Source: Chlamydiota bacterium (lineage in GTDB: Bacteria; Chlamydiota; Chlamydiia; Chlamydiales; Rhabdochlamydiaceae). Taken from it: a stretch of 64,000 bases of DNA. The notes beneath the pieces were generated by a model that searched no databases, had not been told where the DNA came from, and saw only the letters and a program-made list of their open reading frames with translations. Below are positions 1-64,000 of the stretch, one piece after another. Positions within the stretch are counted from its first letter, which is position 1. Each line of letters opens with the position of its first letter. The translations under genes and the position numbers were made by a program. The stretch is from assembly GCA_030916885.1 (NCBI GenBank), contig JAUPVT010000024.1:1-64000 (forward strand). The letters run 5' to 3'.

Positions 1-1
1 T

Positions 2-112
2 GATCCTATTCCTTTTGCGCTTCTTCTCTTTCACGCTAAGGAAGTAAACAACATACATAATATACCTCTTTTTTCGCAAACCCTTTTCTCTCTTTTATCC
101 GCTTTTTCATAG
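2..112 (+). CDS. possible 3' end of a CDS entering from outside the window (…DPIPFALLLFHAKEVNNIHNIPLFSQTLFSLLSAFS*)
   Basis: Open frame from the window edge to TAG at 110-112; family not recognised. Confidence 0.3.
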   Translation, partial: DPIPFALLLFHAKEVNNIHNIPLFSQTLFSLLSAFS

Positions 113-139
113 AGGAAAAAAATATAAACATTATCGAAT

Positions 140-1399
140 TTAAGTCAAAAAAGGTCTGAGAATTAAATAGCTCAGCATGCCTGTCAGATAGCCAATACCT
201 ACAGGAAGGCTCATTTTTTTAGCATAAGAGAGAAAATCAATCTTTTCGATACCCATAATCGCAACACCTGCTGATGAGCCAATGATTAAAATACTTCCCC
301 CTGTTCCAGCTGCATAAGCAATCATGTGCCAAAAAGAAGAATCCATTGGAAATACTTCTAATGGGTACATGCCCATTGTAGCTGCAACTAAAGGAACGTT
401 ATCTATGATTGCAGAAAAAATACCCAGTAAAGTAGCAATCCAGGTAGGGTTATCAATTGTTTTATTTAACCACTCTGCCGCAATTTTTAGTATTCCAGCA
501 GACTGCAACGCTGCTACAGAGAGTAAAATTCCTAAAAAAAACAATACTCCTGAAGTATCTACTCGAGTCAGCACATGAGGGACCCTTAAATGCTTTCTTT
601 CCTCATGCGGATAGTGCATTAGGTCTGTAACAATCCATAAAAGAGCTAGAGCTAAAATTACTCCCATGAAAGGAGGAAGCCCTGTTAGCCCTTTAAAAAT
701 AGGAACAAAAATCAATCCTCCTATTCCTAAAGAAAAGACAACCTTAGCTCCAGGTTCAGCAGGTTCTACTTTTTGCAAATCAGCAGAAGTGAATTTTCCT
801 TTTAATCTTAAAGAATACCAAATAAGAGGAATGAGCAGCGAGATGATTGATGGAATAATTAAAGCTTTTATTACAGAAAAGCTAGAAAGCTGGCCATTAA
901 TCCAGAGCATTGTAGTTGTGACATCTCCAATTGGCGTCCAAGCACCCCCTGCATTAGCAGCAACTACGACAATACAAACCATTAAGAATCTCTCTTTTCT
1001 ATCAGGGATTAATTTACGTAATAAGGATACGATTAAAATAGTTGTGGTTAGATTATCAAGAACTGCAGAGAGAAAAAATGAAGCAACTGAAATAACCCAT
1101 AACATTTTTCTTTTAGATCTTGTCCTCAATCGGTCTGTAATGATCTTAAAGCCCCGATGAGAATCAATAAGCTCTACTAACGTCATAGCTCCGATTAAAA
1201 AAAAGATAATTTGCGAAATCTCTGAAACGTGATGACCCAAATCGTATAAATCTGACGAAATTTTGCATGACATATAAATCGTCCAGCAAATAGTACCAAT
1301 AAGTAGCGCAACAGCTGTTTTATTCACTTTGATATAATACTCTAAAATAATTGCGAAATACCCCAAGACAAAAACAACTACAATCAGAAAATATTCCAT
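140..1399 (-). CDS. nhaD: NhaD-family Na+/H+ antiporter
   Basis: Multi-TM protein with NhaD-like motifs (SAVLDNLTTTILIVSLLRK, NAGGAWTPIGDVTTTMLW, AIIDNVPLVAATMGMY). Confidence 0.85.
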   Translation of the reverse strand: MEYFLIVVVFVLGYFAIILEYYIKVNKTAVALLIGTICWTIYMSCKISSDLYDLGHHVSEISQIIFFLIGAMTLVELIDSHRGFKIITDRLRTRSKRKMLWVISVASFFLSAVLDNLTTTILIVSLLRKLIPDRKERFLMVCIVVVAANAGGAWTPIGDVTTTMLWINGQLSSFSVIKALIIPSIISLLIPLIWYSLRLKGKFTSADLQKVEPAEPGAKVVFSLGIGGLIFVPIFKGLTGLPPFMGVILALALLWIVTDLMHYPHEERKHLRVPHVLTRVDTSGVLFFLGILLSVAALQSAGILKIAAEWLNKTIDNPTWIATLLGIFSAIIDNVPLVAATMGMYPLEVFPMDSSFWHMIAYAAGTGGSILIIGSSAGVAIMGIEKIDFLSYAKKMSLPVGIGYLTGMLSYLILRPFLT

Positions 1400-1438
1400 T
1401 TTCTTAAAGCTCCTTGATAAAACAAAATTAATAACCTT

Positions 1439-2407
1439 TTAAGTAATTCCCGCTTGAATAATATCATGCATGCGTAAAATGCCTATTACGGTACGATCCT
1501 CCAATACAACAGGTAAAATCGTCATATATTTTTTTGGATCTCTTTGCATAAGAGTCAGAGCATCCCAAGCAAGCAAATCTTGGTTTATAACTACAGTAGA
1601 ACTTGTCATTAAATCCCTCATGGGTTGCTCTAGAGCAGAATCACCCCTTACCTGTAAAGTCCTTCGTAAATCTCCGTCTGTGAAGATTCCCAGTAGTTTT
1701 TTTGTCCCATCTACGATCAAAATTGCTCCACATTTTTTATCAGACAACTCAAACAAAACATCAATGAGTTTATCTGAGGGATCAGCTAGAGGGATCTTTT
1801 GATTACAAATCATTAATTCTTTGACTTTTAATGTCACTTTTTTACCAATAGAACCAGCAGGATGGTTCAGAGAATACTTGATAAGATCAAATTGGTTTTT
1901 ATGCATTAAAGAAATAGCCAGAAGATCTCCAAACAATAACTGCACCATTGTAGAAGTGGTTGGAGCTAAATTAAAAGGACACAATTCTTTTTCAACCGGT
2001 AAATAAATAGATAAATCAGCTAAACGAGAAAGACGTGAATCTAGATTTGAAACAACTGCTATAATGGATGTTTTTCTTTTTTTAGCAAAAGGAATTAGAT
2101 GTAATAGCTCTTCTGTTTCTCCACTACGACTGAATAATATAAGTAGATCCTTCTCAGACAGGATCCCTATATCTCCATGTAAAAAATTAGTGGGAGGAAA
2201 GTATAATGCTTTTGTTCCTGTAGAAATAAGCGTCATTGCAATTTTTTCAGCAATAATCCCACTTTTTCCAACCCCTGTAAGGACTAATAATCCTGATACT
2301 TTGCTGCATTGATTGATTACTTTTTGGAGTTGCTCTAAAGGCAAATTGGTAAAATAATGCGCTAAATATTGTTTCTGTCTATCGAGTATTTCTTGTATTT
2401 GTTGCAT
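1439..2407 (-). CDS. kdsD: arabinose-5-phosphate isomerase (KpsF/GutQ), SIS + CBS domains
   Basis: VLTGVGKSGIIAEKIAMTLISTGT and FSRSGETEELL SIS motifs plus C-terminal CBS pair. Confidence 0.9.
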   Translation of the reverse strand: MQQIQEILDRQKQYLAHYFTNLPLEQLQKVINQCSKVSGLLVLTGVGKSGIIAEKIAMTLISTGTKALYFPPTNFLHGDIGILSEKDLLILFSRSGETEELLHLIPFAKKRKTSIIAVVSNLDSRLSRLADLSIYLPVEKELCPFNLAPTTSTMVQLLFGDLLAISLMHKNQFDLIKYSLNHPAGSIGKKVTLKVKELMICNQKIPLADPSDKLIDVLFELSDKKCGAILIVDGTKKLLGIFTDGDLRRTLQVRGDSALEQPMRDLMTSSTVVINQDLLAWDALTLMQRDPKKYMTILPVVLEDRTVIGILRMHDIIQAGIT

Positions 2408-2472
2408 AAAAACTTTTGTGTTTCTGTATTTGATAGTATATGCACATCCTATTTTTGCTTGAAGTCTTCAAA

Positions 2473-2497
2473 AAAAAGCCGTAAAAGAAGGCTTTTT
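2473..2497 (+). promoter_or_regulatory. 8-bp-stem hairpin with U-rich 3' side in the icd leader
   Basis: AAAAAGCC-GTAAAAGAA-GGCTTTTT, 13 nt before the icd ATG. Confidence 0.45.
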
Positions 2498-2510
2498 AAT
2501 TAAGGTAATA

Positions 2511-3932
2511 ATGAGCAAAAAAATTCCTATAGCAGTAGCTCATGGAGACGGAATTGGTCCTGAAATCATGAAAGCTACCTTACATATTCTACAAGAAGCT
2601 GGTGCCCCTTTAGATATTCATTCTATTGAAATAGGAGAACAAGTATACAATAAAGGCATTCTAACAGGAATTGCATATAACTCTTGGGAAATATTACGTC
2701 ACACAAAAGCTTTTTTAAAAGCGCCTATTACTACTCCCCAAGGCGGTGGGTTGAAAAGCTTAAATGTAACCATTCGCACTACTTTAGGATTGTATGCGAA
2801 TATACGTCCATGCATCTCTTATGCGCCTTTTATTGCTACAAAACACCCTAAAATGGATGTAGTTATTGTAAGAGAAAATGAAGAGGATTTATATGCAGGC
2901 ATTGAATATCGCCAAACGCAGGATGTATATAAATCGCTTAAAATTATTTCTCGTCCTGGTTCAGAAAAAATTATTCGTTACGCTTTTGAATACGCCTCTC
3001 ATCACAATCGAAAAAAAGTAACCTGCTTTACAAAAGACAATATCATGAAATTCTCTGATGGATTATTTCATAAGGTGTTTAATGAAATTGCAAAAGAATA
3101 CCCCCACATTCAGAATGAACACTGGATTGTAGATATCGGAGCAGCTAAATTGGCTGATACCCCGGAAATATTTGATGTCATTGTCATGCCTAATCTTTAT
3201 GGAGATATTCTCTCTGATGTAGCAGCCCAAATTTCTGGGTCAGTTGGAATAGCAGGCTCTGCCAATATTGGTGACAGAGGTGCAATGTTTGAGGCAATTC
3301 ACGGTTCTGCTCCAAGAAGAGCTGGACAAAATGTAGCAAATCCTTCTGCGCTTCTCTTGGGAAGCGTACTCATGCTCCTTTACTTGGAAAAGACCCTATT
3401 AGCAGAAAGAATTCATAATGCATGGTTAAAAACCATAGAAGAGGGTTTTCACACATATGATATTTTTAAAGAGGGAATTAGCAAATATAAAATGGGCACA
3501 CAAGAATTTGCTTTACAGGTAATCAAATTCTTAGATAAAAAACCGCAGCATTTGACCCCTGTAACTTATCAAAATAAGAATAAGTTTCAGACTATTCATA
3601 TTCATTCTCATTCTACTGCTGCTAAAAGAGAGCTCATTGGCGTTGATGTTTTTATCTACACTAATCAAAACCCTATTAAAGCGCTTACAACAAATAAATG
3701 GAATGCGCTTTCGCTACAAATGATCAGCAATAGAGGAGTCAAGATCTGGCCCGATGGGCAACCGGAAACTTTTTGTATTGATCAATGGCGTTTACGTTTC
3801 TTATCTAAAAATAACTTATGCATCACAAAAGAGAGAGTTCTTACTATCTTAGAAGAAGTATCTCAGGCGGGGTTTGATAGCACAGGCACGGAAAACCTTT
3901 ACCTTTTTGATAAAAAGCCCGGCTTCTCTTAA
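2511..3932 (+). CDS. icd: isocitrate dehydrogenase, long type with C-terminal extension
   Basis: HGDGIGPEI, VREN-EEDLYAGIE, GSAPRRAGQNVANP; C-terminal ELIGVDVFIYT…MISNRGVKIWPDG…ETFCIDQWR as in Thermus/Rickettsia-type IDH. Confidence 0.85.
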   Translation: MSKKIPIAVAHGDGIGPEIMKATLHILQEAGAPLDIHSIEIGEQVYNKGILTGIAYNSWEILRHTKAFLKAPITTPQGGGLKSLNVTIRTTLGLYANIRPCISYAPFIATKHPKMDVVIVRENEEDLYAGIEYRQTQDVYKSLKIISRPGSEKIIRYAFEYASHHNRKKVTCFTKDNIMKFSDGLFHKVFNEIAKEYPHIQNEHWIVDIGAAKLADTPEIFDVIVMPNLYGDILSDVAAQISGSVGIAGSANIGDRGAMFEAIHGSAPRRAGQNVANPSALLLGSVLMLLYLEKTLLAERIHNAWLKTIEEGFHTYDIFKEGISKYKMGTQEFALQVIKFLDKKPQHLTPVTYQNKNKFQTIHIHSHSTAAKRELIGVDVFIYTNQNPIKALTTNKWNALSLQMISNRGVKIWPDGQPETFCIDQWRLRFLSKNNLCITKERVLTILEEVSQAGFDSTGTENLYLFDKKPGFS

Positions 3933-3998
3933 ATCAAAAAACAAGTGACCTTTAAGGCCAATAATTTCTTAAAACCTAATTTCTATTTTTTTAGAAGT

Positions 3999-4091
3999 TT
4001 ACCAATGAATTAGAATGTCTTTATTCTTCTCTGACCCAAAAATCTTCTTAAAAGTGATATCATTTTTTGGATCTAAATATCTGGAAAGTAC
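3999..4091 (-). pseudogene. remnant of Rpn-family / PD-(D/E)XK nuclease 'transposase'
   Basis: Minus strand reads VLSRYLDPKNDITFKKIFGSEKNKDILIHW*, typical N-terminus of the Rpn/PDDEXK family, then stops. Confidence 0.6.
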
Positions 4092-4410
4092 GATAACTTT
4101 CAGTCTCTCTCTATACATTCTTTGATTAGACCTATGGGATTATCCCGTTCTAATGAAAAGTAAATAATTGCTAGAATTGCCCCTATTAGCTTTTACAGTT
4201 TTAAATCTTCCCATTGAAGCTAAGGTTTTTTAGGATCAATTGAGGCGTTCCCAGGTTGCTTTCAAATATGTAGACAATATTATATGAGACAAAGCGGGTA
4301 TTGTATAATGGGTTGCATAACCCATCATCTGCCCTAAAAGACGACAGTAAGATACAAAATGACTAAAATTTAATTTCACTTCTTTCTTTGCAACCAACTC
4401 TTACTTAAAA

Positions 4411-5574
4411 TTAGAGCCCTTTATCCATTTCTAAGTAATGCTTTAGTGCATTTAAGAAAGCACAACCATACATACCATCGAGTACACGATGATCAAAGGT
4501 TAAAGAAAGATTAACCATATAACAAATAGCAAGGCTATCGTCTTCTCGAGGAACCACTTTTCTATAGCTAGCTCCTACACCAATAATAGCAACTTCAGGA
4601 TATCTAATGATAGGAATTCCAATTTGCACGCCAGACATACCAAAATTTGTAATGGTAATTGTACCTTCGGTTACATCACTAGGAACTAATTTTCCCTTCC
4701 GAGCTTTTTGAGATAAATCGCTGATTCCTTGAGCAATTTTTGGAAGAGGTAACTCTTGAGCTGCTTTTAAAACAGGCACCAGCAATCCCTGTTCAACACT
4801 AACTGCAATCCCCAAATTAATAAATCTCTTCATTAAAATGGTATCATTATCTAGAGAAGAATTTAATAGAGGAAATTCTTGAAGAGCCCTAACTAAAGCT
4901 CTAGCAATAAAACTAGTTAAGGTAAGTTTTGCGTTATATTTTTCCAAAAAACTCTGTTTTTCTTTTTGGATACATTTCATAATATCTGTAATATCTATTT
5001 CTGTAATCAGTGTAGCATGAGGTGCTTGATAAAAAGAGCGAACCATATTATCCGCTATCGCCTTGCGCATGCCGGTCATCTGTAATCTTTCTATAGGCTG
5101 TAAAGAGCTTTCTTCGTTTTTAGTTCTTTTTTCTAAATAAAGCTCTAAATCTCTCTTGGTGATCCTCCCTCCAGACCCTGTGCCTATAATTTTTTGCAAT
5201 TCTTCTAGATTTAGTTTATTTTTCCTAGCCAATCGTAAAAGAGCAGGTGAAAAAAAATCTTGATTTTTCTCGGCACTGATTGAAATTGGAGAAGGATTAT
5301 CGTTTTCTAGACTTTTTTTTATTTGTATACCTTCTGTAGAAATAATCGCTAAAATCTCTCCTACTTGAACATCTTGATCCACTTCTGCACAAATTTCTTG
5401 TAAAACGCCTTTTGCAGGTGAGGGAATCTCACTATTGATTTTATCAGTGGAAACTTCTAATAATGGCTCATCTAATTGAACCACTTCTCCTACTTTCTTA
5501 AACCATTGCACTACAGTAGCGTTATGAATACTCTCCCCTAGTTTAGGTAATAGTACTTTTATCTCTTCACTCAT
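4411..5574 (-). CDS. 2-oxo acid dehydrogenase E2 (dihydrolipoamide acyltransferase)
   Basis: Lipoyl domain (EVSTDKINSEI), E3-binding segment, catalytic FDHRVLDG. Confidence 0.88.
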   Translation of the reverse strand: MSEEIKVLLPKLGESIHNATVVQWFKKVGEVVQLDEPLLEVSTDKINSEIPSPAKGVLQEICAEVDQDVQVGEILAIISTEGIQIKKSLENDNPSPISISAEKNQDFFSPALLRLARKNKLNLEELQKIIGTGSGGRITKRDLELYLEKRTKNEESSLQPIERLQMTGMRKAIADNMVRSFYQAPHATLITEIDITDIMKCIQKEKQSFLEKYNAKLTLTSFIARALVRALQEFPLLNSSLDNDTILMKRFINLGIAVSVEQGLLVPVLKAAQELPLPKIAQGISDLSQKARKGKLVPSDVTEGTITITNFGMSGVQIGIPIIRYPEVAIIGVGASYRKVVPREDDSLAICYMVNLSLTFDHRVLDGMYGCAFLNALKHYLEMDKGL

Positions 5575-5583
5575 CGATGCCCT

Positions 5584-6651
5584 TTAATTTGAGAAACTTT
5601 CTATTTTACCTAACATCTCTTGCCAGATAGTATGTCCTGCTACAACCTCTAATTCTACACGTAAAGCAATTACAGGTATACAGCATCCAAAAGAAGATAA
5701 TTTAACCCAATCCTTTTCTGTACATAAAATCATTTCTGCTGCTTTATCCTTACACCTTTTAGCAAATAAATTAAGCTCTTTTAACTCAAAAGGCATATGG
5801 TCCGGTAGAAGTACATGCTCTACAATACTACATCCTATTTCCCTTACAGTTTGTAAAAAACGCTCTGGCCTCCCTAGAGCACAAAATATTCCTACTTTTT
5901 TTCCAGCTACTTGCTGAGGATTGCAAACAACTACTTTCATACCAATAACTGGAGCTAAACTATATAAAGATATTTTTTTTATTAATTTTTCATACTGACA
6001 GGCCGAATCAACATGATTGGCAATAATCCAATCAGCTCGATGTAATTGAGCAGGAGTATCACGCAATAAACCACTTGGCAAAAACTTTTTTTGACCAAAA
6101 GGATCTTTTGCATCAATCATAATAATTTCTAGATTGCGCGCTAAACTTCGATATTGCATCCCATCGTCTAGTAGTAAACACTGCATTTTTTCAGCAACTG
6201 CTTTACATCCACTCTCAATACGATTTTTGCCAACCCAAATAGGCACTGAGGTTGTCTTTGCTAAAAGATAAGGTTCATCTCCACAATATTGAACCGGTAG
6301 AGTACATCCTTTTCCGTCAGAAATTTTTTCTACTCTCCCAGAGGCTTCAATTTTTGAAAGAAATCCTCTTGTAAGAATAGCTAATCTGATTTTTGGATCA
6401 AGATGCTTTACGAGTTTTTGAATCAGCGGCGTTTTACCGGTTCCTCCAGCTGCAATGTTTCCAATGCTGACTACAAAAGTAGGTAGCTTATATACTCTGC
6501 GAAAGCCCCTATCATAAGCTAAATGTCTTAAACGTACCCCTAACGAAAAAAAAATACTTATCAAAAAAAAGAAAGGAGTAAGAAAAAAAGGTTTTTTTTC
6601 TCTTTGAATTACTCGAAATACATATCGTCTTAAATGTTTAAGGAGAAACAC
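5584..6651 (-). CDS. lpxK: tetraacyldisaccharide 4'-kinase
   Basis: SIGNIAAGGTGKTPL P-loop, LLLDDGMQYR; overlaps gmhA. Confidence 0.9.
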   Translation of the reverse strand: MFLLKHLRRYVFRVIQREKKPFFLTPFFFLISIFFSLGVRLRHLAYDRGFRRVYKLPTFVVSIGNIAAGGTGKTPLIQKLVKHLDPKIRLAILTRGFLSKIEASGRVEKISDGKGCTLPVQYCGDEPYLLAKTTSVPIWVGKNRIESGCKAVAEKMQCLLLDDGMQYRSLARNLEIIMIDAKDPFGQKKFLPSGLLRDTPAQLHRADWIIANHVDSACQYEKLIKKISLYSLAPVIGMKVVVCNPQQVAGKKVGIFCALGRPERFLQTVREIGCSIVEHVLLPDHMPFELKELNLFAKRCKDKAAEMILCTEKDWVKLSSFGCCIPVIALRVELEVVAGHTIWQEMLGKIESFSN

Positions 6652-7240
6652 AAATAGCTCTTGGCTCCGTTTGAAAAAGTAGTGTCTCTACTTGTTCTAT
6701 AATAATATGAATAGCAGTCATATGGGCTTCTTGAATCCGATCTGAGAACTCAAATCCAGAAACGACCCATTCCAGATCAGACATTCCTTTTAGCTTTCCT
6801 CCTGTCTTACCAAGAAACGCAATTGTTTTTAGACCTTTTTTTTGTGCTGTTAACATAGCTTTAAATAGGTTGATAGAATTACCACTTGTTGTTAAAGCGA
6901 TAAATAGATCTTCTGGTTTAGCTAAAGCCTCTATTGCTCTTGCAAAAACAAAATCAAATCCCATATCATTTGCTGTACAACTTAAATGACCTGGATCGCT
7001 TAAAGCAATAGCTGGTAGAGCTTTTCTTGCATAACGAAATTGTCCTGTTAACTCCTCTGCAAAATGCATGGCATCACATAAACTTCCTCCATTACCCGCA
7101 ATCAATAATTTACCACCTTTTGTAAAACACTCAGCAATTAATTGACTGGCATTTTCGATAAAGCTCATGCTTTTTTCTTCTTTTAAAAGTATAATAGCAC
7201 GTATTGCTTCATCAACTGCATACTCGATTTCTTTTTGCAT
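6638..7240 (-). CDS. gmhA: sedoheptulose-7-phosphate isomerase
   Basis: LLIAGNGGSLCDAMHFAEELTGQFR SIS motif. Confidence 0.88.
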   Translation of the reverse strand: MQKEIEYAVDEAIRAIILLKEEKSMSFIENASQLIAECFTKGGKLLIAGNGGSLCDAMHFAEELTGQFRYARKALPAIALSDPGHLSCTANDMGFDFVFARAIEALAKPEDLFIALTTSGNSINLFKAMLTAQKKGLKTIAFLGKTGGKLKGMSDLEWVVSGFEFSDRIQEAHMTAIHIIIEQVETLLFQTEPRAICVSP

Positions 7241-7321
7241 AATAAATTACTCTTTTTATGAGGCAATTATAAAAGAGCTCTTGTATTATAGTAAACCTAC
7301 TTAAAGCATTTTTTAACAATC

Positions 7322-8335
7322 ATGATCTTATTATATCCCCCTGTAAAAATCGCTGTTATCGGAGCTACCGGTATTGTTGGAAGAGAAGTATTGAATCTTT
7401 TAGAAAAACGTCATTTTCCCATTGAAATGCTGCGCTGTTTTGCTTCTTTAGATTCAGAAGGCAGATCCATTCTATTTTCTGGAGAAAATATTCCGTTAGA
7501 AACTCTTTCCGAAGATAAATTACACAACATTGACCTAGCTATTTTTTGCACAAAAAAAGAGATTTCCAGTAAATGGATTCCCTATTTTACTAGACAAAAG
7601 ACCATTGTAATCGATAATAGCTCTGCTTTTAGACTTGATCCAGAGGTGCCTCTTATCATTCCAGAGATTAATCTAAAAACGCTAGCTAAACATCGTTATA
7701 TTATTGCTTCTCCTAATTGTTCTGCATCGATCATGTTAATGGCTCTTTTTCCCCTGCATCAGTACATTCCTATCCAAAGAATTCAGGCAGCTACTTACCA
7801 AGCGGTTAGCGGCGCTGGATTTCACGCTATGCAAGAATTAACCTCTGCTACACAAGCTGCATTAGAAAAAAAGCCCCATACACCAAAAATGTTACCTTTC
7901 CCATCTGCTTTTAATCTATTTTTGCACAACTCTACACTAAATGCAGATGGCTATGTTGACGAAGAGCTAAAAATGTTACAAGAAACTCGAAAAATTCTTT
8001 CTAATCCTCATATTCAGGTAAATGCAACCTGTGTACGTGTTCCTGTTTTACGAGCACATTCTCAGGCCTTAAATGTCACATTTACTCAAGAGATCTGTCC
8101 GAAAAAAGCTTATGAGCTTTTAGAGAATGCTCCTGGTGTAAAAGTATATGAAAAACGCTCAAAGAATCGCTTTCCTATGCCTATTGATGCCGCAGAGCAA
8201 GACGATGTCTACTGCGGAAGAATCAGAAAAGATCTTTCCTGTGCTAATACACTAGATCTTTGGGTGGTAGGTGATCAAATATTAAAAGGAGCCGCTTTAA
8301 ATGCTGTACAAATCGCAGAACATCTTTTAAAATAA
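7322..8335 (+). CDS. asd: aspartate-semialdehyde dehydrogenase
   Basis: VIGATGIVGREVL, ASPNCSASIM catalytic Cys region, RVPVLRAHS. Confidence 0.92.
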   Translation: MILLYPPVKIAVIGATGIVGREVLNLLEKRHFPIEMLRCFASLDSEGRSILFSGENIPLETLSEDKLHNIDLAIFCTKKEISSKWIPYFTRQKTIVIDNSSAFRLDPEVPLIIPEINLKTLAKHRYIIASPNCSASIMLMALFPLHQYIPIQRIQAATYQAVSGAGFHAMQELTSATQAALEKKPHTPKMLPFPSAFNLFLHNSTLNADGYVDEELKMLQETRKILSNPHIQVNATCVRVPVLRAHSQALNVTFTQEICPKKAYELLENAPGVKVYEKRSKNRFPMPIDAAEQDDVYCGRIRKDLSCANTLDLWVVGDQILKGAALNAVQIAEHLLK

Positions 8336-8368
8336 AGTACCTTTTTAAAAAAATTACAGGACAAAAAA

Positions 8369-8902
8369 ATGCAGTTATTTTTTACCTATGGAGTAATATT
8401 AGCTCTATTCTCTTGTTCTTTTGCTTGCTCCTCTTCTAAAGATCAGTCGCTTTCTAAAGAATCCTTGCTAAATTGTGAAAAAATAGCAGACACCATTACG
8501 GAAAAGACAGCAGAAAAATTGAAAGAGCAAAAAAACCTTTATTTAGTAACAACAGGTAGAGTGACGAAAGATGATATACGGATGATGTTAATGGGGTTTC
8601 ATCTCTACCAAGAAGTGGATTTAAAAGAAGCTAGGGAATTGCTTATCTATGCTGTCAATGAGTATTTGTTAGATATTAATAACAATGAAGAGGTAAGACC
8701 CTGTCTTCATGAATATCCTTTTACCGCAAAAAACGTAGAGATAAGAATTTGGATTTATAAGCCAGATAGTATTAAGATTAGTTATATCTCAGCCATTGAT
8801 GGAATTTTAACTTTTGATCTTCCTGAAACAAGACAGACCATTTGCAAGGAGTCTTATGAGGAAGCTTTACAAACTGTTTTTTCTCAAGGAAATGATAACT
8901 AA
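8369..8902 (+). CDS. putative lipoprotein, unknown function
   Basis: Signal peptide followed by Cys-Ser-rich lipobox-like segment. Confidence 0.6.
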   Translation: MQLFFTYGVILALFSCSFACSSSKDQSLSKESLLNCEKIADTITEKTAEKLKEQKNLYLVTTGRVTKDDIRMMLMGFHLYQEVDLKEARELLIYAVNEYLLDINNNEEVRPCLHEYPFTAKNVEIRIWIYKPDSIKISYISAIDGILTFDLPETRQTICKESYEEALQTVFSQGNDN

Positions 8903-9552
8903 AGCAATTCCTGCCAATCCGATAGCATTTCTTCACATATAATCACTTCTTGTGTGATAGGATGAGGAAAGCTCATACACGCATGATGCAGTGCGATTTT
9001 CTGCTTGGGTAACTGTTTCTTGCTACCATATCTGACATCTCCTGCAATAGGAGAGCTTATAGAGGAAAACTGTGCACGAATCTGATGATACCGCCCTGTG
9101 TGTAGCTTTATTTTCACTAATGAAAAATCTCCCTTCTCAGTTATAATGGAATACTCAAGCTGAGCTAATTTCCCTTGGATATGGTTAGATTTTACTATCT
9201 TAGCGCGATGATTTACATGGGTTAATGTATGTTCTAACTCCTTTAAAGCTTTTAGCTTTTTACCCGTTTCTACCCAGGCAAAATACGTTTTATTCATTTG
9301 CTTTTCACGCATACTCTGCTGCAGCCGAGTAAGAGCTTTAGATGTTCTTGCAAATAAAACCAAACCGCTAACGGGCTTATCTAAACGATGTATACACTCT
9401 AGATAAACTCCTCCTGGTTTTTTATATTCTTTTTTAATCCAGGCTTTTGCTAAATCGGTTAAATTATCTTTTATGGGATAGTGAGGTTGCGTACTTAAAC
9501 CAGCAGGTTTCACAACTACTAAAACATGATTATCTGAGAAAATGATCTGCAT
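8899..9552 (-). CDS. RluA-family pseudouridine synthase
   Basis: HRLDKPVSGLVLFART, GRYHQIRAQF; start adjusted to MQIIFSDNHVLVV. Confidence 0.88.
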   Translation of the reverse strand: MQIIFSDNHVLVVVKPAGLSTQPHYPIKDNLTDLAKAWIKKEYKKPGGVYLECIHRLDKPVSGLVLFARTSKALTRLQQSMREKQMNKTYFAWVETGKKLKALKELEHTLTHVNHRAKIVKSNHIQGKLAQLEYSIITEKGDFSLVKIKLHTGRYHQIRAQFSSISSPIAGDVRYGSKKQLPKQKIALHHACMSFPHPITQEVIICEEMLSDWQELL

Positions 9553-10366
9553 TTTTTCCTTTGCGTTGTCGAATAACTTCATATAATAAGAGTGTAGTAG
9601 CTGTTGCTACATTCAGAGAGTCCGCTATGCCATGCATAGGGATACGAACACAAATATCAGCTTGCTCCATCCAAAAATCAGACAGCCCCAACTGTTCGGT
9701 GCCAACAGCAATTGCAACAGGACCTGTTAGATCTACTTGAGTAAAATCTTGAGAAGCAGAAGGAGTTGCAGCAATAATTTTAATTTTAAGTTCACGCATT
9801 AAATCTAAAACCTCTTGACTTGTAGCTTCTACTACTGAAGTGGTGAATAATGTTCCTGTGCTAGCGCGTATAACATTTGGGTTATAGATATCTGTACAGC
9901 GATCACATACAATTACTCCATCTACTCCTGCTGCATCTGCTGAACGCAAAATAGTGCCCAGGTTTCCTGGTTTTTCAATTGCCTCAGCAATGACCACAAA
10001 AGCTGTAGGGCTAAATGAAACAGAGCGAAGTAGACAATGCATTTGCTCTGCTATAGCTACAAGCCCATCTGGACGATCCCTGTAAGAGATTTTTTTAAAA
10101 ATAGATTCAGAGCAAGAGTAGATCAGAGCTTGATCTTTCTTAATTTGTTTAATCAACGCTTTCTCATTTGTTCCTAAAAATAAAGCAGGGCAAATAAATA
10201 AAGAGACAATCTTTACCCTACCTTGCACAGCTCTAGATAATTCCCGATATCCCTCAATGAGAAAAAGATTTGTTTGATTACGTGTCCTTCGATTTCCTAA
10301 TTGCATCGCTAGCTTAACCTTAGGATTTTGCTTGCTTGTAATTTCTTCTATCATGGTAACCACCAA
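9530..10366 (-). CDS. TrmH/SpoU-family RNA 2'-O-methyltransferase
   Basis: EAIEKPGNLGTILRSADAAGVDGVI, VGTEQLGLS, IPMHGIADSLNVATA. Confidence 0.9.
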   Translation of the reverse strand: MVVTMIEEITSKQNPKVKLAMQLGNRRTRNQTNLFLIEGYRELSRAVQGRVKIVSLFICPALFLGTNEKALIKQIKKDQALIYSCSESIFKKISYRDRPDGLVAIAEQMHCLLRSVSFSPTAFVVIAEAIEKPGNLGTILRSADAAGVDGVIVCDRCTDIYNPNVIRASTGTLFTTSVVEATSQEVLDLMRELKIKIIAATPSASQDFTQVDLTGPVAIAVGTEQLGLSDFWMEQADICVRIPMHGIADSLNVATATTLLLYEVIRQRKGKNADHFLR

Positions 10367-11163
10367 GCAAAACTTCCATAAGGAGTAAAAAACCCGTTTT
10401 CAGAAGGTAATAAGAGCTCATTGCTCTCGATTTTCCCTTTAGGCAATAATTGTTTCATTAAATTCTGAATAACAATGGGAGTAATTCCAGATGTATGAGT
10501 AGTAAATAACAAGAAAAGAGCATTTTCAATCAAAAGATTTTTACATAAGCCTAGCAATTCGATAATATCTTCTTCAATTTTGAAAACTTCCCCCTTATTT
10601 CCTCTGCCAAAACTAGGGGGATCTAAAATGATTGCCTCATAGAAAGAGCCTCGTTTGACCTCTCTTTTAAGAAATTTTTTTACATCTTCTATAATCCAGC
10701 GAATAGGTTTATCTAAGAAATGATTTAATCCTGCGTTCTCTCTAGCCGAACTCACTATCCCTTTTGAAGCATCAACATGACATACTTTAGCTCCTGCTTT
10801 TGCACACGCTAGAGTTGCACCTCCTGAATAAGCAAACAAGTTGAGAACTCTCGGCTCTTTTCTTGAAATAAGTAACTTTTGCATAGAGGCAAAAAGAAGA
10901 CTATGTTCAGGAAAAACGCCCAAGTGACCAAAGTCGGTAGGAGCTACCTTAAAACGTATACCCTCAATAGTTACAACCCAATCTTTAGGCAAAGATTTCT
11001 TATATTCCCAACGATTTCCTTCATCTCGAGAAAAAATAGCATCAGCTTCCCACTTCTTAAGAGAAGGCTTCCAGATTGCTTGAGAACAGGGCCGAATTAA
11101 AGTAAAAGCACCAAAGCGCTCCAATTTTTTTTGATTGCCGCTATCAATTAGAGAATAAGACAT
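10351..11163 (-). CDS. class I SAM-dependent (RlmI-like) methyltransferase
   Basis: VLNLFAYSGGATLACAKAGA, LDPPSFGRG; likely start MSYSLIDSG. Confidence 0.85.
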   Translation of the reverse strand: MSYSLIDSGNQKKLERFGAFTLIRPCSQAIWKPSLKKWEADAIFSRDEGNRWEYKKSLPKDWVVTIEGIRFKVAPTDFGHLGVFPEHSLLFASMQKLLISRKEPRVLNLFAYSGGATLACAKAGAKVCHVDASKGIVSSARENAGLNHFLDKPIRWIIEDVKKFLKREVKRGSFYEAIILDPPSFGRGNKGEVFKIEEDIIELLGLCKNLLIENALFLLFTTHTSGITPIVIQNLMKQLLPKGKIESNELLLPSENGFFTPYGSFAWWLP

Positions 11164-11221
11164 AAAAAAATCACTATTAGTTAAACTAAGCATTCTAGCA
11201 TACTTAATGGATTCTTTACTA

Positions 11222-12469
11222 TTAGTTAAAGGGAAGTAAGGGAGGAGGTATATTTTTAGCTAACAAACGCCATAAAATACTAAACAAGGAATAAGCTGTT
11301 TTTAAAATAATTGCTCGACGATCTCCTGTAATCTGTAATCTAAACACATAAGAACTACTTCCTTTTTCTTGAATAGCTGCCCACATAGTCCCTATCTTTT
11401 CATGAGAACTATCACTTGTAGGGCCTGCTATGCCTGAAATGGCCAACCCTACATCTGCTTGGCTTTTTTCCAAGGCTCCATTTAGCATAGCAAGAACACA
11501 CTCAGCACTAACTGCTCCTTTTGTTTCTAGGATTTCCTTAGGGACATCTAGTATGTGCTGTTTAAGATCAGAAGAGTAGGTTACAAAAGAACCTAAAAAG
11601 AACTCCGATGCCCCTTTAATAGCTGTGAGTAAACTTGCCATGGTTCCGCCTGTACAGGACTCTGCTAAAATAAGAGTTTTTTTTTCTTGGATAAACCAGC
11701 TGTGAATTGCTTCTTCAATTTTACCTGTTGTTGCTATATACAAAAAAGAATCTAATTGGGTTTTCAGCAATTTTTCTGCATATTCCAATGAAGTTTTATT
11801 TTCGCTAGATAATATAATAGTAACGTTAGAATAAGAAGAATAAATACCAATTTCCAATTCAGGTAATTGGGTTTGCAACTCTTTTAACATAGGATTAATC
11901 TGGCTTTCTTGAAAAATGCAGGCATACAAACAAACTACACGTTTATACAAAGGAGGATATCTTTCTTGAAGAATAGGAAAAAATGCATTTACAAACATAA
12001 GTTGCATTTCTTCCGGAACACCAGGAAAACAAACCACTATTTTATCATTTGTAAAAAAAAGTAACCCAGGAGCTGTTCCCACAGAATTGAGCAAAGGCTG
12101 AGCTTTTTCTGGAATTGTAGCTTGATCTTGCAATGTATCTAATTCTTTTCCAAAACGTTTCCGTAAATCAGCTGCTACTAGAGAATTCACAGATAATTTA
12201 CAATTAAACACTTCAGCTGCCACTCTTCTAGTTAGATCATCTAAGGTAGGCCCTAACCCCCCTGTAACAATTACAAGATCCGAGCGCTGATGCGCTTCTT
12301 TTAATCCTTCTCTTAATATCTGAAGATCATCTGGAAATGTTGTATGACGCTCTACTGTATAACCGAATTTAAATAAATGAGTGCTGATAAATGCTGCATT
12401 GCTATTTACTGTACGTTCATCCAAAAGCTCTTTACCAATAGTAATGATTTCAATCTTTACTTCAGACAT
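11222..12469 (-). CDS. cinA: CinA-family competence/damage-inducible protein
   Basis: MSEVKIEIITIGKELLDERTVNSNAAFIS, VTGGLGPTLDDLTR, LAESCTGGTMASLLTAIKGAS. Confidence 0.92.
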   Translation of the reverse strand: MSEVKIEIITIGKELLDERTVNSNAAFISTHLFKFGYTVERHTTFPDDLQILREGLKEAHQRSDLVIVTGGLGPTLDDLTRRVAAEVFNCKLSVNSLVAADLRKRFGKELDTLQDQATIPEKAQPLLNSVGTAPGLLFFTNDKIVVCFPGVPEEMQLMFVNAFFPILQERYPPLYKRVVCLYACIFQESQINPMLKELQTQLPELEIGIYSSYSNVTIILSSENKTSLEYAEKLLKTQLDSFLYIATTGKIEEAIHSWFIQEKKTLILAESCTGGTMASLLTAIKGASEFFLGSFVTYSSDLKQHILDVPKEILETKGAVSAECVLAMLNGALEKSQADVGLAISGIAGPTSDSSHEKIGTMWAAIQEKGSSSYVFRLQITGDRRAIILKTAYSLFSILWRLLAKNIPPPLLPFN

Positions 12470-13161
12470 AGCACTTTAATTCCTAACACTTGTAATTGTG
12501 GATGTAAATGAACCCAACTCATACATTTTTTTCCTATTCGAATAGTAGCATTGATTCTCTCTTCTTCTATCAAAAAGGGAGTAGGAATAGTGAATTGTCT
12601 TACCCACTTCATTAAAAGAGTAAATAATTCTGTATTGGGAAACAAATCTTTTTTAATAACTCGTGTAATTTCTTTTGTCTTAGGATCCTGATAAAATTGA
12701 GGATAAGAAAATTGAATTCCCCAACTAACGGTTTTTTGACCTAAAACCATAGGGTAAAATACTTTCTCTGTAGGAGAGAATAAAAACTGATGCATTTGCA
12801 TTTGAATAACTGGCAAAATGGGTTTGATCAAAAACCGCTCTTCTGACACAGGCATTGCGTAAAATACTTCTTTAGAAGTTGTCATTGCACAGGAAAACCA
12901 TTCTCTGAAATAACTATCTTGAGCAACCCTTCCTTTCTTTAATGATTGAATATATTTTGAATAAGCCTGCAGAAAATCATTTTGTGGTAATAGAACGCTT
13001 TGTTCTTTTACAGGTTTGCTAACTGCTATAAGGTAAAAGGGTTCTAGCTTCTTGAATAAGTCTACGATTTCTTCTTGATCTAAAAGAACCTGTACTTTAA
13101 TCCATTTGGAAACCTGAAGGAGACCTTCTTGACGAGGAGAACTAACGCGAAAGGTAATCAT
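12457..13161 (-). CDS. conserved hypothetical protein
   Basis: Long ORF overlapping cinA and lspA in one gene string. Confidence 0.6.
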   Translation of the reverse strand: MITFRVSSPRQEGLLQVSKWIKVQVLLDQEEIVDLFKKLEPFYLIAVSKPVKEQSVLLPQNDFLQAYSKYIQSLKKGRVAQDSYFREWFSCAMTTSKEVFYAMPVSEERFLIKPILPVIQMQMHQFLFSPTEKVFYPMVLGQKTVSWGIQFSYPQFYQDPKTKEITRVIKKDLFPNTELFTLLMKWVRQFTIPTPFLIEEERINATIRIGKKCMSWVHLHPQLQVLGIKVLCLK

Positions 13162-13667
13162 CTTAAAGAGCTCGCAACCGTTTTAGAGCGGGTAGTCTCT
13201 AATAACAGCATTAAAATTCCGCAAAAAATAGCGGCATCTGCGATATTGAAGACAGGATAAATATATCCCCAAAAAATAAAACAAAACATATCAATTACAT
13301 GACCGTAAACAATACAGTCGAAAACATTACCTACAGCTCCTGCTAAGATCATAACTAAACAGATTCTGTAATAATCACTCATTTGTTTTACATACAAATA
13401 ATATCCAAGAGCTGAAATAATAAAAATTCGAATAGTAACGAGCAAAAACTGATAGTTAGCAAAAAGTCCCCACATAGCGCCTTTATTGATTACATGTGTA
13501 ATGACAAATTCTACACCAAACTCATGAAAAACCCCTATTCCTCCATAAGGAAAACAAGAAAAGTTCATTGGTGTAACAAAGCAATGCACATACATTTTTA
13601 AAAGCGCGTCGAATAGAAAAATAGATATTGCTAAAAGACTTAATTTCCAACTAACCTTAAAAGTCAT
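13158..13667 (-). CDS. lspA: lipoprotein signal peptidase II
   Basis: Four TM; NKGAMWGLF, GAVGNVFDCIVYGHVIDM, FNIADAAI. Confidence 0.9.
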   Translation of the reverse strand: MTFKVSWKLSLLAISIFLFDALLKMYVHCFVTPMNFSCFPYGGIGVFHEFGVEFVITHVINKGAMWGLFANYQFLLVTIRIFIISALGYYLYVKQMSDYYRICLVMILAGAVGNVFDCIVYGHVIDMFCFIFWGYIYPVFNIADAAIFCGILMLLLETTRSKTVASSLR

Positions 13668-14033
13668 TTACAACAATCCTTTTTCGAGCATTTCTTGTGC
13701 TTTTACAGTTGTATTTGCATAAGGAATCGCTTCTAATCTTTTCAATGGGATCTCCTCGCCTGTAAGATCACAAGTTCCATAAGTTCCTTGGTCAATCTTA
13801 TCCAAAGCAATTTCAATCTTCTGCAAAATTTCTCGCTCATTTCCACTTAGCTGCAGATTAATTGTTCGATTAAAATCATCAGTGCCTTCATCGGCCTGAT
13901 GTTGAGAATACCCTTTAATTTCATCAGTTGCTCTTACATCTTCTATCGTATCACGAATGAGATGCGTCATTTGAACTTTTAACTCTTCTAAACGACTTTT
14001 AAATTTAGAGATTTGTTCCTTCGTTAATGCCAT
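13668..14033 (-). CDS. DksA/TraR-family protein
   Basis: ALDKIDQGTYGTCDLTGEEIPLKRLEAIPYANT. Confidence 0.88.
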   Translation of the reverse strand: MALTKEQISKFKSRLEELKVQMTHLIRDTIEDVRATDEIKGYSQHQADEGTDDFNRTINLQLSGNEREILQKIEIALDKIDQGTYGTCDLTGEEIPLKRLEAIPYANTTVKAQEMLEKGLL

Positions 14034-14047
14034 AAATATCCTTTTTT

Positions 14048-14521
14048 TTATATTTCTGTTGAATGAATCGTATCTTTGGGGCTAACATCCTCAATGGCAT
14101 CGATTAGTTCATTGACATCTTTAAATCGCCGATAAACGCAAGCAAATCGAATGTAGGCAATGCTATCTAGTTCTTGTAAATGCTGCATTACAATTCCCCC
14201 TAATTCTGAAGTAGTGACCTCTCTAATTTGACGCTCCATTAAATCAGAGGTAATTTTATAAGCCAAAGTTCTTAACTGATCATGACTAATACGCGTATGG
14301 CGACAAGCTGCGTCTAAACCTTTAATCAGTTTGTCCTGATAAAAATCTTCATATCGCCCATCTCTTTTTTTTACTTGAATTGTTAAATCTACTGTTTCAA
14401 AAGTAGTAAAGCGCCGTGAACAGCACAAACATTCTCTTCTTCTACGGACAGCATTACTCTCCACTACATTTCGAGAATCGGTAACTTTTAACTCTTCACA
14501 AGCACAAAATGGACAATGCAT
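14048..14521 (-). CDS. nrdR: transcriptional repressor NrdR
   Basis: MHCPFCACEELKVTDSR zinc ribbon plus ATP-cone. Confidence 0.95.
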   Translation of the reverse strand: MHCPFCACEELKVTDSRNVVESNAVRRRRECLCCSRRFTTFETVDLTIQVKKRDGRYEDFYQDKLIKGLDAACRHTRISHDQLRTLAYKITSDLMERQIREVTTSELGGIVMQHLQELDSIAYIRFACVYRRFKDVNELIDAIEDVSPKDTIHSTEI

Positions 14522-14952
14522 AAGTTATATCACGCTTAAATTTTTTATAGAGCCTAGAAAAATTTTACCCATTCCGATGCTTTTATATACATAATAAGTT
14601 TTTTTATTTTTTTATCTATTATCTAAATCTCTATTTTACCCCAAAAACAGATTCCAATCAGCCTGTTTTTTGCATTTTTTAAATATTTAATCCTTCTAAA
14701 CATACAAATTACTTTTAAAACAAGCTTTAATTTATGAAAATCTAAGAAAGCAATATGTTTAGATGTTTTTGGTAATTTATTTGCTTAAATTTTGTTTGCC
14801 AACAATAACCGTCTTAAATTACAAAAAATAAGATATATAAGTGTTTTTTTTGTTTTTTTAAAAATCTATTTACTTTTAAGTAATCTATAAAATTTAATGC
14901 ATTTTTTAATCAATATTTACTAACAGAAAAACTAATTAGAGAGGATTTTTTT

Positions 14953-15250
14953 ATGGCTTGTGCATTACTTCCATTACAAACCTCACTCACAATAACAGTT
15001 GATATCTCTAAGACTCAAACGACATCAACAACTATATATAAAATCTCAATCATAGCTGCAAAGACAATTAGGCTTAATGGCCGTTGGGATAGGAAGCGGC
15101 TATCTAATAGCCATTAAAACAGATAAAGCGCAGTTTCCTGTTTGGAAAAATCCCTCATTTAATAACACCTTTTGGAATGGATACTGTCGTTCTTTATTTG
15201 ATTTTATAAGATGTTACATAGTCAAGAGAAACTTTCCATGGAAAGGCTAA
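14953..15250 (+). pseudogene. possible frameshifted small membrane protein
   Basis: SD-like AGAGAGGA then MACALLPLQTSLTITVDISKTQTTSTTIYKISIIAAKTI; +1 frame continues LMAVGIGSGYLIAIKTDKAQFPVWKNPSFNNTFWNGYCRSLFDFIRCYIVKRNFPWKG*. Confidence 0.35.
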
Positions 15251-15581
15251 TCCTAAAAGATCGAAAAAATATTTTTCGAGTATACTCTTGAATTCATTAA
15301 AAGCGAATATGCTTAACACAGAAACTGTTGAGCTTCTTAGTATGCGAACCCATAACATCCAATGATGCCTGCAACTTTTCGTTTTTTTCATTTTTTTAGC
15401 TGTGGTGGTTCTTCTTCACGGCTATTTTACTGCCAGACTTATTCTGATTTAACAGAAAAGATGACTTTTAAACCACTATTTATCAATTTCAAGTCATTAA
15501 TAAAAAAATCACTTTATCCTTAAGTAAGTGAGCTCATGTAGAAAGAAAGAAATTTTTGAAGAAAAACGCAAAGAGTTGAAT

Positions 15582-15668
15582 CGGAGGAGGTGGGATTCGA
15601 ACCCACGGTGCATTTACATGCACACACGCTTTCCAAGCGTGCTCCATCAGCCACTCGGACACTCCTCC
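15582..15668 (-). tRNA. tRNA-Ser(GGA)
   Basis: Acceptor GGAGGAG/CTCCTCC+G, anticodon stem-loop CACGCTTGGAAAGCGTG, variable arm TGCATGTAAATGCA, GGTTCGAATCC. Confidence 0.95.
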
Positions 15669-15865
15669 AAAAGTTTTTAAAGCGTGCTAAAGACTACCTT
15701 AACTACAGTTTATCTTACAAGGAAAAATCCGAGATAGCGTATAGCTTATCATTTAAAAGAGCATTTACTAAAACTTTTATTTCAAGTTTAACTGGAGAGT
15801 TATTTCTTTTCCAAAATCGTTTAAAAAATTATGATCCTCAACTGTATCTTTATCAGGTTCAAAAA

Positions 15866-16717
15866 ATGCTCCTTCGTTTATTTATTAGTTTTTTTTGTAT
15901 TATTCCTATTGTGAGTTATTCACAACTCCCTCTTGTTTTGGTTAGCGTACCTCCTTATCTTTATTTTGTGAAAAAAATCGCAGGAGATACCATTTCAGCG
16001 GAATCTCTAATTCCTCCTGGAGAAAATCCTCATTTATATGAACCTACCCCTAAACAAGTTCAACTGCAAAAACAAGCTGTATTGTGGTTAAAATTAGGAG
16101 AAAAAGCAGACCAAAAAGCACAAAGGGTTTTTCAAGAAATGAAAAATCCTCCTCTTATCATTGATCTAACAGAAAACCTTGAGCTTTTATCTTATAAGAC
16201 AAAAGGAGATTGCTGCTCTCATGTGGATACTAAAGACCTACATATTTGGCTAAGTCCAAAAATGATGCAAATACAAGCAAAAAAAATTACACAGTCCTTG
16301 ATTCAGCTGTTTCCAAACCATATAGAATTGTACCAAAGCAATTTAAATAAGTTGATAAAAGAACTAGAGCAAGTTGATCAAGAATTAGCTACTATGCTTA
16401 AAATTAAACAAGGCAAAGCCATTTTAACCTCTCATCCAGCTTTTGCTTATTTTTGCAGAGACTATCAACTTGAACAATTATCTCTAGAAGAAGAGGGTAA
16501 GGATTGTTTACCTCAATGCATTTCAGAACTCCTCCATAGAATAAAAACGCTAGAGATAGACGGTATAATCATAGAATCTCGACATGGCAGCAAAGCAGCT
16601 AGGTTGCTTGCTCAAAATTTAGGGATCCCCACTTACTTCATAGACCCTTATTCTGAAAATTATATAGTGAATTTAAAACAAATAGCAGAAGTGGTTAAAA
16701 ATATAATTCATGATTGA
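15866..16717 (+). CDS. metal (Zn/Mn) ABC transporter substrate-binding protein
   Basis: MLLRLFISFFC signal; PPGENPHLYEPTPKQ; HIWLSPK; the track ORF start at 15590 lies inside the tRNA and is rejected. Confidence 0.85.
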   Translation: MLLRLFISFFCIIPIVSYSQLPLVLVSVPPYLYFVKKIAGDTISAESLIPPGENPHLYEPTPKQVQLQKQAVLWLKLGEKADQKAQRVFQEMKNPPLIIDLTENLELLSYKTKGDCCSHVDTKDLHIWLSPKMMQIQAKKITQSLIQLFPNHIELYQSNLNKLIKELEQVDQELATMLKIKQGKAILTSHPAFAYFCRDYQLEQLSLEEEGKDCLPQCISELLHRIKTLEIDGIIIESRHGSKAARLLAQNLGIPTYFIDPYSENYIVNLKQIAEVVKNIIHD

Positions 16718-17438
16718 TATTATCTCTATTCATCAATTGTTTTTTAGTTATAACCATCAAAGTATTCTTGAAGATGTCAACATAACTGTACAGCCTAATG
16801 AATTTATTGTTGTTTTTGGTCCAAATGGCGGTGGTAAAACCACGTTTTTCAAGTTGATTTTAGGACTTTTGCAACCAAAAAAGGGCTGGGTGAAAGTTTT
16901 AAATAAAAATCCTCAACATACTAGACATTTAATGGGATATGTCCCTCAAATGCAACAAGTAGATCGTAGTTTTCCGATTTCTGTTTTAGATGTAGTAATG
17001 ATGGGATGCCTTAGCAAACTTAATTATTGGGGAAGATTTCCTAAAGCAATGCGTAAACTAGGCCTAGAGGCATTGGAAAAAGTAAGCCTTTTACACAAAG
17101 AAAAGGCTTCTTTTGGCTCTTTGTCAGGAGGAGAAACACAAAGAGCTCTTATTGCAAGAGCAATTGTCGATCATCCTAAAATCCTATTGCTTGATGAGCC
17201 AACAGCCAATGTAGATCCTCTAGCGGAAAAATCCATTTACCAGCTGTTAAAAGAGCTAAATACTGACATGACTATACTGATGGTATCTCATGATTTACAA
17301 ACAATTATTGATAAAGCCAGTAGGCTTATTTGCGTAAATCGACAAGCTACTTCTCTTCAAACCAAAGAAGTATGTGAGCATTTTGCTTTAGGCCTTTATC
17401 ATACCCCTTTAACAAACCCTCAACACTTTTCTTTTTAA
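16710..17438 (+). CDS. metal ABC transporter ATP-binding protein
   Basis: GPNGGGKTT, LSGGETQRALIARA, LLLDEPTANVD. Confidence 0.92.
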   Translation: MIDIISIHQLFFSYNHQSILEDVNITVQPNEFIVVFGPNGGGKTTFFKLILGLLQPKKGWVKVLNKNPQHTRHLMGYVPQMQQVDRSFPISVLDVVMMGCLSKLNYWGRFPKAMRKLGLEALEKVSLLHKEKASFGSLSGGETQRALIARAIVDHPKILLLDEPTANVDPLAEKSIYQLLKELNTDMTILMVSHDLQTIIDKASRLICVNRQATSLQTKEVCEHFALGLYHTPLTNPQHFSF

Positions 17439-17439
17439 T

Positions 17440-18252
17440 ATGTTCGATAATCCTTTTCTATTACATACACTATTAGCGGGTTGCGGTGCTGCATTAACCG
17501 GTGGTATTATCGGATCCTATGTAGTGGTTAAAAGAGTTGTTTCTATCAGTGGCAGTATTGCTCATTCTGTGCTTGGAGGAATGGGCATTTGTTTATGGTT
17601 AAAAATCAAATTTGGGCTTACTTTTCTTACCCCATTTATTGGAGCATTAATAGCTGGAATAATTTCTGCAATGTTGATGGGCTGGATTCATTTAAAATAT
17701 AAAGAAAGAGAAGACACAGCAATTGCTGCTATTTGGGCTATTGGAATGTCTATTGGAGTCATTTTCATTGCCCTTACCCCTGGCTATAATACAGAACTAA
17801 TCGATTTTTTATTTGGAAATATTCTATGGGTTAGCCGTGGTGATATTTTTTTACTGTTCGCTTTAAATGCGCTCATTTTATCTATAGTCATTAGATTTTA
17901 TAAACCACTTTTAGCCATTTGTTTTGATGAGGAACAAGCCAAGCTAAAACAGCTTCCAGTAGAAGCCTTTTATTTTCTACTGCTAAGTTTAGTAGCTATC
18001 TCGATTGTATTATTAATCCAAATAGTTGGAGCCATCTTGGTTGTAACTATGTTAGCAATACCTGCTGCCATTGCTGCTATTTTCACTCGCAGTTTATTGC
18101 AAATGATGGTTTTAGCAACAGCATGCGGTCTTGTGCTCACATTTGTAGGCATCCTACTTTCTTATCAATTAAACTGGCCCCCAGGGGCCACTATCTCACT
18201 TGTTTCTTCTTCTTGTTATGCGGGTGCACTTTTATTCAAAAAGAAGTCTTGA
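17440..18252 (+). CDS. metal ABC transporter permease (ZnuB/MntB family)
   Basis: Polytopic; SGSIAHSVLGGMG, GNILWVSRGD; last of a three-gene transporter operon. Confidence 0.9.
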   Translation: MFDNPFLLHTLLAGCGAALTGGIIGSYVVVKRVVSISGSIAHSVLGGMGICLWLKIKFGLTFLTPFIGALIAGIISAMLMGWIHLKYKEREDTAIAAIWAIGMSIGVIFIALTPGYNTELIDFLFGNILWVSRGDIFLLFALNALILSIVIRFYKPLLAICFDEEQAKLKQLPVEAFYFLLLSLVAISIVLLIQIVGAILVVTMLAIPAAIAAIFTRSLLQMMVLATACGLVLTFVGILLSYQLNWPPGATISLVSSSCYAGALLFKKKS

Positions 18253-18255
18253 TGT

Positions 18256-18369
18256 TTACATAGAGCAATAGCGATTCCAGAACTGTTTCCAAACCGATTT
18301 CTTGTGCGTTCTGCGATGATGATGAGTTTTTCTTTTTACTGGCGCTCTCTTGGTATGCTTTCTAGGCAT
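18256..18369 (-). CDS. 37-aa very basic protein MPRKHTKRAPVKRKTHHHRRTHKKSVWKQFWNRYCSM
   Basis: Not in the supplied ORF track; ATG preceded by GCTTAAGGAGGATTT (strong SD). Confidence 0.6.
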   Translation of the reverse strand: MPRKHTKRAPVKRKTHHHRRTHKKSVWKQFWNRYCSM

Positions 18370-18378
18370 AAATCCTCC

Positions 18379-18519
18379 TTAAGCTTTTTTATCTTGTTCT
18401 AACTTAATTTTAGACTCACTTTCCTGTTCTTTAAAAAATGCACGGTTATGATGCTTTCTCAGAGTAATTTTTGAGGACTTAAGTGTGTTTATCCTTTTTT
18501 TAAGCCCCTTCATAACCAT
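18379..18519 (-). CDS. 46-aa basic/coiled small protein MVMKGLKKRINTLKSSKITLRKHHNRAFFKEQESESKIKLEQDKKA
   Basis: Not in the supplied ORF track; immediately upstream of and co-directional with the 37-aa ORF. Confidence 0.5.
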   Translation of the reverse strand: MVMKGLKKRINTLKSSKITLRKHHNRAFFKEQESESKIKLEQDKKA

Positions 18520-18555
18520 CTCTATTCATTTATCCTCTTACTTTTCATACTATGT

Positions 18556-18588
18556 ATAATTTAATTATTAATCAAATAATTAAATTAT
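18556..18588. repeat. perfect 14-bp-arm AT inverted repeat
   Basis: ATAATTTAATTATT-AATCA-AATAATTAAATTAT. Confidence 0.7.
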
Positions 18589-18739
18589 TATTTTTAATAA
18601 AAAATGAATTAAAAATAAAAATCCTTTCTTTTTATCCTTTTTTACATTTAAATTTTTTCAGATTGACTTTGATTCAAGACTGTCCTATCATGTTTTTTTC
18701 TTCTACATGCGAATCTTTAAGTTTATTTTAGGAGGCCAG

Positions 18740-19051
18740 ATGTACGCAATTATCGAAACAGGCGGTAAGCAATACCGTGTTGAAAAAGGTGACACTATCG
18801 ATGTAGAATTGCTAGATATAGAGGATAATATAGTAAAATTTAAAAATGTTTTACTGGTTAGCGAAGCGGGAAATGTTAAGATCGGAGCCCCTTATCTTGC
18901 TGATACTATTGTACAAGCGGAGCTTGTCAAACAAGATGCTAAAGGACCAAAAGTAGTTGCGTTCAAATACAAAAGGCGTAAACCGATTCGCCGTAAAGTA
19001 GGCCATCGCCAGCGCTATACCCGAATTAAGATTACAGATATTATTAGATAA
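18740..19051 (+). CDS. rplU: 50S ribosomal protein L21
   Basis: MYAIIETGGKQYRVEKGD; SD GGAGG upstream of 18740. Confidence 0.96.
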   Translation: MYAIIETGGKQYRVEKGDTIDVELLDIEDNIVKFKNVLLVSEAGNVKIGAPYLADTIVQAELVKQDAKGPKVVAFKYKRRKPIRRKVGHRQRYTRIKITDIIR

Positions 19052-19060
19052 GGAGCAACA

Positions 19061-19312
19061 ATGGCACATAAGAAAGGTCAAGGATCTAGTAGAAATGGTC
19101 GAGATTCTCACTCCCAACGCCTTGGAGTTAAGGCAAGTGGAGGGCAGTTTGTTACAGCTGGTAGTATTATTGTGCGACAAAGAGGCACGAAATGGCATCC
19201 CGCAAAAAATGTAGGGCGTGGACGCGATGATACGATATATGCATTAATTGATGGGATTGTTTCTTATCGCAAAACTAACCGTACATATGTTTCCGTTCAA
19301 CCCACTCCTTAA
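19061..19312 (+). CDS. rpmA: 50S ribosomal protein L27
   Basis: [43 protein letters not shown]. Confidence 0.97.
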
Positions 19313-19354
19313 ATACTTCGTAGCCCTCAACTAAGCCAGGGGGCTTGTAGTTAT

Positions 19355-20356
19355 ATGTTTACAGATTCAGTTACAGTTACAGTACGCGCTGGGAAAGGTG
19401 GTAACGGTGTCGTTGCCTGGCGTAGGGAGAAATTTATTCCTAAAGGAGGTCCTGTTGGTGGGAATGGAGGCCAAGGTGGCTCTATTATCTTAAAAACTAA
19501 CGAGAATATCCTTTCTTTGGAAGGATTTCGCAATCGTCGTTTAATTAATGCAGAAAATGGCATCTCGGGAGGAGGGAACCTTCAAAGAGGACGCAATGGC
19601 AAAGATCTTATTTTACAGATCCCCTGTGGCACTATTGTTAAAAATACCAAAACACAAGAAATATTAGCCGATTTTACTGATAAGAACCAAGAATATATCT
19701 TGTGCAAAGGAGGTAAAGGAGGTAAAGGAAACGCTTGCTTTAAATCTCCTACCAACCAAGCCCCTAACATATGCACACCAGGTCACGAAGGTGAAATACA
19801 TGAGGTTCAACTCGAGTTGAAATTAGTCGCTGATATTGGCTTTATTGGAATGCCCAATGCAGGCAAATCTACCCTTTTAAAACAAATTACTCATTGTCAT
19901 GTTAAAATTGGAGCCTATCCTTTTACAACACTGTACCCAAACTTAAGCTATATTCAATTTGAGGATTTTTCTAGGATTTTAATTGCAGACATTCCAGGCA
20001 TTATAGAAGGAGCTCACCTCAATCGTGGATTAGGTTTATCTTTTCTTAAACACATTGAGCGTTCTTCTGTTTTGATCTATTTGATCGATGTTTCTGGAAT
20101 AGAAGAAAAAGATCCTTTTAAAGATTTTCAGATTTTGCTAAACGAGATAACAGCTTACCGAAAAGAGTTATTAGACAAACCCTTCCTTGTTGTATTAAAT
20201 AAAATAGATTGCGAAACAGCCATGGAGAATCTAGAGAGATTTAAACAAAAATATCCTTACCCAAAAACAACACTCTTTCCTATTTCTGCTATGCATAGAG
20301 AAGGTATTGAACCTCTTCTTAAAGCCATGCAACAACTTATTCCCTGTAAATTTTAA
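19355..20356 (+). CDS. obgE: GTPase Obg
   Basis: Gly-rich Obg fold plus GMPNAGKSTLL, DIPGIIEGAH. Confidence 0.96.
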   Translation: MFTDSVTVTVRAGKGGNGVVAWRREKFIPKGGPVGGNGGQGGSIILKTNENILSLEGFRNRRLINAENGISGGGNLQRGRNGKDLILQIPCGTIVKNTKTQEILADFTDKNQEYILCKGGKGGKGNACFKSPTNQAPNICTPGHEGEIHEVQLELKLVADIGFIGMPNAGKSTLLKQITHCHVKIGAYPFTTLYPNLSYIQFEDFSRILIADIPGIIEGAHLNRGLGLSFLKHIERSSVLIYLIDVSGIEEKDPFKDFQILLNEITAYRKELLDKPFLVVLNKIDCETAMENLERFKQKYPYPKTTLFPISAMHREGIEPLLKAMQQLIPCKF

Positions 20357-20548
20357 TTAGATTTTTTGTTCTAGTCTTATCCGTTTGCAACGATATATTA
20401 TTTTTTTCGTCTCTTAATTAAAAAGATTGCGCAATAGATCTTCTGATTAAAACAGAAAACTTAAATAGAATACTTAAGTTTTTATAAACCAGAAGACCAA
20501 GATTCATTACGAATCTCAAAGATTATTTTTTTTAAAATTCAAAAGATG

Positions 20549-20621
20549 TGGCCAGAGCCGGATTTGAACCGGCGACACAAGGCTTTTCAGGCCTCTGCTC
20601 TACCGACTGAGCTATCTGGCC
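20549..20621 (-). tRNA. tRNA-Phe(GAA)
   Basis: GGCCAGATAGCTCAGTCGGTAGAGCAGAGGCCTGAAAAGCCTTGTGTCGCCGGTTCAAATCCGGCTCTGGCCA. Confidence 0.97.
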
Positions 20622-20675
20622 ATACGGATGAATCAAGAAAGATATAAAGCCGAATGATTTTTTGCAATAGGTTAT

Positions 20676-22670
20676 TTATCTTTTATTAAAATATTGCGTG
20701 CTGTTTTCTAATAATGCCATATCTTTTAAAATATTTAATGCCTCAGACATTTGCAGGTCCTCTATTCCCCAATTTCGATTTACGGTTAAACTATTTTCTT
20801 TCCCTTCTTTTTCTTGTTTTTTAACATCTAGAAATAGAGAAAAATTTTTATCACGACTGAGCCTTTGACTGCTATTTATTGTTAAAAGAGATTCCATTTG
20901 ATTCCAGGCAGAAACTTTTTTCTGCAGATTTGGTAAATAATGCTTTTGAAACCAATTGATTTGTTGAGGATTTATGTCTATCAAAGGATCTGCATACACT
21001 GATGGAATTCGATCACATTTTAGAGGGTATTGCAAAAATCTCTCTCCTACATCATAAATAAAATACCGAGAAGGAACTACAATATTAGCTTTTACTCCTT
21101 CGATTTGCGTAGAGATCCCTGAAACAGTATAATATCTACCAACGGTTACTTTAAAAAACGAAGGCGCTTTTTCTCTTGTCACAGTTTGAAATTGAATTGT
21201 GCCTTTTCCATAAGTTCTTTCATCTCCTATTACTAAGGCAACACCATAGTCCTGTAATGCCTGTGCTACAATTTCAGCAGCAGAAGCTGAGAGTTTTGAG
21301 GTTAAAATAACCAGAGGACCATCGTAATAATTTCTTCCATCTAGTTCACGTAAATATTGTATTTCTTCTTGGGCGTATTTGGAAACAACAATCACCCCAT
21401 TAGAAATGAAAAGACCCGCAACTTTAACAGCTTGTGTTAAGAAACCACCGGAATTATCCCTTAAATCTAAAACCAAACCAAGCAACTTCCCCTGCTTTTT
21501 TAACTCTCTTAAAGCGAATCGAATATCTGCTTCACAACTTGAACTATCTTTACTTTCATAAAAAGAAGGAAGAGTAAGCTTTCCAATAATTCCATCACCA
21601 AATGGCTCAAAGGTGTATTGTAGTCGGTCTTGCTCCATAATGATTTTTTCTTTTTGTAAGGTTACAAAATAATTCACTTCTTGCTTATCTTGTATTCTTC
21701 TTAATTCTAATTCAATCTTGGGTTTATTCACACTTTGTAGACAGTCTAATACTTGTTCATAAGAGAGCTGATCAATAGATTTCCCATCAATAGATACAAG
21801 CACATCTCCTGACATAATTTTACCTACACGATAAGCCGGTCCTCCTTTAACTAAATCACTAATGACAACTCCTTCAACAGACTCGGTTAACACTACACCA
21901 ATTCCTTCGAATTGTTTTTCTAGACAAGTACGCATTTCTATAGCTTCTTTAGGACTAAAATAGCAGGTATGCGCGTCTAAGCTTTTTGCCATAGCTTTCA
22001 GTACATGCATAGATATTTGTTCTTCTAAAGCACTTTTAGTCAATTTTTTACCCTGAGCATCAATGTCCAGATAAGTATTCTCTAAATGAGATAACCGCTT
22101 TTCCCATAAAGCAAATACTTTTTGGATATACGCAGAGTCAAACTTTCTATTTGGATTTTGTTTCTTCTCAAATGCAATGATTTTTTGTAAATGGCTTTTA
22201 ATTCTTGCTTGTAGCTCCTCTTTGCTACGAGGATAATCAGAGTAGGTTTTATGGTTTATTGATTCTTCTGCTGTTTTTATAAGCTCTTTTTGTAGTAATA
22301 CTCGATAAGACCGCTCTCTTTTAATCGAATTTCTTATTATGTTATTCAATTCCTGAAAAACCGTGAAATAACCTTGTTTATATTGTTCCACTATTTGAGC
22401 TAACAATTCGCGAGATGGGTTAAGGTAAGCGTCAATTTCATCAAAAAGTAAATAGTTTTTATTGCTATCAAACTGTTCAATATAAATTCTTAGACTACGT
22501 TTAGCAAGCAATTCATTGAATTCTTTATGTTCTACATGATACCGTAGCATTTCTTCCATGTTATTACGGATAGAAGAAATCACTATACCTGGCTTTTTAA
22601 AAGATCCCATATTACCAGATCCTAAAACCATCCCAAGAAAACTTATTAAAAAAAATTTAAAAATCTTCAT
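20676..22670 (-). CDS. C-terminal processing (tail-specific) protease, PDZ + S41
   Basis: PDZ (GDVLVSIDGKSID), LRDNSGGFLTQAV, TSKLSASAAEIVAQALQDYG, GKGTIQ. Confidence 0.92.
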   Translation of the reverse strand: MKIFKFFLISFLGMVLGSGNMGSFKKPGIVISSIRNNMEEMLRYHVEHKEFNELLAKRSLRIYIEQFDSNKNYLLFDEIDAYLNPSRELLAQIVEQYKQGYFTVFQELNNIIRNSIKRERSYRVLLQKELIKTAEESINHKTYSDYPRSKEELQARIKSHLQKIIAFEKKQNPNRKFDSAYIQKVFALWEKRLSHLENTYLDIDAQGKKLTKSALEEQISMHVLKAMAKSLDAHTCYFSPKEAIEMRTCLEKQFEGIGVVLTESVEGVVISDLVKGGPAYRVGKIMSGDVLVSIDGKSIDQLSYEQVLDCLQSVNKPKIELELRRIQDKQEVNYFVTLQKEKIIMEQDRLQYTFEPFGDGIIGKLTLPSFYESKDSSSCEADIRFALRELKKQGKLLGLVLDLRDNSGGFLTQAVKVAGLFISNGVIVVSKYAQEEIQYLRELDGRNYYDGPLVILTSKLSASAAEIVAQALQDYGVALVIGDERTYGKGTIQFQTVTREKAPSFFKVTVGRYYTVSGISTQIEGVKANIVVPSRYFIYDVGERFLQYPLKCDRIPSVYADPLIDINPQQINWFQKHYLPNLQKKVSAWNQMESLLTINSSQRLSRDKNFSLFLDVKKQEKEGKENSLTVNRNWGIEDLQMSEALNILKDMALLENSTQYFNKR

Positions 22671-22850
22671 CCTAATAACCCTTGTTTAATCTTTGTTTAT
22701 ATGATGAGTCTAATTTTTAAAATTAAATTTCTCAATAAAAGGTTAAGAAAGTTAGTTTAAAATTTTTTTAAACTAGATTTTTGATAATCTTTTTGCAAGA
22801 AATGTTGTTCCTAGTTATATTTTCTTCCATGTTGTATGCTAAGAAGCAGA

Positions 22851-22880
22851 AGAAGCTTTTTTCTAAGGCTTCTTTTTTTT
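22851..22880 (+). promoter_or_regulatory. terminator/attenuator-like hairpin in the rpsL leader
   Basis: AGAAGC…GCTTCT stem followed by a T run, about 30 nt before the rpsL ATG. Confidence 0.45.
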
Positions 22881-22909
22881 AATTAACTCGCTCAAGGAGA
22901 AGGGCAAAG

Positions 22910-23281
22910 ATGCCAACAATTAATCAATTAGTGCGTTTTGGACGCAAGTCAAAAAGAAAAAGAGAGAAATCCCCTGCTCTACAAAGTTGCCCGCAAAAAC
23001 GCGGCGTTTGTGTTCAGGTAAAGACAAAGACACCAAAAAAACCAAACTCGGCTTTAAGAAAAGTTGCTTGGATACGTCTCTCTAATGGAAAGGAAATCAT
23101 TGCCTATATCGGAGGAGAAGGCCATAACTTGCAAGAGCACAGTATCGTACTGGTCCGTGGTGGAAAAGTAAAAGACCTCCCTGGTGTACGTTATCACATT
23201 GTAAGAGGAGCTCTTGATTGTGCCGCAGTAAAAGACCGAAAACAATCCAGATCTAAATATGGCGCAAAGCGCCCTAAGTAA
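22910..23281 (+). CDS. rpsL: 30S ribosomal protein S12
   Basis: [36 protein letters not shown]. Confidence 0.97.
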
Positions 23282-23413
23282 AGTAATCTTAGGATATCCA
23301 AATATGGAGATCCTGGCCCTCAACTGTCTCTTTTTTTTTTAATAAAAGGGTCAATCGTGGGCCGAGCAAAAGTAGCTCAAGTGAAGATCATTATTTTGAA
23401 AGAAGGAAAATTT

Positions 23414-23887
23414 ATGTCAAGAAGACGTCGTGCTATTAAAAGGCAACCTGAACCAGACCCACATTATAAAAGCGAAGTTGTTGCTAAATTGATTAATAAG
23501 GCTATGATTAGCGGTAAAAAGTCTACTGCTCGCCGCATTGTCTATAATGCTATAGAAGCCTTTGCTAAGAAAATTAAATCTACTGATATATTAAATGATT
23601 TTTTACAGGCTCTAGAGAACGCAAAGCCTTCTTTAGAGGTAAAATCTCGCCGTATTGGTGGCGCTACTTATCAGGTTCCTATTGAAATCCCTGCTGACCG
23701 TCGAACTTCCATGGCTATGACTTGGATTATCAATTACTCTCGCGCTAAAGCTGGAAGATCCATGGAAGAAGCTCTTTGTATTGAACTTGTAGATTGTTTT
23801 AACAACCAAGGTGCTACTATTAAGAAAAAAGATGATACACATCGCATGGCTGAATCGAATCGTGCATTTGCCCACTATAAATGGTAA
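23414..23887 (+). CDS. rpsG: 30S ribosomal protein S7
   Basis: MSRRRRAIKRQPEPDPHYKSEVVAKLINKAM; upstream codons of the track ORF not needed. Confidence 0.96.
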   Translation: MSRRRRAIKRQPEPDPHYKSEVVAKLINKAMISGKKSTARRIVYNAIEAFAKKIKSTDILNDFLQALENAKPSLEVKSRRIGGATYQVPIEIPADRRTSMAMTWIINYSRAKAGRSMEEALCIELVDCFNNQGATIKKKDDTHRMAESNRAFAHYKW

Positions 23888-23896
23888 AGGAGCTTT

Positions 23897-26002
23897 ATGA
23901 ATCAACGACCGGAAAAAGATAAGTTAGAAAGAGTACGTAATGTTGGCATCATGGCACATATTGATGCTGGTAAAACAACCACAACTGAACGTATCCTTTA
24001 CTATTCTGGGCGCTCTCACCGTATTGGTGAGGTGCATGAGGGTGCTGCAACAATGGATTTCATGGAGCAAGAGCGCGAAAGAGGGATTACCATTACCTCG
24101 GCATCTACCACTGTATATTGGCCAGATAAAGATGGAAACGATTGTAAAATTAATATTATAGATACCCCAGGGCACGTTGATTTTACAGTAGAAGTAGAGC
24201 GCTCTCTTAGAGTTTTAGATGGTGCTGTTGCGGTGTTTGATGCAGTGGCAGGAGTGCAACCTCAATCAGAGACCGTTTGGCGCCAAGCAGAGCGTTATAG
24301 TGTTCCACGTATTGCATTTATTAACAAAATGGATCGAGTAGGTGCTGACTTCTTCATGGCTGTTGATTCTATGAAAGATAAACTAGGTGCTAATGCTGTT
24401 CCTGTTCAATGCCCTATTGGTGCAGAAGGGGCTTTTAAAGGTATGGTTGATCTAGTTAAAATGAAAGCATACCTCTTTTTAGATGAGACTTTAGGCTCTA
24501 AGTATGAAATAGCAGAGATCCCAGAAGACCTGCTTTCTAAATGCCGAGAGATGCGCCAACAATTGCTTGAAGAACTAGCAACCGTTGATGAAGAAAATGA
24601 AGAATTCATGACAAAAGTGCTAGAGAACCCAGACAGCTTAACAGAAAATGAGATTCATGTAGCTATCCGCAAGGCGGTTTGTCAAAATCGATTGAATCCG
24701 GTTTTATGTGGAACAGCATTTAAAAATAAAGGGGTACAACCTCTGTTGGATGCGATTGTTAACTGGATGCCCTCTCCTATTGATCGAGGATTAATTAAAG
24801 GAATTAATTCTATAACAGATGAACAAATGACTTTGGAACCCAAAGACAATGGACCTCTAGCTGCTTTAGCATTTAAAATTGCGACTGATCCTTATGTAGG
24901 TAGATTGACTTTTGTACGCATTTATTCAGGTGTTCTTTCTAAAGGAAGCACTTTAATGAATACAACAAAAGGTAAAAGAGAAAGAATCTCACGTTTGTTA
25001 GAAATGCACGCGAATCAACGTAAAGATCGCGATGCTTTTTTTACAGGAGATATCGCAGCCTGTATTGGCCTAAAATGTACTAGTACAGGGGATACCTTGT
25101 GTAGCGAAAACTCCCCCCTTTTATTGGAGAAAATGGAGTTTCCAGAACCTGTAATCTCTATGGCAATTGAGCCAAAATCAAAAGAGAATAGAGAAAAGCT
25201 CTCAGTGGCCTTGGGAGCGCTCTCTGAAGAAGATCCTACGTTTCGCGTATTTACCAATGAAGAAACAGGACAAACAATTATTGCAGGGATGGGAGAATTA
25301 CATCTAGACATTCTTCGAGATCGCATGTGCCGCGAATTTTCTGTAGAAGCAAATGTGGGTAAGCCAGAGGTTGCTTACAAAGAAACTATTACAAAACCTT
25401 GTAAAACAGAAACAAAATACATTAAACAATCTGGTGGGCGTGGTCAATACGCACATGTTGTGTTGGAAATTGAGCCTAATGAACAAGGCAAAGGTAATGA
25501 AGTCGTTAGCAAAATCGTCGGTGGCGTTATTCCTAAAGAATACATTCCAGCAGTTATTAAAGGGGTTAACGAAGGACTAGCAACAGGTGTCTTAGCAGGT
25601 TATGGCCTTGTTGATGTAAAAGTTTCTATTGTTTATGGCTCTTATCATGAAGTTGACTCAAATGAAATGGCCTTTAAAATATGTGGATCGATGGCTGTTA
25701 AGGAAGCAGCCCGTAAGAGCGCTCCTATTTTATTAGAGCCCATCATGAAGGTTTCAGTATCTACCCCAGAGCAATTTATGGGAGATGTTATAGGTGATAT
25801 TAATCGACGTCGTGGTAAAATCCTCAATCAAATTACGCAAAAAAAGATAATTCTCATTGAATCAGAGGTTCCCTTAAGTGAAATGTTTGGATATTCTACA
25901 GAGCTTCGTTCTATTAGTTCAGGGCGTGCCAATTATGTAATGGAACCTTCTCATTTCGAGCGCGTTCCTCAAAAAATTCAAGATACAATTGTGAAAAAAT
26001 AA
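23897..26002 (+). CDS. fusA: elongation factor G
   Basis: [32 protein letters not shown], full length. Confidence 0.98.
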
Positions 26003-26018
26003 AAACAAACAAATATAT

Positions 26019-26369
26019 ATGGCTAAAAAAGAAAAAAAGAAAATACGCATTTGCCTTAAAGGCTATGACCAACGCGTTTTAGATCGTGCTGTAGTTGACA
26101 TTGTCGAGACAGCAAAACGAACCGGAGCTAGAGTAGCAGGTCCTATTCCTCTGCCTACTAAAAGACAAGGGTATACTGTCTTAAGATCTCCTCATGGTGA
26201 TCGTAAATCTCATGAGCAGTTTGAAACACGTACCTGTAGTCGTATGCTAGATATTCTAGACCCAACATTGGATACACTTGATAAATTGAAAGTACTCCCT
26301 GTTGCAGCTGGAGTGCATATCGCAGTTAAGCAATTATCTTCCACTGCTAGACAGGCTAAAAGCGCTTAA
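26019..26369 (+). CDS. rpsJ: 30S ribosomal protein S10
   Basis: [34 protein letters not shown]. Confidence 0.96.
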
Positions 26370-26747
26370 AAAATTACCAACAAAAGAGATAATAATATCG
26401 CTTTTATTTTTAGACTAAAGGGATACAACGAATGTTGTATCCTCTGTTTCTTGCTGCTTAATTTTTCTGTTTCTACAGTAGTCTTTCTCATTCTTTCTAG
26501 ATGTGCCACTAGTTATGAAGCACTAGGGTTTAATAGTAGGTATTCAGAAACAAAAACTTATCTCTGACTCCTTTATAGTTACCTTCAAAGAAAAATGAGC
26601 TTACTTCTCAGGAAAAAGTCATGCTGTATACTTTGAGCTAACTATTCAAAACAGGTACAAATACTTTTCTGTAATTTCTTCAAGAGATCGGACAAAAAGC
26701 TATAATTATTTAAAAACAAACAAAAATACTTCGGATTCACTAGATAC

Positions 26748-26777
26748 AAACTTTATACAAACTTTATACAAACTTTA
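26748..26777. repeat. short tandem repeat, 11-nt unit AAACTTTATAC x ~2.7
   Basis: Direct reading. Confidence 0.8.
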
Positions 26778-26933
26778 GTCATATTAGATTAAATGAACAA
26801 GGGTCAGCTTCAATTTACTGAGGAACTATCATAAAACCAAAAATTGATTCTGGAAATAAGGTACTTTAAAGAAGAAACCGGCTCTAATCTGATCGATGCT
26901 GAATATTTTTTAAAAAACAGCTAAAAAAAATAT

Positions 26934-27299
26934 TCAAGGATACAATGGATAGTTATATGATGGATAATTAGGTTCTGTTTCATAAAGAAGATTATAAGAA
27001 GGAGGAATTCTACGCACTAGACGTTTACTAATTACTCTATCATCCTTTACAATCAAAAAATAACGCTTTTCCATAACAAGACCGTTGCCTAAATCAATCC
27101 TCTCTATGTATTGGTATTCTTCTGCTCCATCTTCGCGTATACAAATTGCATAAGGATCTCCTACCTGACACTGTATTTCATTAATAGGAACACCCATTTC
27201 AATTTCACAAAAACTCCTATCGGTCATTGCAAAATAAGAAGAGTAACAACCTGTTAACAATGCTATAGAAGCAATAACTATTAATCGATTTTTTGCCAT
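26934..27299 (-). CDS. small lipoprotein, SmpA/BamE-like character
   Basis: Lipobox LLTGCYSS; MGVPINEIQCQVGDPYAI segment resembles the BamE-type repeat. Confidence 0.55.
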   Translation of the reverse strand: MAKNRLIVIASIALLTGCYSSYFAMTDRSFCEIEMGVPINEIQCQVGDPYAICIREDGAEEYQYIERIDLGNGLVMEKRYFLIVKDDRVISKRLVRRIPPSYNLLYETEPNYPSYNYPLYP

Positions 27300-27724
27300 A
27301 CACGTCCTTGAATAAGAGTACGAAATTGATCTGCTGTTGCATATTCTGCTCGCAGTAAATAACTTTGGTCTTCCTGTTTTTCATAAACTTCAAAACCCTC
27401 GAAGCCAATCTCATTGATTCGAAATTCCCAGGCAATAATTTTATCATTGATTAAACCTTTACCTTGAATTTTACCTACTGCTTGATTTTCTAAATCAATG
27501 ATAAATTCTCCATGCTCCATATGAGAAATGCAAAATTGATTACGCATCATATCAGCAAAACCCTTGATTTGTATTTCTTGCGCGCAAGCAATCTTATTTG
27601 AGTTATCTTTATTTTCTACATTCCAACGGGTAAAAAAGGCAAGCTCTTCTGCTACCATATTCAATTGAATTGTTCCCTGTCCTAACCATATACCTGGATT
27701 AAAAAGAAATGAGTGTTGATTCAT
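27281..27724 (-). CDS. conserved hypothetical protein
   Basis: 147-aa ORF in the rodA gene string. Confidence 0.55.
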   Translation of the reverse strand: MNQHSFLFNPGIWLGQGTIQLNMVAEELAFFTRWNVENKDNSNKIACAQEIQIKGFADMMRNQFCISHMEHGEFIIDLENQAVGKIQGKGLINDKIIAWEFRINEIGFEGFEVYEKQEDQSYLLRAEYATADQFRTLIQGRVWQKID

Positions 27725-28857
27725 TAAAACATAAACCTTCTGCTATAAATACTTTGTAAAATTCCTAAAGCTGCCATTGTCGAAATTACCGACGATCCAC
27801 CATAGGTAATCAATAGCAAAGGTACCCCAGTAATAGGTAAAAAGCCACACATCATCCCCATATTGATAATCATATGTACAGCTAAATAAGCTGTAATCCC
27901 CGCGGATAGCAAGCGTCCAAAATCATCGTTTGCTATTGCAGTTACCTGAAATCCAAAATAGATCAATCCAGAAAAAAAGAGCAGTAAGAAAAACACTCCT
28001 ATTATACCAAATTCTTCAGAAAAAGCCGCAAATACAGAATCTGTATGAGCAGCAGGCAACCATTGTTTACCAGAAAAATCGCTATTACGCCAACCGCTAC
28101 CCGTCCAAGATCCTAATGCAGTGGCTGTTTGAGAAGCTCTTTGGTGATAGGTATTTGGGTTGAGTCTTTCATATTGATATTCCTTTAAAATCTTAGTTGC
28201 ATAAGGACGGATCTGCTCATGAGATAAAATATTTAAAAAAACCAGACTCACAAAACCCAAAGCAAATAATGCTAAATAGGTCATGATTTTAATAATTTTT
28301 TTTCGTACTCCTCCTAAATAAAATAAAATAAGTGCAATAGGATATAAAACAAGAGCTGTGCCTAAGTCAGGTTGTTTTAAAATCAAAAAAAAAGGAACAA
28401 GGACAATGAGTAAAGCTTGATAAGGAATACGAATATATTGGATATGCCGCTTATGATTTTCTAAATATAAACTCAAAGCCATTATCACCACCAATTTTGC
28501 ACCTTCAGACGGCTGTATATCGAAAGGTATGCCAGGAACTCTATACCATCTTTGTACGTTATGTACTGTAGGAATAAAAAAAAGTCCTATCAGTAAAATG
28601 AGTATTCCTAAGTAAAAAAGCCATACCCACTCTTTAAATTTACGATAGTCTAATGCAGCAATTATAAAATAGACAATCCAGCCAATAATAAAAAATCGTA
28701 TTTGCTTCATGACCCATATGGTAAATACAGTTGTCTCTTCTTCATCGAAATTAGCACCAGTCATAGAAGCAATAACCAGCACACTGATCACCATTAAAAC
28801 CAATATAATTGGAATCATTCTAAAATCAAGGCGACTTAAATATCGATGATCCCACAT
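27724..28857 (-). CDS. rodA: rod-shape-determining protein RodA (SEDS family)
   Basis: QPSEGAKLVVIMALSLYL, LKQPDLGTALVL, DSVFAAFSEEFG, TGVPLLLITYGGSSV. Confidence 0.93.
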   Translation of the reverse strand: MWDHRYLSRLDFRMIPIILVLMVISVLVIASMTGANFDEEETTVFTIWVMKQIRFFIIGWIVYFIIAALDYRKFKEWVWLFYLGILILLIGLFFIPTVHNVQRWYRVPGIPFDIQPSEGAKLVVIMALSLYLENHKRHIQYIRIPYQALLIVLVPFFLILKQPDLGTALVLYPIALILFYLGGVRKKIIKIMTYLALFALGFVSLVFLNILSHEQIRPYATKILKEYQYERLNPNTYHQRASQTATALGSWTGSGWRNSDFSGKQWLPAAHTDSVFAAFSEEFGIIGVFFLLLFFSGLIYFGFQVTAIANDDFGRLLSAGITAYLAVHMIINMGMMCGFLPITGVPLLLITYGGSSVISTMAALGILQSIYSRRFMF

Positions 28858-28929
28858 AATTAGCTTCTTTAAATATACCTATTGGACACAAATTACGTAT
28901 TTGATCCAATTTTGTCTAGGAGAACTCCT

Positions 28930-29676
28930 ATGGATTTACCTATTAAACCAAAATTTGACTATATCCATTTTACAACAATTGATTCTACAAACAGTTGGGT
29001 TAAAAGAAATACTGATCTTTTAAATCAAAATCATATAAGTGTTATTACAGCTAATCAACAAACAAAAGGATATGGTAGATTTAAGCGTAGCTGGATGTCT
29101 CCTCTTGGAAATATTTATGCAACCTTATTTTTTACGCTTCCCTTAGATTACTCTTATCTTATAAATCTAGGACAAATTCTAGCACTAGCTTGTAATCATG
29201 TTTTAGAAAGTAAAGGGTTTCCTCTACAACTTAAATGGCCAAATGATCTATTACTCAAGAAGAAAAAAATAGCAGGCATCTTAGTAGAGGTGCTTCATAC
29301 TGAAAAGCTAGAAATTGTACTTGGAATGGGCCTTAATGTAAATATGGATGAAGAACACTTGAAAAAAGTAGATCAACAAGCCACTTCTTTAATGCTCTTT
29401 AGTAAAAAGACATGGATACTAGGCAGTATTTTAAATCCCATTTTATACACATTTTACAACTATCTCAGATTACTTTCTTCTTCTGGGTTTACTCATTTTC
29501 AACCCATCTATCAAAAGTTGCTCGCTTTTCAAGGTAAAGAGATTATCTGCCGCTTGGGAAATCAAAAAATCCAAGGAATTTGTCATTCCATAAACTCTGA
29601 TGGCACACTAAATTTGCAACTCCCTTCTGGTTTCATGATTTCTCTTAACGCTGCAGAAATCTCTACTAAAAAATAG
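28930..29676 (+). CDS. birA: biotin--[acetyl-CoA-carboxylase] ligase
   Basis: IDSTNSWVKRN, QTKGYGRFKRSWMSPLGNIY, LKWPNDLLLKKKKIAGILVE. Confidence 0.88.
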   Translation: MDLPIKPKFDYIHFTTIDSTNSWVKRNTDLLNQNHISVITANQQTKGYGRFKRSWMSPLGNIYATLFFTLPLDYSYLINLGQILALACNHVLESKGFPLQLKWPNDLLLKKKKIAGILVEVLHTEKLEIVLGMGLNVNMDEEHLKKVDQQATSLMLFSKKTWILGSILNPILYTFYNYLRLLSSSGFTHFQPIYQKLLAFQGKEIICRLGNQKIQGICHSINSDGTLNLQLPSGFMISLNAAEISTKK

Positions 29677-29784
29677 GTAAAAGGTTGAACACAGTAATTA
29701 ACCCAATGTTGAGTTTAATTAACTAACTCATATTACGCAGATATAAAGAGAAACAGTCTCTCATAAAAAACACAGTTCTCTATA

Positions 29785-30029
29785 GAGAGTATGTAAGGTG
29801 AGTGAGTTATTAACATAATCTGGAGATAAATCAATCCCTAATGATCCAGCATTTATAAACCCTGCCTTCCCCCTCATACAGAATTTCCTAAAAGATCATT
29901 TACATAAGAGATAGAAATATACACTCCTCTTTCTTTTACATATGATCTAGCACCATTCCAATCTCCTGTTAGAGTTTCTTCTGCAAAATCTGTATCAGGT
30001 ACGGCAGAAAAAAGATAATATGCAGCATG
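29785..30029 (-). pseudogene. remnant of OprB-family carbohydrate/substrate porin
   Basis: HAAYYLFSAVPDTDFAEETLTGDWNGARSYVKERGVYISISYVNDLLGNSV*GGRQGFINAGSLGIDLSPDYVNNSLTLHTL resembles the OprB N-terminus. Confidence 0.55.
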
Positions 30030-30044
30030 AAAAATTTAAAAACC

Positions 30045-30809
30045 TTAATAATTTAATAAAGAAAGGTCCGGTTTAACTGACAAACCAGAATATACCTTTG
30101 CTTGTAAAATCCCTTCAATGGCTTGCAAGGTTGATCCTATTGCAGAAGGGCAAGAAATGCAAGCTCCTTGATAAGCAATAATTACTTGATTATCTAAAGT
30201 GAGCTCCTTAATCTCAATTCCGCCTGCATCTAATTCTATATAAGGGCGAATATCATTTGCAATCACCCTGTCTAATACAGCTATTTTTTGCTCATGACTA
30301 AGCTCTTTCCACCCCGGGTACTCCTCTTGACTATGTAAGGAGTTCAAAGGTGTTGGCACATAATTATCCGGAAGGACAATATCCCTACAAGACTCTACTG
30401 CATCTTTAATGGCATCAATGACAAGGTTTAAATAAGAAAAAGTAGATTCAGGAAAAGCAGGAGTCTGGCTTTTATCACGTACTTGCTTATCAATTAAGTC
30501 CACAGTTAAAAGAGCTGCTTGATGGTAATTTTTGCGCATTAAAACTTCACACGCAGCTTCTAAAGCACCAATTAAGCAAGAAGGGCCAAACATCTGAAAT
30601 TTTGCATCAGCAATCACACCATCACTTTCATCTATAAGCAAGTAAATTTTAATCCATTTTGCCATTTGATAATTTCCCTGTTTCCCGATAGCTAATCTCA
30701 TCCCCTTAGCTTGCGCTTCATCCAGAGAAAATGCACCTACATACAAAGGTTTTTCGATTTTTTGCGCAAGACGCTTGCTATATTGCATCCAAGAATGATT
30801 TTCTATCAT
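30045..30809 (-). CDS. NifU-like Fe-S scaffold protein
   Basis: IscU-like N-domain plus NifU C-domain (LDAGGIEIKEL…GACISCPSAIGSTLQAIEGIL); ATGA overlap with upstream nifS-like gene. Confidence 0.8.
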   Translation of the reverse strand: MIENHSWMQYSKRLAQKIEKPLYVGAFSLDEAQAKGMRLAIGKQGNYQMAKWIKIYLLIDESDGVIADAKFQMFGPSCLIGALEAACEVLMRKNYHQAALLTVDLIDKQVRDKSQTPAFPESTFSYLNLVIDAIKDAVESCRDIVLPDNYVPTPLNSLHSQEEYPGWKELSHEQKIAVLDRVIANDIRPYIELDAGGIEIKELTLDNQVIIAYQGACISCPSAIGSTLQAIEGILQAKVYSGLSVKPDLSLLNY

Positions 30810-31927
30810 AAGACGTCTCCTAAAAGGGTCATTTTTTTTAACTGTCTTACACAATCTACAATGATACAAATAGCTGCTTCTATCTGCTCTTCTGTTGTTT
30901 CATAAGAAAGGCTAAAACTAATTGCCGTATAGGCTAACTCAGGTGCAATATGACATTTAATCAATATTTGAGAAAGCAATTGATACTGCCCAGATCCTAT
31001 AGAAGCAAATACACCCTTGCGGTTTAGTAGATACAAAAGCGCCTCTGCATGAATATTAGGGAAGGCAATAACAGAGCAATTAGGAAGTCGCTCTACATCG
31101 GTAAAGAGAACCTTAGCATCGTTAATTTGCAGAGAGATTTTTTGTTCAAATTCATCACGTAATCTTGCGGTTTCTAAGCAAATAGACTCAAAAAGAGCGA
31201 TACTTTCTTCGAGGGCTGCTACTAAACAAGCTAAAGAAGCAGGCATTTGTTGCTGCGGACAGGAAAACAAAGTATGCTCTTTAACAATCATAACAGATGT
31301 TCCTTGAGGTGCATGAATCAAGGATCCTTCTAATGTCAAAAAATCAATAGGAAGATCGCGCAAACAAAAATGGGCTTTCCCCATTAAAGAGCTTGCATCC
31401 ACATGCAAAAGAATCCCTCTTTCTTTACACAGTTCTGCTAAGTCAGCTAATGGATGGATAACACCGGTCATTGGACTTGCCCAACATAGACTTAAAATAG
31501 AAACTTTAGGGAGAATAGCCTTATCTAACATCTCTTGAGTAATTTGCCCTTGCTTATTGACCTCAATTTGCCTACATATACATCCAACATCTTCTAACTC
31601 TCGCCAGATCTCTAATGAACCTATATCTTCTATGTTAGTCGTTAAAATCTGGTTTCTACCGGTTTGATAGACTGTATTGCGATAATGGGAAAATGCCAAA
31701 TGAGATAAAGCTTCTAGGCGACTTTGAAAACAAAAAACACGGTCTTGAGGATTTAATCCTAGTAAGTCAGCAAAACGTTTAGTATTCTTCCTTATGGAAA
31801 GTGCTACCTGCTGTCCCATAAAATGAGATGCTAAAGGATCTGCCCAGTCGGTTTTAAAAAATACAAGCATTCTTTCAATAGAGGATAGAGAAGGTTTTGT
31901 AGCGCTATGATGATCAAGATATATCAT
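30806..31927 (-). CDS. NifS-like aminotransferase-fold protein, probable pseudo-enzyme
   Basis: MIYLDHHSATKPSLSS, VDASSLMGKAHF; PLP-Lys and active Cys positions substituted. Confidence 0.8.
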   Translation of the reverse strand: MIYLDHHSATKPSLSSIERMLVFFKTDWADPLASHFMGQQVALSIRKNTKRFADLLGLNPQDRVFCFQSRLEALSHLAFSHYRNTVYQTGRNQILTTNIEDIGSLEIWRELEDVGCICRQIEVNKQGQITQEMLDKAILPKVSILSLCWASPMTGVIHPLADLAELCKERGILLHVDASSLMGKAHFCLRDLPIDFLTLEGSLIHAPQGTSVMIVKEHTLFSCPQQQMPASLACLVAALEESIALFESICLETARLRDEFEQKISLQINDAKVLFTDVERLPNCSVIAFPNIHAEALLYLLNRKGVFASIGSGQYQLLSQILIKCHIAPELAYTAISFSLSYETTEEQIEAAICIIVDCVRQLKKMTLLGDVL

Positions 31928-32606
31928 TTTTTTTCCAAGTGTTATGTATAAAAGTATAAAAGAGAGGTTCTCCTGTGGCAAGCTCCAATTCTACTACCTG
32001 CTCTTTAGACAAATCATCTAGATACATCACAATCGAGCGCAAAGAATTTCCATGAGCTGCAATGAAAACATTTTTTCCTTCCTGCAAAATAGGTAATATA
32101 TATTCCTTAAAATAAGGTATTGTGCGCTCTGCTGTCATAGCTAAACTCTCCCCTTCTGGGGGAGGGGTTTCAAAACTTCTGCGCCATTTTTGTACTTGTT
32201 CTTTTCCAAACTTCTCTATTGTTTTTTGCTTGTTTAATCCCTGTAAATCTCCATACATTCTCTCATTTAATTGCCACGCTTTTACTACAGGTATACAGTC
32301 TTTTTTAACACTTTCATCATGGATTTGAGACCATTCTTCCGGTTTATTCTTTTCTGGTTCTATAAAATAAGGGACTCTTTTCGATTGATGATACGCCATC
32401 GAAATCATTGCAGTCATTTGCGCTCTAAACAATGTAGAAGTAAAAATGTAATCGATAGGAATGTGAGCCATGTTTTTACCAGCTTCTATTGCCTCTTTGA
32501 TTCCCTTCTGGCTTAAAGGAATATCCACCCATCCTGTAAATAAATTGTGTTTATTCCATTCTGATTGTCCATGACGCATCATGATTAAAGTAGCTTTTTT
32601 TGACAT
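31914..32606 (-). CDS. gpmA: 2,3-bisphosphoglycerate-dependent phosphoglycerate mutase
   Basis: MMRHGQSEWNKHNLFTGWVDIPLS, AAHGNSLRSIVMYLDDLS. Confidence 0.93.
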   Translation of the reverse strand: MSKKATLIMMRHGQSEWNKHNLFTGWVDIPLSQKGIKEAIEAGKNMAHIPIDYIFTSTLFRAQMTAMISMAYHQSKRVPYFIEPEKNKPEEWSQIHDESVKKDCIPVVKAWQLNERMYGDLQGLNKQKTIEKFGKEQVQKWRRSFETPPPEGESLAMTAERTIPYFKEYILPILQEGKNVFIAAHGNSLRSIVMYLDDLSKEQVVELELATGEPLFYTFIHNTWKKNDIS

Positions 32607-32708
32607 ATATCTTCCGGTTAAAATATCTCTATTGGGATCATATTAGCAAAAACTATAAAAAATCAAAAAACGAAACAAAAATTTAATAAGAAGTAAAGAA
32701 TTTAATAT

Positions 32709-32835
32709 ATGATAAAAAAAAGAAAGCCAATCCATCCTGGGGAATAGCCTTGATCGGCTTTACATTAAGCAGCTTAATTTAAGCCTACACAAGCTCTCTG
32801 ATAGATATCGATCTATTTCTGAAGCTAAAATTTAA
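32709..32835 (+). pseudogene. possible degraded HigA-type antitoxin
   Basis: MIKKRKPIHPGE* then LHKLSDRYRSISEAKI* in another frame. Confidence 0.35.
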
Positions 32836-32877
32836 ATCGTTGAAATTTACTGTTATCTCTTATATAATCGTGCGCCT

Positions 32878-33594
32878 ATGGAAAATAAAAAGCGTTTAAG
32901 TAAAGTCCTTGCTTCTGCTGGGATAGCTTCTCGAAGGGCTTCAGAAGAATTGATTTTTAAGGGTAGGGTGACCGTTAATGATGAGGTCATACTTGTTCCT
33001 CAAACCCTTGTTTGCACTCAAAAAGATCAAATCTGTGTGGATAATGAACCAATCCAGTCTGAGAAAAAAAAAGTTTATTATATTTTAAACAAACCCCATG
33101 GCTTTATTTGTTCTAATGCTCCGTTAGGAAAAAAAAAAAGAATTGTCGATCTATTTGCTCATCTTCCCTACCGTCTATTCACCATTGGACGATTAGATAG
33201 AGATACAACCGGGCTTTTGTTAGTCACTAATGATGGGCATTTTGCCAATAAGGTGATCCACCCATCTTCTAATATTCAAAAAGAATATTTAATAAAAACA
33301 CTACAAGAAGTGACTGATTTGCATCTAAAGCAAATATCTAAAGGAATTTTTATAGAAGGATCCTTTGTAAAACCTATACGAGTGGTAAAGGTACGCAAGG
33401 GCACATTAAAAATTGCAGTCAAAGAAGGAAAGAAGCGAGAAGTTCGTTTGCTTGTACAAGGAGCCAACCTTGAGATTTTAGAACTGAGTCGTATTCGCAT
33501 TGGGGGATTACTTTTAGGTCCTATTGCTGAAGGTGATTTTCGACCCATGACAGAAACAGAAAAGCAAATTATTTTTCAATCTTCTAATCTTTGA
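32878..33594 (+). CDS. RsuA/RluB-family pseudouridine synthase
   Basis: S4 domain KRLSKVLASAGIASRRASEELI, GRLDRDTTGLLLVTNDG. Confidence 0.9.
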   Translation: MENKKRLSKVLASAGIASRRASEELIFKGRVTVNDEVILVPQTLVCTQKDQICVDNEPIQSEKKKVYYILNKPHGFICSNAPLGKKKRIVDLFAHLPYRLFTIGRLDRDTTGLLLVTNDGHFANKVIHPSSNIQKEYLIKTLQEVTDLHLKQISKGIFIEGSFVKPIRVVKVRKGTLKIAVKEGKKREVRLLVQGANLEILELSRIRIGGLLLGPIAEGDFRPMTETEKQIIFQSSNL

Positions 33595-33666
33595 AAAAGA
33601 GTTGTATTCAATTAGCTTTAAAGCTAGATTCTGATATGAGATTTGAGTATTCTGTAACAGGATTGT

Positions 33667-34341
33667 ATGCTTAACATTGCACGCCTTTTTGGGAAGTCTC
33701 CTTTTGCTCCTCTACAAACTCATATGAAAAAAGTAGCCCACTGTGTGGAAAAACTCTCACAAATGTTTGCTGGTTTAGCAAAGAAAGATGTAGAAAAGAT
33801 TGCAAAAGCAGCGCATGAAATCTCTCGTCTTGAACACGAGGCAGATTTAGCTAAAAATGATATCCGCAACCACCTTCCCAGAAGCATTTTTTTACCTATT
33901 GATCGATCGCAATTTCTCGATATTTTATCTATTCAAGACGATATATCCGATAAAGCAGAAGACATTGCTACTCTACTTACCCTAAGCCCTCTAGAAGAAT
34001 GCAATGGATTTCTTTCCCAAATGCAAAACTTTTTTCGTAAAAATGAAGAAGTGTTTATCCATGCTAAGCGCATTATTGAAGAAATTGATGAATTGCTAGA
34101 ATCTTCCTTTGGAGGAATTGAAGCAGAAAAAGTAAAAACAATGGTAGAAGAAACCGCCTATCTCGAACATGAAGCAAGTAAAATGCAGCATGTACTCAAA
34201 AAAGAACTATTCATCAAAGCTCATTCTCTTTCTAATCCCGGTTTTTATCTATGGATGAGTTTAATTGAAGAAGTAGCAAAAATCTCTCATCTTTCTGAGA
34301 GCTTAGCAAACCGCATTCGAATGGTCCTAGAACTAAAATAA
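33667..34341 (+). CDS. PhoU-like DUF47 phosphate transport regulator
   Basis: DUF47-type helical protein directly upstream of PiT. Confidence 0.8.
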   Translation: MLNIARLFGKSPFAPLQTHMKKVAHCVEKLSQMFAGLAKKDVEKIAKAAHEISRLEHEADLAKNDIRNHLPRSIFLPIDRSQFLDILSIQDDISDKAEDIATLLTLSPLEECNGFLSQMQNFFRKNEEVFIHAKRIIEEIDELLESSFGGIEAEKVKTMVEETAYLEHEASKMQHVLKKELFIKAHSLSNPGFYLWMSLIEEVAKISHLSESLANRIRMVLELK

Positions 34342-34344
34342 ACA

Positions 34345-35766
34345 ATGGACAATGCAACAATACTTACACTGCTTGTTCTAGCCATTGGCTTTTACATGGC
34401 TTGGAATATTGGAGCCAATGATGTTTCTAATGCTATGGGAACCTCTGTTGGCTCTGGCGCTCTTACTCTAAGAAAAGCTGTTATGATAGCAGCTGTCTTA
34501 GAGTTTAGTGGAGCTTTTTTCCTTGGATCGCATGTCTCAGAAACCATGCAAAAAGGATTAATTCACACTCAATTATTTGCAGAAGATCCACTCATCTTAG
34601 TCCTAGGAATGTGCGCTGTACTGTGTGGAACTGGAGTCTGGTTACAAATAGCTTCTTTTTTTGGATGGCCTGTTTCTACAACTCATGCGATTGTAGGAGC
34701 TATTTTAGGCTTTGGTGGCGCGGTTATGGGAATCGATGTTATCCAATGGAATGTAGTAAATTCTGTTGCAGCTAGCTGGATAATCTCCCCTGTTTTAGCA
34801 GGAATGATCTCTTATTTTGTATTCAATATGTTGCAACGCAATATTTTATATGCAATGAATCCTTTAGAAGCCGCCAGAAAATTTATTCCCTTATTAACCT
34901 TTATTGTTCTTAGTGCATTTACCTTAAGCTTACTATTTAATGGACTGACGCGTTTAGATTGGCATTTTTCTTTTATCCAAGTACTAGCTATCGCCTTTGT
35001 TATTGGTAGTATTGCTTCTTTTTTCGCTTTTTTATTAGTTCGTAGAGTGCATTCTCCTAATGAATCAAGCCCTATTTCTCGTTATTCTCCTCAAACGGTT
35101 ATCAGTTTAGAAAAAGCTCTTAAGCACCTTCAGCGCGTTCATGTGGTATCTTATGATGAAACCCATGAACAGATAGGACATTTAGTAGAAGAGGTACAAT
35201 CCCTCTCTCAACAATTAAGGCAAGAAACAAACTTTTTAGAACGCACTTCTGAATATACTTCTGTGGAAAAAATGTTTGGTTATTTACAAATCTTAAGCGC
35301 CTCTTTTGTCGCTTTTGGTCATGGAGCTAATGATGTTGCTAATGCCATAGGCCCTGTTGCAGCCGTTCTAGATATTATTAATAGAGGTGTTGTCTCTCAA
35401 GCAGCAACAGTGCCTTCCTGGCTACTTGTGTTTGGAGGCTTAGGCATTGTAACAGGTCTTGCAACCTGGGGGTGGAGAGTCATTGCTACCATTGGCAAAA
35501 AAATTACAGAGCTTACCCCCACCCGCGGCTTCTCTGCTGAATTTGGTACCGCTATTACCATCCTTCTAGCTTCTAAACTAGGCCTACCCGTCTCTACCAC
35601 GCACTGCTTAGTCGGTGCTGTTTTAGGAGTAGGACTAGCTCGTGGAATCCGTGCCTTAAACCTTAGAATGCTTCGTGAAATCGCCCTATCTTGGGTAATC
35701 ACGCTCCCCGCTAGTGCAATAACTAGTGTTCTTATTTTCTATTTACTAAAAGCTATTTTCATATAA
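34345..35766 (+). CDS. inorganic phosphate transporter, PiT family
   Basis: Duplicated GANDVSNAMGTSVGSGALT / GANDVANAIGPVAAV signatures. Confidence 0.93.
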   Translation: MDNATILTLLVLAIGFYMAWNIGANDVSNAMGTSVGSGALTLRKAVMIAAVLEFSGAFFLGSHVSETMQKGLIHTQLFAEDPLILVLGMCAVLCGTGVWLQIASFFGWPVSTTHAIVGAILGFGGAVMGIDVIQWNVVNSVAASWIISPVLAGMISYFVFNMLQRNILYAMNPLEAARKFIPLLTFIVLSAFTLSLLFNGLTRLDWHFSFIQVLAIAFVIGSIASFFAFLLVRRVHSPNESSPISRYSPQTVISLEKALKHLQRVHVVSYDETHEQIGHLVEEVQSLSQQLRQETNFLERTSEYTSVEKMFGYLQILSASFVAFGHGANDVANAIGPVAAVLDIINRGVVSQAATVPSWLLVFGGLGIVTGLATWGWRVIATIGKKITELTPTRGFSAEFGTAITILLASKLGLPVSTTHCLVGAVLGVGLARGIRALNLRMLREIALSWVITLPASAITSVLIFYLLKAIFI

Positions 35767-36425
35767 ATACTCATTTAAAAAAAAGGATCTGCAACTTCAT
35801 AGTTTTTAGACATTCTTCTATCCAAGCAAATTCCTTTATAAAAATTGCTTCTGATCTTGTAGAAAGCACTAGATATTACACTCTAGTTTTACGTGAATAT
35901 ACTCCTGAAAAATAGGATACATTCCCCGTTAGCTTTTGTCTTTACACTCATTATTGAGCTAGACAAGATCTTCCATTGCACTCCTTTCTTAGGAAAAAAG
36001 GAACATAGATAGCTATTAATCATCTGTATCTGACAATCTTTTAGAAGAAGTTAAAAAGGCTAGCTATTCCAGAAATCTGGCATAATACTTTCAGAAAGCA
36101 CTTTAAAAGATTGCAAACTGAAAATATTTTAAGAGCAAGTAAATGTGGCTCTGAAGCAAGTACATCAGGAACTCTGATTAACCTTGGTATTGGAGATGAA
36201 GTTGATGAGAAACCTAAAGAGCCGCTTCTGATATAAACTGGAAAACATCAGCTCTTTTCTTTAAATGTAAAAAATCTATTTTTTGAATATATTTATCTAT
36301 ATTCGCATCCAATTCAGGAATAATACCTGCATGCAAATTCTCTGGTAAAGACTGAAATATCTTCTCCTTAAATCCTAGGATGTATTCTTTAGTAGCTGCT
36401 GAAATAATTTTATTTTATGGATTTT

Positions 36426-36533
36426 TTACAAATTACTCACTGCAAGAAATACATTGATATGTTTATTTCCGTGTATGGATAGAACCATTTTTCTTATGGT
36501 ATGTGAACAACAGTTAGGACAAGAGATATTCAT
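36426..36533 (-). pseudogene. remnant of IS1-type InsA zinc-finger ORF
   Basis: MNISCPNCCSHTIRKMVLSIHGNKHINVFLAVSNL*. Confidence 0.45.
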
Positions 36534-36708
36534 TTATGACTCCAATGATTTTGGAGCATAATACATCCTTTATCTATAAAATTAAAATTTAGATGCTCAC
36601 TATCTATTTAGGACTACCGATAAGCTCTATTGTAAAACAATAAAGAGAAATATTTATCCATTCAGATCTTGCTTTTTTGATTATTATTGAGGTCTCTCTT
36701 ATTTCTCT

Positions 36709-37668
36709 TTAAGCCAAAGAGGTTTGTTTTTTAGCAGCTTCTTCTTTTCGAGTTCTATATAAAATGAATAAATTACTTCCAACAATAACCATAGCTCCGA
36801 TTAATGTATAGATGTCTGGTGTTTTGTTCCACCAGGTAAAATCAAGAGCTACTACCCAGAAGAAGGTAGAGTAATCAATAGGCGCAAGAATTGAGGCTTG
36901 TGCAAAACGAAGTGATTGTGCAATAGCGTATTGGGCACCAGCTGTCAGCATACCTACAATGGTAAAAAGACCCCAATGAGTCCAAGGCATCGATTTCCAA
37001 GCAAGAGTAAACTGAGGAGATAGCCAATTTGGGGAAGCCGAAGAAATAACACCTAAGATCAGCATAGCCACGATCATTACGACATTTGGATAGATTGCAA
37101 TGGCAAGGCTGTGTTCTGTTGATGCTAAACGGCGCATGAGAATCTTATTCAAAGCTCCAAGGAAAGTTGCAAAAAGAACCAGAAATGCTGCTGATTCCAT
37201 GACATTTGATCCAGGCCGCATAGCAATGATGACTCCTATAAGACCGATCCCTACAGCAATCCATCGCTCCCGAGTTACTTTTTCTTTGAGCATTAATGAA
37301 CCTAAGACAATCATGAAGAAGGGCGAGGTATAGCTAAATGTATAGATTGTTGTTAAAGAAGCGAGTGAAAAAGCGAACATAAAACAAAAAGTATAGATCA
37401 AATTAACCGCTAGCCTTGTGAGATGGCTAGTTGGGTGTTTTGAATAAAGAACCTTGCGCGGCCCGCCTTGGAAATAGGTTGCAATAAAAAGAGGCACTAA
37501 ACGAGTAAATGCACGTAGCAGTGTGACTTGACAGACACTATATGTGCCCATGAGATGTTTAATGAAAGCATCGGATAGCGGATAAAGTGCCAATCCAAGA
37601 ATCATTAAACCAACACCTAATACAGCTTTATTGTGTAGTTTTCTGTCTACATTAGCTTCATATACCAT
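36709..37668 (-). CDS. EamA/DMT-superfamily transporter
   Basis: About ten TM helices, two EamA-like halves (LLRAFTRLVPLF; LKEKVTRERWIAVGIGLIGVII). Confidence 0.85.
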   Translation of the reverse strand: MVYEANVDRKLHNKAVLGVGLMILGLALYPLSDAFIKHLMGTYSVCQVTLLRAFTRLVPLFIATYFQGGPRKVLYSKHPTSHLTRLAVNLIYTFCFMFAFSLASLTTIYTFSYTSPFFMIVLGSLMLKEKVTRERWIAVGIGLIGVIIAMRPGSNVMESAAFLVLFATFLGALNKILMRRLASTEHSLAIAIYPNVVMIVAMLILGVISSASPNWLSPQFTLAWKSMPWTHWGLFTIVGMLTAGAQYAIAQSLRFAQASILAPIDYSTFFWVVALDFTWWNKTPDIYTLIGAMVIVGSNLFILYRTRKEEAAKKQTSLA

Positions 37669-37756
37669 AAATGCTCCTTAACATTTCAAAAAATAACTAA
37701 CGTTAAAGGAATTTTCTTCTCAATTATCCTTTAAACCATAGATATTTGTATATATT

Positions 37757-38791
37757 TTATTTTTTCTTGCATATACAACAGCTTGGCATACACACATTAC
37801 AGCAAGAACGAGTAGGATGACGAACAAGCATCTGATTGGTCAACGTCTCCTCTTGTTCTATGATGGTAAGAATTGCTTGAATCCAATCCGGATGATGGTT
37901 AAGAGCAGGGCAACGAATAGCGGTTAATCCCTGCTTGCGAATGACTGGCAAATAAAGTTTTTCGATTTCAAAAAGTGTTTCTATATGATCTGAAGTAAAG
38001 CTTAAAGGAATAACTACTACTTTTTTTCTGTCCTGTGCCCAAGTGCGAATCTCTTCACACACATCACTTGTATAAGGACAAAGCCATTCTTGCTTATCAA
38101 ATTGAGATTGATAGGATAAATGACAAAGCGCTTGAGGAAATCGTTTTTTCAGCCCATAAAAACTTAACAAGCATTCTTTTTCATAAGGGTCTCCTGTACA
38201 AACAAACTTTCTAGGAATCGCATGAGCAGAAAAAAGCAAGCATACCTCTTCTTCTTTAATCTCGTGTTGGCTTAAACAAAGACGGATTTGTTTCTCGAAT
38301 GCGCTAAGATATAAAGGATGGGCTGCATAAGATTTAATCCAAGAAAGTTGATTTAGACTCTGTCCACATAAATTACGAGAAAAAAATAGAGCCACGCTTC
38401 CTGTTGTAGCATAGCTAAATTGGGGAAACATGGGGAAAACGCGTATCTGATGACTCTCTGGTATTTGCTTAACAGCAGATAAAAAAGAAGCATGCGTTTT
38501 AGGCAAATAACGGTGAAAAGTAAGAAAAGGTGCTTTCATGTATTTCTGCAAAGTGACAGCCATTTTTTCGGTATCTTCATAGATCGGAGATTTACCACCG
38601 ATTTTTGCATATTCAGGAATAACCTTTAGCGCACGTTTTTTTGCAATTCGATTAAATAATAAACGATGAATAAAAGAAGGGAAAGGAGTCCGAATCACTT
38701 CTTGATCCGTAAGTAATTCTTTTAAAAATTCTTCTACTTCTTTTAGATCTCTAGGACCACCAAAGTTGATAATGAGATAAGTATTTGACAT
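37757..38791 (-). CDS. hemH: ferrochelatase with Cys-rich C-terminal tail
   Basis: NFGGPRDLKEVEEFLKELL, FSAHAIPRKFV, PLSFTSDHIETLFEIE; tail SCCNVCMPSCCICKKK. Confidence 0.9.
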   Translation of the reverse strand: MSNTYLIINFGGPRDLKEVEEFLKELLTDQEVIRTPFPSFIHRLLFNRIAKKRALKVIPEYAKIGGKSPIYEDTEKMAVTLQKYMKAPFLTFHRYLPKTHASFLSAVKQIPESHQIRVFPMFPQFSYATTGSVALFFSRNLCGQSLNQLSWIKSYAAHPLYLSAFEKQIRLCLSQHEIKEEEVCLLFSAHAIPRKFVCTGDPYEKECLLSFYGLKKRFPQALCHLSYQSQFDKQEWLCPYTSDVCEEIRTWAQDRKKVVVIPLSFTSDHIETLFEIEKLYLPVIRKQGLTAIRCPALNHHPDWIQAILTIIEQEETLTNQMLVRHPTRSCCNVCMPSCCICKKK

Positions 38792-38852
38792 AATTAAAAC
38801 CTTAAACGATAAACATACACTTTTTTATCTTATTTGTGTTACAGATCATCTT

Positions 38853-39590
38853 ATGTTACAGAAAATTTCTATCTTACTGCTACTCTCTCTTCTTTATTGC
38901 TGTGGAAGCAAAAACCATCCACAAAAAGTGGCCCTCGACCCCAGTTGGTATCCTTTAGATTTAGAGGATAGAAATGTACAACTATTGGGATTTTCTACTG
39001 AAATTTTGCAGAAAGTTTCAAAAAAAATCCCCCTTGCTAAATTGACAGTGGATGCTCATTACTTGTTAGAAGACTTACTTCAAGGGAAATATGAAGCTGT
39101 TCTCTCTTCTTTTCCTCCCTATAATTTTAATAAAGATCGCTTTGATTTTTCAGAAAGCTATCTAATGTTAGGTCCTGTAATTGTAGTAGATAAGTCGTCT
39201 AATATCTCTTCTATAAAACAGCTAAAAGGCAAGGCTGTTGGCGTTCTTTCAGATGCTACTGCTTTATTAATCGAATCCGTTCCAGATGTGTTAATCCATC
39301 AATACTCTTCTAAATCACAAGCTCTTGAAGCTGTAAACTTAAAAGTACTAGATGCCGCTTTAATCGATATTTTAAGTGCTTATGCCTATTGTGAAGATCT
39401 CTATCAAGATAAGTTAAAGGTAGGATCTTTGCCTTTAACCAATGAGGCTTTAAGGCTAATTACAATACGTAATAAAAATAGCTCTTTAATTAAAGCCTTT
39501 AATCAGGAGATTCACCAATTAAACGAATCTGGTGAATATCAAAAAATGCTTAATAAATGGGGGTTGCCACAAAAAGAGATGAAAAAATAA
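38853..39590 (+). CDS. amino-acid ABC transporter substrate-binding lipoprotein (family 3)
   Basis: Lipobox LYCCGS; SBP_bac_3 pattern. Confidence 0.75.
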   Translation: MLQKISILLLLSLLYCCGSKNHPQKVALDPSWYPLDLEDRNVQLLGFSTEILQKVSKKIPLAKLTVDAHYLLEDLLQGKYEAVLSSFPPYNFNKDRFDFSESYLMLGPVIVVDKSSNISSIKQLKGKAVGVLSDATALLIESVPDVLIHQYSSKSQALEAVNLKVLDAALIDILSAYAYCEDLYQDKLKVGSLPLTNEALRLITIRNKNSSLIKAFNQEIHQLNESGEYQKMLNKWGLPQKEMKK

Positions 39591-39617
39591 GAGAGATTTA
39601 CTCCCCTCTTATGTTCC

Positions 39618-42218
39618 TTAAGAAGAATTTTTTATAGAACCATTTACACTAGATGGAAAAATACGACATTTATCGTGCTCACTATATTCAATTCTTATTT
39701 TTTCTAACTCTTTAGGATCAACTAGACAAGGTTGAATATCCCAAACCAGTTTTGCATAATTTTTAATCGATTCATCGGAAGAAAAATTTCCCATTGCTGC
39801 TATGTTCTGCAGAGCGTACTCTGCCCATTCTTGGGGCTTTAAAAATAACTCCTCTACTTTTTTCTGTGTTCTATAATAATCCAACAGATCCCCTAAGACA
39901 AAGTAATAATCTGGTATGCACCCTGCCTGTTTATGTAGCAGGCTTTGATACAAATTGCTAAGAGCTTGATGCTCTTCTTCTGTTTGCGTAAAACTTTGAT
40001 CACGTAAAGAATCAAGCGCTTTTCGAATAGAGTTATTTTGCATATAGATATCCCAAGGATTATAGTTACCCGTATGGCGAATTAAATCATTCTCCAATGT
40101 GGTTTTACCAAAACGAAAGGGCCAAAAGCGATCTGTTACCTGTTGATGCATCTCAATGTTTGCTCCATCTTCTGTTCCGATTGTCAATGCTCCATTCATT
40201 GCTAACTTCATATTACCAGTGCCAGATGCTTCTGTTCCTGCTGTGGAGATTTGCTCGGATAAATCTGCTGCAGGAATAATCGTTTCTGCTTTTGATACGT
40301 TGTAATTCTCTATAAAAACCAATTTCAATTTCTGATTGGTTTTAGAGTCTTGATTGATTCGCCTAGAAATACAGTAACTTAATTGAATGATTTGTTTAGC
40401 TACTTCATACCCAGGAGCTGCTTTACCAGCAATGAACACCATTCTTTTGATACGACGCGCTTCTGGATTCTCTTGAAGTTCATGGTAGAGCATAATTACA
40501 TGAATAAGATTCATTAGCTGCCTTTTATACTCATGAATCCTTTTGATTTGCACATCAAAAAGAGCAGTCTCATCTAAAAAAGAGTAATGACCAACAGGTT
40601 TTCCTGTACTATCGCGTATAGGATTTGTATGTTGTAAGCATTCAAACAATGCTTGTTTATTTTTTTTCTTAATTTCTAAAAATTCTTTTTGAGAATCAAA
40701 ATCATTAGCAAATGAGGCAAGATTGCGTATTTCTTGAAATTGTGTAATCCACTGTTTACCAATTTTTTTTGTAATAAATGCAGCAAGAAGTGGATTGCAA
40801 TCTAAAAGCCACCTTCTTGGCGTCACTCCATTGGTTATATTGACAAACTTTTCTGGGTACATTTCATAAAAATCTTTAAAGATCTCTTTTTTTAAGATCT
40901 CTGTATGTAAAGTTGCTACTCCATTTACTCGATGCGACCCATAAATAGCCAAATTAGCCATTTTGACCTGACCTTCTTCAATAATCGACATAGATCTTAC
41001 TCTATCTTCATCTCCTGGATATTTTCGACGAATCTGATTACAAAATTCTAGATTTATTCTTTCGATAATCGAATACTGACGTGGCAATAGATATTGCAAA
41101 CTACTTTGATTCCACTCTTCTAAAGACTCTCTTAGGATGGTGTGATTGGTAAAATTACAACAAGTTTTTACAATATCTAAAGCTTCTTCCCATCCAAAAT
41201 CGTGCTCTGTTATAAGTAGTCGTTGCAATTCTGCAATCGTAAGTGCGGGATGAGTATCGTTGATGTGGATTCGCACTTTATCCGCAAATTCATTCATATT
41301 CGAGAAAATAAAAAGATGTCTTCTAATGATATCTTGCAAGGAAGCAGATACCAGAAGAAATTCTTGTTTTAAACGAATTCTTTTACCTGTTTCATTGTGA
41401 TCATTAGGGTATAATACATCAGTAAGACTGGTGTTTTCTGCAGCTGCACCGAGCATTCCTGCATTGTAGCGCTGCAACTGGAAGTTCCGAGGAGATTCTT
41501 TTGTGGTCCATAAGCGCAGGGTATTTACTGTAAAATCGGAGGTTTCTTTGTATCCAATAATCGGAATATCATAAGATAAAGCTCTTACCTCTTCATAGTC
41601 TGTTAATTCATAGACATCTACCCCTTTTTTATTTTTACTTGGAACTGCTTTTCCAGCATAAAAAACAGAGGCAGCATGCATATCACGACGATATTCCCAA
41701 GGATTTTCATGCAATAGCCATGCCTCTGGTCTCTCTACCTGAATTCCATTACATACTGCTTGATCAAAAATGCCATATTGATAACGAAGCCCAAATCCAA
41801 TAGCTGGAATTTGCTGAGTAGCAAGCGAATCCATTAAACAAGCAGCTAATCTTCCCAATCCTCCATTGCCAAGACCTGGCTCTGGCTCAAAATGCAACTG
41901 TTCTTGATAGGAGCGATTTAACTGTTTAAATACATAATTAATTAAATCAGTTGCATGGATATTTATAATGTTATTTTGACAAAACCGTCCAGGCATATAT
42001 TCCATGCATAGGTAAAAAAGCATCCGCGCTTTTTTCTCTCTGTATGTATGCACACAAGCAGTCCAATTAATCATGATTTCCTCACGCAATGTTAGAGCGA
42101 ATGCGCGATAAAACTCTTCTGGACTAGCCTCATTAATCGTTACTCCCATTGTAGTAATCAAGTAATGTCTAATTTTTTGTATTAAATTAATTGCTTGGGT
42201 TTGCGTTTTTAAATCCAT
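39618..42218 (-). CDS. glgP: glycogen/maltodextrin phosphorylase
   Basis: EPGLGNGGLGRLAACLMDS, VQIKRIHEYKRQLMN, EASGTGNMKLAMNGALTIGTEDGANIE. Confidence 0.97.
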   Translation of the reverse strand: MDLKTQTQAINLIQKIRHYLITTMGVTINEASPEEFYRAFALTLREEIMINWTACVHTYREKKARMLFYLCMEYMPGRFCQNNIINIHATDLINYVFKQLNRSYQEQLHFEPEPGLGNGGLGRLAACLMDSLATQQIPAIGFGLRYQYGIFDQAVCNGIQVERPEAWLLHENPWEYRRDMHAASVFYAGKAVPSKNKKGVDVYELTDYEEVRALSYDIPIIGYKETSDFTVNTLRLWTTKESPRNFQLQRYNAGMLGAAAENTSLTDVLYPNDHNETGKRIRLKQEFLLVSASLQDIIRRHLFIFSNMNEFADKVRIHINDTHPALTIAELQRLLITEHDFGWEEALDIVKTCCNFTNHTILRESLEEWNQSSLQYLLPRQYSIIERINLEFCNQIRRKYPGDEDRVRSMSIIEEGQVKMANLAIYGSHRVNGVATLHTEILKKEIFKDFYEMYPEKFVNITNGVTPRRWLLDCNPLLAAFITKKIGKQWITQFQEIRNLASFANDFDSQKEFLEIKKKNKQALFECLQHTNPIRDSTGKPVGHYSFLDETALFDVQIKRIHEYKRQLMNLIHVIMLYHELQENPEARRIKRMVFIAGKAAPGYEVAKQIIQLSYCISRRINQDSKTNQKLKLVFIENYNVSKAETIIPAADLSEQISTAGTEASGTGNMKLAMNGALTIGTEDGANIEMHQQVTDRFWPFRFGKTTLENDLIRHTGNYNPWDIYMQNNSIRKALDSLRDQSFTQTEEEHQALSNLYQSLLHKQAGCIPDYYFVLGDLLDYYRTQKKVEELFLKPQEWAEYALQNIAAMGNFSSDESIKNYAKLVWDIQPCLVDPKELEKIRIEYSEHDKCRIFPSSVNGSIKNSS

Positions 42219-42293
42219 CTGTTTTCTTTGTTACTTGATATTCTTCTGAGCATTGTGTAATTACTTAATTATCTAACATAAGCAAGAGTTAAT

Positions 42294-43694
42294 GTGCAAA
42301 AATTTGACCTTATTGTAATTGGTTCAGGCCCAGCAGGAGAAAAAGCAGCTGTCAAAGCGGCTTATTTTGGTTATAAAGTAGCAATTATTGAAAAGGAAGA
42401 GTTATTTGGAGGAGCTGGAACGGTGACCGGAACCCTCCCTTCTAAAACTCTTAGAGAAACCGCTTTGTATTTTTCTGATAAGTTAGAAAAAGGTCTTTAT
42501 GGAATTGATCGTACTTTTTCTCAAGAAGCCTCTATGACAGATTTTATGTATCGTAAGAATCTAGTGAAAGATTCCTCTTCTAAAGAGGTTTTTGATAATT
42601 TATCGCGTCATCATGTCAGCATCTTTTATGGAGTAGCTAGTTTTGAAGACGCGCATACCCTTCATGTGCAAGGTAAAGACCACATCTCACTCTTTGGAGA
42701 GTACATCATCATCGCTACAGGATCCTACCCTTATCATCCAAAAAATATCCCTTTTGATAGCAAACGGGTTCACGATTCTGATACTATTCTACAATTGACA
42801 AGACACCCTTCATCCTTATGTATTGTAGGAGCTGGCGTCATCGGTTGTGAGTATGCAACTATTTTTGCAACAATTGGAACGCATGTCTATTTAATTAACG
42901 ATAAAAAAAAAATCCTTCCCCATCTTGACGAAGAGATTTCACATGCACTTGTAAAAGAAATGCAGAGCTCTGGTATTGACATCCTTTTTAATACCTCGAT
43001 TGAATCCATTCATACCCCTCCTTCTGACCAGACTCTTATAGAGGTTCATCTAAAAAACAAAAAAAATTTAGAAGTTGACATGTTCTTATTTGCAGCTGGA
43101 CGCAGCGGAAATATAAAGCAGCTTAAATTAGAACAAGTGGGAGTTAAAACAGGAAAGAGAGAATTGATTGTAGTAGATCACCAATATCGTACTAACATAT
43201 CTAACATCTTTGCAGTTGGGGATGTCACTGGCTTCCCTGCTCTTGCTAGCACTAGCATGGAACAGGGTAGGATTGCAGTAGCTCATATTTTTCAAACGCA
43301 AGATCTTGAACACCTGCCTACCTATTTTCCTTATGGAATTTATACTATTCCAGAAGTATCTACTATTGGGCTAACCACAGAAGAAGCAGAAGAAAAAAAG
43401 ATCCTTTACTCTATAGGAAAAGCGTATTATGCCAATATGCCCAGAGGCAAAATTATGGGTGCAAAAACCGGAATGCTCAAACTGCTTTTCCATAAAGATA
43501 CTCTACAAATCTTAGGAGTGCATATTATTGGAAGAATTGCCACTGAAATCATTCACTATGGCGTAATTCTTGTAGAAGATAAAAAAACACTGCACCACGT
43601 AATATCGCAAGTATTTAACTGTCCTACCTTGCATGATCTTTATAAAGATGCGGCCTATGATGGATTAGTTCAAGTAACGCCAAAATTTAAATAA
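42294..43694 (+). CDS. sthA: soluble pyridine nucleotide transhydrogenase-like flavoprotein
   Basis: IGSGPAGEKAAVKAAYFG, TVTGTLPSKTLRE, second Rossmann VGAGVIGCEYA; GTG start. Confidence 0.82.
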   Translation: MQKFDLIVIGSGPAGEKAAVKAAYFGYKVAIIEKEELFGGAGTVTGTLPSKTLRETALYFSDKLEKGLYGIDRTFSQEASMTDFMYRKNLVKDSSSKEVFDNLSRHHVSIFYGVASFEDAHTLHVQGKDHISLFGEYIIIATGSYPYHPKNIPFDSKRVHDSDTILQLTRHPSSLCIVGAGVIGCEYATIFATIGTHVYLINDKKKILPHLDEEISHALVKEMQSSGIDILFNTSIESIHTPPSDQTLIEVHLKNKKNLEVDMFLFAAGRSGNIKQLKLEQVGVKTGKRELIVVDHQYRTNISNIFAVGDVTGFPALASTSMEQGRIAVAHIFQTQDLEHLPTYFPYGIYTIPEVSTIGLTTEEAEEKKILYSIGKAYYANMPRGKIMGAKTGMLKLLFHKDTLQILGVHIIGRIATEIIHYGVILVEDKKTLHHVISQVFNCPTLHDLYKDAAYDGLVQVTPKFK

Positions 43695-43760
43695 AGCGAT
43701 CTTGCTATTATTTAGTAGATAGATAAACAAAATCAATTTAAGAGGAGATTTTATACGTCT

Positions 43761-43847
43761 AGACAAAACAGAAGCTACAAAAAAGAATTTAAGTTAAACG
43801 CGGTACAGCTCTATAAAAACTCAAGGAAACCAAGAAAAAATATCTAA
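43761..43847 (+). pseudogene. IS3-family OrfA-like N-terminal remnant
   Basis: RQNRSYKKEFKLNAVQLYKNSRKPRKNI*. Confidence 0.5.
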
Positions 43848-44075
43848 GAACCTAACATATAAAGTCATTAAGCATTCATTTTCTTTAAAAGAAGAACTTG
43901 CACATGCGATATTATACCAGCCTATTTTTAAGGCAGCTTTTACTGTTTCTAAATTACTTTTATACCACTCACTTGCGTGCTGAAGCCTCGTCTATCTGTA
44001 TCGAAAGCAACCTTTATAAGCTCCTTATTATTTTGGAGCTCCAACCTCACGCGTTTAAGAGCCTTCGCCCCTATT
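43821..44075 (-). pseudogene. remnant of DUF4116-repeat-like protein
   Basis: GAKALKRVRLELQNNKELIKVAF… then, frameshifted, RLQHASEWYKSNLETVKAALKIGWYNIACASS. Confidence 0.4.
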
Positions 44076-44274
44076 CTTTCAATCTCTTCATACAAACGAT
44101 TTTGATCTGTAATTTCTCAGGTAATTTTTTCACACATAAAATTCGAAATATTCCTAATAGGAGTCATAGATATACCCTCTTTATTTATGCAACTTAAATC
44201 TCTAGATAAGTCCTTTTATTTAATAAAGAAATATATTTACTTCTCTTTTTCCTTTTGCTAGACTTTAATACACT

Positions 44275-45377
44275 ATGAATTTTTTGAAACTAGTTCCAAA
44301 ACAACTTGTTTTACAAAATGACATGACTTATCAAGGGCATGCGCCAAAGTGGTTTAAAGAAACGGTTTTTGGCGACATTGTCTTTACAATAGGAATGACA
44401 GGATATGTTAAATCACTAACAGATCTTTCTTATGCAGGACAAATCTTAAACTTTACTTTTCCTTTGATCGGCAATTATGGTGTTGCTGATTCTTGCGTGT
44501 GGGAGTCTTTGAAAATTCACTTCAAAGGCGTTATTATTCATCACCTCTGTCCTTTTTACAGCCATTATCAAGCAAAAACCTCTCTAACTCAATGGTTACA
44601 CATGCAAAAAGTTCCCTTTCTTTCTGCAATAGATATCTGTGCTTTAACAAAGAGAATTCGAATAAAAGGGAGTGTACTTGGAGCGATTACGCAAGAGGGT
44701 AAAAAAACGGTAAGTTTTGCTAATTCTTATGCTACTTCTCTTGTCAAAGAGGTACTTTGTCCTATCTTAAAGAAATATGGGAAACGAAGGAAAACTATGA
44801 TTTTAGTTGATTGTGGAATAAAGCAAAGCTTCTTGCGAAGAAGACTTAACTTTCCTATTCAAATCAAACGAGTTCTTTTTGATTACGATTATTTAGACCA
44901 AGAATACGATAGAGTTCTTTTATCTAATGGACTGGGAGATCCTCTTGACTGTAGACAAACAGTGGACATTTTAAAAAAATCCTTCAATAAAAAAAACCGA
45001 TTTTTGGCATTTGCTTAGGAGCTCAAATCATGGGATTGGCAGCTCAAGCAAAAACCTATAAACTACCCTTTGGACACCGAGGACAAAATCAACCTTGTGA
45101 ATGCATAGAATCAGGACGTTTTTTTCTCATACCGAAAAACCATGGTTTTGCGGTTGAGGAAAACAGTTTATCTAAAAATTGGAAAGTCACATTTCGCAAT
45201 GTGAATGATGCCTCCGTTGAAGGAATTCGCCATAGAGAGCTTCCCTTTTTTTTCGTGCAATTTCATCCTAAAGTATCTCCTCACCCCATTGATATGATGG
45301 GGTTATTTTTGAAAAATTTTATAATATATTATAGAGAACGAAAGATTATAAACGTTTTCAAGGAAAGTTTGTATTGA
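44275..45377 (+). pseudogene. carA: carbamoyl-phosphate synthase small subunit, frameshifted (ORFs 44275-45018 and 45030-45377)
   Basis: LSNGLGDP in frame 1; KPIFGICLGAQIMGLAAQAKTYKLPFGHRGQNQPC…NHGFAVEENSL…EGIRHRELPFFFVQFHPK in the other frame; shift at A8 run 44989-44996. Confidence 0.88.
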
Positions 45378-46789
45378 TTTTAGGTTCTGGAGGTTTAAAG
45401 ATCAGTCAAGTCGGCGAGTTTAATTACTCTGGAACTCAAACTATTAAAGCGCCAAAGGAAGAAAAAATTCATAGGATTTTGATCAATCCTAATATTGAAA
45501 CATTACAAACAGCCCCTTACACAGCGAATGAAATTTACTTGCTTCTACTTGATGCAGAAGTAGAAAATCGTCATAAGTTCTCTAGTTTATTACATAAATT
45601 AAAAATTGATCACCTAACATGGCCCACTGTCATTTCACTTACTCAAGCAAAATGCTTTGCAAACCAAGTGGGTTATCCTGTTCTGATTAGGCCCTCTTAC
45701 GTGCTTTCAGGATCAGCGATAAACATTGTCTTTTCTGAAGAAGATCTAGCTCAATTTCTTATTCAAGCAGCAAAGATTTCTCCTGAGCATCCCGTTGTCT
45801 TATCCAAATTTATTGTAAAAGCTAAAGAACTGGAAGTTGATGGAGTGGCTAAAGAAGGAAGAATTATTATTGAAGCTGTTTCTGAGCATATTGAAAATGC
45901 GGGAATGCATTCAGGATATGCTACAATGGTTTTACCTCCTCAAAATTTAGATCTAGAAACCATTCGACGTACAAAACTTATCAGAAGGCAAATTGTCAAA
46001 GCACTTGAAATCACCTGTCCTTTTAATATTCAATTTGTCGTTAAAGGTAATTCTATTCAAGTTATTGAATATAATCTGAGAGGTTCTCGTTCTTTTTCTT
46101 TTGTCAGTAAAGTAACATGCCATAATTTTATTGAAATTGCAACTAGAGTGCTTTTAGACCAACCTATTTCAGATATCTTTAAAACCCTTGAGTTTGATTA
46201 TGTAGGCATTAAGAGTCCTCAATTTTCCTACCAACGCTTAAAAGAAACCAGTTCTGTTGCTCATGTTGAAATGGCTTCAATTGGAAAGGTAGCTTGCATA
46301 GACAGAGATTTACAAGAAGCTTTTTTCCTTTCTTGGATGACTAAACAAATAAGAATTAAAAGGAAAAAAATCTTATTTCGCATTGGAGGCGATAAAAAAA
46401 ATAAACTATTGAAATTGATTAAAGCGCTTGCAGACTGTAGGTGGAAAATTTTTGCTACCCAAGGAACTCATGACTTTCTCAAAAGTCATCAAGCAGCATC
46501 TCAATGCATCTATAAAAGAAGTCAAAAAAAGCAACCCGATCTATCTAGCTTCATAAAAAAGGGCTATTTTGATTTAATTATAAATATCCCTAAAGGCACA
46601 GGAGCTAATCCTATAACAGATGGGTTTCATATTAGACGTTTAAGTATTGATCATCACATCCCCTTGATTACTCACTTACAAAACGCACAAGTATTTTTAA
46701 GCTGTCTAGTAGATCTTAATTTGAAATCCTTACTTATCCTTCCATCGCAACGCTTTGCTACAATTTCTGAAAAAAGATCTAACAAATAG
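45374..46789 (+). pseudogene. carB: carbamoyl-phosphate synthase large subunit with large in-frame internal deletion
   Basis: CAD-like start MILGSGGLKISQVGEFNYSGTQTIKAPKEE…INPNIETLQT joins directly to the second ATP-grasp half (NRHKFSSLLHKLKI…YPVLIRPSYVLSGSAINIV…SEHIENAGMHSG); 471 aa versus roughly 1,050-1,100 expected. Confidence 0.88.
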
Positions 46790-46801
46790 AAGGATTATAA
46801 A

Positions 46802-47923
46802 GTGAAAAAAACAGCTAAGTTTTTAAAAAATATTCTACTTATAACTTTTGTAAAGGTTTTACGTTATTTTATCAAACAAAATGTTACACGAGATAGGTTT
46901 TTAGTGATTTCTACAACTGGACTAGGTGACACTTTATGGGGAACTCCTTCGATCCGCTCTCTTAGAGAACAGCACCCTAAAGGATATATTGCAGTTCTAA
47001 CAAGCCATATTGGAAAAGAATTGTTGGAAAACAATCCTTATATCAATGATCTTTTCTTATTGAAAAAACCTCTAATTACCTCTCTTATTTCTCTTTATTC
47101 AAAGTTAAAGAAAAAGAAGTTTTCCTGTATTTTATTCTTTCATTCCTCTCAAAGAATAGTTTTGCCTTTTGTATATTTATTAGGTGCTAAAAAAATTATT
47201 GGCACGGAAGGATCAAATAAAGGACTCGATTCTTTAATGACTCACCTTCTTCCAAAAAAACCACAACATGAAATCGTAAGACGCTTAGAAATTATTGCAG
47301 CAGTAACTAGGAAAAAACCAGCTCATCATCGAATAGAAATTGCTTTAAACCAACAAGACAAAAAAAATGCACTCCCTTTAATAGACCATTTGTTAGATCG
47401 CACACAGCCTTGCATTTTACTTCATCCAGGATCTAAAGATCTTTTTAAACGTTGGCCTTCTTCTCATTTTATTGCGTTAGGTAATCTATTAAGCACGCAA
47501 CATAAATACCACATATTTATTACAGGTAATCAATCGGAAAAAGAACTAGTTTTACAAATCGCCGCTAATATTCCCAATAGCACTTCCTTGATAGATCTGC
47601 CGTTAAAAACATTTGCTGCTCTTATTCAGAATATGGATTTAATGGTTTGTAATGATACAGGCCCAATGCATATGGCTTTTGCTATAAAAACACCCACTGT
47701 TGCCATTTTTTGTCCTACAAACCCTCATCTATGCGGTCCTTATGCTATAAAAGACTATACGGTAATTACAAAGAAAAAAACCTGTTCTCCCTGCTTACAA
47801 AAAAAATGCACAAATCCTTTTTGCATGTTGCAAATAGGAATACAAGAAGTCTATGAAGCTGTTTTACATCAACTCTGTAAATCAGAAAAATTTGCTTTAA
47901 AGTCTTTAAAGAAACTTTCATGA
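46802..47923 (+). CDS. glycosyltransferase family 9 (heptosyltransferase-like)
   Basis: STTGLGDTLWGTPSIRSLREQHP, LLHPGSKDLFKRWPSSHF, DLMVCNDTGPMHMAFAIKTPTVAIF. Confidence 0.88.
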   Translation: MKKTAKFLKNILLITFVKVLRYFIKQNVTRDRFLVISTTGLGDTLWGTPSIRSLREQHPKGYIAVLTSHIGKELLENNPYINDLFLLKKPLITSLISLYSKLKKKKFSCILFFHSSQRIVLPFVYLLGAKKIIGTEGSNKGLDSLMTHLLPKKPQHEIVRRLEIIAAVTRKKPAHHRIEIALNQQDKKNALPLIDHLLDRTQPCILLHPGSKDLFKRWPSSHFIALGNLLSTQHKYHIFITGNQSEKELVLQIAANIPNSTSLIDLPLKTFAALIQNMDLMVCNDTGPMHMAFAIKTPTVAIFCPTNPHLCGPYAIKDYTVITKKKTCSPCLQKKCTNPFCMLQIGIQEVYEAVLHQLCKSEKFALKSLKKLS

Positions 47924-49176
47924 ATCATACATTCAGAAATAGAAGCGTGATTTCGATTGAAAATTTTTCTACTCAAGAGATTCTCTATCTTTTAGAAAAA
48001 GCGCATATAATGAAAAATTCTCCTTTTCTACCCTCACTAAAAATTTCTATTCTCGCTACCTGCTTTTATGAGCCTTCCACTAGAACTCGTCTCTTGTTTG
48101 AAGCCTCTATGCTTAAATTAGGAGGTGGGGTAATTGGATTTTCCAATGGGAAAAATACCGCTGCACAAAAAGGGGAATCTCTTGAAGATACAATAAGAGT
48201 TAAAGAATCTATTCATCTAGCTCATAAAAGCACTCAAGGACCGGTCATCTATGCAGGTAATGGCACAGAAGAACATCCTACTCAAACCTTAACAGATCTA
48301 TTTGCCACGCAGGAAACACAAAAAAACCTTAAAAGATTGTCCGTTACCTTTTTATGGGATCTTAAATACGGGTGCACAGTGCACTTTCTCTGCATTGCAT
48401 GTGTTTTATTTGATATGCACCTATTTTTTTATTCTCCCAATGGTCTATTCCTTCCTCAAGAGATCCTTGCTCATTTAACAAGAAAAAAAATACAATTTTC
48501 CTTTCATCAAAGTTTAGACGAAATCATTCCCTATACAACGCATCTGCAAACACATAAATTGATAAGCACTGATCCCACCTTCTTTAATCTTTATCCCTTA
48601 AAATTAGAGCATTTAGCAAATGCACCTTCGCATTTAAAAATACTATATCCACTTCCAAAAGCCAAAGAAAAAGGCCTTTGTCTGTATTGCGAGGTAACTC
48701 ACCACCTATTTCTTTTGATAAAAGCTTATGATTCACTAAGAACTAAAGCACAAGTTAATTCTCATTTACCACAACAAGTTCATTCTGATGGATTATGGCG
48801 GACTATTAGAGAAAAAATGGTTGACACAATTGGATCTGATCATGCCCCTCACATCCTAGAAGGAAAATCCGCAAATTATCCTAGAAATTTATCGGGAGTG
48901 CCTGGTATAGAAATTACCCTTCCCTTACTTCTCGATGCCTGTAATCAGGGGAAAATCCAATTGTCCGATATAGAACAAGTCATGCGTAAAAAAATCTTAG
49001 AAATCTTCCGATTGCCTCTTTATCGAGGCATTGTTCTAGTTGATATGCAAAAAACACAAGTTATATACCCCTCTGTATTGCAGACGAAATACAGTTGGAG
49101 TCCCTATGCAGATCTTACTCTAAAAGGTTGGCCTATTATGACTGTTTTAGGAGATAATCTCTATGCCTGCCACTAA
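47920..49176 (+). pseudogene. in-frame chimera: aspartate carbamoyltransferase fused to C-terminal half of dihydroorotase
   Basis: YEPSTRTRLLFEASMLKLGG, EEHPTQTLTDLF, WDLKYGCTVH…ILYPLP then GLCLYCEVTHHLFLL…DTIGSDHAPHILEGK…GVPGIEITLPLLLDA. Confidence 0.88.
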
Positions 49177-50269
49177 ATTACCTATTTGGTATCCAGATCA
49201 TGCCCCTATTTACGATACGAAAAAAAGTTATCTAGAAAATGCAGAAGAAGGCCCTTTCTTTGATGGAGCAATTCCCAAAAGAAACCTTCCTTCTAGAGAA
49301 GAGATGCTTAATTTTTTGGGGTTCCCAGTAGCCTCTTGTATTGGTGTAGCAGCTGGGCCTTTATTAAACTCTAAATGGATTTCACTAGCAGCTAAACTAG
49401 GGTACGATATTCCTGTATATAAAACCATTCGAAGTAAAGAATATGCAGCTCATCCTATGCCAAATATTATTTATGTCGATACAAATGGCCCTATACATGT
49501 AAAGGATCCCAAATATAGTGTTAAACAAATTTCTTTTCCGCCTGAGCAAATAGAGGATCTAGCTATTACAAACTCTTTTGGCATGCCTTCTAGATCACCT
49601 GCTTTTTTACTAGAGGATATCCCTCGTGCAAACGCTTATCTACAAGAAGGACAGGTTATGGTTGTTTCCATATTAGGTTCCTTTCAAAAAGAGCGTTCTT
49701 TTATAGAAGATTTTGTAGCTGTTGCCACCTTAGCTAAAGCAGCAGGTTCTAAGATTATCGAAGCGAATTTCTCTTGCCCTAATGTAAAGGCAAAAGAAGG
49801 AGCTATCTACCTGTCTCCTTCTTCCGTTGGAGAAATCGGAAAGGCACTTGTTAAAGCTATTCACCCTATTCCTTTAATCATTAAAGTGGGTGTTTTTCCT
49901 TCTAAACAGCTATTACAAGAAGTGCTAATTATAGCTGCTCAAAATGGAATCCAAGCTATTTCTGGGATTAACTCAGTTAGTTCTAAAATAGTTGATTCTA
50001 TGGGGAGCTCTCCCTTAGGACCTGATAGACCAGTAAGTGGTATTTGCGGAGGGCCTATTCTCTCCACCGCAGTGCGATTTATTACAGAAGCTCATGAAAT
50101 CATCCAAAAAGAAAGGCTCGATCTTACTTTAATCGGAGTAGGAGGTATTTCTCTGCCAGAGCATTTTTCGGTTTTTTTTAAAGCTAAAGCTAACGCCGCA
50201 ATGACCGCAACAGGTATGATGTGGGATCCTTATTTAGCAGCAAAATACCATACAAAAGAGCAGAGATGA
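49163..50269 (+). CDS. pyrD: dihydroorotate dehydrogenase-like protein
   Basis: IEANFSCPNVKAKEG, PLIIKVGVFPS, LIGVGGIS, ATGMMWDPYLAAK. Confidence 0.82.
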   Translation: MPATKLPIWYPDHAPIYDTKKSYLENAEEGPFFDGAIPKRNLPSREEMLNFLGFPVASCIGVAAGPLLNSKWISLAAKLGYDIPVYKTIRSKEYAAHPMPNIIYVDTNGPIHVKDPKYSVKQISFPPEQIEDLAITNSFGMPSRSPAFLLEDIPRANAYLQEGQVMVVSILGSFQKERSFIEDFVAVATLAKAAGSKIIEANFSCPNVKAKEGAIYLSPSSVGEIGKALVKAIHPIPLIIKVGVFPSKQLLQEVLIIAAQNGIQAISGINSVSSKIVDSMGSSPLGPDRPVSGICGGPILSTAVRFITEAHEIIQKERLDLTLIGVGGISLPEHFSVFFKAKANAAMTATGMMWDPYLAAKYHTKEQR

Positions 50270-50299
50270 TCCAACTATAAACTAAAAAATGACTCTTGA

Positions 50300-50940
50300 T
50301 CTTTTCAACATAGGTTCGATGATGCTCTCTGGCAACTTGCATCTGATTTAGAATTTAGTTTGACTTGTGGAGCACCTTACACAGCTCTTCCTCTTGCTGC
50401 AGTTATCTCCTTAGAATATAATGTCCCCATGCTGATGTGCTGTAAGGAGATTTACGATCTGAGGTTTAGATGTTAAAAACACACATAGACATTCTCAAAG
50501 AGTTTTATCCAAATCCTACAAAAAAGCTTCAAGAGCTTAGTCATAAAGAGAATTTTATGATTTTAGAAGATCACAAGTTTGTCGATATTGGAAATAGAGT
50601 ACAATTACAATATCAGAGAGGTCCTTTTAAAATAGTAGAATGGGCTGATTTAATCAACGCACATAGCATTGTGGCTCCTGATATCATCGCAACTCTTAAA
50701 AATGCAGGTCTTGGCTTTAATCGAGCATTACTTTTACTAGCAGAAATGAGCTCTTCTGGAACCCTTGCTAAAAAGGTTGAATAATATGAAGATTTCGTGA
50801 TTGATTTCATTTGTTTAAAAAAAATTTCTAATCATCCAAAATGGATTTACTTTACTCCTAGTATTCAATTTGCTAACGATAAAGATAGTTTAGGACAAAC
50901 ATATCAAACCTCAGATTCAGCTATCAAAGCAGGATGGTCC
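50300..50940 (+). pseudogene. fragmented UMP-synthase-like gene (OPRT fragment + OMP decarboxylase fragments)
   Basis: FDDALWQLASDLEFSLTCGAPYTALPLAAVISLEYNVPMLMCCKE; MLKTHIDILKEF…LEDHKFVDIGNRVQLQYQRGPFKIVEWADLINAHSI…LLLAEMSSSGTLA; DSLGQTYQTSDSAIKAG. Confidence 0.85.
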
Positions 50941-50944
50941 TCTT

Positions 50945-51919
50945 ATGTCTTCAACCTATCTTCCTAAGGTCTTTATTATTATTGTTAATTGGAATGGAAA
51001 GCAAGATACTTTAATCTGCCTAAGTTCTCTACAGTCATTGGACTATTCTAACTATCACGTAATCATTGTTGATAATGGATCAAAAGATGATTCTATTTCT
51101 GCTATAAAACTTCAGTTTCCCAATCATTTACTATTAGAAAATCTAACTAACATAGGATTCACAGGTGGTAATAATATAGGCATCCAATACGCTTTAGATC
51201 ACAAAGCCGACTTTGTTTTACTACTCAATAATGATACCAAGGTCTCTTCTGATCTATTAAAGCGCTTCATGCTAGGATTCCAACAATTTCCTAAGGCAGG
51301 AGTTCTTGGGGCTAAAATTTGCCTGATGCAGAACGAGGAAAAATTAGATCACTTTGGAGGAACTTGGAATCAAAAAAAAGGAGTTTTTGATTTAATTGGA
51401 CTGCATGCATCAGATGAGAATTGGGACACAGCTTTCTGTATTGATTATGTTTGTGGAGCTGCTATGATGATCAAAAAAGAAGTTTTTGAAAAAATAGGCC
51501 TCTTGGAATCTCGCTTCTTTTTGATTTGGGAAGAATCCGATTTTTGTATGCGTGCCAAACGCAAAGGATTTCAAATTATTAGTTATCCCTCTGCAAAAAT
51601 TTGGCATAAAGTGTCCGCTTCTTTTAAAGGTAAAACACATAGCACCTATTTTTGGTGGCGCAATCGCCTTCTTTGGATCGAGCGCAACTGCTCTTTTAGG
51701 CACCTTTTAAGCATCTATATACGAGTGTTAATTCCTGAGATTTTCCATTTAATAAAAATTTACCTGCTAAAATCTATACAATATACTTGTTTCCAATCTT
51801 TTTATACTAAAGCTAAACTAGAGAGAAAAACACATAACCTTTTTACCTACAAAGCAGCTCTAAAAGGTATAAAAGATTATCTCTTGCGTCGCTTTGGACC
51901 CGGGCCTGATTGCTATTAA
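50945..51919 (+). CDS. glycosyltransferase family 2
   Basis: FIIIVNWNGKQDTLICLSSLQSLDYSNYHVIIVDNGSKDDS, NIGFTGGNNIGI, LLLNNDT. Confidence 0.93.
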   Translation: MSSTYLPKVFIIIVNWNGKQDTLICLSSLQSLDYSNYHVIIVDNGSKDDSISAIKLQFPNHLLLENLTNIGFTGGNNIGIQYALDHKADFVLLLNNDTKVSSDLLKRFMLGFQQFPKAGVLGAKICLMQNEEKLDHFGGTWNQKKGVFDLIGLHASDENWDTAFCIDYVCGAAMMIKKEVFEKIGLLESRFFLIWEESDFCMRAKRKGFQIISYPSAKIWHKVSASFKGKTHSTYFWWRNRLLWIERNCSFRHLLSIYIRVLIPEIFHLIKIYLLKSIQYTCFQSFYTKAKLERKTHNLFTYKAALKGIKDYLLRRFGPGPDCY

Positions 51920-52034
51920 AATGGAGTTCTAATTTGACGAAGCTAAGACAAACTGCTATAAGTTAAGAAATGAGGCATCTTATCACATAGGGATGGCAGA
52001 CTTGGCTATTTTCAATCTTTACAACTATTAATTT

Positions 52035-52958
52035 ATGACTACTAACAAAATTTTAAAATCCCTCTTCATTTTTCTTCTTTTCACTTTAGTAAGCTGTGAT
52101 CATAATATGGTTATCATAAATGACGTCGATGAAAGAGAAGCAAATGAGATCATCGTCTTTCTAGCAAGTAGAGGGATCTCTTCAGAGAAAATGCAAGCTG
52201 TAAGTACAGGAGCTGGTACAACAGGAAATGAAGCTGTAAAATGGAGCATCATAGTTGATGGAGCTCATTCTACAAAAGCTATGGCTATTTTAAATCAAAA
52301 TGGTTTGCCTCGTAAGAAAGGAACGAGCTTACTGGATCTTTTCGCAAAAGCGGGTTTGATGTCTTCAGAAAAAGAAGAAACCATTCGCTATCAAGCAGGG
52401 CTTGCTGAGCAAATAGCCAATATGATCCGTAAGATTGACGGCGTGCTAGATGCAGATGTACAAATCTCTTTTCCCTCTACTGAAACTTCTTCTGTGGCTT
52501 ATGGATCGCAACAAGAGAAATTGAAAAAAATTACAGCAGCGGTTTATGTAAAACATCAAGGGATATTCGATGACCCTAATGCCCATCTCTCTTCTAAAAT
52601 TAAACGCCTTGTATCAGGTAGTGTAACAGGTCTTGATCTCAATGATGTCACAGTTATTTCAGATCGTGCGCGTTTTATTGATGTCTCACTAACCCCCATA
52701 AGTGAATCTTTAGAAGGGGCTGGAAATGAATATGTGAGCATTTGGTCTATTATATTAAACAAACATTCAGCTTCTCGTTTTCGCATTGTCTTTTTTCTTA
52801 TGATGTTTTGCTTATTTATATTTGCTTTGTTCATTAGTTGGATGATTTGGAAATTCTATCCCTTCCTTAAAGAAAAAGGAAATTGGAGAAATCTGCTCAA
52901 AATCGCTCCCTTTAAAGAAAAAGAAGGAAAAAGGGAATCATCTGAGAATGAGAGTTAA
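52035..52958 (+). CDS. sctJ: type III secretion inner-ring lipoprotein SctJ
   Basis: Lipobox FTLVSCDH; VDEREANEIIVFLASRGISSEK; IRKIDGVLDADVQISFP. Confidence 0.93.
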   Translation: MTTNKILKSLFIFLLFTLVSCDHNMVIINDVDEREANEIIVFLASRGISSEKMQAVSTGAGTTGNEAVKWSIIVDGAHSTKAMAILNQNGLPRKKGTSLLDLFAKAGLMSSEKEETIRYQAGLAEQIANMIRKIDGVLDADVQISFPSTETSSVAYGSQQEKLKKITAAVYVKHQGIFDDPNAHLSSKIKRLVSGSVTGLDLNDVTVISDRARFIDVSLTPISESLEGAGNEYVSIWSIILNKHSASRFRIVFFLMMFCLFIFALFISWMIWKFYPFLKEKGNWRNLLKIAPFKEKEGKRESSENES

Positions 52959-52961
52959 GTT

Positions 52962-53807
52962 ATGGATAAAGTAGCTTTTTCTACATTAAGCTCTCTTATT
53001 ACATCTTCTCAAAAAAAAAAGGACCTGCTTGCTTGTCTATCAGAAGAAATGCAATCTCAAATACAAGCATCTCATGGAGAAAATATAGAGATAATCGATA
53101 TAGGCTCCTCTATATGTGACCAAATGGATGCTATACATTTTTCCTGGTTTGTACCACATCTGCGTTCTCTTACAGAAAAAGAGGCTAAACTTTTTATTTC
53201 CTGTCTATCGCTTCAACAAATGCAAGATTTAAAAGACGCATTGATGTTGTCTTCATCCTTTCCAAAACTCACAACTTTAGCCAAAAAATATTTAATTCAA
53301 GAGCTATTTAAAACCATTGCTCCTGAGAGCCTAATCCCCTGTTGCTTTCTACCACAACATCCTTTACTAGCTTTACTTGATTTAAATACTACACAATTAA
53401 ACACCCTCATTGAACTATTAGCAATGCATGATTTGGCAGTAGAAATTCCTCAAGTTATCTCTACACAAAAATTAAAATTGATTAATAGCGCTCTTACTAA
53501 AGAACAATTTCATTATTTGAAAAACCTTCTTTCTCAAAAAGAGCTTGTGACCTTTAAAAAAATAGGACTATCCGAATGGAGTGCAGATTTAAATGTATTA
53601 ACAAACGCATTAACGCAAAGAGGAATTAATCGATTAGCTAAAGCCATTTATCCCATTCATGTGAGCTTTACTTGGTATATAAGTCACCATCTAGAAATGG
53701 AAAAAGGCAAGCTATTAACCAAGTTATCCACTGCTACAAATGCTCCACAAGCAGCTGATCTACTCAAAAATCAAATCCTTTTACTCATGAAAAAACTTAA
53801 CTATTAA
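52962..53807 (+). CDS. T3SS operon hypothetical protein (between sctJ and sctL)
   Basis: Position between sctJ and sctL, as in chlamydial T3SS operons. Confidence 0.6.
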   Translation: MDKVAFSTLSSLITSSQKKKDLLACLSEEMQSQIQASHGENIEIIDIGSSICDQMDAIHFSWFVPHLRSLTEKEAKLFISCLSLQQMQDLKDALMLSSSFPKLTTLAKKYLIQELFKTIAPESLIPCCFLPQHPLLALLDLNTTQLNTLIELLAMHDLAVEIPQVISTQKLKLINSALTKEQFHYLKNLLSQKELVTFKKIGLSEWSADLNVLTNALTQRGINRLAKAIYPIHVSFTWYISHHLEMEKGKLLTKLSTATNAPQAADLLKNQILLLMKKLNY

Positions 53808-53816
53808 AGCTAACTT

Positions 53817-54434
53817 ATGAAATTTCTGACATTCATCCAACAAAGTGAAATACATCCCGGAACAACAGAAAAAGTGATCCCTGCTAAAGATTTTAGTGTT
53901 TTACTAGAAACAAAAATGCTTATTGAACATGCGCAAGAAGATATTGCTCTTTACAAACAGAAAGTGGAAAAAGAGAGTAAAAAACTACGCGCCCAAGCAA
54001 AACAACAAGGCTTTGATGAGGGCCTTGAGCAATTCAGCACTTATATTACAGATTTAGAAAAAAAAATGCTTTTTTGGTATTCGGAATTACAAAAGAAAGT
54101 ACTGCCACTTGCCTTACAAGCGGCTAAAAAAATTGTTAACCAACAACTCTCTTTAGACCCTGAAACTATTGTGCGAATCGTTTCTGAAACACTTAAAAGT
54201 GTAAAGCAAAGTCCCGATATCATCATCTATATCAATAAATTAGACAAAGAGATCCTAGAGGTAAATAAACCCGCTCTTAAGAAAAACCTTGAACAAGTAA
54301 AAACCTTTATAATTCAAGAAAGAGATGATATTGAACAAGGAGGCTGTGTTATTGAAACAGATAGCGGAATTATCAATGCCAAAATAGACAAGCTTTGGGA
54401 ATCTCTAGAGCAAGCTTTTCAAAAATATATGTAA
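53817..54434 (+). CDS. sctL: type III secretion stator protein SctL
   Basis: FliH/YscL-like coiled protein (ALQAAKKIVNQQLSLDPETIVRIVSETLKSVK). Confidence 0.85.
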   Translation: MKFLTFIQQSEIHPGTTEKVIPAKDFSVLLETKMLIEHAQEDIALYKQKVEKESKKLRAQAKQQGFDEGLEQFSTYITDLEKKMLFWYSELQKKVLPLALQAAKKIVNQQLSLDPETIVRIVSETLKSVKQSPDIIIYINKLDKEILEVNKPALKKNLEQVKTFIIQERDDIEQGGCVIETDSGIINAKIDKLWESLEQAFQKYM

Positions 54435-54523
54435 TTTTAAAGCATAAACTTAAAACCTCTTCTCTCTTTTCTCTTAGAGAAAATCTAAGAATGTACTAAA
54501 TTCGGTAAAAAAATGGTACTCAC

Positions 54524-55300
54524 ATGCATAAACGCCTCCTGCTTTTTTCTTTTGTATTGGTAGCCTGTCTTTTTTTAGGGGACTGTTTATATGCACAAGA
54601 AGCCTCTGCACCTTCTATCGAGCAATTAACACCAACTCCGACTGTTTTAGAGGAGTTAACAGCAATCACGGCTTTTGCACTTCTGCCTTTTGCCATTATG
54701 CTTTTAACTTCTTACATTAAAATTGTAATTGTATTGTCTCTTTTACGCAACGCTTTGGGTATTCAGCAATCCCCTCCTAATCAAGTCATAAGCGGTATTG
54801 CTCTTTTAATGACGATTTACGTGATGTTTCCCACTGCAGTAGCCATGTATAAAGCAGGAGAGAATCAGATCAAGGACAGAACTCCTACCAATTTATTTTC
54901 TGCTGAAAGCGCTCAATATATGGTAGATGTAATCAATGTTACGAAAGAGCCTATGCGTGATTTTTTACAGAGAAACACCACAGCTAAACACATGGGTGGT
55001 TTTTATCAACTCGCTCAGCGCTCTATACCAGAAGAGTTCCGCGGTGGGCTAAAACCCAATGATTTTATCATTTTGATTCCCGCTTTTATTACGTCACAGC
55101 TCAAAGCTGCCTTTGAAATTGGCGTCTTAATCTATTTACCTTTCTTTGTAGTGGATCTAGTTACCTCTAATATTTTACTTGCTATGGGTATGATGATGTT
55201 ATCTCCTTTAACAATTGCTCTCCCCCTAAAGTTGCTATTAATCGTAATGGTAGACGGATGGACACTGATCATTCAAGGGCTAGTTTTATCATTTCGCTAA
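54524..55300 (+). CDS. sctR: type III secretion export apparatus protein SctR
   Basis: LLTSYIKIVIVLSLLRNALGIQQSPPNQVISGIALLMT; IPAFITSQLKAAFEIGVLIYLPF. Confidence 0.95.
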   Translation: MHKRLLLFSFVLVACLFLGDCLYAQEASAPSIEQLTPTPTVLEELTAITAFALLPFAIMLLTSYIKIVIVLSLLRNALGIQQSPPNQVISGIALLMTIYVMFPTAVAMYKAGENQIKDRTPTNLFSAESAQYMVDVINVTKEPMRDFLQRNTTAKHMGGFYQLAQRSIPEEFRGGLKPNDFIILIPAFITSQLKAAFEIGVLIYLPFFVVDLVTSNILLAMGMMMLSPLTIALPLKLLLIVMVDGWTLIIQGLVLSFR

Positions 55301-55314
55301 TTCAAGGAAAAAAT

Positions 55315-55584
55315 ATGTACAACACAGAAATCTATCAGCTTTCCTATCAAGCTCTGTTATTGATTCTTCTTTTATCTGGACCTCCTATCTTGATCAGCAC
55401 TTTGCTCGGATTAACAGTTGCTGTTTTTCAAGCAGCTACACAAATCCAAGAACAAACACTCTCTTTTATGGTCAAACTATTTGCAGTGATCTTTACGTTG
55501 CTCATTGTTGGAGGATGGTTAAGTGCACAAATTTTACAGTTTACTAATAATATCTTCATGAATTTTCCTAAATGGGCCTCTTAA
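55315..55584 (+). CDS. sctS: type III secretion export apparatus protein SctS
   Basis: LLSGPPILISTLLGLTVAVFQAATQIQEQTLSFMVKL; start at MYNTEIYQ. Confidence 0.94.
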   Translation: MYNTEIYQLSYQALLLILLLSGPPILISTLLGLTVAVFQAATQIQEQTLSFMVKLFAVIFTLLIVGGWLSAQILQFTNNIFMNFPKWAS

Positions 55585-55613
55585 AGATTTACATAAGATC
55601 ACTCACACTCACT

Positions 55614-55656
55614 TTTTGTTGACCAAATTCTTTATAAAAATTAAATTGGCCCATAA
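55614..55656 (+). promoter_or_regulatory. conserved MOMP-like upstream element, copy 1 (TTGACC promoter-like)
   Basis: TTTTGTTGACCAAATTCTTTATAAAAATTAAATTGGCCCATAAA matches copy 2 at 58067. Confidence 0.5.
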
Positions 55657-55696
55657 ACATCATGCAGTGTAGTTGTATTAAAACTAAAGGTTCTGT

Positions 55697-56920
55697 ATGC
55701 GATTAAATAAAAAAAAATTGTGGCCTGCGGTTATTTCCTGCGTGTTAATAAGATCTGCTCTTGCAGACTCTTACGATTCATCTACACCTGACTTAGAAAA
55801 ATGCCTTCCTTGTCTTGAACAGAATTTGACTAAACCTGATTTAGAAGATCGTTTTATTCTTATTGAAAAAAATTTAGAGACGTGCCTTAAGACCCTTAAG
55901 CAAAAACAAGATCTAAATGCATTGATCAACCCTCCTGCTATGCCTTTAACAAGAAATGGATGGGACCTTCAAATATCTACTGATGCTCTTTTATGGCAGG
56001 TACAAGAAGATGCGCTTACCTATGCTATAGGATTTTCATCAGATCAGGATCTGGGTCAATCAGCTGCCTTAGTAAAACAGAAATACAATTGGGGATTTCG
56101 CGTCGGTCTTCATTGGACTCTACCTCATGATAATTGGGATATCGCCGCTACTTTGACACATCTAATTAGCAACAGCCATCGCAATAAAACTGCGAGAACT
56201 AATTTAAAAATTCCTACTGAAGGAGGCTCTCCTCAGCTATTTTTATTAGTATTACAAGGAATTAACGATCCTATTGCTACAGGTTATTCTAATGCAAGTT
56301 CAAGATATCGTAATCGCCTTGATCAGATTAGTCTTAATGCTGCTCGTGAGTTTTTCGTAAGCAAGTGGGTACTACTGCGTCCCTATTTTGACTTAAGAGC
56401 TGATTGGCTGCATCAGAGATTACGTACAGGTTATTCTGGAAATGTAGTAGTTGCAAGTGCAGGAGTTGTGGTTCCTAATCTTTCCCTAGATATTAGACAA
56501 ACCAATAAATGGCAAGTGATTGGAATCGAATCAGGATTTAGCACACAATTGAGCTTTTATAGTAGATTTAGCATCTATGGAAACATAGCTTCTGCTATTG
56601 AATATGGTCTACATAAACTACACCTCTCTCAAGCCGGCTTTGACTTCAGTTCTGCTCAATTTGGTGACTCATCAAATTCTGCCTTTAACGGGTTTGGCAC
56701 AAGTTATCATATTTGCAGACCTATTCTAGATCTTCAATTAGGGTTAGCTTGGGATGATAACTTTTGTAATGACAGACTCCATTTTGGATTGAAGTTAGGT
56801 TGGGAAAACCATGTATATTTTAATCAAAGCAGATTTTTGTTCGTACAAATAGCAGATGCCACAAATATTATAGCTACCACTGCCACAAACTACTCAGAAA
56901 ATGCACTTGGGGAGATTTAA
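55697..56920 (+). CDS. MOMP-like outer membrane porin, paralogue 1, frameshifted at the C-terminus
   Basis: LINPPAMPLTRNGWDLQISTDALLWQ… shared with 58390-59472; ends YSENALGEI* instead of the terminal strand. Confidence 0.85.
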   Translation: MRLNKKKLWPAVISCVLIRSALADSYDSSTPDLEKCLPCLEQNLTKPDLEDRFILIEKNLETCLKTLKQKQDLNALINPPAMPLTRNGWDLQISTDALLWQVQEDALTYAIGFSSDQDLGQSAALVKQKYNWGFRVGLHWTLPHDNWDIAATLTHLISNSHRNKTARTNLKIPTEGGSPQLFLLVLQGINDPIATGYSNASSRYRNRLDQISLNAAREFFVSKWVLLRPYFDLRADWLHQRLRTGYSGNVVVASAGVVVPNLSLDIRQTNKWQVIGIESGFSTQLSFYSRFSIYGNIASAIEYGLHKLHLSQAGFDFSSAQFGDSSNSAFNGFGTSYHICRPILDLQLGLAWDDNFCNDRLHFGLKLGWENHVYFNQSRFLFVQIADATNIIATTATNYSENALGEI

Positions 56921-56996
56921 CTCATCAAGGTTGAACCTTACATGCTAGCTTTGATGTTTAGTTAAATCTATTCCATGACCTTTTATAAGATTTTAT

Positions 56997-57827
56997 ATGA
57001 ATCCTAATGACTCTTATCTTGCTTTTTTTTCTAAACTTTTTGAACTAGATCCCTTTGCACTGCTTTCCCTTTTCTTTTTGGGATTGATGCGTTTTGCACC
57101 TATTGTAAGCTTAGCTCCTTTTTTAGGAAATAAAGCCCCTAGTACTGTAAAAATGGGTCTTTTGATTTGCTTAACCCTTGTATTTTTACCACAAATAATT
57201 ATGACTTCTCAAACAATGGTTGGATTCAATTTTCAATACATTGTTCTTTGTTTCAAAGAACTCTTCCTTGGATTTGTTCTTGCATTTTTTATCACAATTC
57301 CTTTTTACATTGCAGAAACAGCTGGAGTAAACATCGATTTTCTCAGAGGATCGTCTGCTTTGCAAGTGACAGATCCCTTTATGCAAACACCTTCTTCTTC
57401 TATTGGCATTTTGTATAATTACATCATGATTGTGATTTTCTACCAAATCAACGGTATCTTTTATTTTTTTAATGCTCTTTTCGATTTTTATACAATTATT
57501 CCCATAGATAAAATGCTCCCATTGTATTTTTTTACTTTTCAAGCAGCTTTTTGGCAAAGTGTTTGGGGACTAGTCGGAAAAATTGTGTCGATTGGAATTC
57601 AATTATCAGCCCCATCTATCATTGCTATATTAATGACGGAGATGTTTTTAGGGATTGCTAACAGATTAGCTCCTCAAGTACAAATCGCTTTTTTAGGTAT
57701 GTCTCTTAAGTCATTACTTGGACTGGCAGTTCTTTGTGCTGCATGGTTTTTTATTTTACAACAAATGGGCATACAATCATTAGGACACCTAAAAGGTCTA
57801 GAAGCTATTCTAAAGAGCTTTCAATAG
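56997..57827 (+). CDS. sctT: type III secretion export apparatus protein SctT
   Basis: FLGLMRFAPIVSLAPFLGNKAPSTVKMGL; DFLRGSSALQVTDPFMQTPSSSIGILYNY. Confidence 0.93.
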   Translation: MNPNDSYLAFFSKLFELDPFALLSLFFLGLMRFAPIVSLAPFLGNKAPSTVKMGLLICLTLVFLPQIIMTSQTMVGFNFQYIVLCFKELFLGFVLAFFITIPFYIAETAGVNIDFLRGSSALQVTDPFMQTPSSSIGILYNYIMIVIFYQINGIFYFFNALFDFYTIIPIDKMLPLYFFTFQAAFWQSVWGLVGKIVSIGIQLSAPSIIAILMTEMFLGIANRLAPQVQIAFLGMSLKSLLGLAVLCAAWFFILQQMGIQSLGHLKGLEAILKSFQ

Positions 57828-58066
57828 CATTTGGAATTAGCTAATTTTACTATTAATAGTCTTAAGTCTGTAATTAAATTCAGAAAAAAATTTCCTTGTA
57901 TTTTTCCTGGTTGCTTTTTTTGATTTTTAAGTTCTAAAAACACAAAATTCATTTAATGATCAAAAAACAAAAAACATTCTCTTAAATAGCTCTAAAGCGT
58001 ATTTATCCTATTCTAATCGCAGGGTTCTAACAGCTCTTAAAAAAGGAAAATCACATACTTATACTA

Positions 58067-58122
58067 TTTTTTGTTGACTTGAATTCGTAATAAAAATTAC
58101 AGTGAAGCCATAAAAATGATGC
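58067..58122 (+). promoter_or_regulatory. conserved MOMP-like upstream element, copy 2
   Basis: TTTTTTGTTGACTTGAATTCGTAATAAAAATTACAGTGAAGCCATAAAAATGATGC. Confidence 0.5.
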
Positions 58123-58389
58123 AAATTAAAGCTATCAAAACAAAAAACACTCCTTAGAATACTCTTTAAAAGAGATTATTCTTCCTTGCGGTTTTTTATT
58201 TAGGGCAAATTTGCATCAGATGTAGCTGTTTACAAAGTTCATTGTAGGCAAATACGATGATCTTCAAGATATCTACATGGTAGCTGCTTGCGGAATTGCT
58301 AATTTCTTTGCAAAGAAGTTGTTAACTCCGTGGGCAGCTACGAATTGTCGTTTATTGAAATTAAATGATCCAAACCCAGGGGGATCTAT

Positions 58390-59472
58390 ATGCAATGGAA
58401 TTTGAAAAAGGTGTGGCCCGCAATTGCTGCATCTATGTTATTAGCAACAAGCTTTACGTATGCGGATTTTGGTGATTCATCATCCCTGCGTAATATAGAA
58501 AATCGTCTTAATTCTCTTGAGCAAAGACGTGGTGTAAATGGAATGATCAACCCTCCTGCAATGCCTTTAACCAGAAATGGATGGGATTTTCAAATATCTG
58601 CTGATGCTCTACTTTGGCAGCTATTCGAAGACGGCCTTAGCTACGCTGTAGAAACAACATCTACTGGTATTCCTGTTGGTGCTGATGCAGTAAAAAGTAA
58701 ATACAATTGGGGATTCCGTGTTGGGCTTGATTGGACTTTGCCTCATGATAATTGGGATATAGATCTTTCTTGGACACACCTAATTAGTAATCGCCATGGT
58801 AATTCTACAGCAAGTACTTCAGAGGCTACACCAAACGTTTTGGTGAAAGTACAAGGTTATGCAAATCTTGCTACTGTAGGTTATAAAGCTGCAAATTCAA
58901 AATATCGCAACCGTCTTGATCAGATTGATCTTAACATGGGCCGTGAGTTTTTTATCAGTAAATGGGTAACACTACGTCCTTTCTTTGGATTAAGAGCCGA
59001 TTGGTTACGTCAAACACTAAGTACATCTTATGGTTCTATTGCTGCCAGCGGGAGTCTAATACCTAATCAAAGCACTAACCAGAGCAATAAATGGTGGGGA
59101 ATTGGTATTGAGTCAGGACTTAATACACAATGGAGTTTTTGTAATGGATTTAGCATTTATGGAAATGTAGCTACTGCTATTGAGTATGGTCTACAAAAGC
59201 TACTTCTTAATGAATCTGGTAATGCTAATGCTTCATTTAGCAGAAGCTATCATATTTGCAGACCTATTCTAGATCTACAACTTGGACTAGGCTGGGATTA
59301 CAACTTCTGTGAAGATAATTTCCATTTTGCATTGAAATTAGGCTGGGAAAACCATGTATATTTCGATCAAAGCAGATTCTTATCTTACAATATAACCAAC
59401 TATTCAGACAATACCTCTGGTGGCAGTCTGACTTATCAAGGTTGGACACTTCATGCTTGCTTTGACTTCTAA
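58390..59472 (+). CDS. MOMP-like outer membrane porin, paralogue 2 (intact)
   Basis: Signal peptide, INPPAMPLTRNGWDFQISADALLWQ, terminal strand LTYQGWTLHACFDF with C-terminal Phe. Confidence 0.9.
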   Translation: MQWNLKKVWPAIAASMLLATSFTYADFGDSSSLRNIENRLNSLEQRRGVNGMINPPAMPLTRNGWDFQISADALLWQLFEDGLSYAVETTSTGIPVGADAVKSKYNWGFRVGLDWTLPHDNWDIDLSWTHLISNRHGNSTASTSEATPNVLVKVQGYANLATVGYKAANSKYRNRLDQIDLNMGREFFISKWVTLRPFFGLRADWLRQTLSTSYGSIAASGSLIPNQSTNQSNKWWGIGIESGLNTQWSFCNGFSIYGNVATAIEYGLQKLLLNESGNANASFSRSYHICRPILDLQLGLGWDYNFCEDNFHFALKLGWENHVYFDQSRFLSYNITNYSDNTSGGSLTYQGWTLHACFDF

Positions 59473-59653
59473 GCAAAGTCTTTGCTATTGCGAGTAAATA
59501 GGCACCAGGATTAAGTGAACATATTCACCCAAACTGGTGCTTTTTCATTTTTAATAAATATAAAATCAAAAAAAAAGATCTTCACTTTTTTAATCAAAAA
59601 AAATTATTGTAATCTATTTGTGTTAAATTACGATAGATGTCAATACATTCAAA

Positions 59654-59836
59654 ATGAAAATTACATATACACTACAAAAATGATGCAAAGTGAGTTTTTT
59701 CAGCAAAAAGTAGCGCTTTTAAGCCCTATTACTTTTGTTTTTAGTATGAATTTGTATCTGGCGTAATTGTTGTTTGTTAAAATTAAATGATCTAAATCCA
59801 AAGAGGGATCTTATACAAGTGATCTTGAAATAGAAA
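59654..59836 (+). pseudogene. vestigial third MOMP-like leader/start region
   Basis: AAAATGATGCAAAGTGAG and AATTGTTGTTTGTTAAAATTAAATGATCTAAATCCAAAGAGGGATC match 58112 and 58342-58386 upstream of paralogue 2. Confidence 0.55.
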
Positions 59837-60034
59837 TGCAGTCATAATTTCTAAGAGAAAGAACCGCTATCTTCGAATTAACACCAGCTTGCATCTAGAC
59901 GATAATCAGTAATTGTACTCAATAAAAGAAACTATTTTAAGCAGACAATGAATATTATTTAAAAACTCCAGTACAAAAGGATAAGGAGAAATAAAATTTT
60001 TGCAAGATTTGCAAAAATGGAGAAAACATGAGTG

Positions 60035-60394
60035 GGATGGTTCTTTGGGATTAACCTTTACTTAATTATTAATGAAGTAGAGGAAATTCTAGCTTTTCAA
60101 TTAACTCCTGGAAATACATCTGATATCTCTGTAGCTGATAGCTTATCATAGGGAATCATGGGAAGTTTCTACGGAGATAAAGGGTACATTTCAGAGAAAT
60201 TAGAAAAGAAATTAATGGATAGAGGCCTCCAATTATTCACAAACTTGAGATCTAAAATAAAAAACCAGTTCATGAGCATTCGGGATAAAGTACTCCTGCG
60301 TAAAAGGGTTATTATTGAAACTGTAAATGATCAACTTAAAAAGACTCGTATTAAGTTATTCGATAAGGAAAATTTAGGGCTAGTTGCTTGCTAG
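60035..60394 (+). mobile_element. decayed IS982-family transposase
   Basis: GWFFGINLYLIINEVEEILAFQLTPGNTSDISVADSLS*GIMGSFYGDKGYISEKLEKKLMDRGLQLFTNLRSKIKNQFMSIRDKVLLRKRVIIETVNDQLKK with internal TAG. Confidence 0.8.
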
Positions 60395-60451
60395 TAAACC
60401 TAAAACTGAGGTTAAAAATATACATAAACATAAACTATATTTCAATAATCC

Positions 60452-61693
60452 CTAATAAGAAATTTCAGGCTTTAGCAGAAGAAGAGCTTCTTTTAGAGCA
60501 TGAATAAAAAGATCAATTTCCTCAAAAGTATTATAAAACGCTAAAGAGATCCTTAATAAAGAGCTTAAATGATAACGCTTTAAGATAGGCTGGGCACATA
60601 AGTGGCCTGTTCTTATCGCAATTCCTCTTAAACCAAGCAATGTGGCTAAATCAAGGGGATGAAACCCAACAATAGAAAAGCTTAAAATAGGACCTTTTTG
60701 TTGAGATATACCAATAATTTTTAAACCCTTAATCTGAACAAGTCGCTGAGTTGTATATTCAAGCAGGTCTTTTTCCCATGTCGCAATCAGCTTTTGGTCA
60801 ATTGCTTCTATATAATCTAATGCTGCTCCTAAACCCATAACTTCTGCAATCATAGGGGTTCCTGCTTCAAATTTTAAAGGAGGCTCTTGATAGGTGATTT
60901 TGTCAAATGCTACTTCATCAACCATATCTCCTCCTCCTTGATAAGGAGGCATGATTTCTAATAAAGAACGTTTGCCGTATAATATCCCTAATCCTGTTGG
61001 ACCATACATTTTGTGTGCTGAAAAAGCATAAAAATCTACCCCTAGATTTTGCACGTCAATTAGCATATGTGGTGCACTTTGAGCTCCATCGACAACTACC
61101 TTAGCGCCTTTTGCATGAGCTTCTTTAACAATTTCCGCAATAGGGTTAACAGTGCCTAAAACGTTTGACATATGAACAATGCTTACAATTTTAGTCTTAT
61201 CGGAAAGCAGTTTTTGAAACTCTTCAAAAATTAACTCTCCAGATTCATTTACAGGAATTACTTTAAGATAAGCACCTTTTTCTCTGCAGCACATATACCA
61301 AGGCACAATATTGGAGTGATGTTCCATTTCAGAAATAAGCACTTCATCACCTGGTTGTAAACAGAGCTTACTCAAGCAGTGAGCAACAAGATTAAGGGAT
61401 TCTGTGGTGCTTTTGGTAAATATAATCTCCTCAACATAAGCAGCATTTAAGAAGCGTTTAACCTTTTGACGAACAATGTTGTAATGAGCGCTTGCTTTAC
61501 TAGCAAAATCATACACAGAACGATTCACTGTTGCATAACATGTTGTATAAAAATCGGATATCGTATTAATGACAATCTGCGGCTTCTGAGCTGTAGCTGC
61601 TGAATCTAAATAAACAAAAGGACGACCATGCATTAACTGACGTAGCATAGGAAAATCCTGACGTATTTTCCAAACATTAAACTCCTGGTTCAA
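60452..61693 (-). CDS. sufS: SufS-type cysteine desulfurase
   Basis: YLDSAATAQKP, FSAHKMYGPTGLGILYG, RTGHLCAQPILKRY. Confidence 0.95.
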   Translation of the reverse strand: MNQEFNVWKIRQDFPMLRQLMHGRPFVYLDSAATAQKPQIVINTISDFYTTCYATVNRSVYDFASKASAHYNIVRQKVKRFLNAAYVEEIIFTKSTTESLNLVAHCLSKLCLQPGDEVLISEMEHHSNIVPWYMCCREKGAYLKVIPVNESGELIFEEFQKLLSDKTKIVSIVHMSNVLGTVNPIAEIVKEAHAKGAKVVVDGAQSAPHMLIDVQNLGVDFYAFSAHKMYGPTGLGILYGKRSLLEIMPPYQGGGDMVDEVAFDKITYQEPPLKFEAGTPMIAEVMGLGAALDYIEAIDQKLIATWEKDLLEYTTQRLVQIKGLKIIGISQQKGPILSFSIVGFHPLDLATLLGLRGIAIRTGHLCAQPILKRYHLSSLLRISLAFYNTFEEIDLFIHALKEALLLLKPEISY

Positions 61694-62982
61694 AACATTT
61701 CTCTCAAAATTTGCTCTATTAAAGAGCGATAAGGGATTTCTTGAATAATTTCTTGAGCATAAGCGCTAAGAAGCATTTCTCTAGCTTCTATAGGGCTTAA
61801 ACCTCTTGTTTCTAAATAAAAGAGTTGATCTTCACTCAATTGAGAAACGGTAGCACCATGAGAGGCTTTCACATCATCTGCAAAAATCTCTAGATTAGGT
61901 TTGCTATTAGCAATTACTCTAGGACTTAAGAGCAAGTTGTTATTTAACTGATAAGCTCGGGTTCCTTGTGCCTCAGAATCCACTTTAATTTTCCCCTCAA
62001 AACTTGACCGACTAAAATCATTTAAGATTCCCTTAAAGTGTTGCAGAGAACTAGTGTCTGGTGCTTTATGCTCAACGGTTAAATGACAATGTGAAGTAGC
62101 TTTCCCACAGAGATTCAAAAGGCCTTTTAGTTGGGTTTTACTGTTTTTTTCTTTCAAACAAATATGCGCATTTACTCTAGAAACCATGCCCCCTGCACTT
62201 AAATGCATAGCATTAAAGGAAGCATATTTTTTTAAAACAGCTCTTAAAGAAGAAAAATGCCACCGGTTCTCTTTATTGTATTCTACAGAATATGCATAAA
62301 CCTCCGCTGCTTCTTCCAATGTAAAATCTAATAAGGGTAAGCTTAAATAGGCATCGATTTTGTAATCTAAACAAGAAAAGATCCACTTTGTTTGTGTATG
62401 TGCTCCTGCTACGATTTGCATACGAGGTGCTATAAAAGAAACCTTTTCTGTTATAATATGTAAACATTGAATAGGCACATTCACTACAATTTTTGGAGGA
62501 ATGTAAACAAATAAACCATTAGCATGCAGAGCTAGATTTAAAGCAGCAAAAGGATCTTGTTCCCTTTCGACTTGTTGCTGAAGATGCTTTTGTAAAAAAG
62601 CTTTATGAGAGTGCATAGCTTCTGATAAAGACAAGACTCTGATTTGAGGAGGCAACGCTGAAAAATCGCTCAAGTTCGGATAAAAACAACCATTAATAAA
62701 TAGGAAATAACTATATTTGCTTTCTGGAAGAACTTCTGATTCAAAATACTTTTTGTCTATTTCAGGCGTGTCATCCTCTTGATTGATTTCTAAAGCATAT
62801 AATTCACCTAAAGAAACATATTTAAATGCATCTTGAGTACGATCTGGAATTCCTAATTTTTGAAATTTTTTCCATGCTAATTGACGCAAAGAGCAGAGAT
62901 CATCTGCTACTTTAAGCTTTTCAAACTGTGCTTCCAACTGTTGTAAAAGCAAAGGTTGCTCTTGTTTAGCTAAGCCAGTCAT
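61690..62982 (-). CDS. sufD: Fe-S assembly protein SufD
   Basis: SufBD C-domain [42 protein letters not shown]. Confidence 0.93.
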   Translation of the reverse strand: MTGLAKQEQPLLLQQLEAQFEKLKVADDLCSLRQLAWKKFQKLGIPDRTQDAFKYVSLGELYALEINQEDDTPEIDKKYFESEVLPESKYSYFLFINGCFYPNLSDFSALPPQIRVLSLSEAMHSHKAFLQKHLQQQVEREQDPFAALNLALHANGLFVYIPPKIVVNVPIQCLHIITEKVSFIAPRMQIVAGAHTQTKWIFSCLDYKIDAYLSLPLLDFTLEEAAEVYAYSVEYNKENRWHFSSLRAVLKKYASFNAMHLSAGGMVSRVNAHICLKEKNSKTQLKGLLNLCGKATSHCHLTVEHKAPDTSSLQHFKGILNDFSRSSFEGKIKVDSEAQGTRAYQLNNNLLLSPRVIANSKPNLEIFADDVKASHGATVSQLSEDQLFYLETRGLSPIEAREMLLSAYAQEIIQEIPYRSLIEQILREMF

Positions 62983-63712
62983 AGCCTTTTCTCTCCAGTT
63001 CTAGTGCAAGTGCAGCTGAGCCTGATTTCACAATTACCCCATCCAAAATAACATGAACAAAGTGAGGTTTAATATAATCGAGTAAGCGTTGGTAATGGGT
63101 TATTAAGAGTAAACTTGAGCCTGGTTTTAAGGTGCTTTGAACACCTTTGGCAACCACTTTCATAGCATCAATATCCAGCCCAGAATCGGTTTCATCGAGA
63201 ATAGCGAGTTTCGGCTCTAAAATAGCCATCTGCAGGATCTCATTTTTCTTTTTTTCACCGCCTGAAAACCCTTCGTTAATACTACGTGATTTAAATTCGT
63301 TTTTCACTTCTACAAGCTGCATTTTTTCTTGCATAATTTCATTAAAGTCTCCTTCAGATATAGGTTCTAAGAGCTGCGCTTTGCGCTTTGCGTTATAAGC
63401 TACATGAAGGAATTGAAAGTTAGAAATCCCTGTAATCTCTACAGGATATTGAAATCCTAGAAATATTCCTAAATGAGCTCTTTCATGAGCGCTTAACTCT
63501 AGCAAACTTTCCCCTTCAAAAATGAGATCCCCTGCAGTGATCTCATAGGAGGGATCTCCTGCTAAAATTTTTGCTAAAGTGGACTTTCCAGCGCCGTTTG
63601 GTCCCATAATCGCATGAATCTCTCCAGGGTTTATCTGTAAATTCAATCCCTTTAAGATGGTTTTTCCCGCAACGATCGCTTGTAATTGTTTAATTTCTAA
63701 CATGCTATCCAA
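62966..63712 (-). CDS. sufC: Fe-S assembly ATPase SufC
   Basis: [56 protein letters not shown]. Confidence 0.97.
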
Positions 63713-64000
63713 CAGAATTTTCTAATTTTAAAGTTAATAATTTTTGTGCTTCAATAGCAAACTCTAGAGGTAATTCCTGTATGACTTTTTTGCAAAACCC
63801 ATTAACAATTAAGTTAATGGCATCTTCTCTAGAAATCCCTCTGGTTTCTAAGTAAAATAGTTGCTCCTCATTCATTTTCGAAGTAGACGCCTCGTGCTCT
63901 AATTCGGATGTTTCATTAGCTATTTCTATATATGGAAAAGTGTTAGCAGAGCATTGATTGCCAATTAACATTGAATCACACTGCGTATAATTACGCGCTC
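63705..64000 (-). CDS. sufB: Fe-S assembly protein SufB, C-terminal part (runs off window)
   Basis: …[55 protein letters not shown]; frame stays open to the window edge. Confidence 0.92.

Follow-up and report, generated by a model that had tools for sequence, protein, structure and literature searches.

In the DNA analysed here, namely, the whole 64,000-nucleotide stretch at positions 1 to 64,000 of contig JAUPVT010000024.1 from a member of the Rhabdochlamydiaceae (assembly GCA_030916885.1; hereafter, the window), in-frame stop codons are depleted from the broken pyrimidine genes that lie ahead of an intact pyrD gene and not from those that lie behind it. This depletion is a real signal, and the reading frames of these dead genes have probably been kept open by selection so that the GT9 and pyrD genes found downstream are expressed. 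The broader reading, in which dead genes within a tightly overlapping operon serve as translated spacers, with stops being purged without constraint on the protein, such that the pseudogenes of genome reduction decay by missense change and in-frame deletion while a needed gene lies downstream, is on balance favored.

At the center of this region is an open frame of 418 residues with an ATG start (positions 47920-49176, + strand), the presence of which was confirmed in the window sequence. In the operon that contains it, pyrD and the GT9 and GT2 genes alone are intact, while carA, carB, pyrB, pyrC, pyrE, and pyrF are broken, as follows:

44275-45018, + strand: carA pseudogene, 5' part, ending shortly past a -1 deletion in an A-run (~44985-44996)
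45030-45377, + strand: carA pseudogene, 3' part, reading again in the ancestral frame, with AGGAG ~9 nt ahead of its ATG and a +2 insertion near its end
45374-46789, + strand: carB pseudogene, native ATG lost, with a TTG overlapping the carA stop (TTGA)
46802-47923, + strand: GT9 (heptosyltransferase-like), intact and under purifying selection
47920-48657, + strand: chimera, pyrB-derived part, ancestral codons 1 to ~269, with 42 nt lost near 48202 and 15 nt lost near 48530
48658-48662, + strand: fusion junction, where ~781 nt of the pyrB 3' end and the pyrC 5' part are deleted
48660-49176, + strand: chimera, pyrC-derived part, from ~codon 233 to the stop, with a 3-nt deletion near 48698
49163-50269, + strand: pyrD (dihydroorotate dehydrogenase-like), intact, overlapping the chimera by 14 nt
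50221-50476, + strand: pyrE remnants, two scraps with frameshifts and a stop arising from CAA to TAA
50452-50937, + strand: pyrF remnant, carrying deletions and two in-frame stops (TAG and TAA), ~170 of 258 codons kept
50945-51919, + strand: GT2 glycosyltransferase, intact

The carB pseudogene has, moreover, undergone a net in-frame internal deletion of 1,761 nt, with a junction near position 45560, leaving 471 of 1,075 residues. Two glycosyltransferase genes (46802-47923 and 50945-51919) thus lie inside or adjoin the pyrimidine operon.

In three congeneric genomes (G001, G002, and G003), the operon reads carA-carB-GT9-pyrB-pyrC-pyrD-pyrE-pyrF-GT2, followed by the type III secretion gene sctJ, with nearly all of the operon genes overlapping and with pyrB (310 aa) and pyrC (405 aa) being separate and intact. 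The carB gene of G002 (L022, 1283-4507), otherwise intact, contains one in-frame TAA (FNI*FVV), corresponding either to an early sign of decay or to a sequencing error. The ATGA (-4) overlap between GT9 and the chimera and the 14-nt overlap with pyrD, which the original prediction had presented as features of the chimera, are indeed present, yet are identical in these three genomes and in a fourth congener (G005), and as such are ancestral. The notion of the overlaps being adaptations of the chimera was dropped, given that the same overlaps occur in congeners with intact genes. In outgroup operons (L026:6603-7064, with similar ORFs in L027, L028, and L029), pyrI, encoding the ATCase regulatory chain, lies between pyrB and pyrC, the Pfam match having been checked for L026 only; pyrI has been lost from the genus to which the window belongs.

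Profile searches and alignment with the intact congeneric genes bore out the proposal that the 418-residue ORF is an in-frame PyrB-PyrC chimera. ATCase is recognized in residues 8-249 (TIGR00670, E 2e-49), and the C-terminal portion of dihydroorotase in residues 250-412 (positions 245-416 of 440 of profile NF005751, E 1e-36), with both matches falling far under the curated cut-offs (168 vs. 237 in the case of ATCase). The pyrB portion, comprising codons 1 to ~269, stops at the KILHPLP motif and is joined in frame with pyrC from ~codon 233. Comparison with the congeners likewise upheld the predicted losses of the ATCase C-terminus and of the N-terminal half of dihydroorotase, with its HxH site and DPHAHFR metal-binding motif, together with retention of DHAPH and the altered ATCase motifs, which proved to be specific to this lineage: GDLKYGRTVHS reads WDLKYGCTVHF, TRLQ reads THLQ, and HPLP reads YPLP, with the active-site Arg residues of KYGR and TRLQ both having been replaced. 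In the pyrC part, the Pro codon of CEVTPHH has been lost.

Nucleotide alignment places the fusion deletion, of ~781 nt, between the HPLP region of pyrB and codon ~233 of pyrC. Intact pyrB and pyrC occupy different frames, and since the deleted length is 1 mod 3, the phase needed for joining, the two frames became one. The chimera also bears three smaller deletions that keep the frame (42, 15, and 3 nt), of which the first takes out the GSFADVIILRHPS segment, including the RHP motif, and the second falls directly ahead of TRLQ; the original account of the deletions, correct as to the fusion junction, had overlooked both. In all, 4 of 4 indels between GT9 and pyrD preserve the frame, as do 5 of 7 upstream of pyrD. 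The chimera is absent from all congeners, placing the fusion in a single lineage, and an initial scan of named genomes for the chimera gave no match. Neither full pyrB and pyrC genes nor further copies of pathway genes were found elsewhere in the 94%-complete, 1.37-Mb draft genome that includes the window (G000; 66 contigs). The chimera is a product of deletion inside an operon for de novo pyrimidine (UMP) synthesis that has fallen out of use in this Rhabdochlamydia-like symbiont.

Constraint at the amino acid level was considered using a codon model and a quartet of genomes (G000, G003, G001, and G002). For the chimera, dN/dS was 0.56 on the branch leading to the window, as compared to a background of 0.13, with the corresponding values for carB and carA on the same branch being 0.55 and 0.64, whereas flanking genes gave 0.21 on this branch and 0.14 elsewhere; pyrD is still constrained. 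Outgroup genomes, seven for pyrB and pyrC and six for carA and carB, were used to class the residues of these four genes. On the branch of the window, dN/dS rose from 0.013 to 0.50 at family-invariant residues, which thus change at roughly half the neutral rate, from 0.06 to 0.49 at intermediate residues, and from 0.33 to 0.69 at variable residues. A branch that is half normal and half neutral reproduces this pattern in all three residue classes, as if all protein constraint had been lost about midway along it.

Across the same four genes, no in-frame stop was seen in 1,257 aligned codons where 16.5 were expected by the model (P 4e-8), a test based on one lineage. A model-free count, which considered single-base changes only, derived the rate of each mutation type from the missense changes, and is independent of the two-phase model, gave an expectation of 9.2 stops, with none being seen (P 1e-4). 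Upstream of pyrD, therefore, stops are fewer than the missense changes predict, as in frames that are kept open. By contrast, the remnants of pyrE and pyrF, downstream of pyrD, contain three stops, where 2-2.8 were expected. The original prediction had considered the chimera alone, too narrow a view, as stops are likewise avoided in carA and carB, upstream of GT9, but not in pyrE and pyrF, downstream of pyrD; for the chimera by itself, the absence of stops, where 3.1-5.4 were expected, is only moderately significant (P 0.04-0.004). Given that changes to the active sites were fixed and stops were not, a stop appears to have been worse than such changes.

Preservation of the frame is, nonetheless, incomplete, with carA bearing two frameshifts (-1 and +2) and carB having lost its start, although translation could restart at a codon found, together with an SD-like site, within 12 nt of each of the carA and carB break points. 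The carA frameshift at ~44985-44996 falls within eight consecutive A residues, at which slippage during transcription could bring back the frame in part. Other probable pseudogenes of the same genome (L074, L083, and L088) have in-frame stops when compared with G001. These were rejected as a control, since they had been found through their stops and are thus biased, showing only that stops occur.

Plain neutral decay, whereby the deletion was in frame by chance and the absence of stops reflects luck or recency, is unlikely to explain these findings. It is true that the pathway has been lost repeatedly in the genus (by frameshifts in G005 and wholesale in a further congener, G004), that an in-frame fusion, taken singly, is expected by chance in one case of three, and that the chimera, taken alone, could have escaped stops with a P of 0.04 to 0.004. 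Still, 9-16 stops were expected upstream of pyrD and none was seen, while the remnants behind pyrD hold the expected number. Nor does recency help, as the age of the branch was estimated from missense changes, such that recency is already included.

That a new or residual function of the fused protein, and of the shortened CarB, preserves the ORF is very improbable. The frame is open over 418 residues and DHAPH is retained, yet invariant and variable residues alike change as if unconstrained, active-site Arg residues have been lost or replaced, the fusion occurs in no congener, and the predicted structure is of low confidence, with a mean pLDDT of 44 and a shallow alignment; this structure was set aside as evidence for the favored explanation. 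The carbamoyl phosphate- and aspartate-binding residues of a functional PyrB (STRT, RHP, HPTQ, KYGR, TRxQ, and HPLP) are not preserved as a set, and the N-terminal HxH metal site and whole barrel of a functional PyrC are lacking, the first ~232 residues being absent. Accordingly, unlike a fusion enzyme of the CAD or PyrB-PyrC type, with complete domains conserved in relatives, the chimera has both domains cut and belongs to one lineage, whereas separate intact orthologs in relatives and lost amino acid constraint are what is seen of a pseudogene formed by deletion. The chimera is thus not a new enzyme but a decay product, predicted from its missing active-site residues to be catalytically dead, with neither half being an enzyme. 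An assembly artefact or misjoined contig is the least credible explanation, since, even though the genome is a draft in 66 contigs, synteny carries on to both sides, the region from carA to pyrC bears, throughout its length, ~120 missense changes of single bases as well as four separate deletions, and pyrE and pyrF are independently broken.

Selection for continued translation is the simplest explanation of stops being avoided where a needed gene comes next downstream while the proteins drift. The carA, carB, pyrB, and pyrC frames, lying ahead of the needed GT9 and pyrD genes, would be selected for their translation rather than for the encoded product, the selected trait presumably being expression of the genes downstream. 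With a premature stop, part of the message would go untranslated, lowering expression of overlapping genes further along, either through lost translational coupling or through Rho-dependent polarity. While the predicted selection on the frame is thus upheld by the stop counts, coupling specific to pyrD, as opposed to GT9 or to polarity in general, is not. Indeed, pyrD has its own AGGAG site, which sits within the pyrC reading frame, and predicted folding of an SD-sequestering hairpin at pyrD was no better than that of shuffled sequences in four genomes. Strict coupling through such a hairpin was accordingly dropped, no RNA structure that would make pyrD depend on pyrC translation having been found. 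Also counting against the proposal, GT2 is intact despite lying behind the stop-bearing pyrE and pyrF remnants, although GT2 may have its own promoter. Promoter-like sites are as frequent in the region as in shuffled sequences, and hence are uninformative.

Two congeners bear on the same question. The original prediction had held that frame-disrupting mutations in sister strains would speak for plain decay, and such mutations exist in a sister genome, G005, in which pyrB and pyrC carry frameshifts and carB a stop, with GT9 and pyrD being intact. This counts against frame selection in that genome, where a broken frame before pyrD can apparently be tolerated, although decay in G005 is recent, with one stop seen where 2.6 were expected. 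In G004, where only fragments of the pathway remain and pyrD is absent from the stretch read, a carB remnant (L024:5770-6945) joins codons 348-652 to codons 1053-1074 in an open frame that overlaps GT9, and this independent loss was counted as support. Its start region resembles part of a transposase gene read out of frame, as recognized by eye, and the in-frame stop scored by script in this remnant was taken as the misaligned terminal stop, because the ORF is open to its end.

The G005 mutations in carB, pyrB, and pyrC differ from those of the window, with pyrD, pyrE, and pyrF surviving. Since the losses in G000, G005, and G004 involved different mutations, the de novo pyrimidine pathway has been lost on at least three independent occasions within the genus. 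Pyrimidine nucleotides are probably imported from the host via nucleotide transporters, in agreement with G000 encoding three full-length NTT transporters, as well as PyrG and PyrH; Rho is also encoded. GT9 is present in six of six congeneric genomes, irrespective of the state of the operon. In the window, pyrD is the sole intact and constrained pyrimidine enzyme gene of the operon, even though all other steps are gone, and may have another role.

A deficit of stops separates selection on a protein from selection on a frame and measures the latter in nature. Should the phenomenon prove general, in-frame dead genes of reduced genomes will be misread as functional, and stop counts will understate the number of pseudogenes inside operons. 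De novo pyrimidine synthesis has, moreover, been lost three separate times within one chlamydial genus. In the literature collection searched, avoidance of stops by pseudogenes within operons was not the subject of any paper.

A full pyrimidine operon was reported in Rhabdochlamydia helvetica (PMC6490308). The de novo UMP operon of that species, Waddlia, and Criblamydia includes the same genes (PMC6490308), and the intact congeneric operons considered here match that of R. helvetica, whereas in the window six of the genes are broken, leaving pyrD and the two glycosyltransferase genes. In Rhabdochlamydia oedothoracis, a chlamydial species whose genome is shrinking, cryptic pseudogenes were described that have open frames but are under relaxed selection (PMC9723776). 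The window shares with these open frames and relaxed selection, yet differs in that constraint has been fully lost, large deletions have occurred, and stops are depleted ahead of pyrD only, such that the open frame itself looks selected. In operon polarity and translational coupling, a downstream, overlapping gene depends on translation of the gene upstream, as is usually shown with mutants; here, such dependence is proposed as an evolutionary force acting on dead genes and is read from sequence. Finally, CAD-type fusions and PyrB-PyrC' of Pseudomonas bring ATCase and dihydroorotase together as complete, conserved domains, whereas the chimera of the window consists of two truncated halves in a single lineage.
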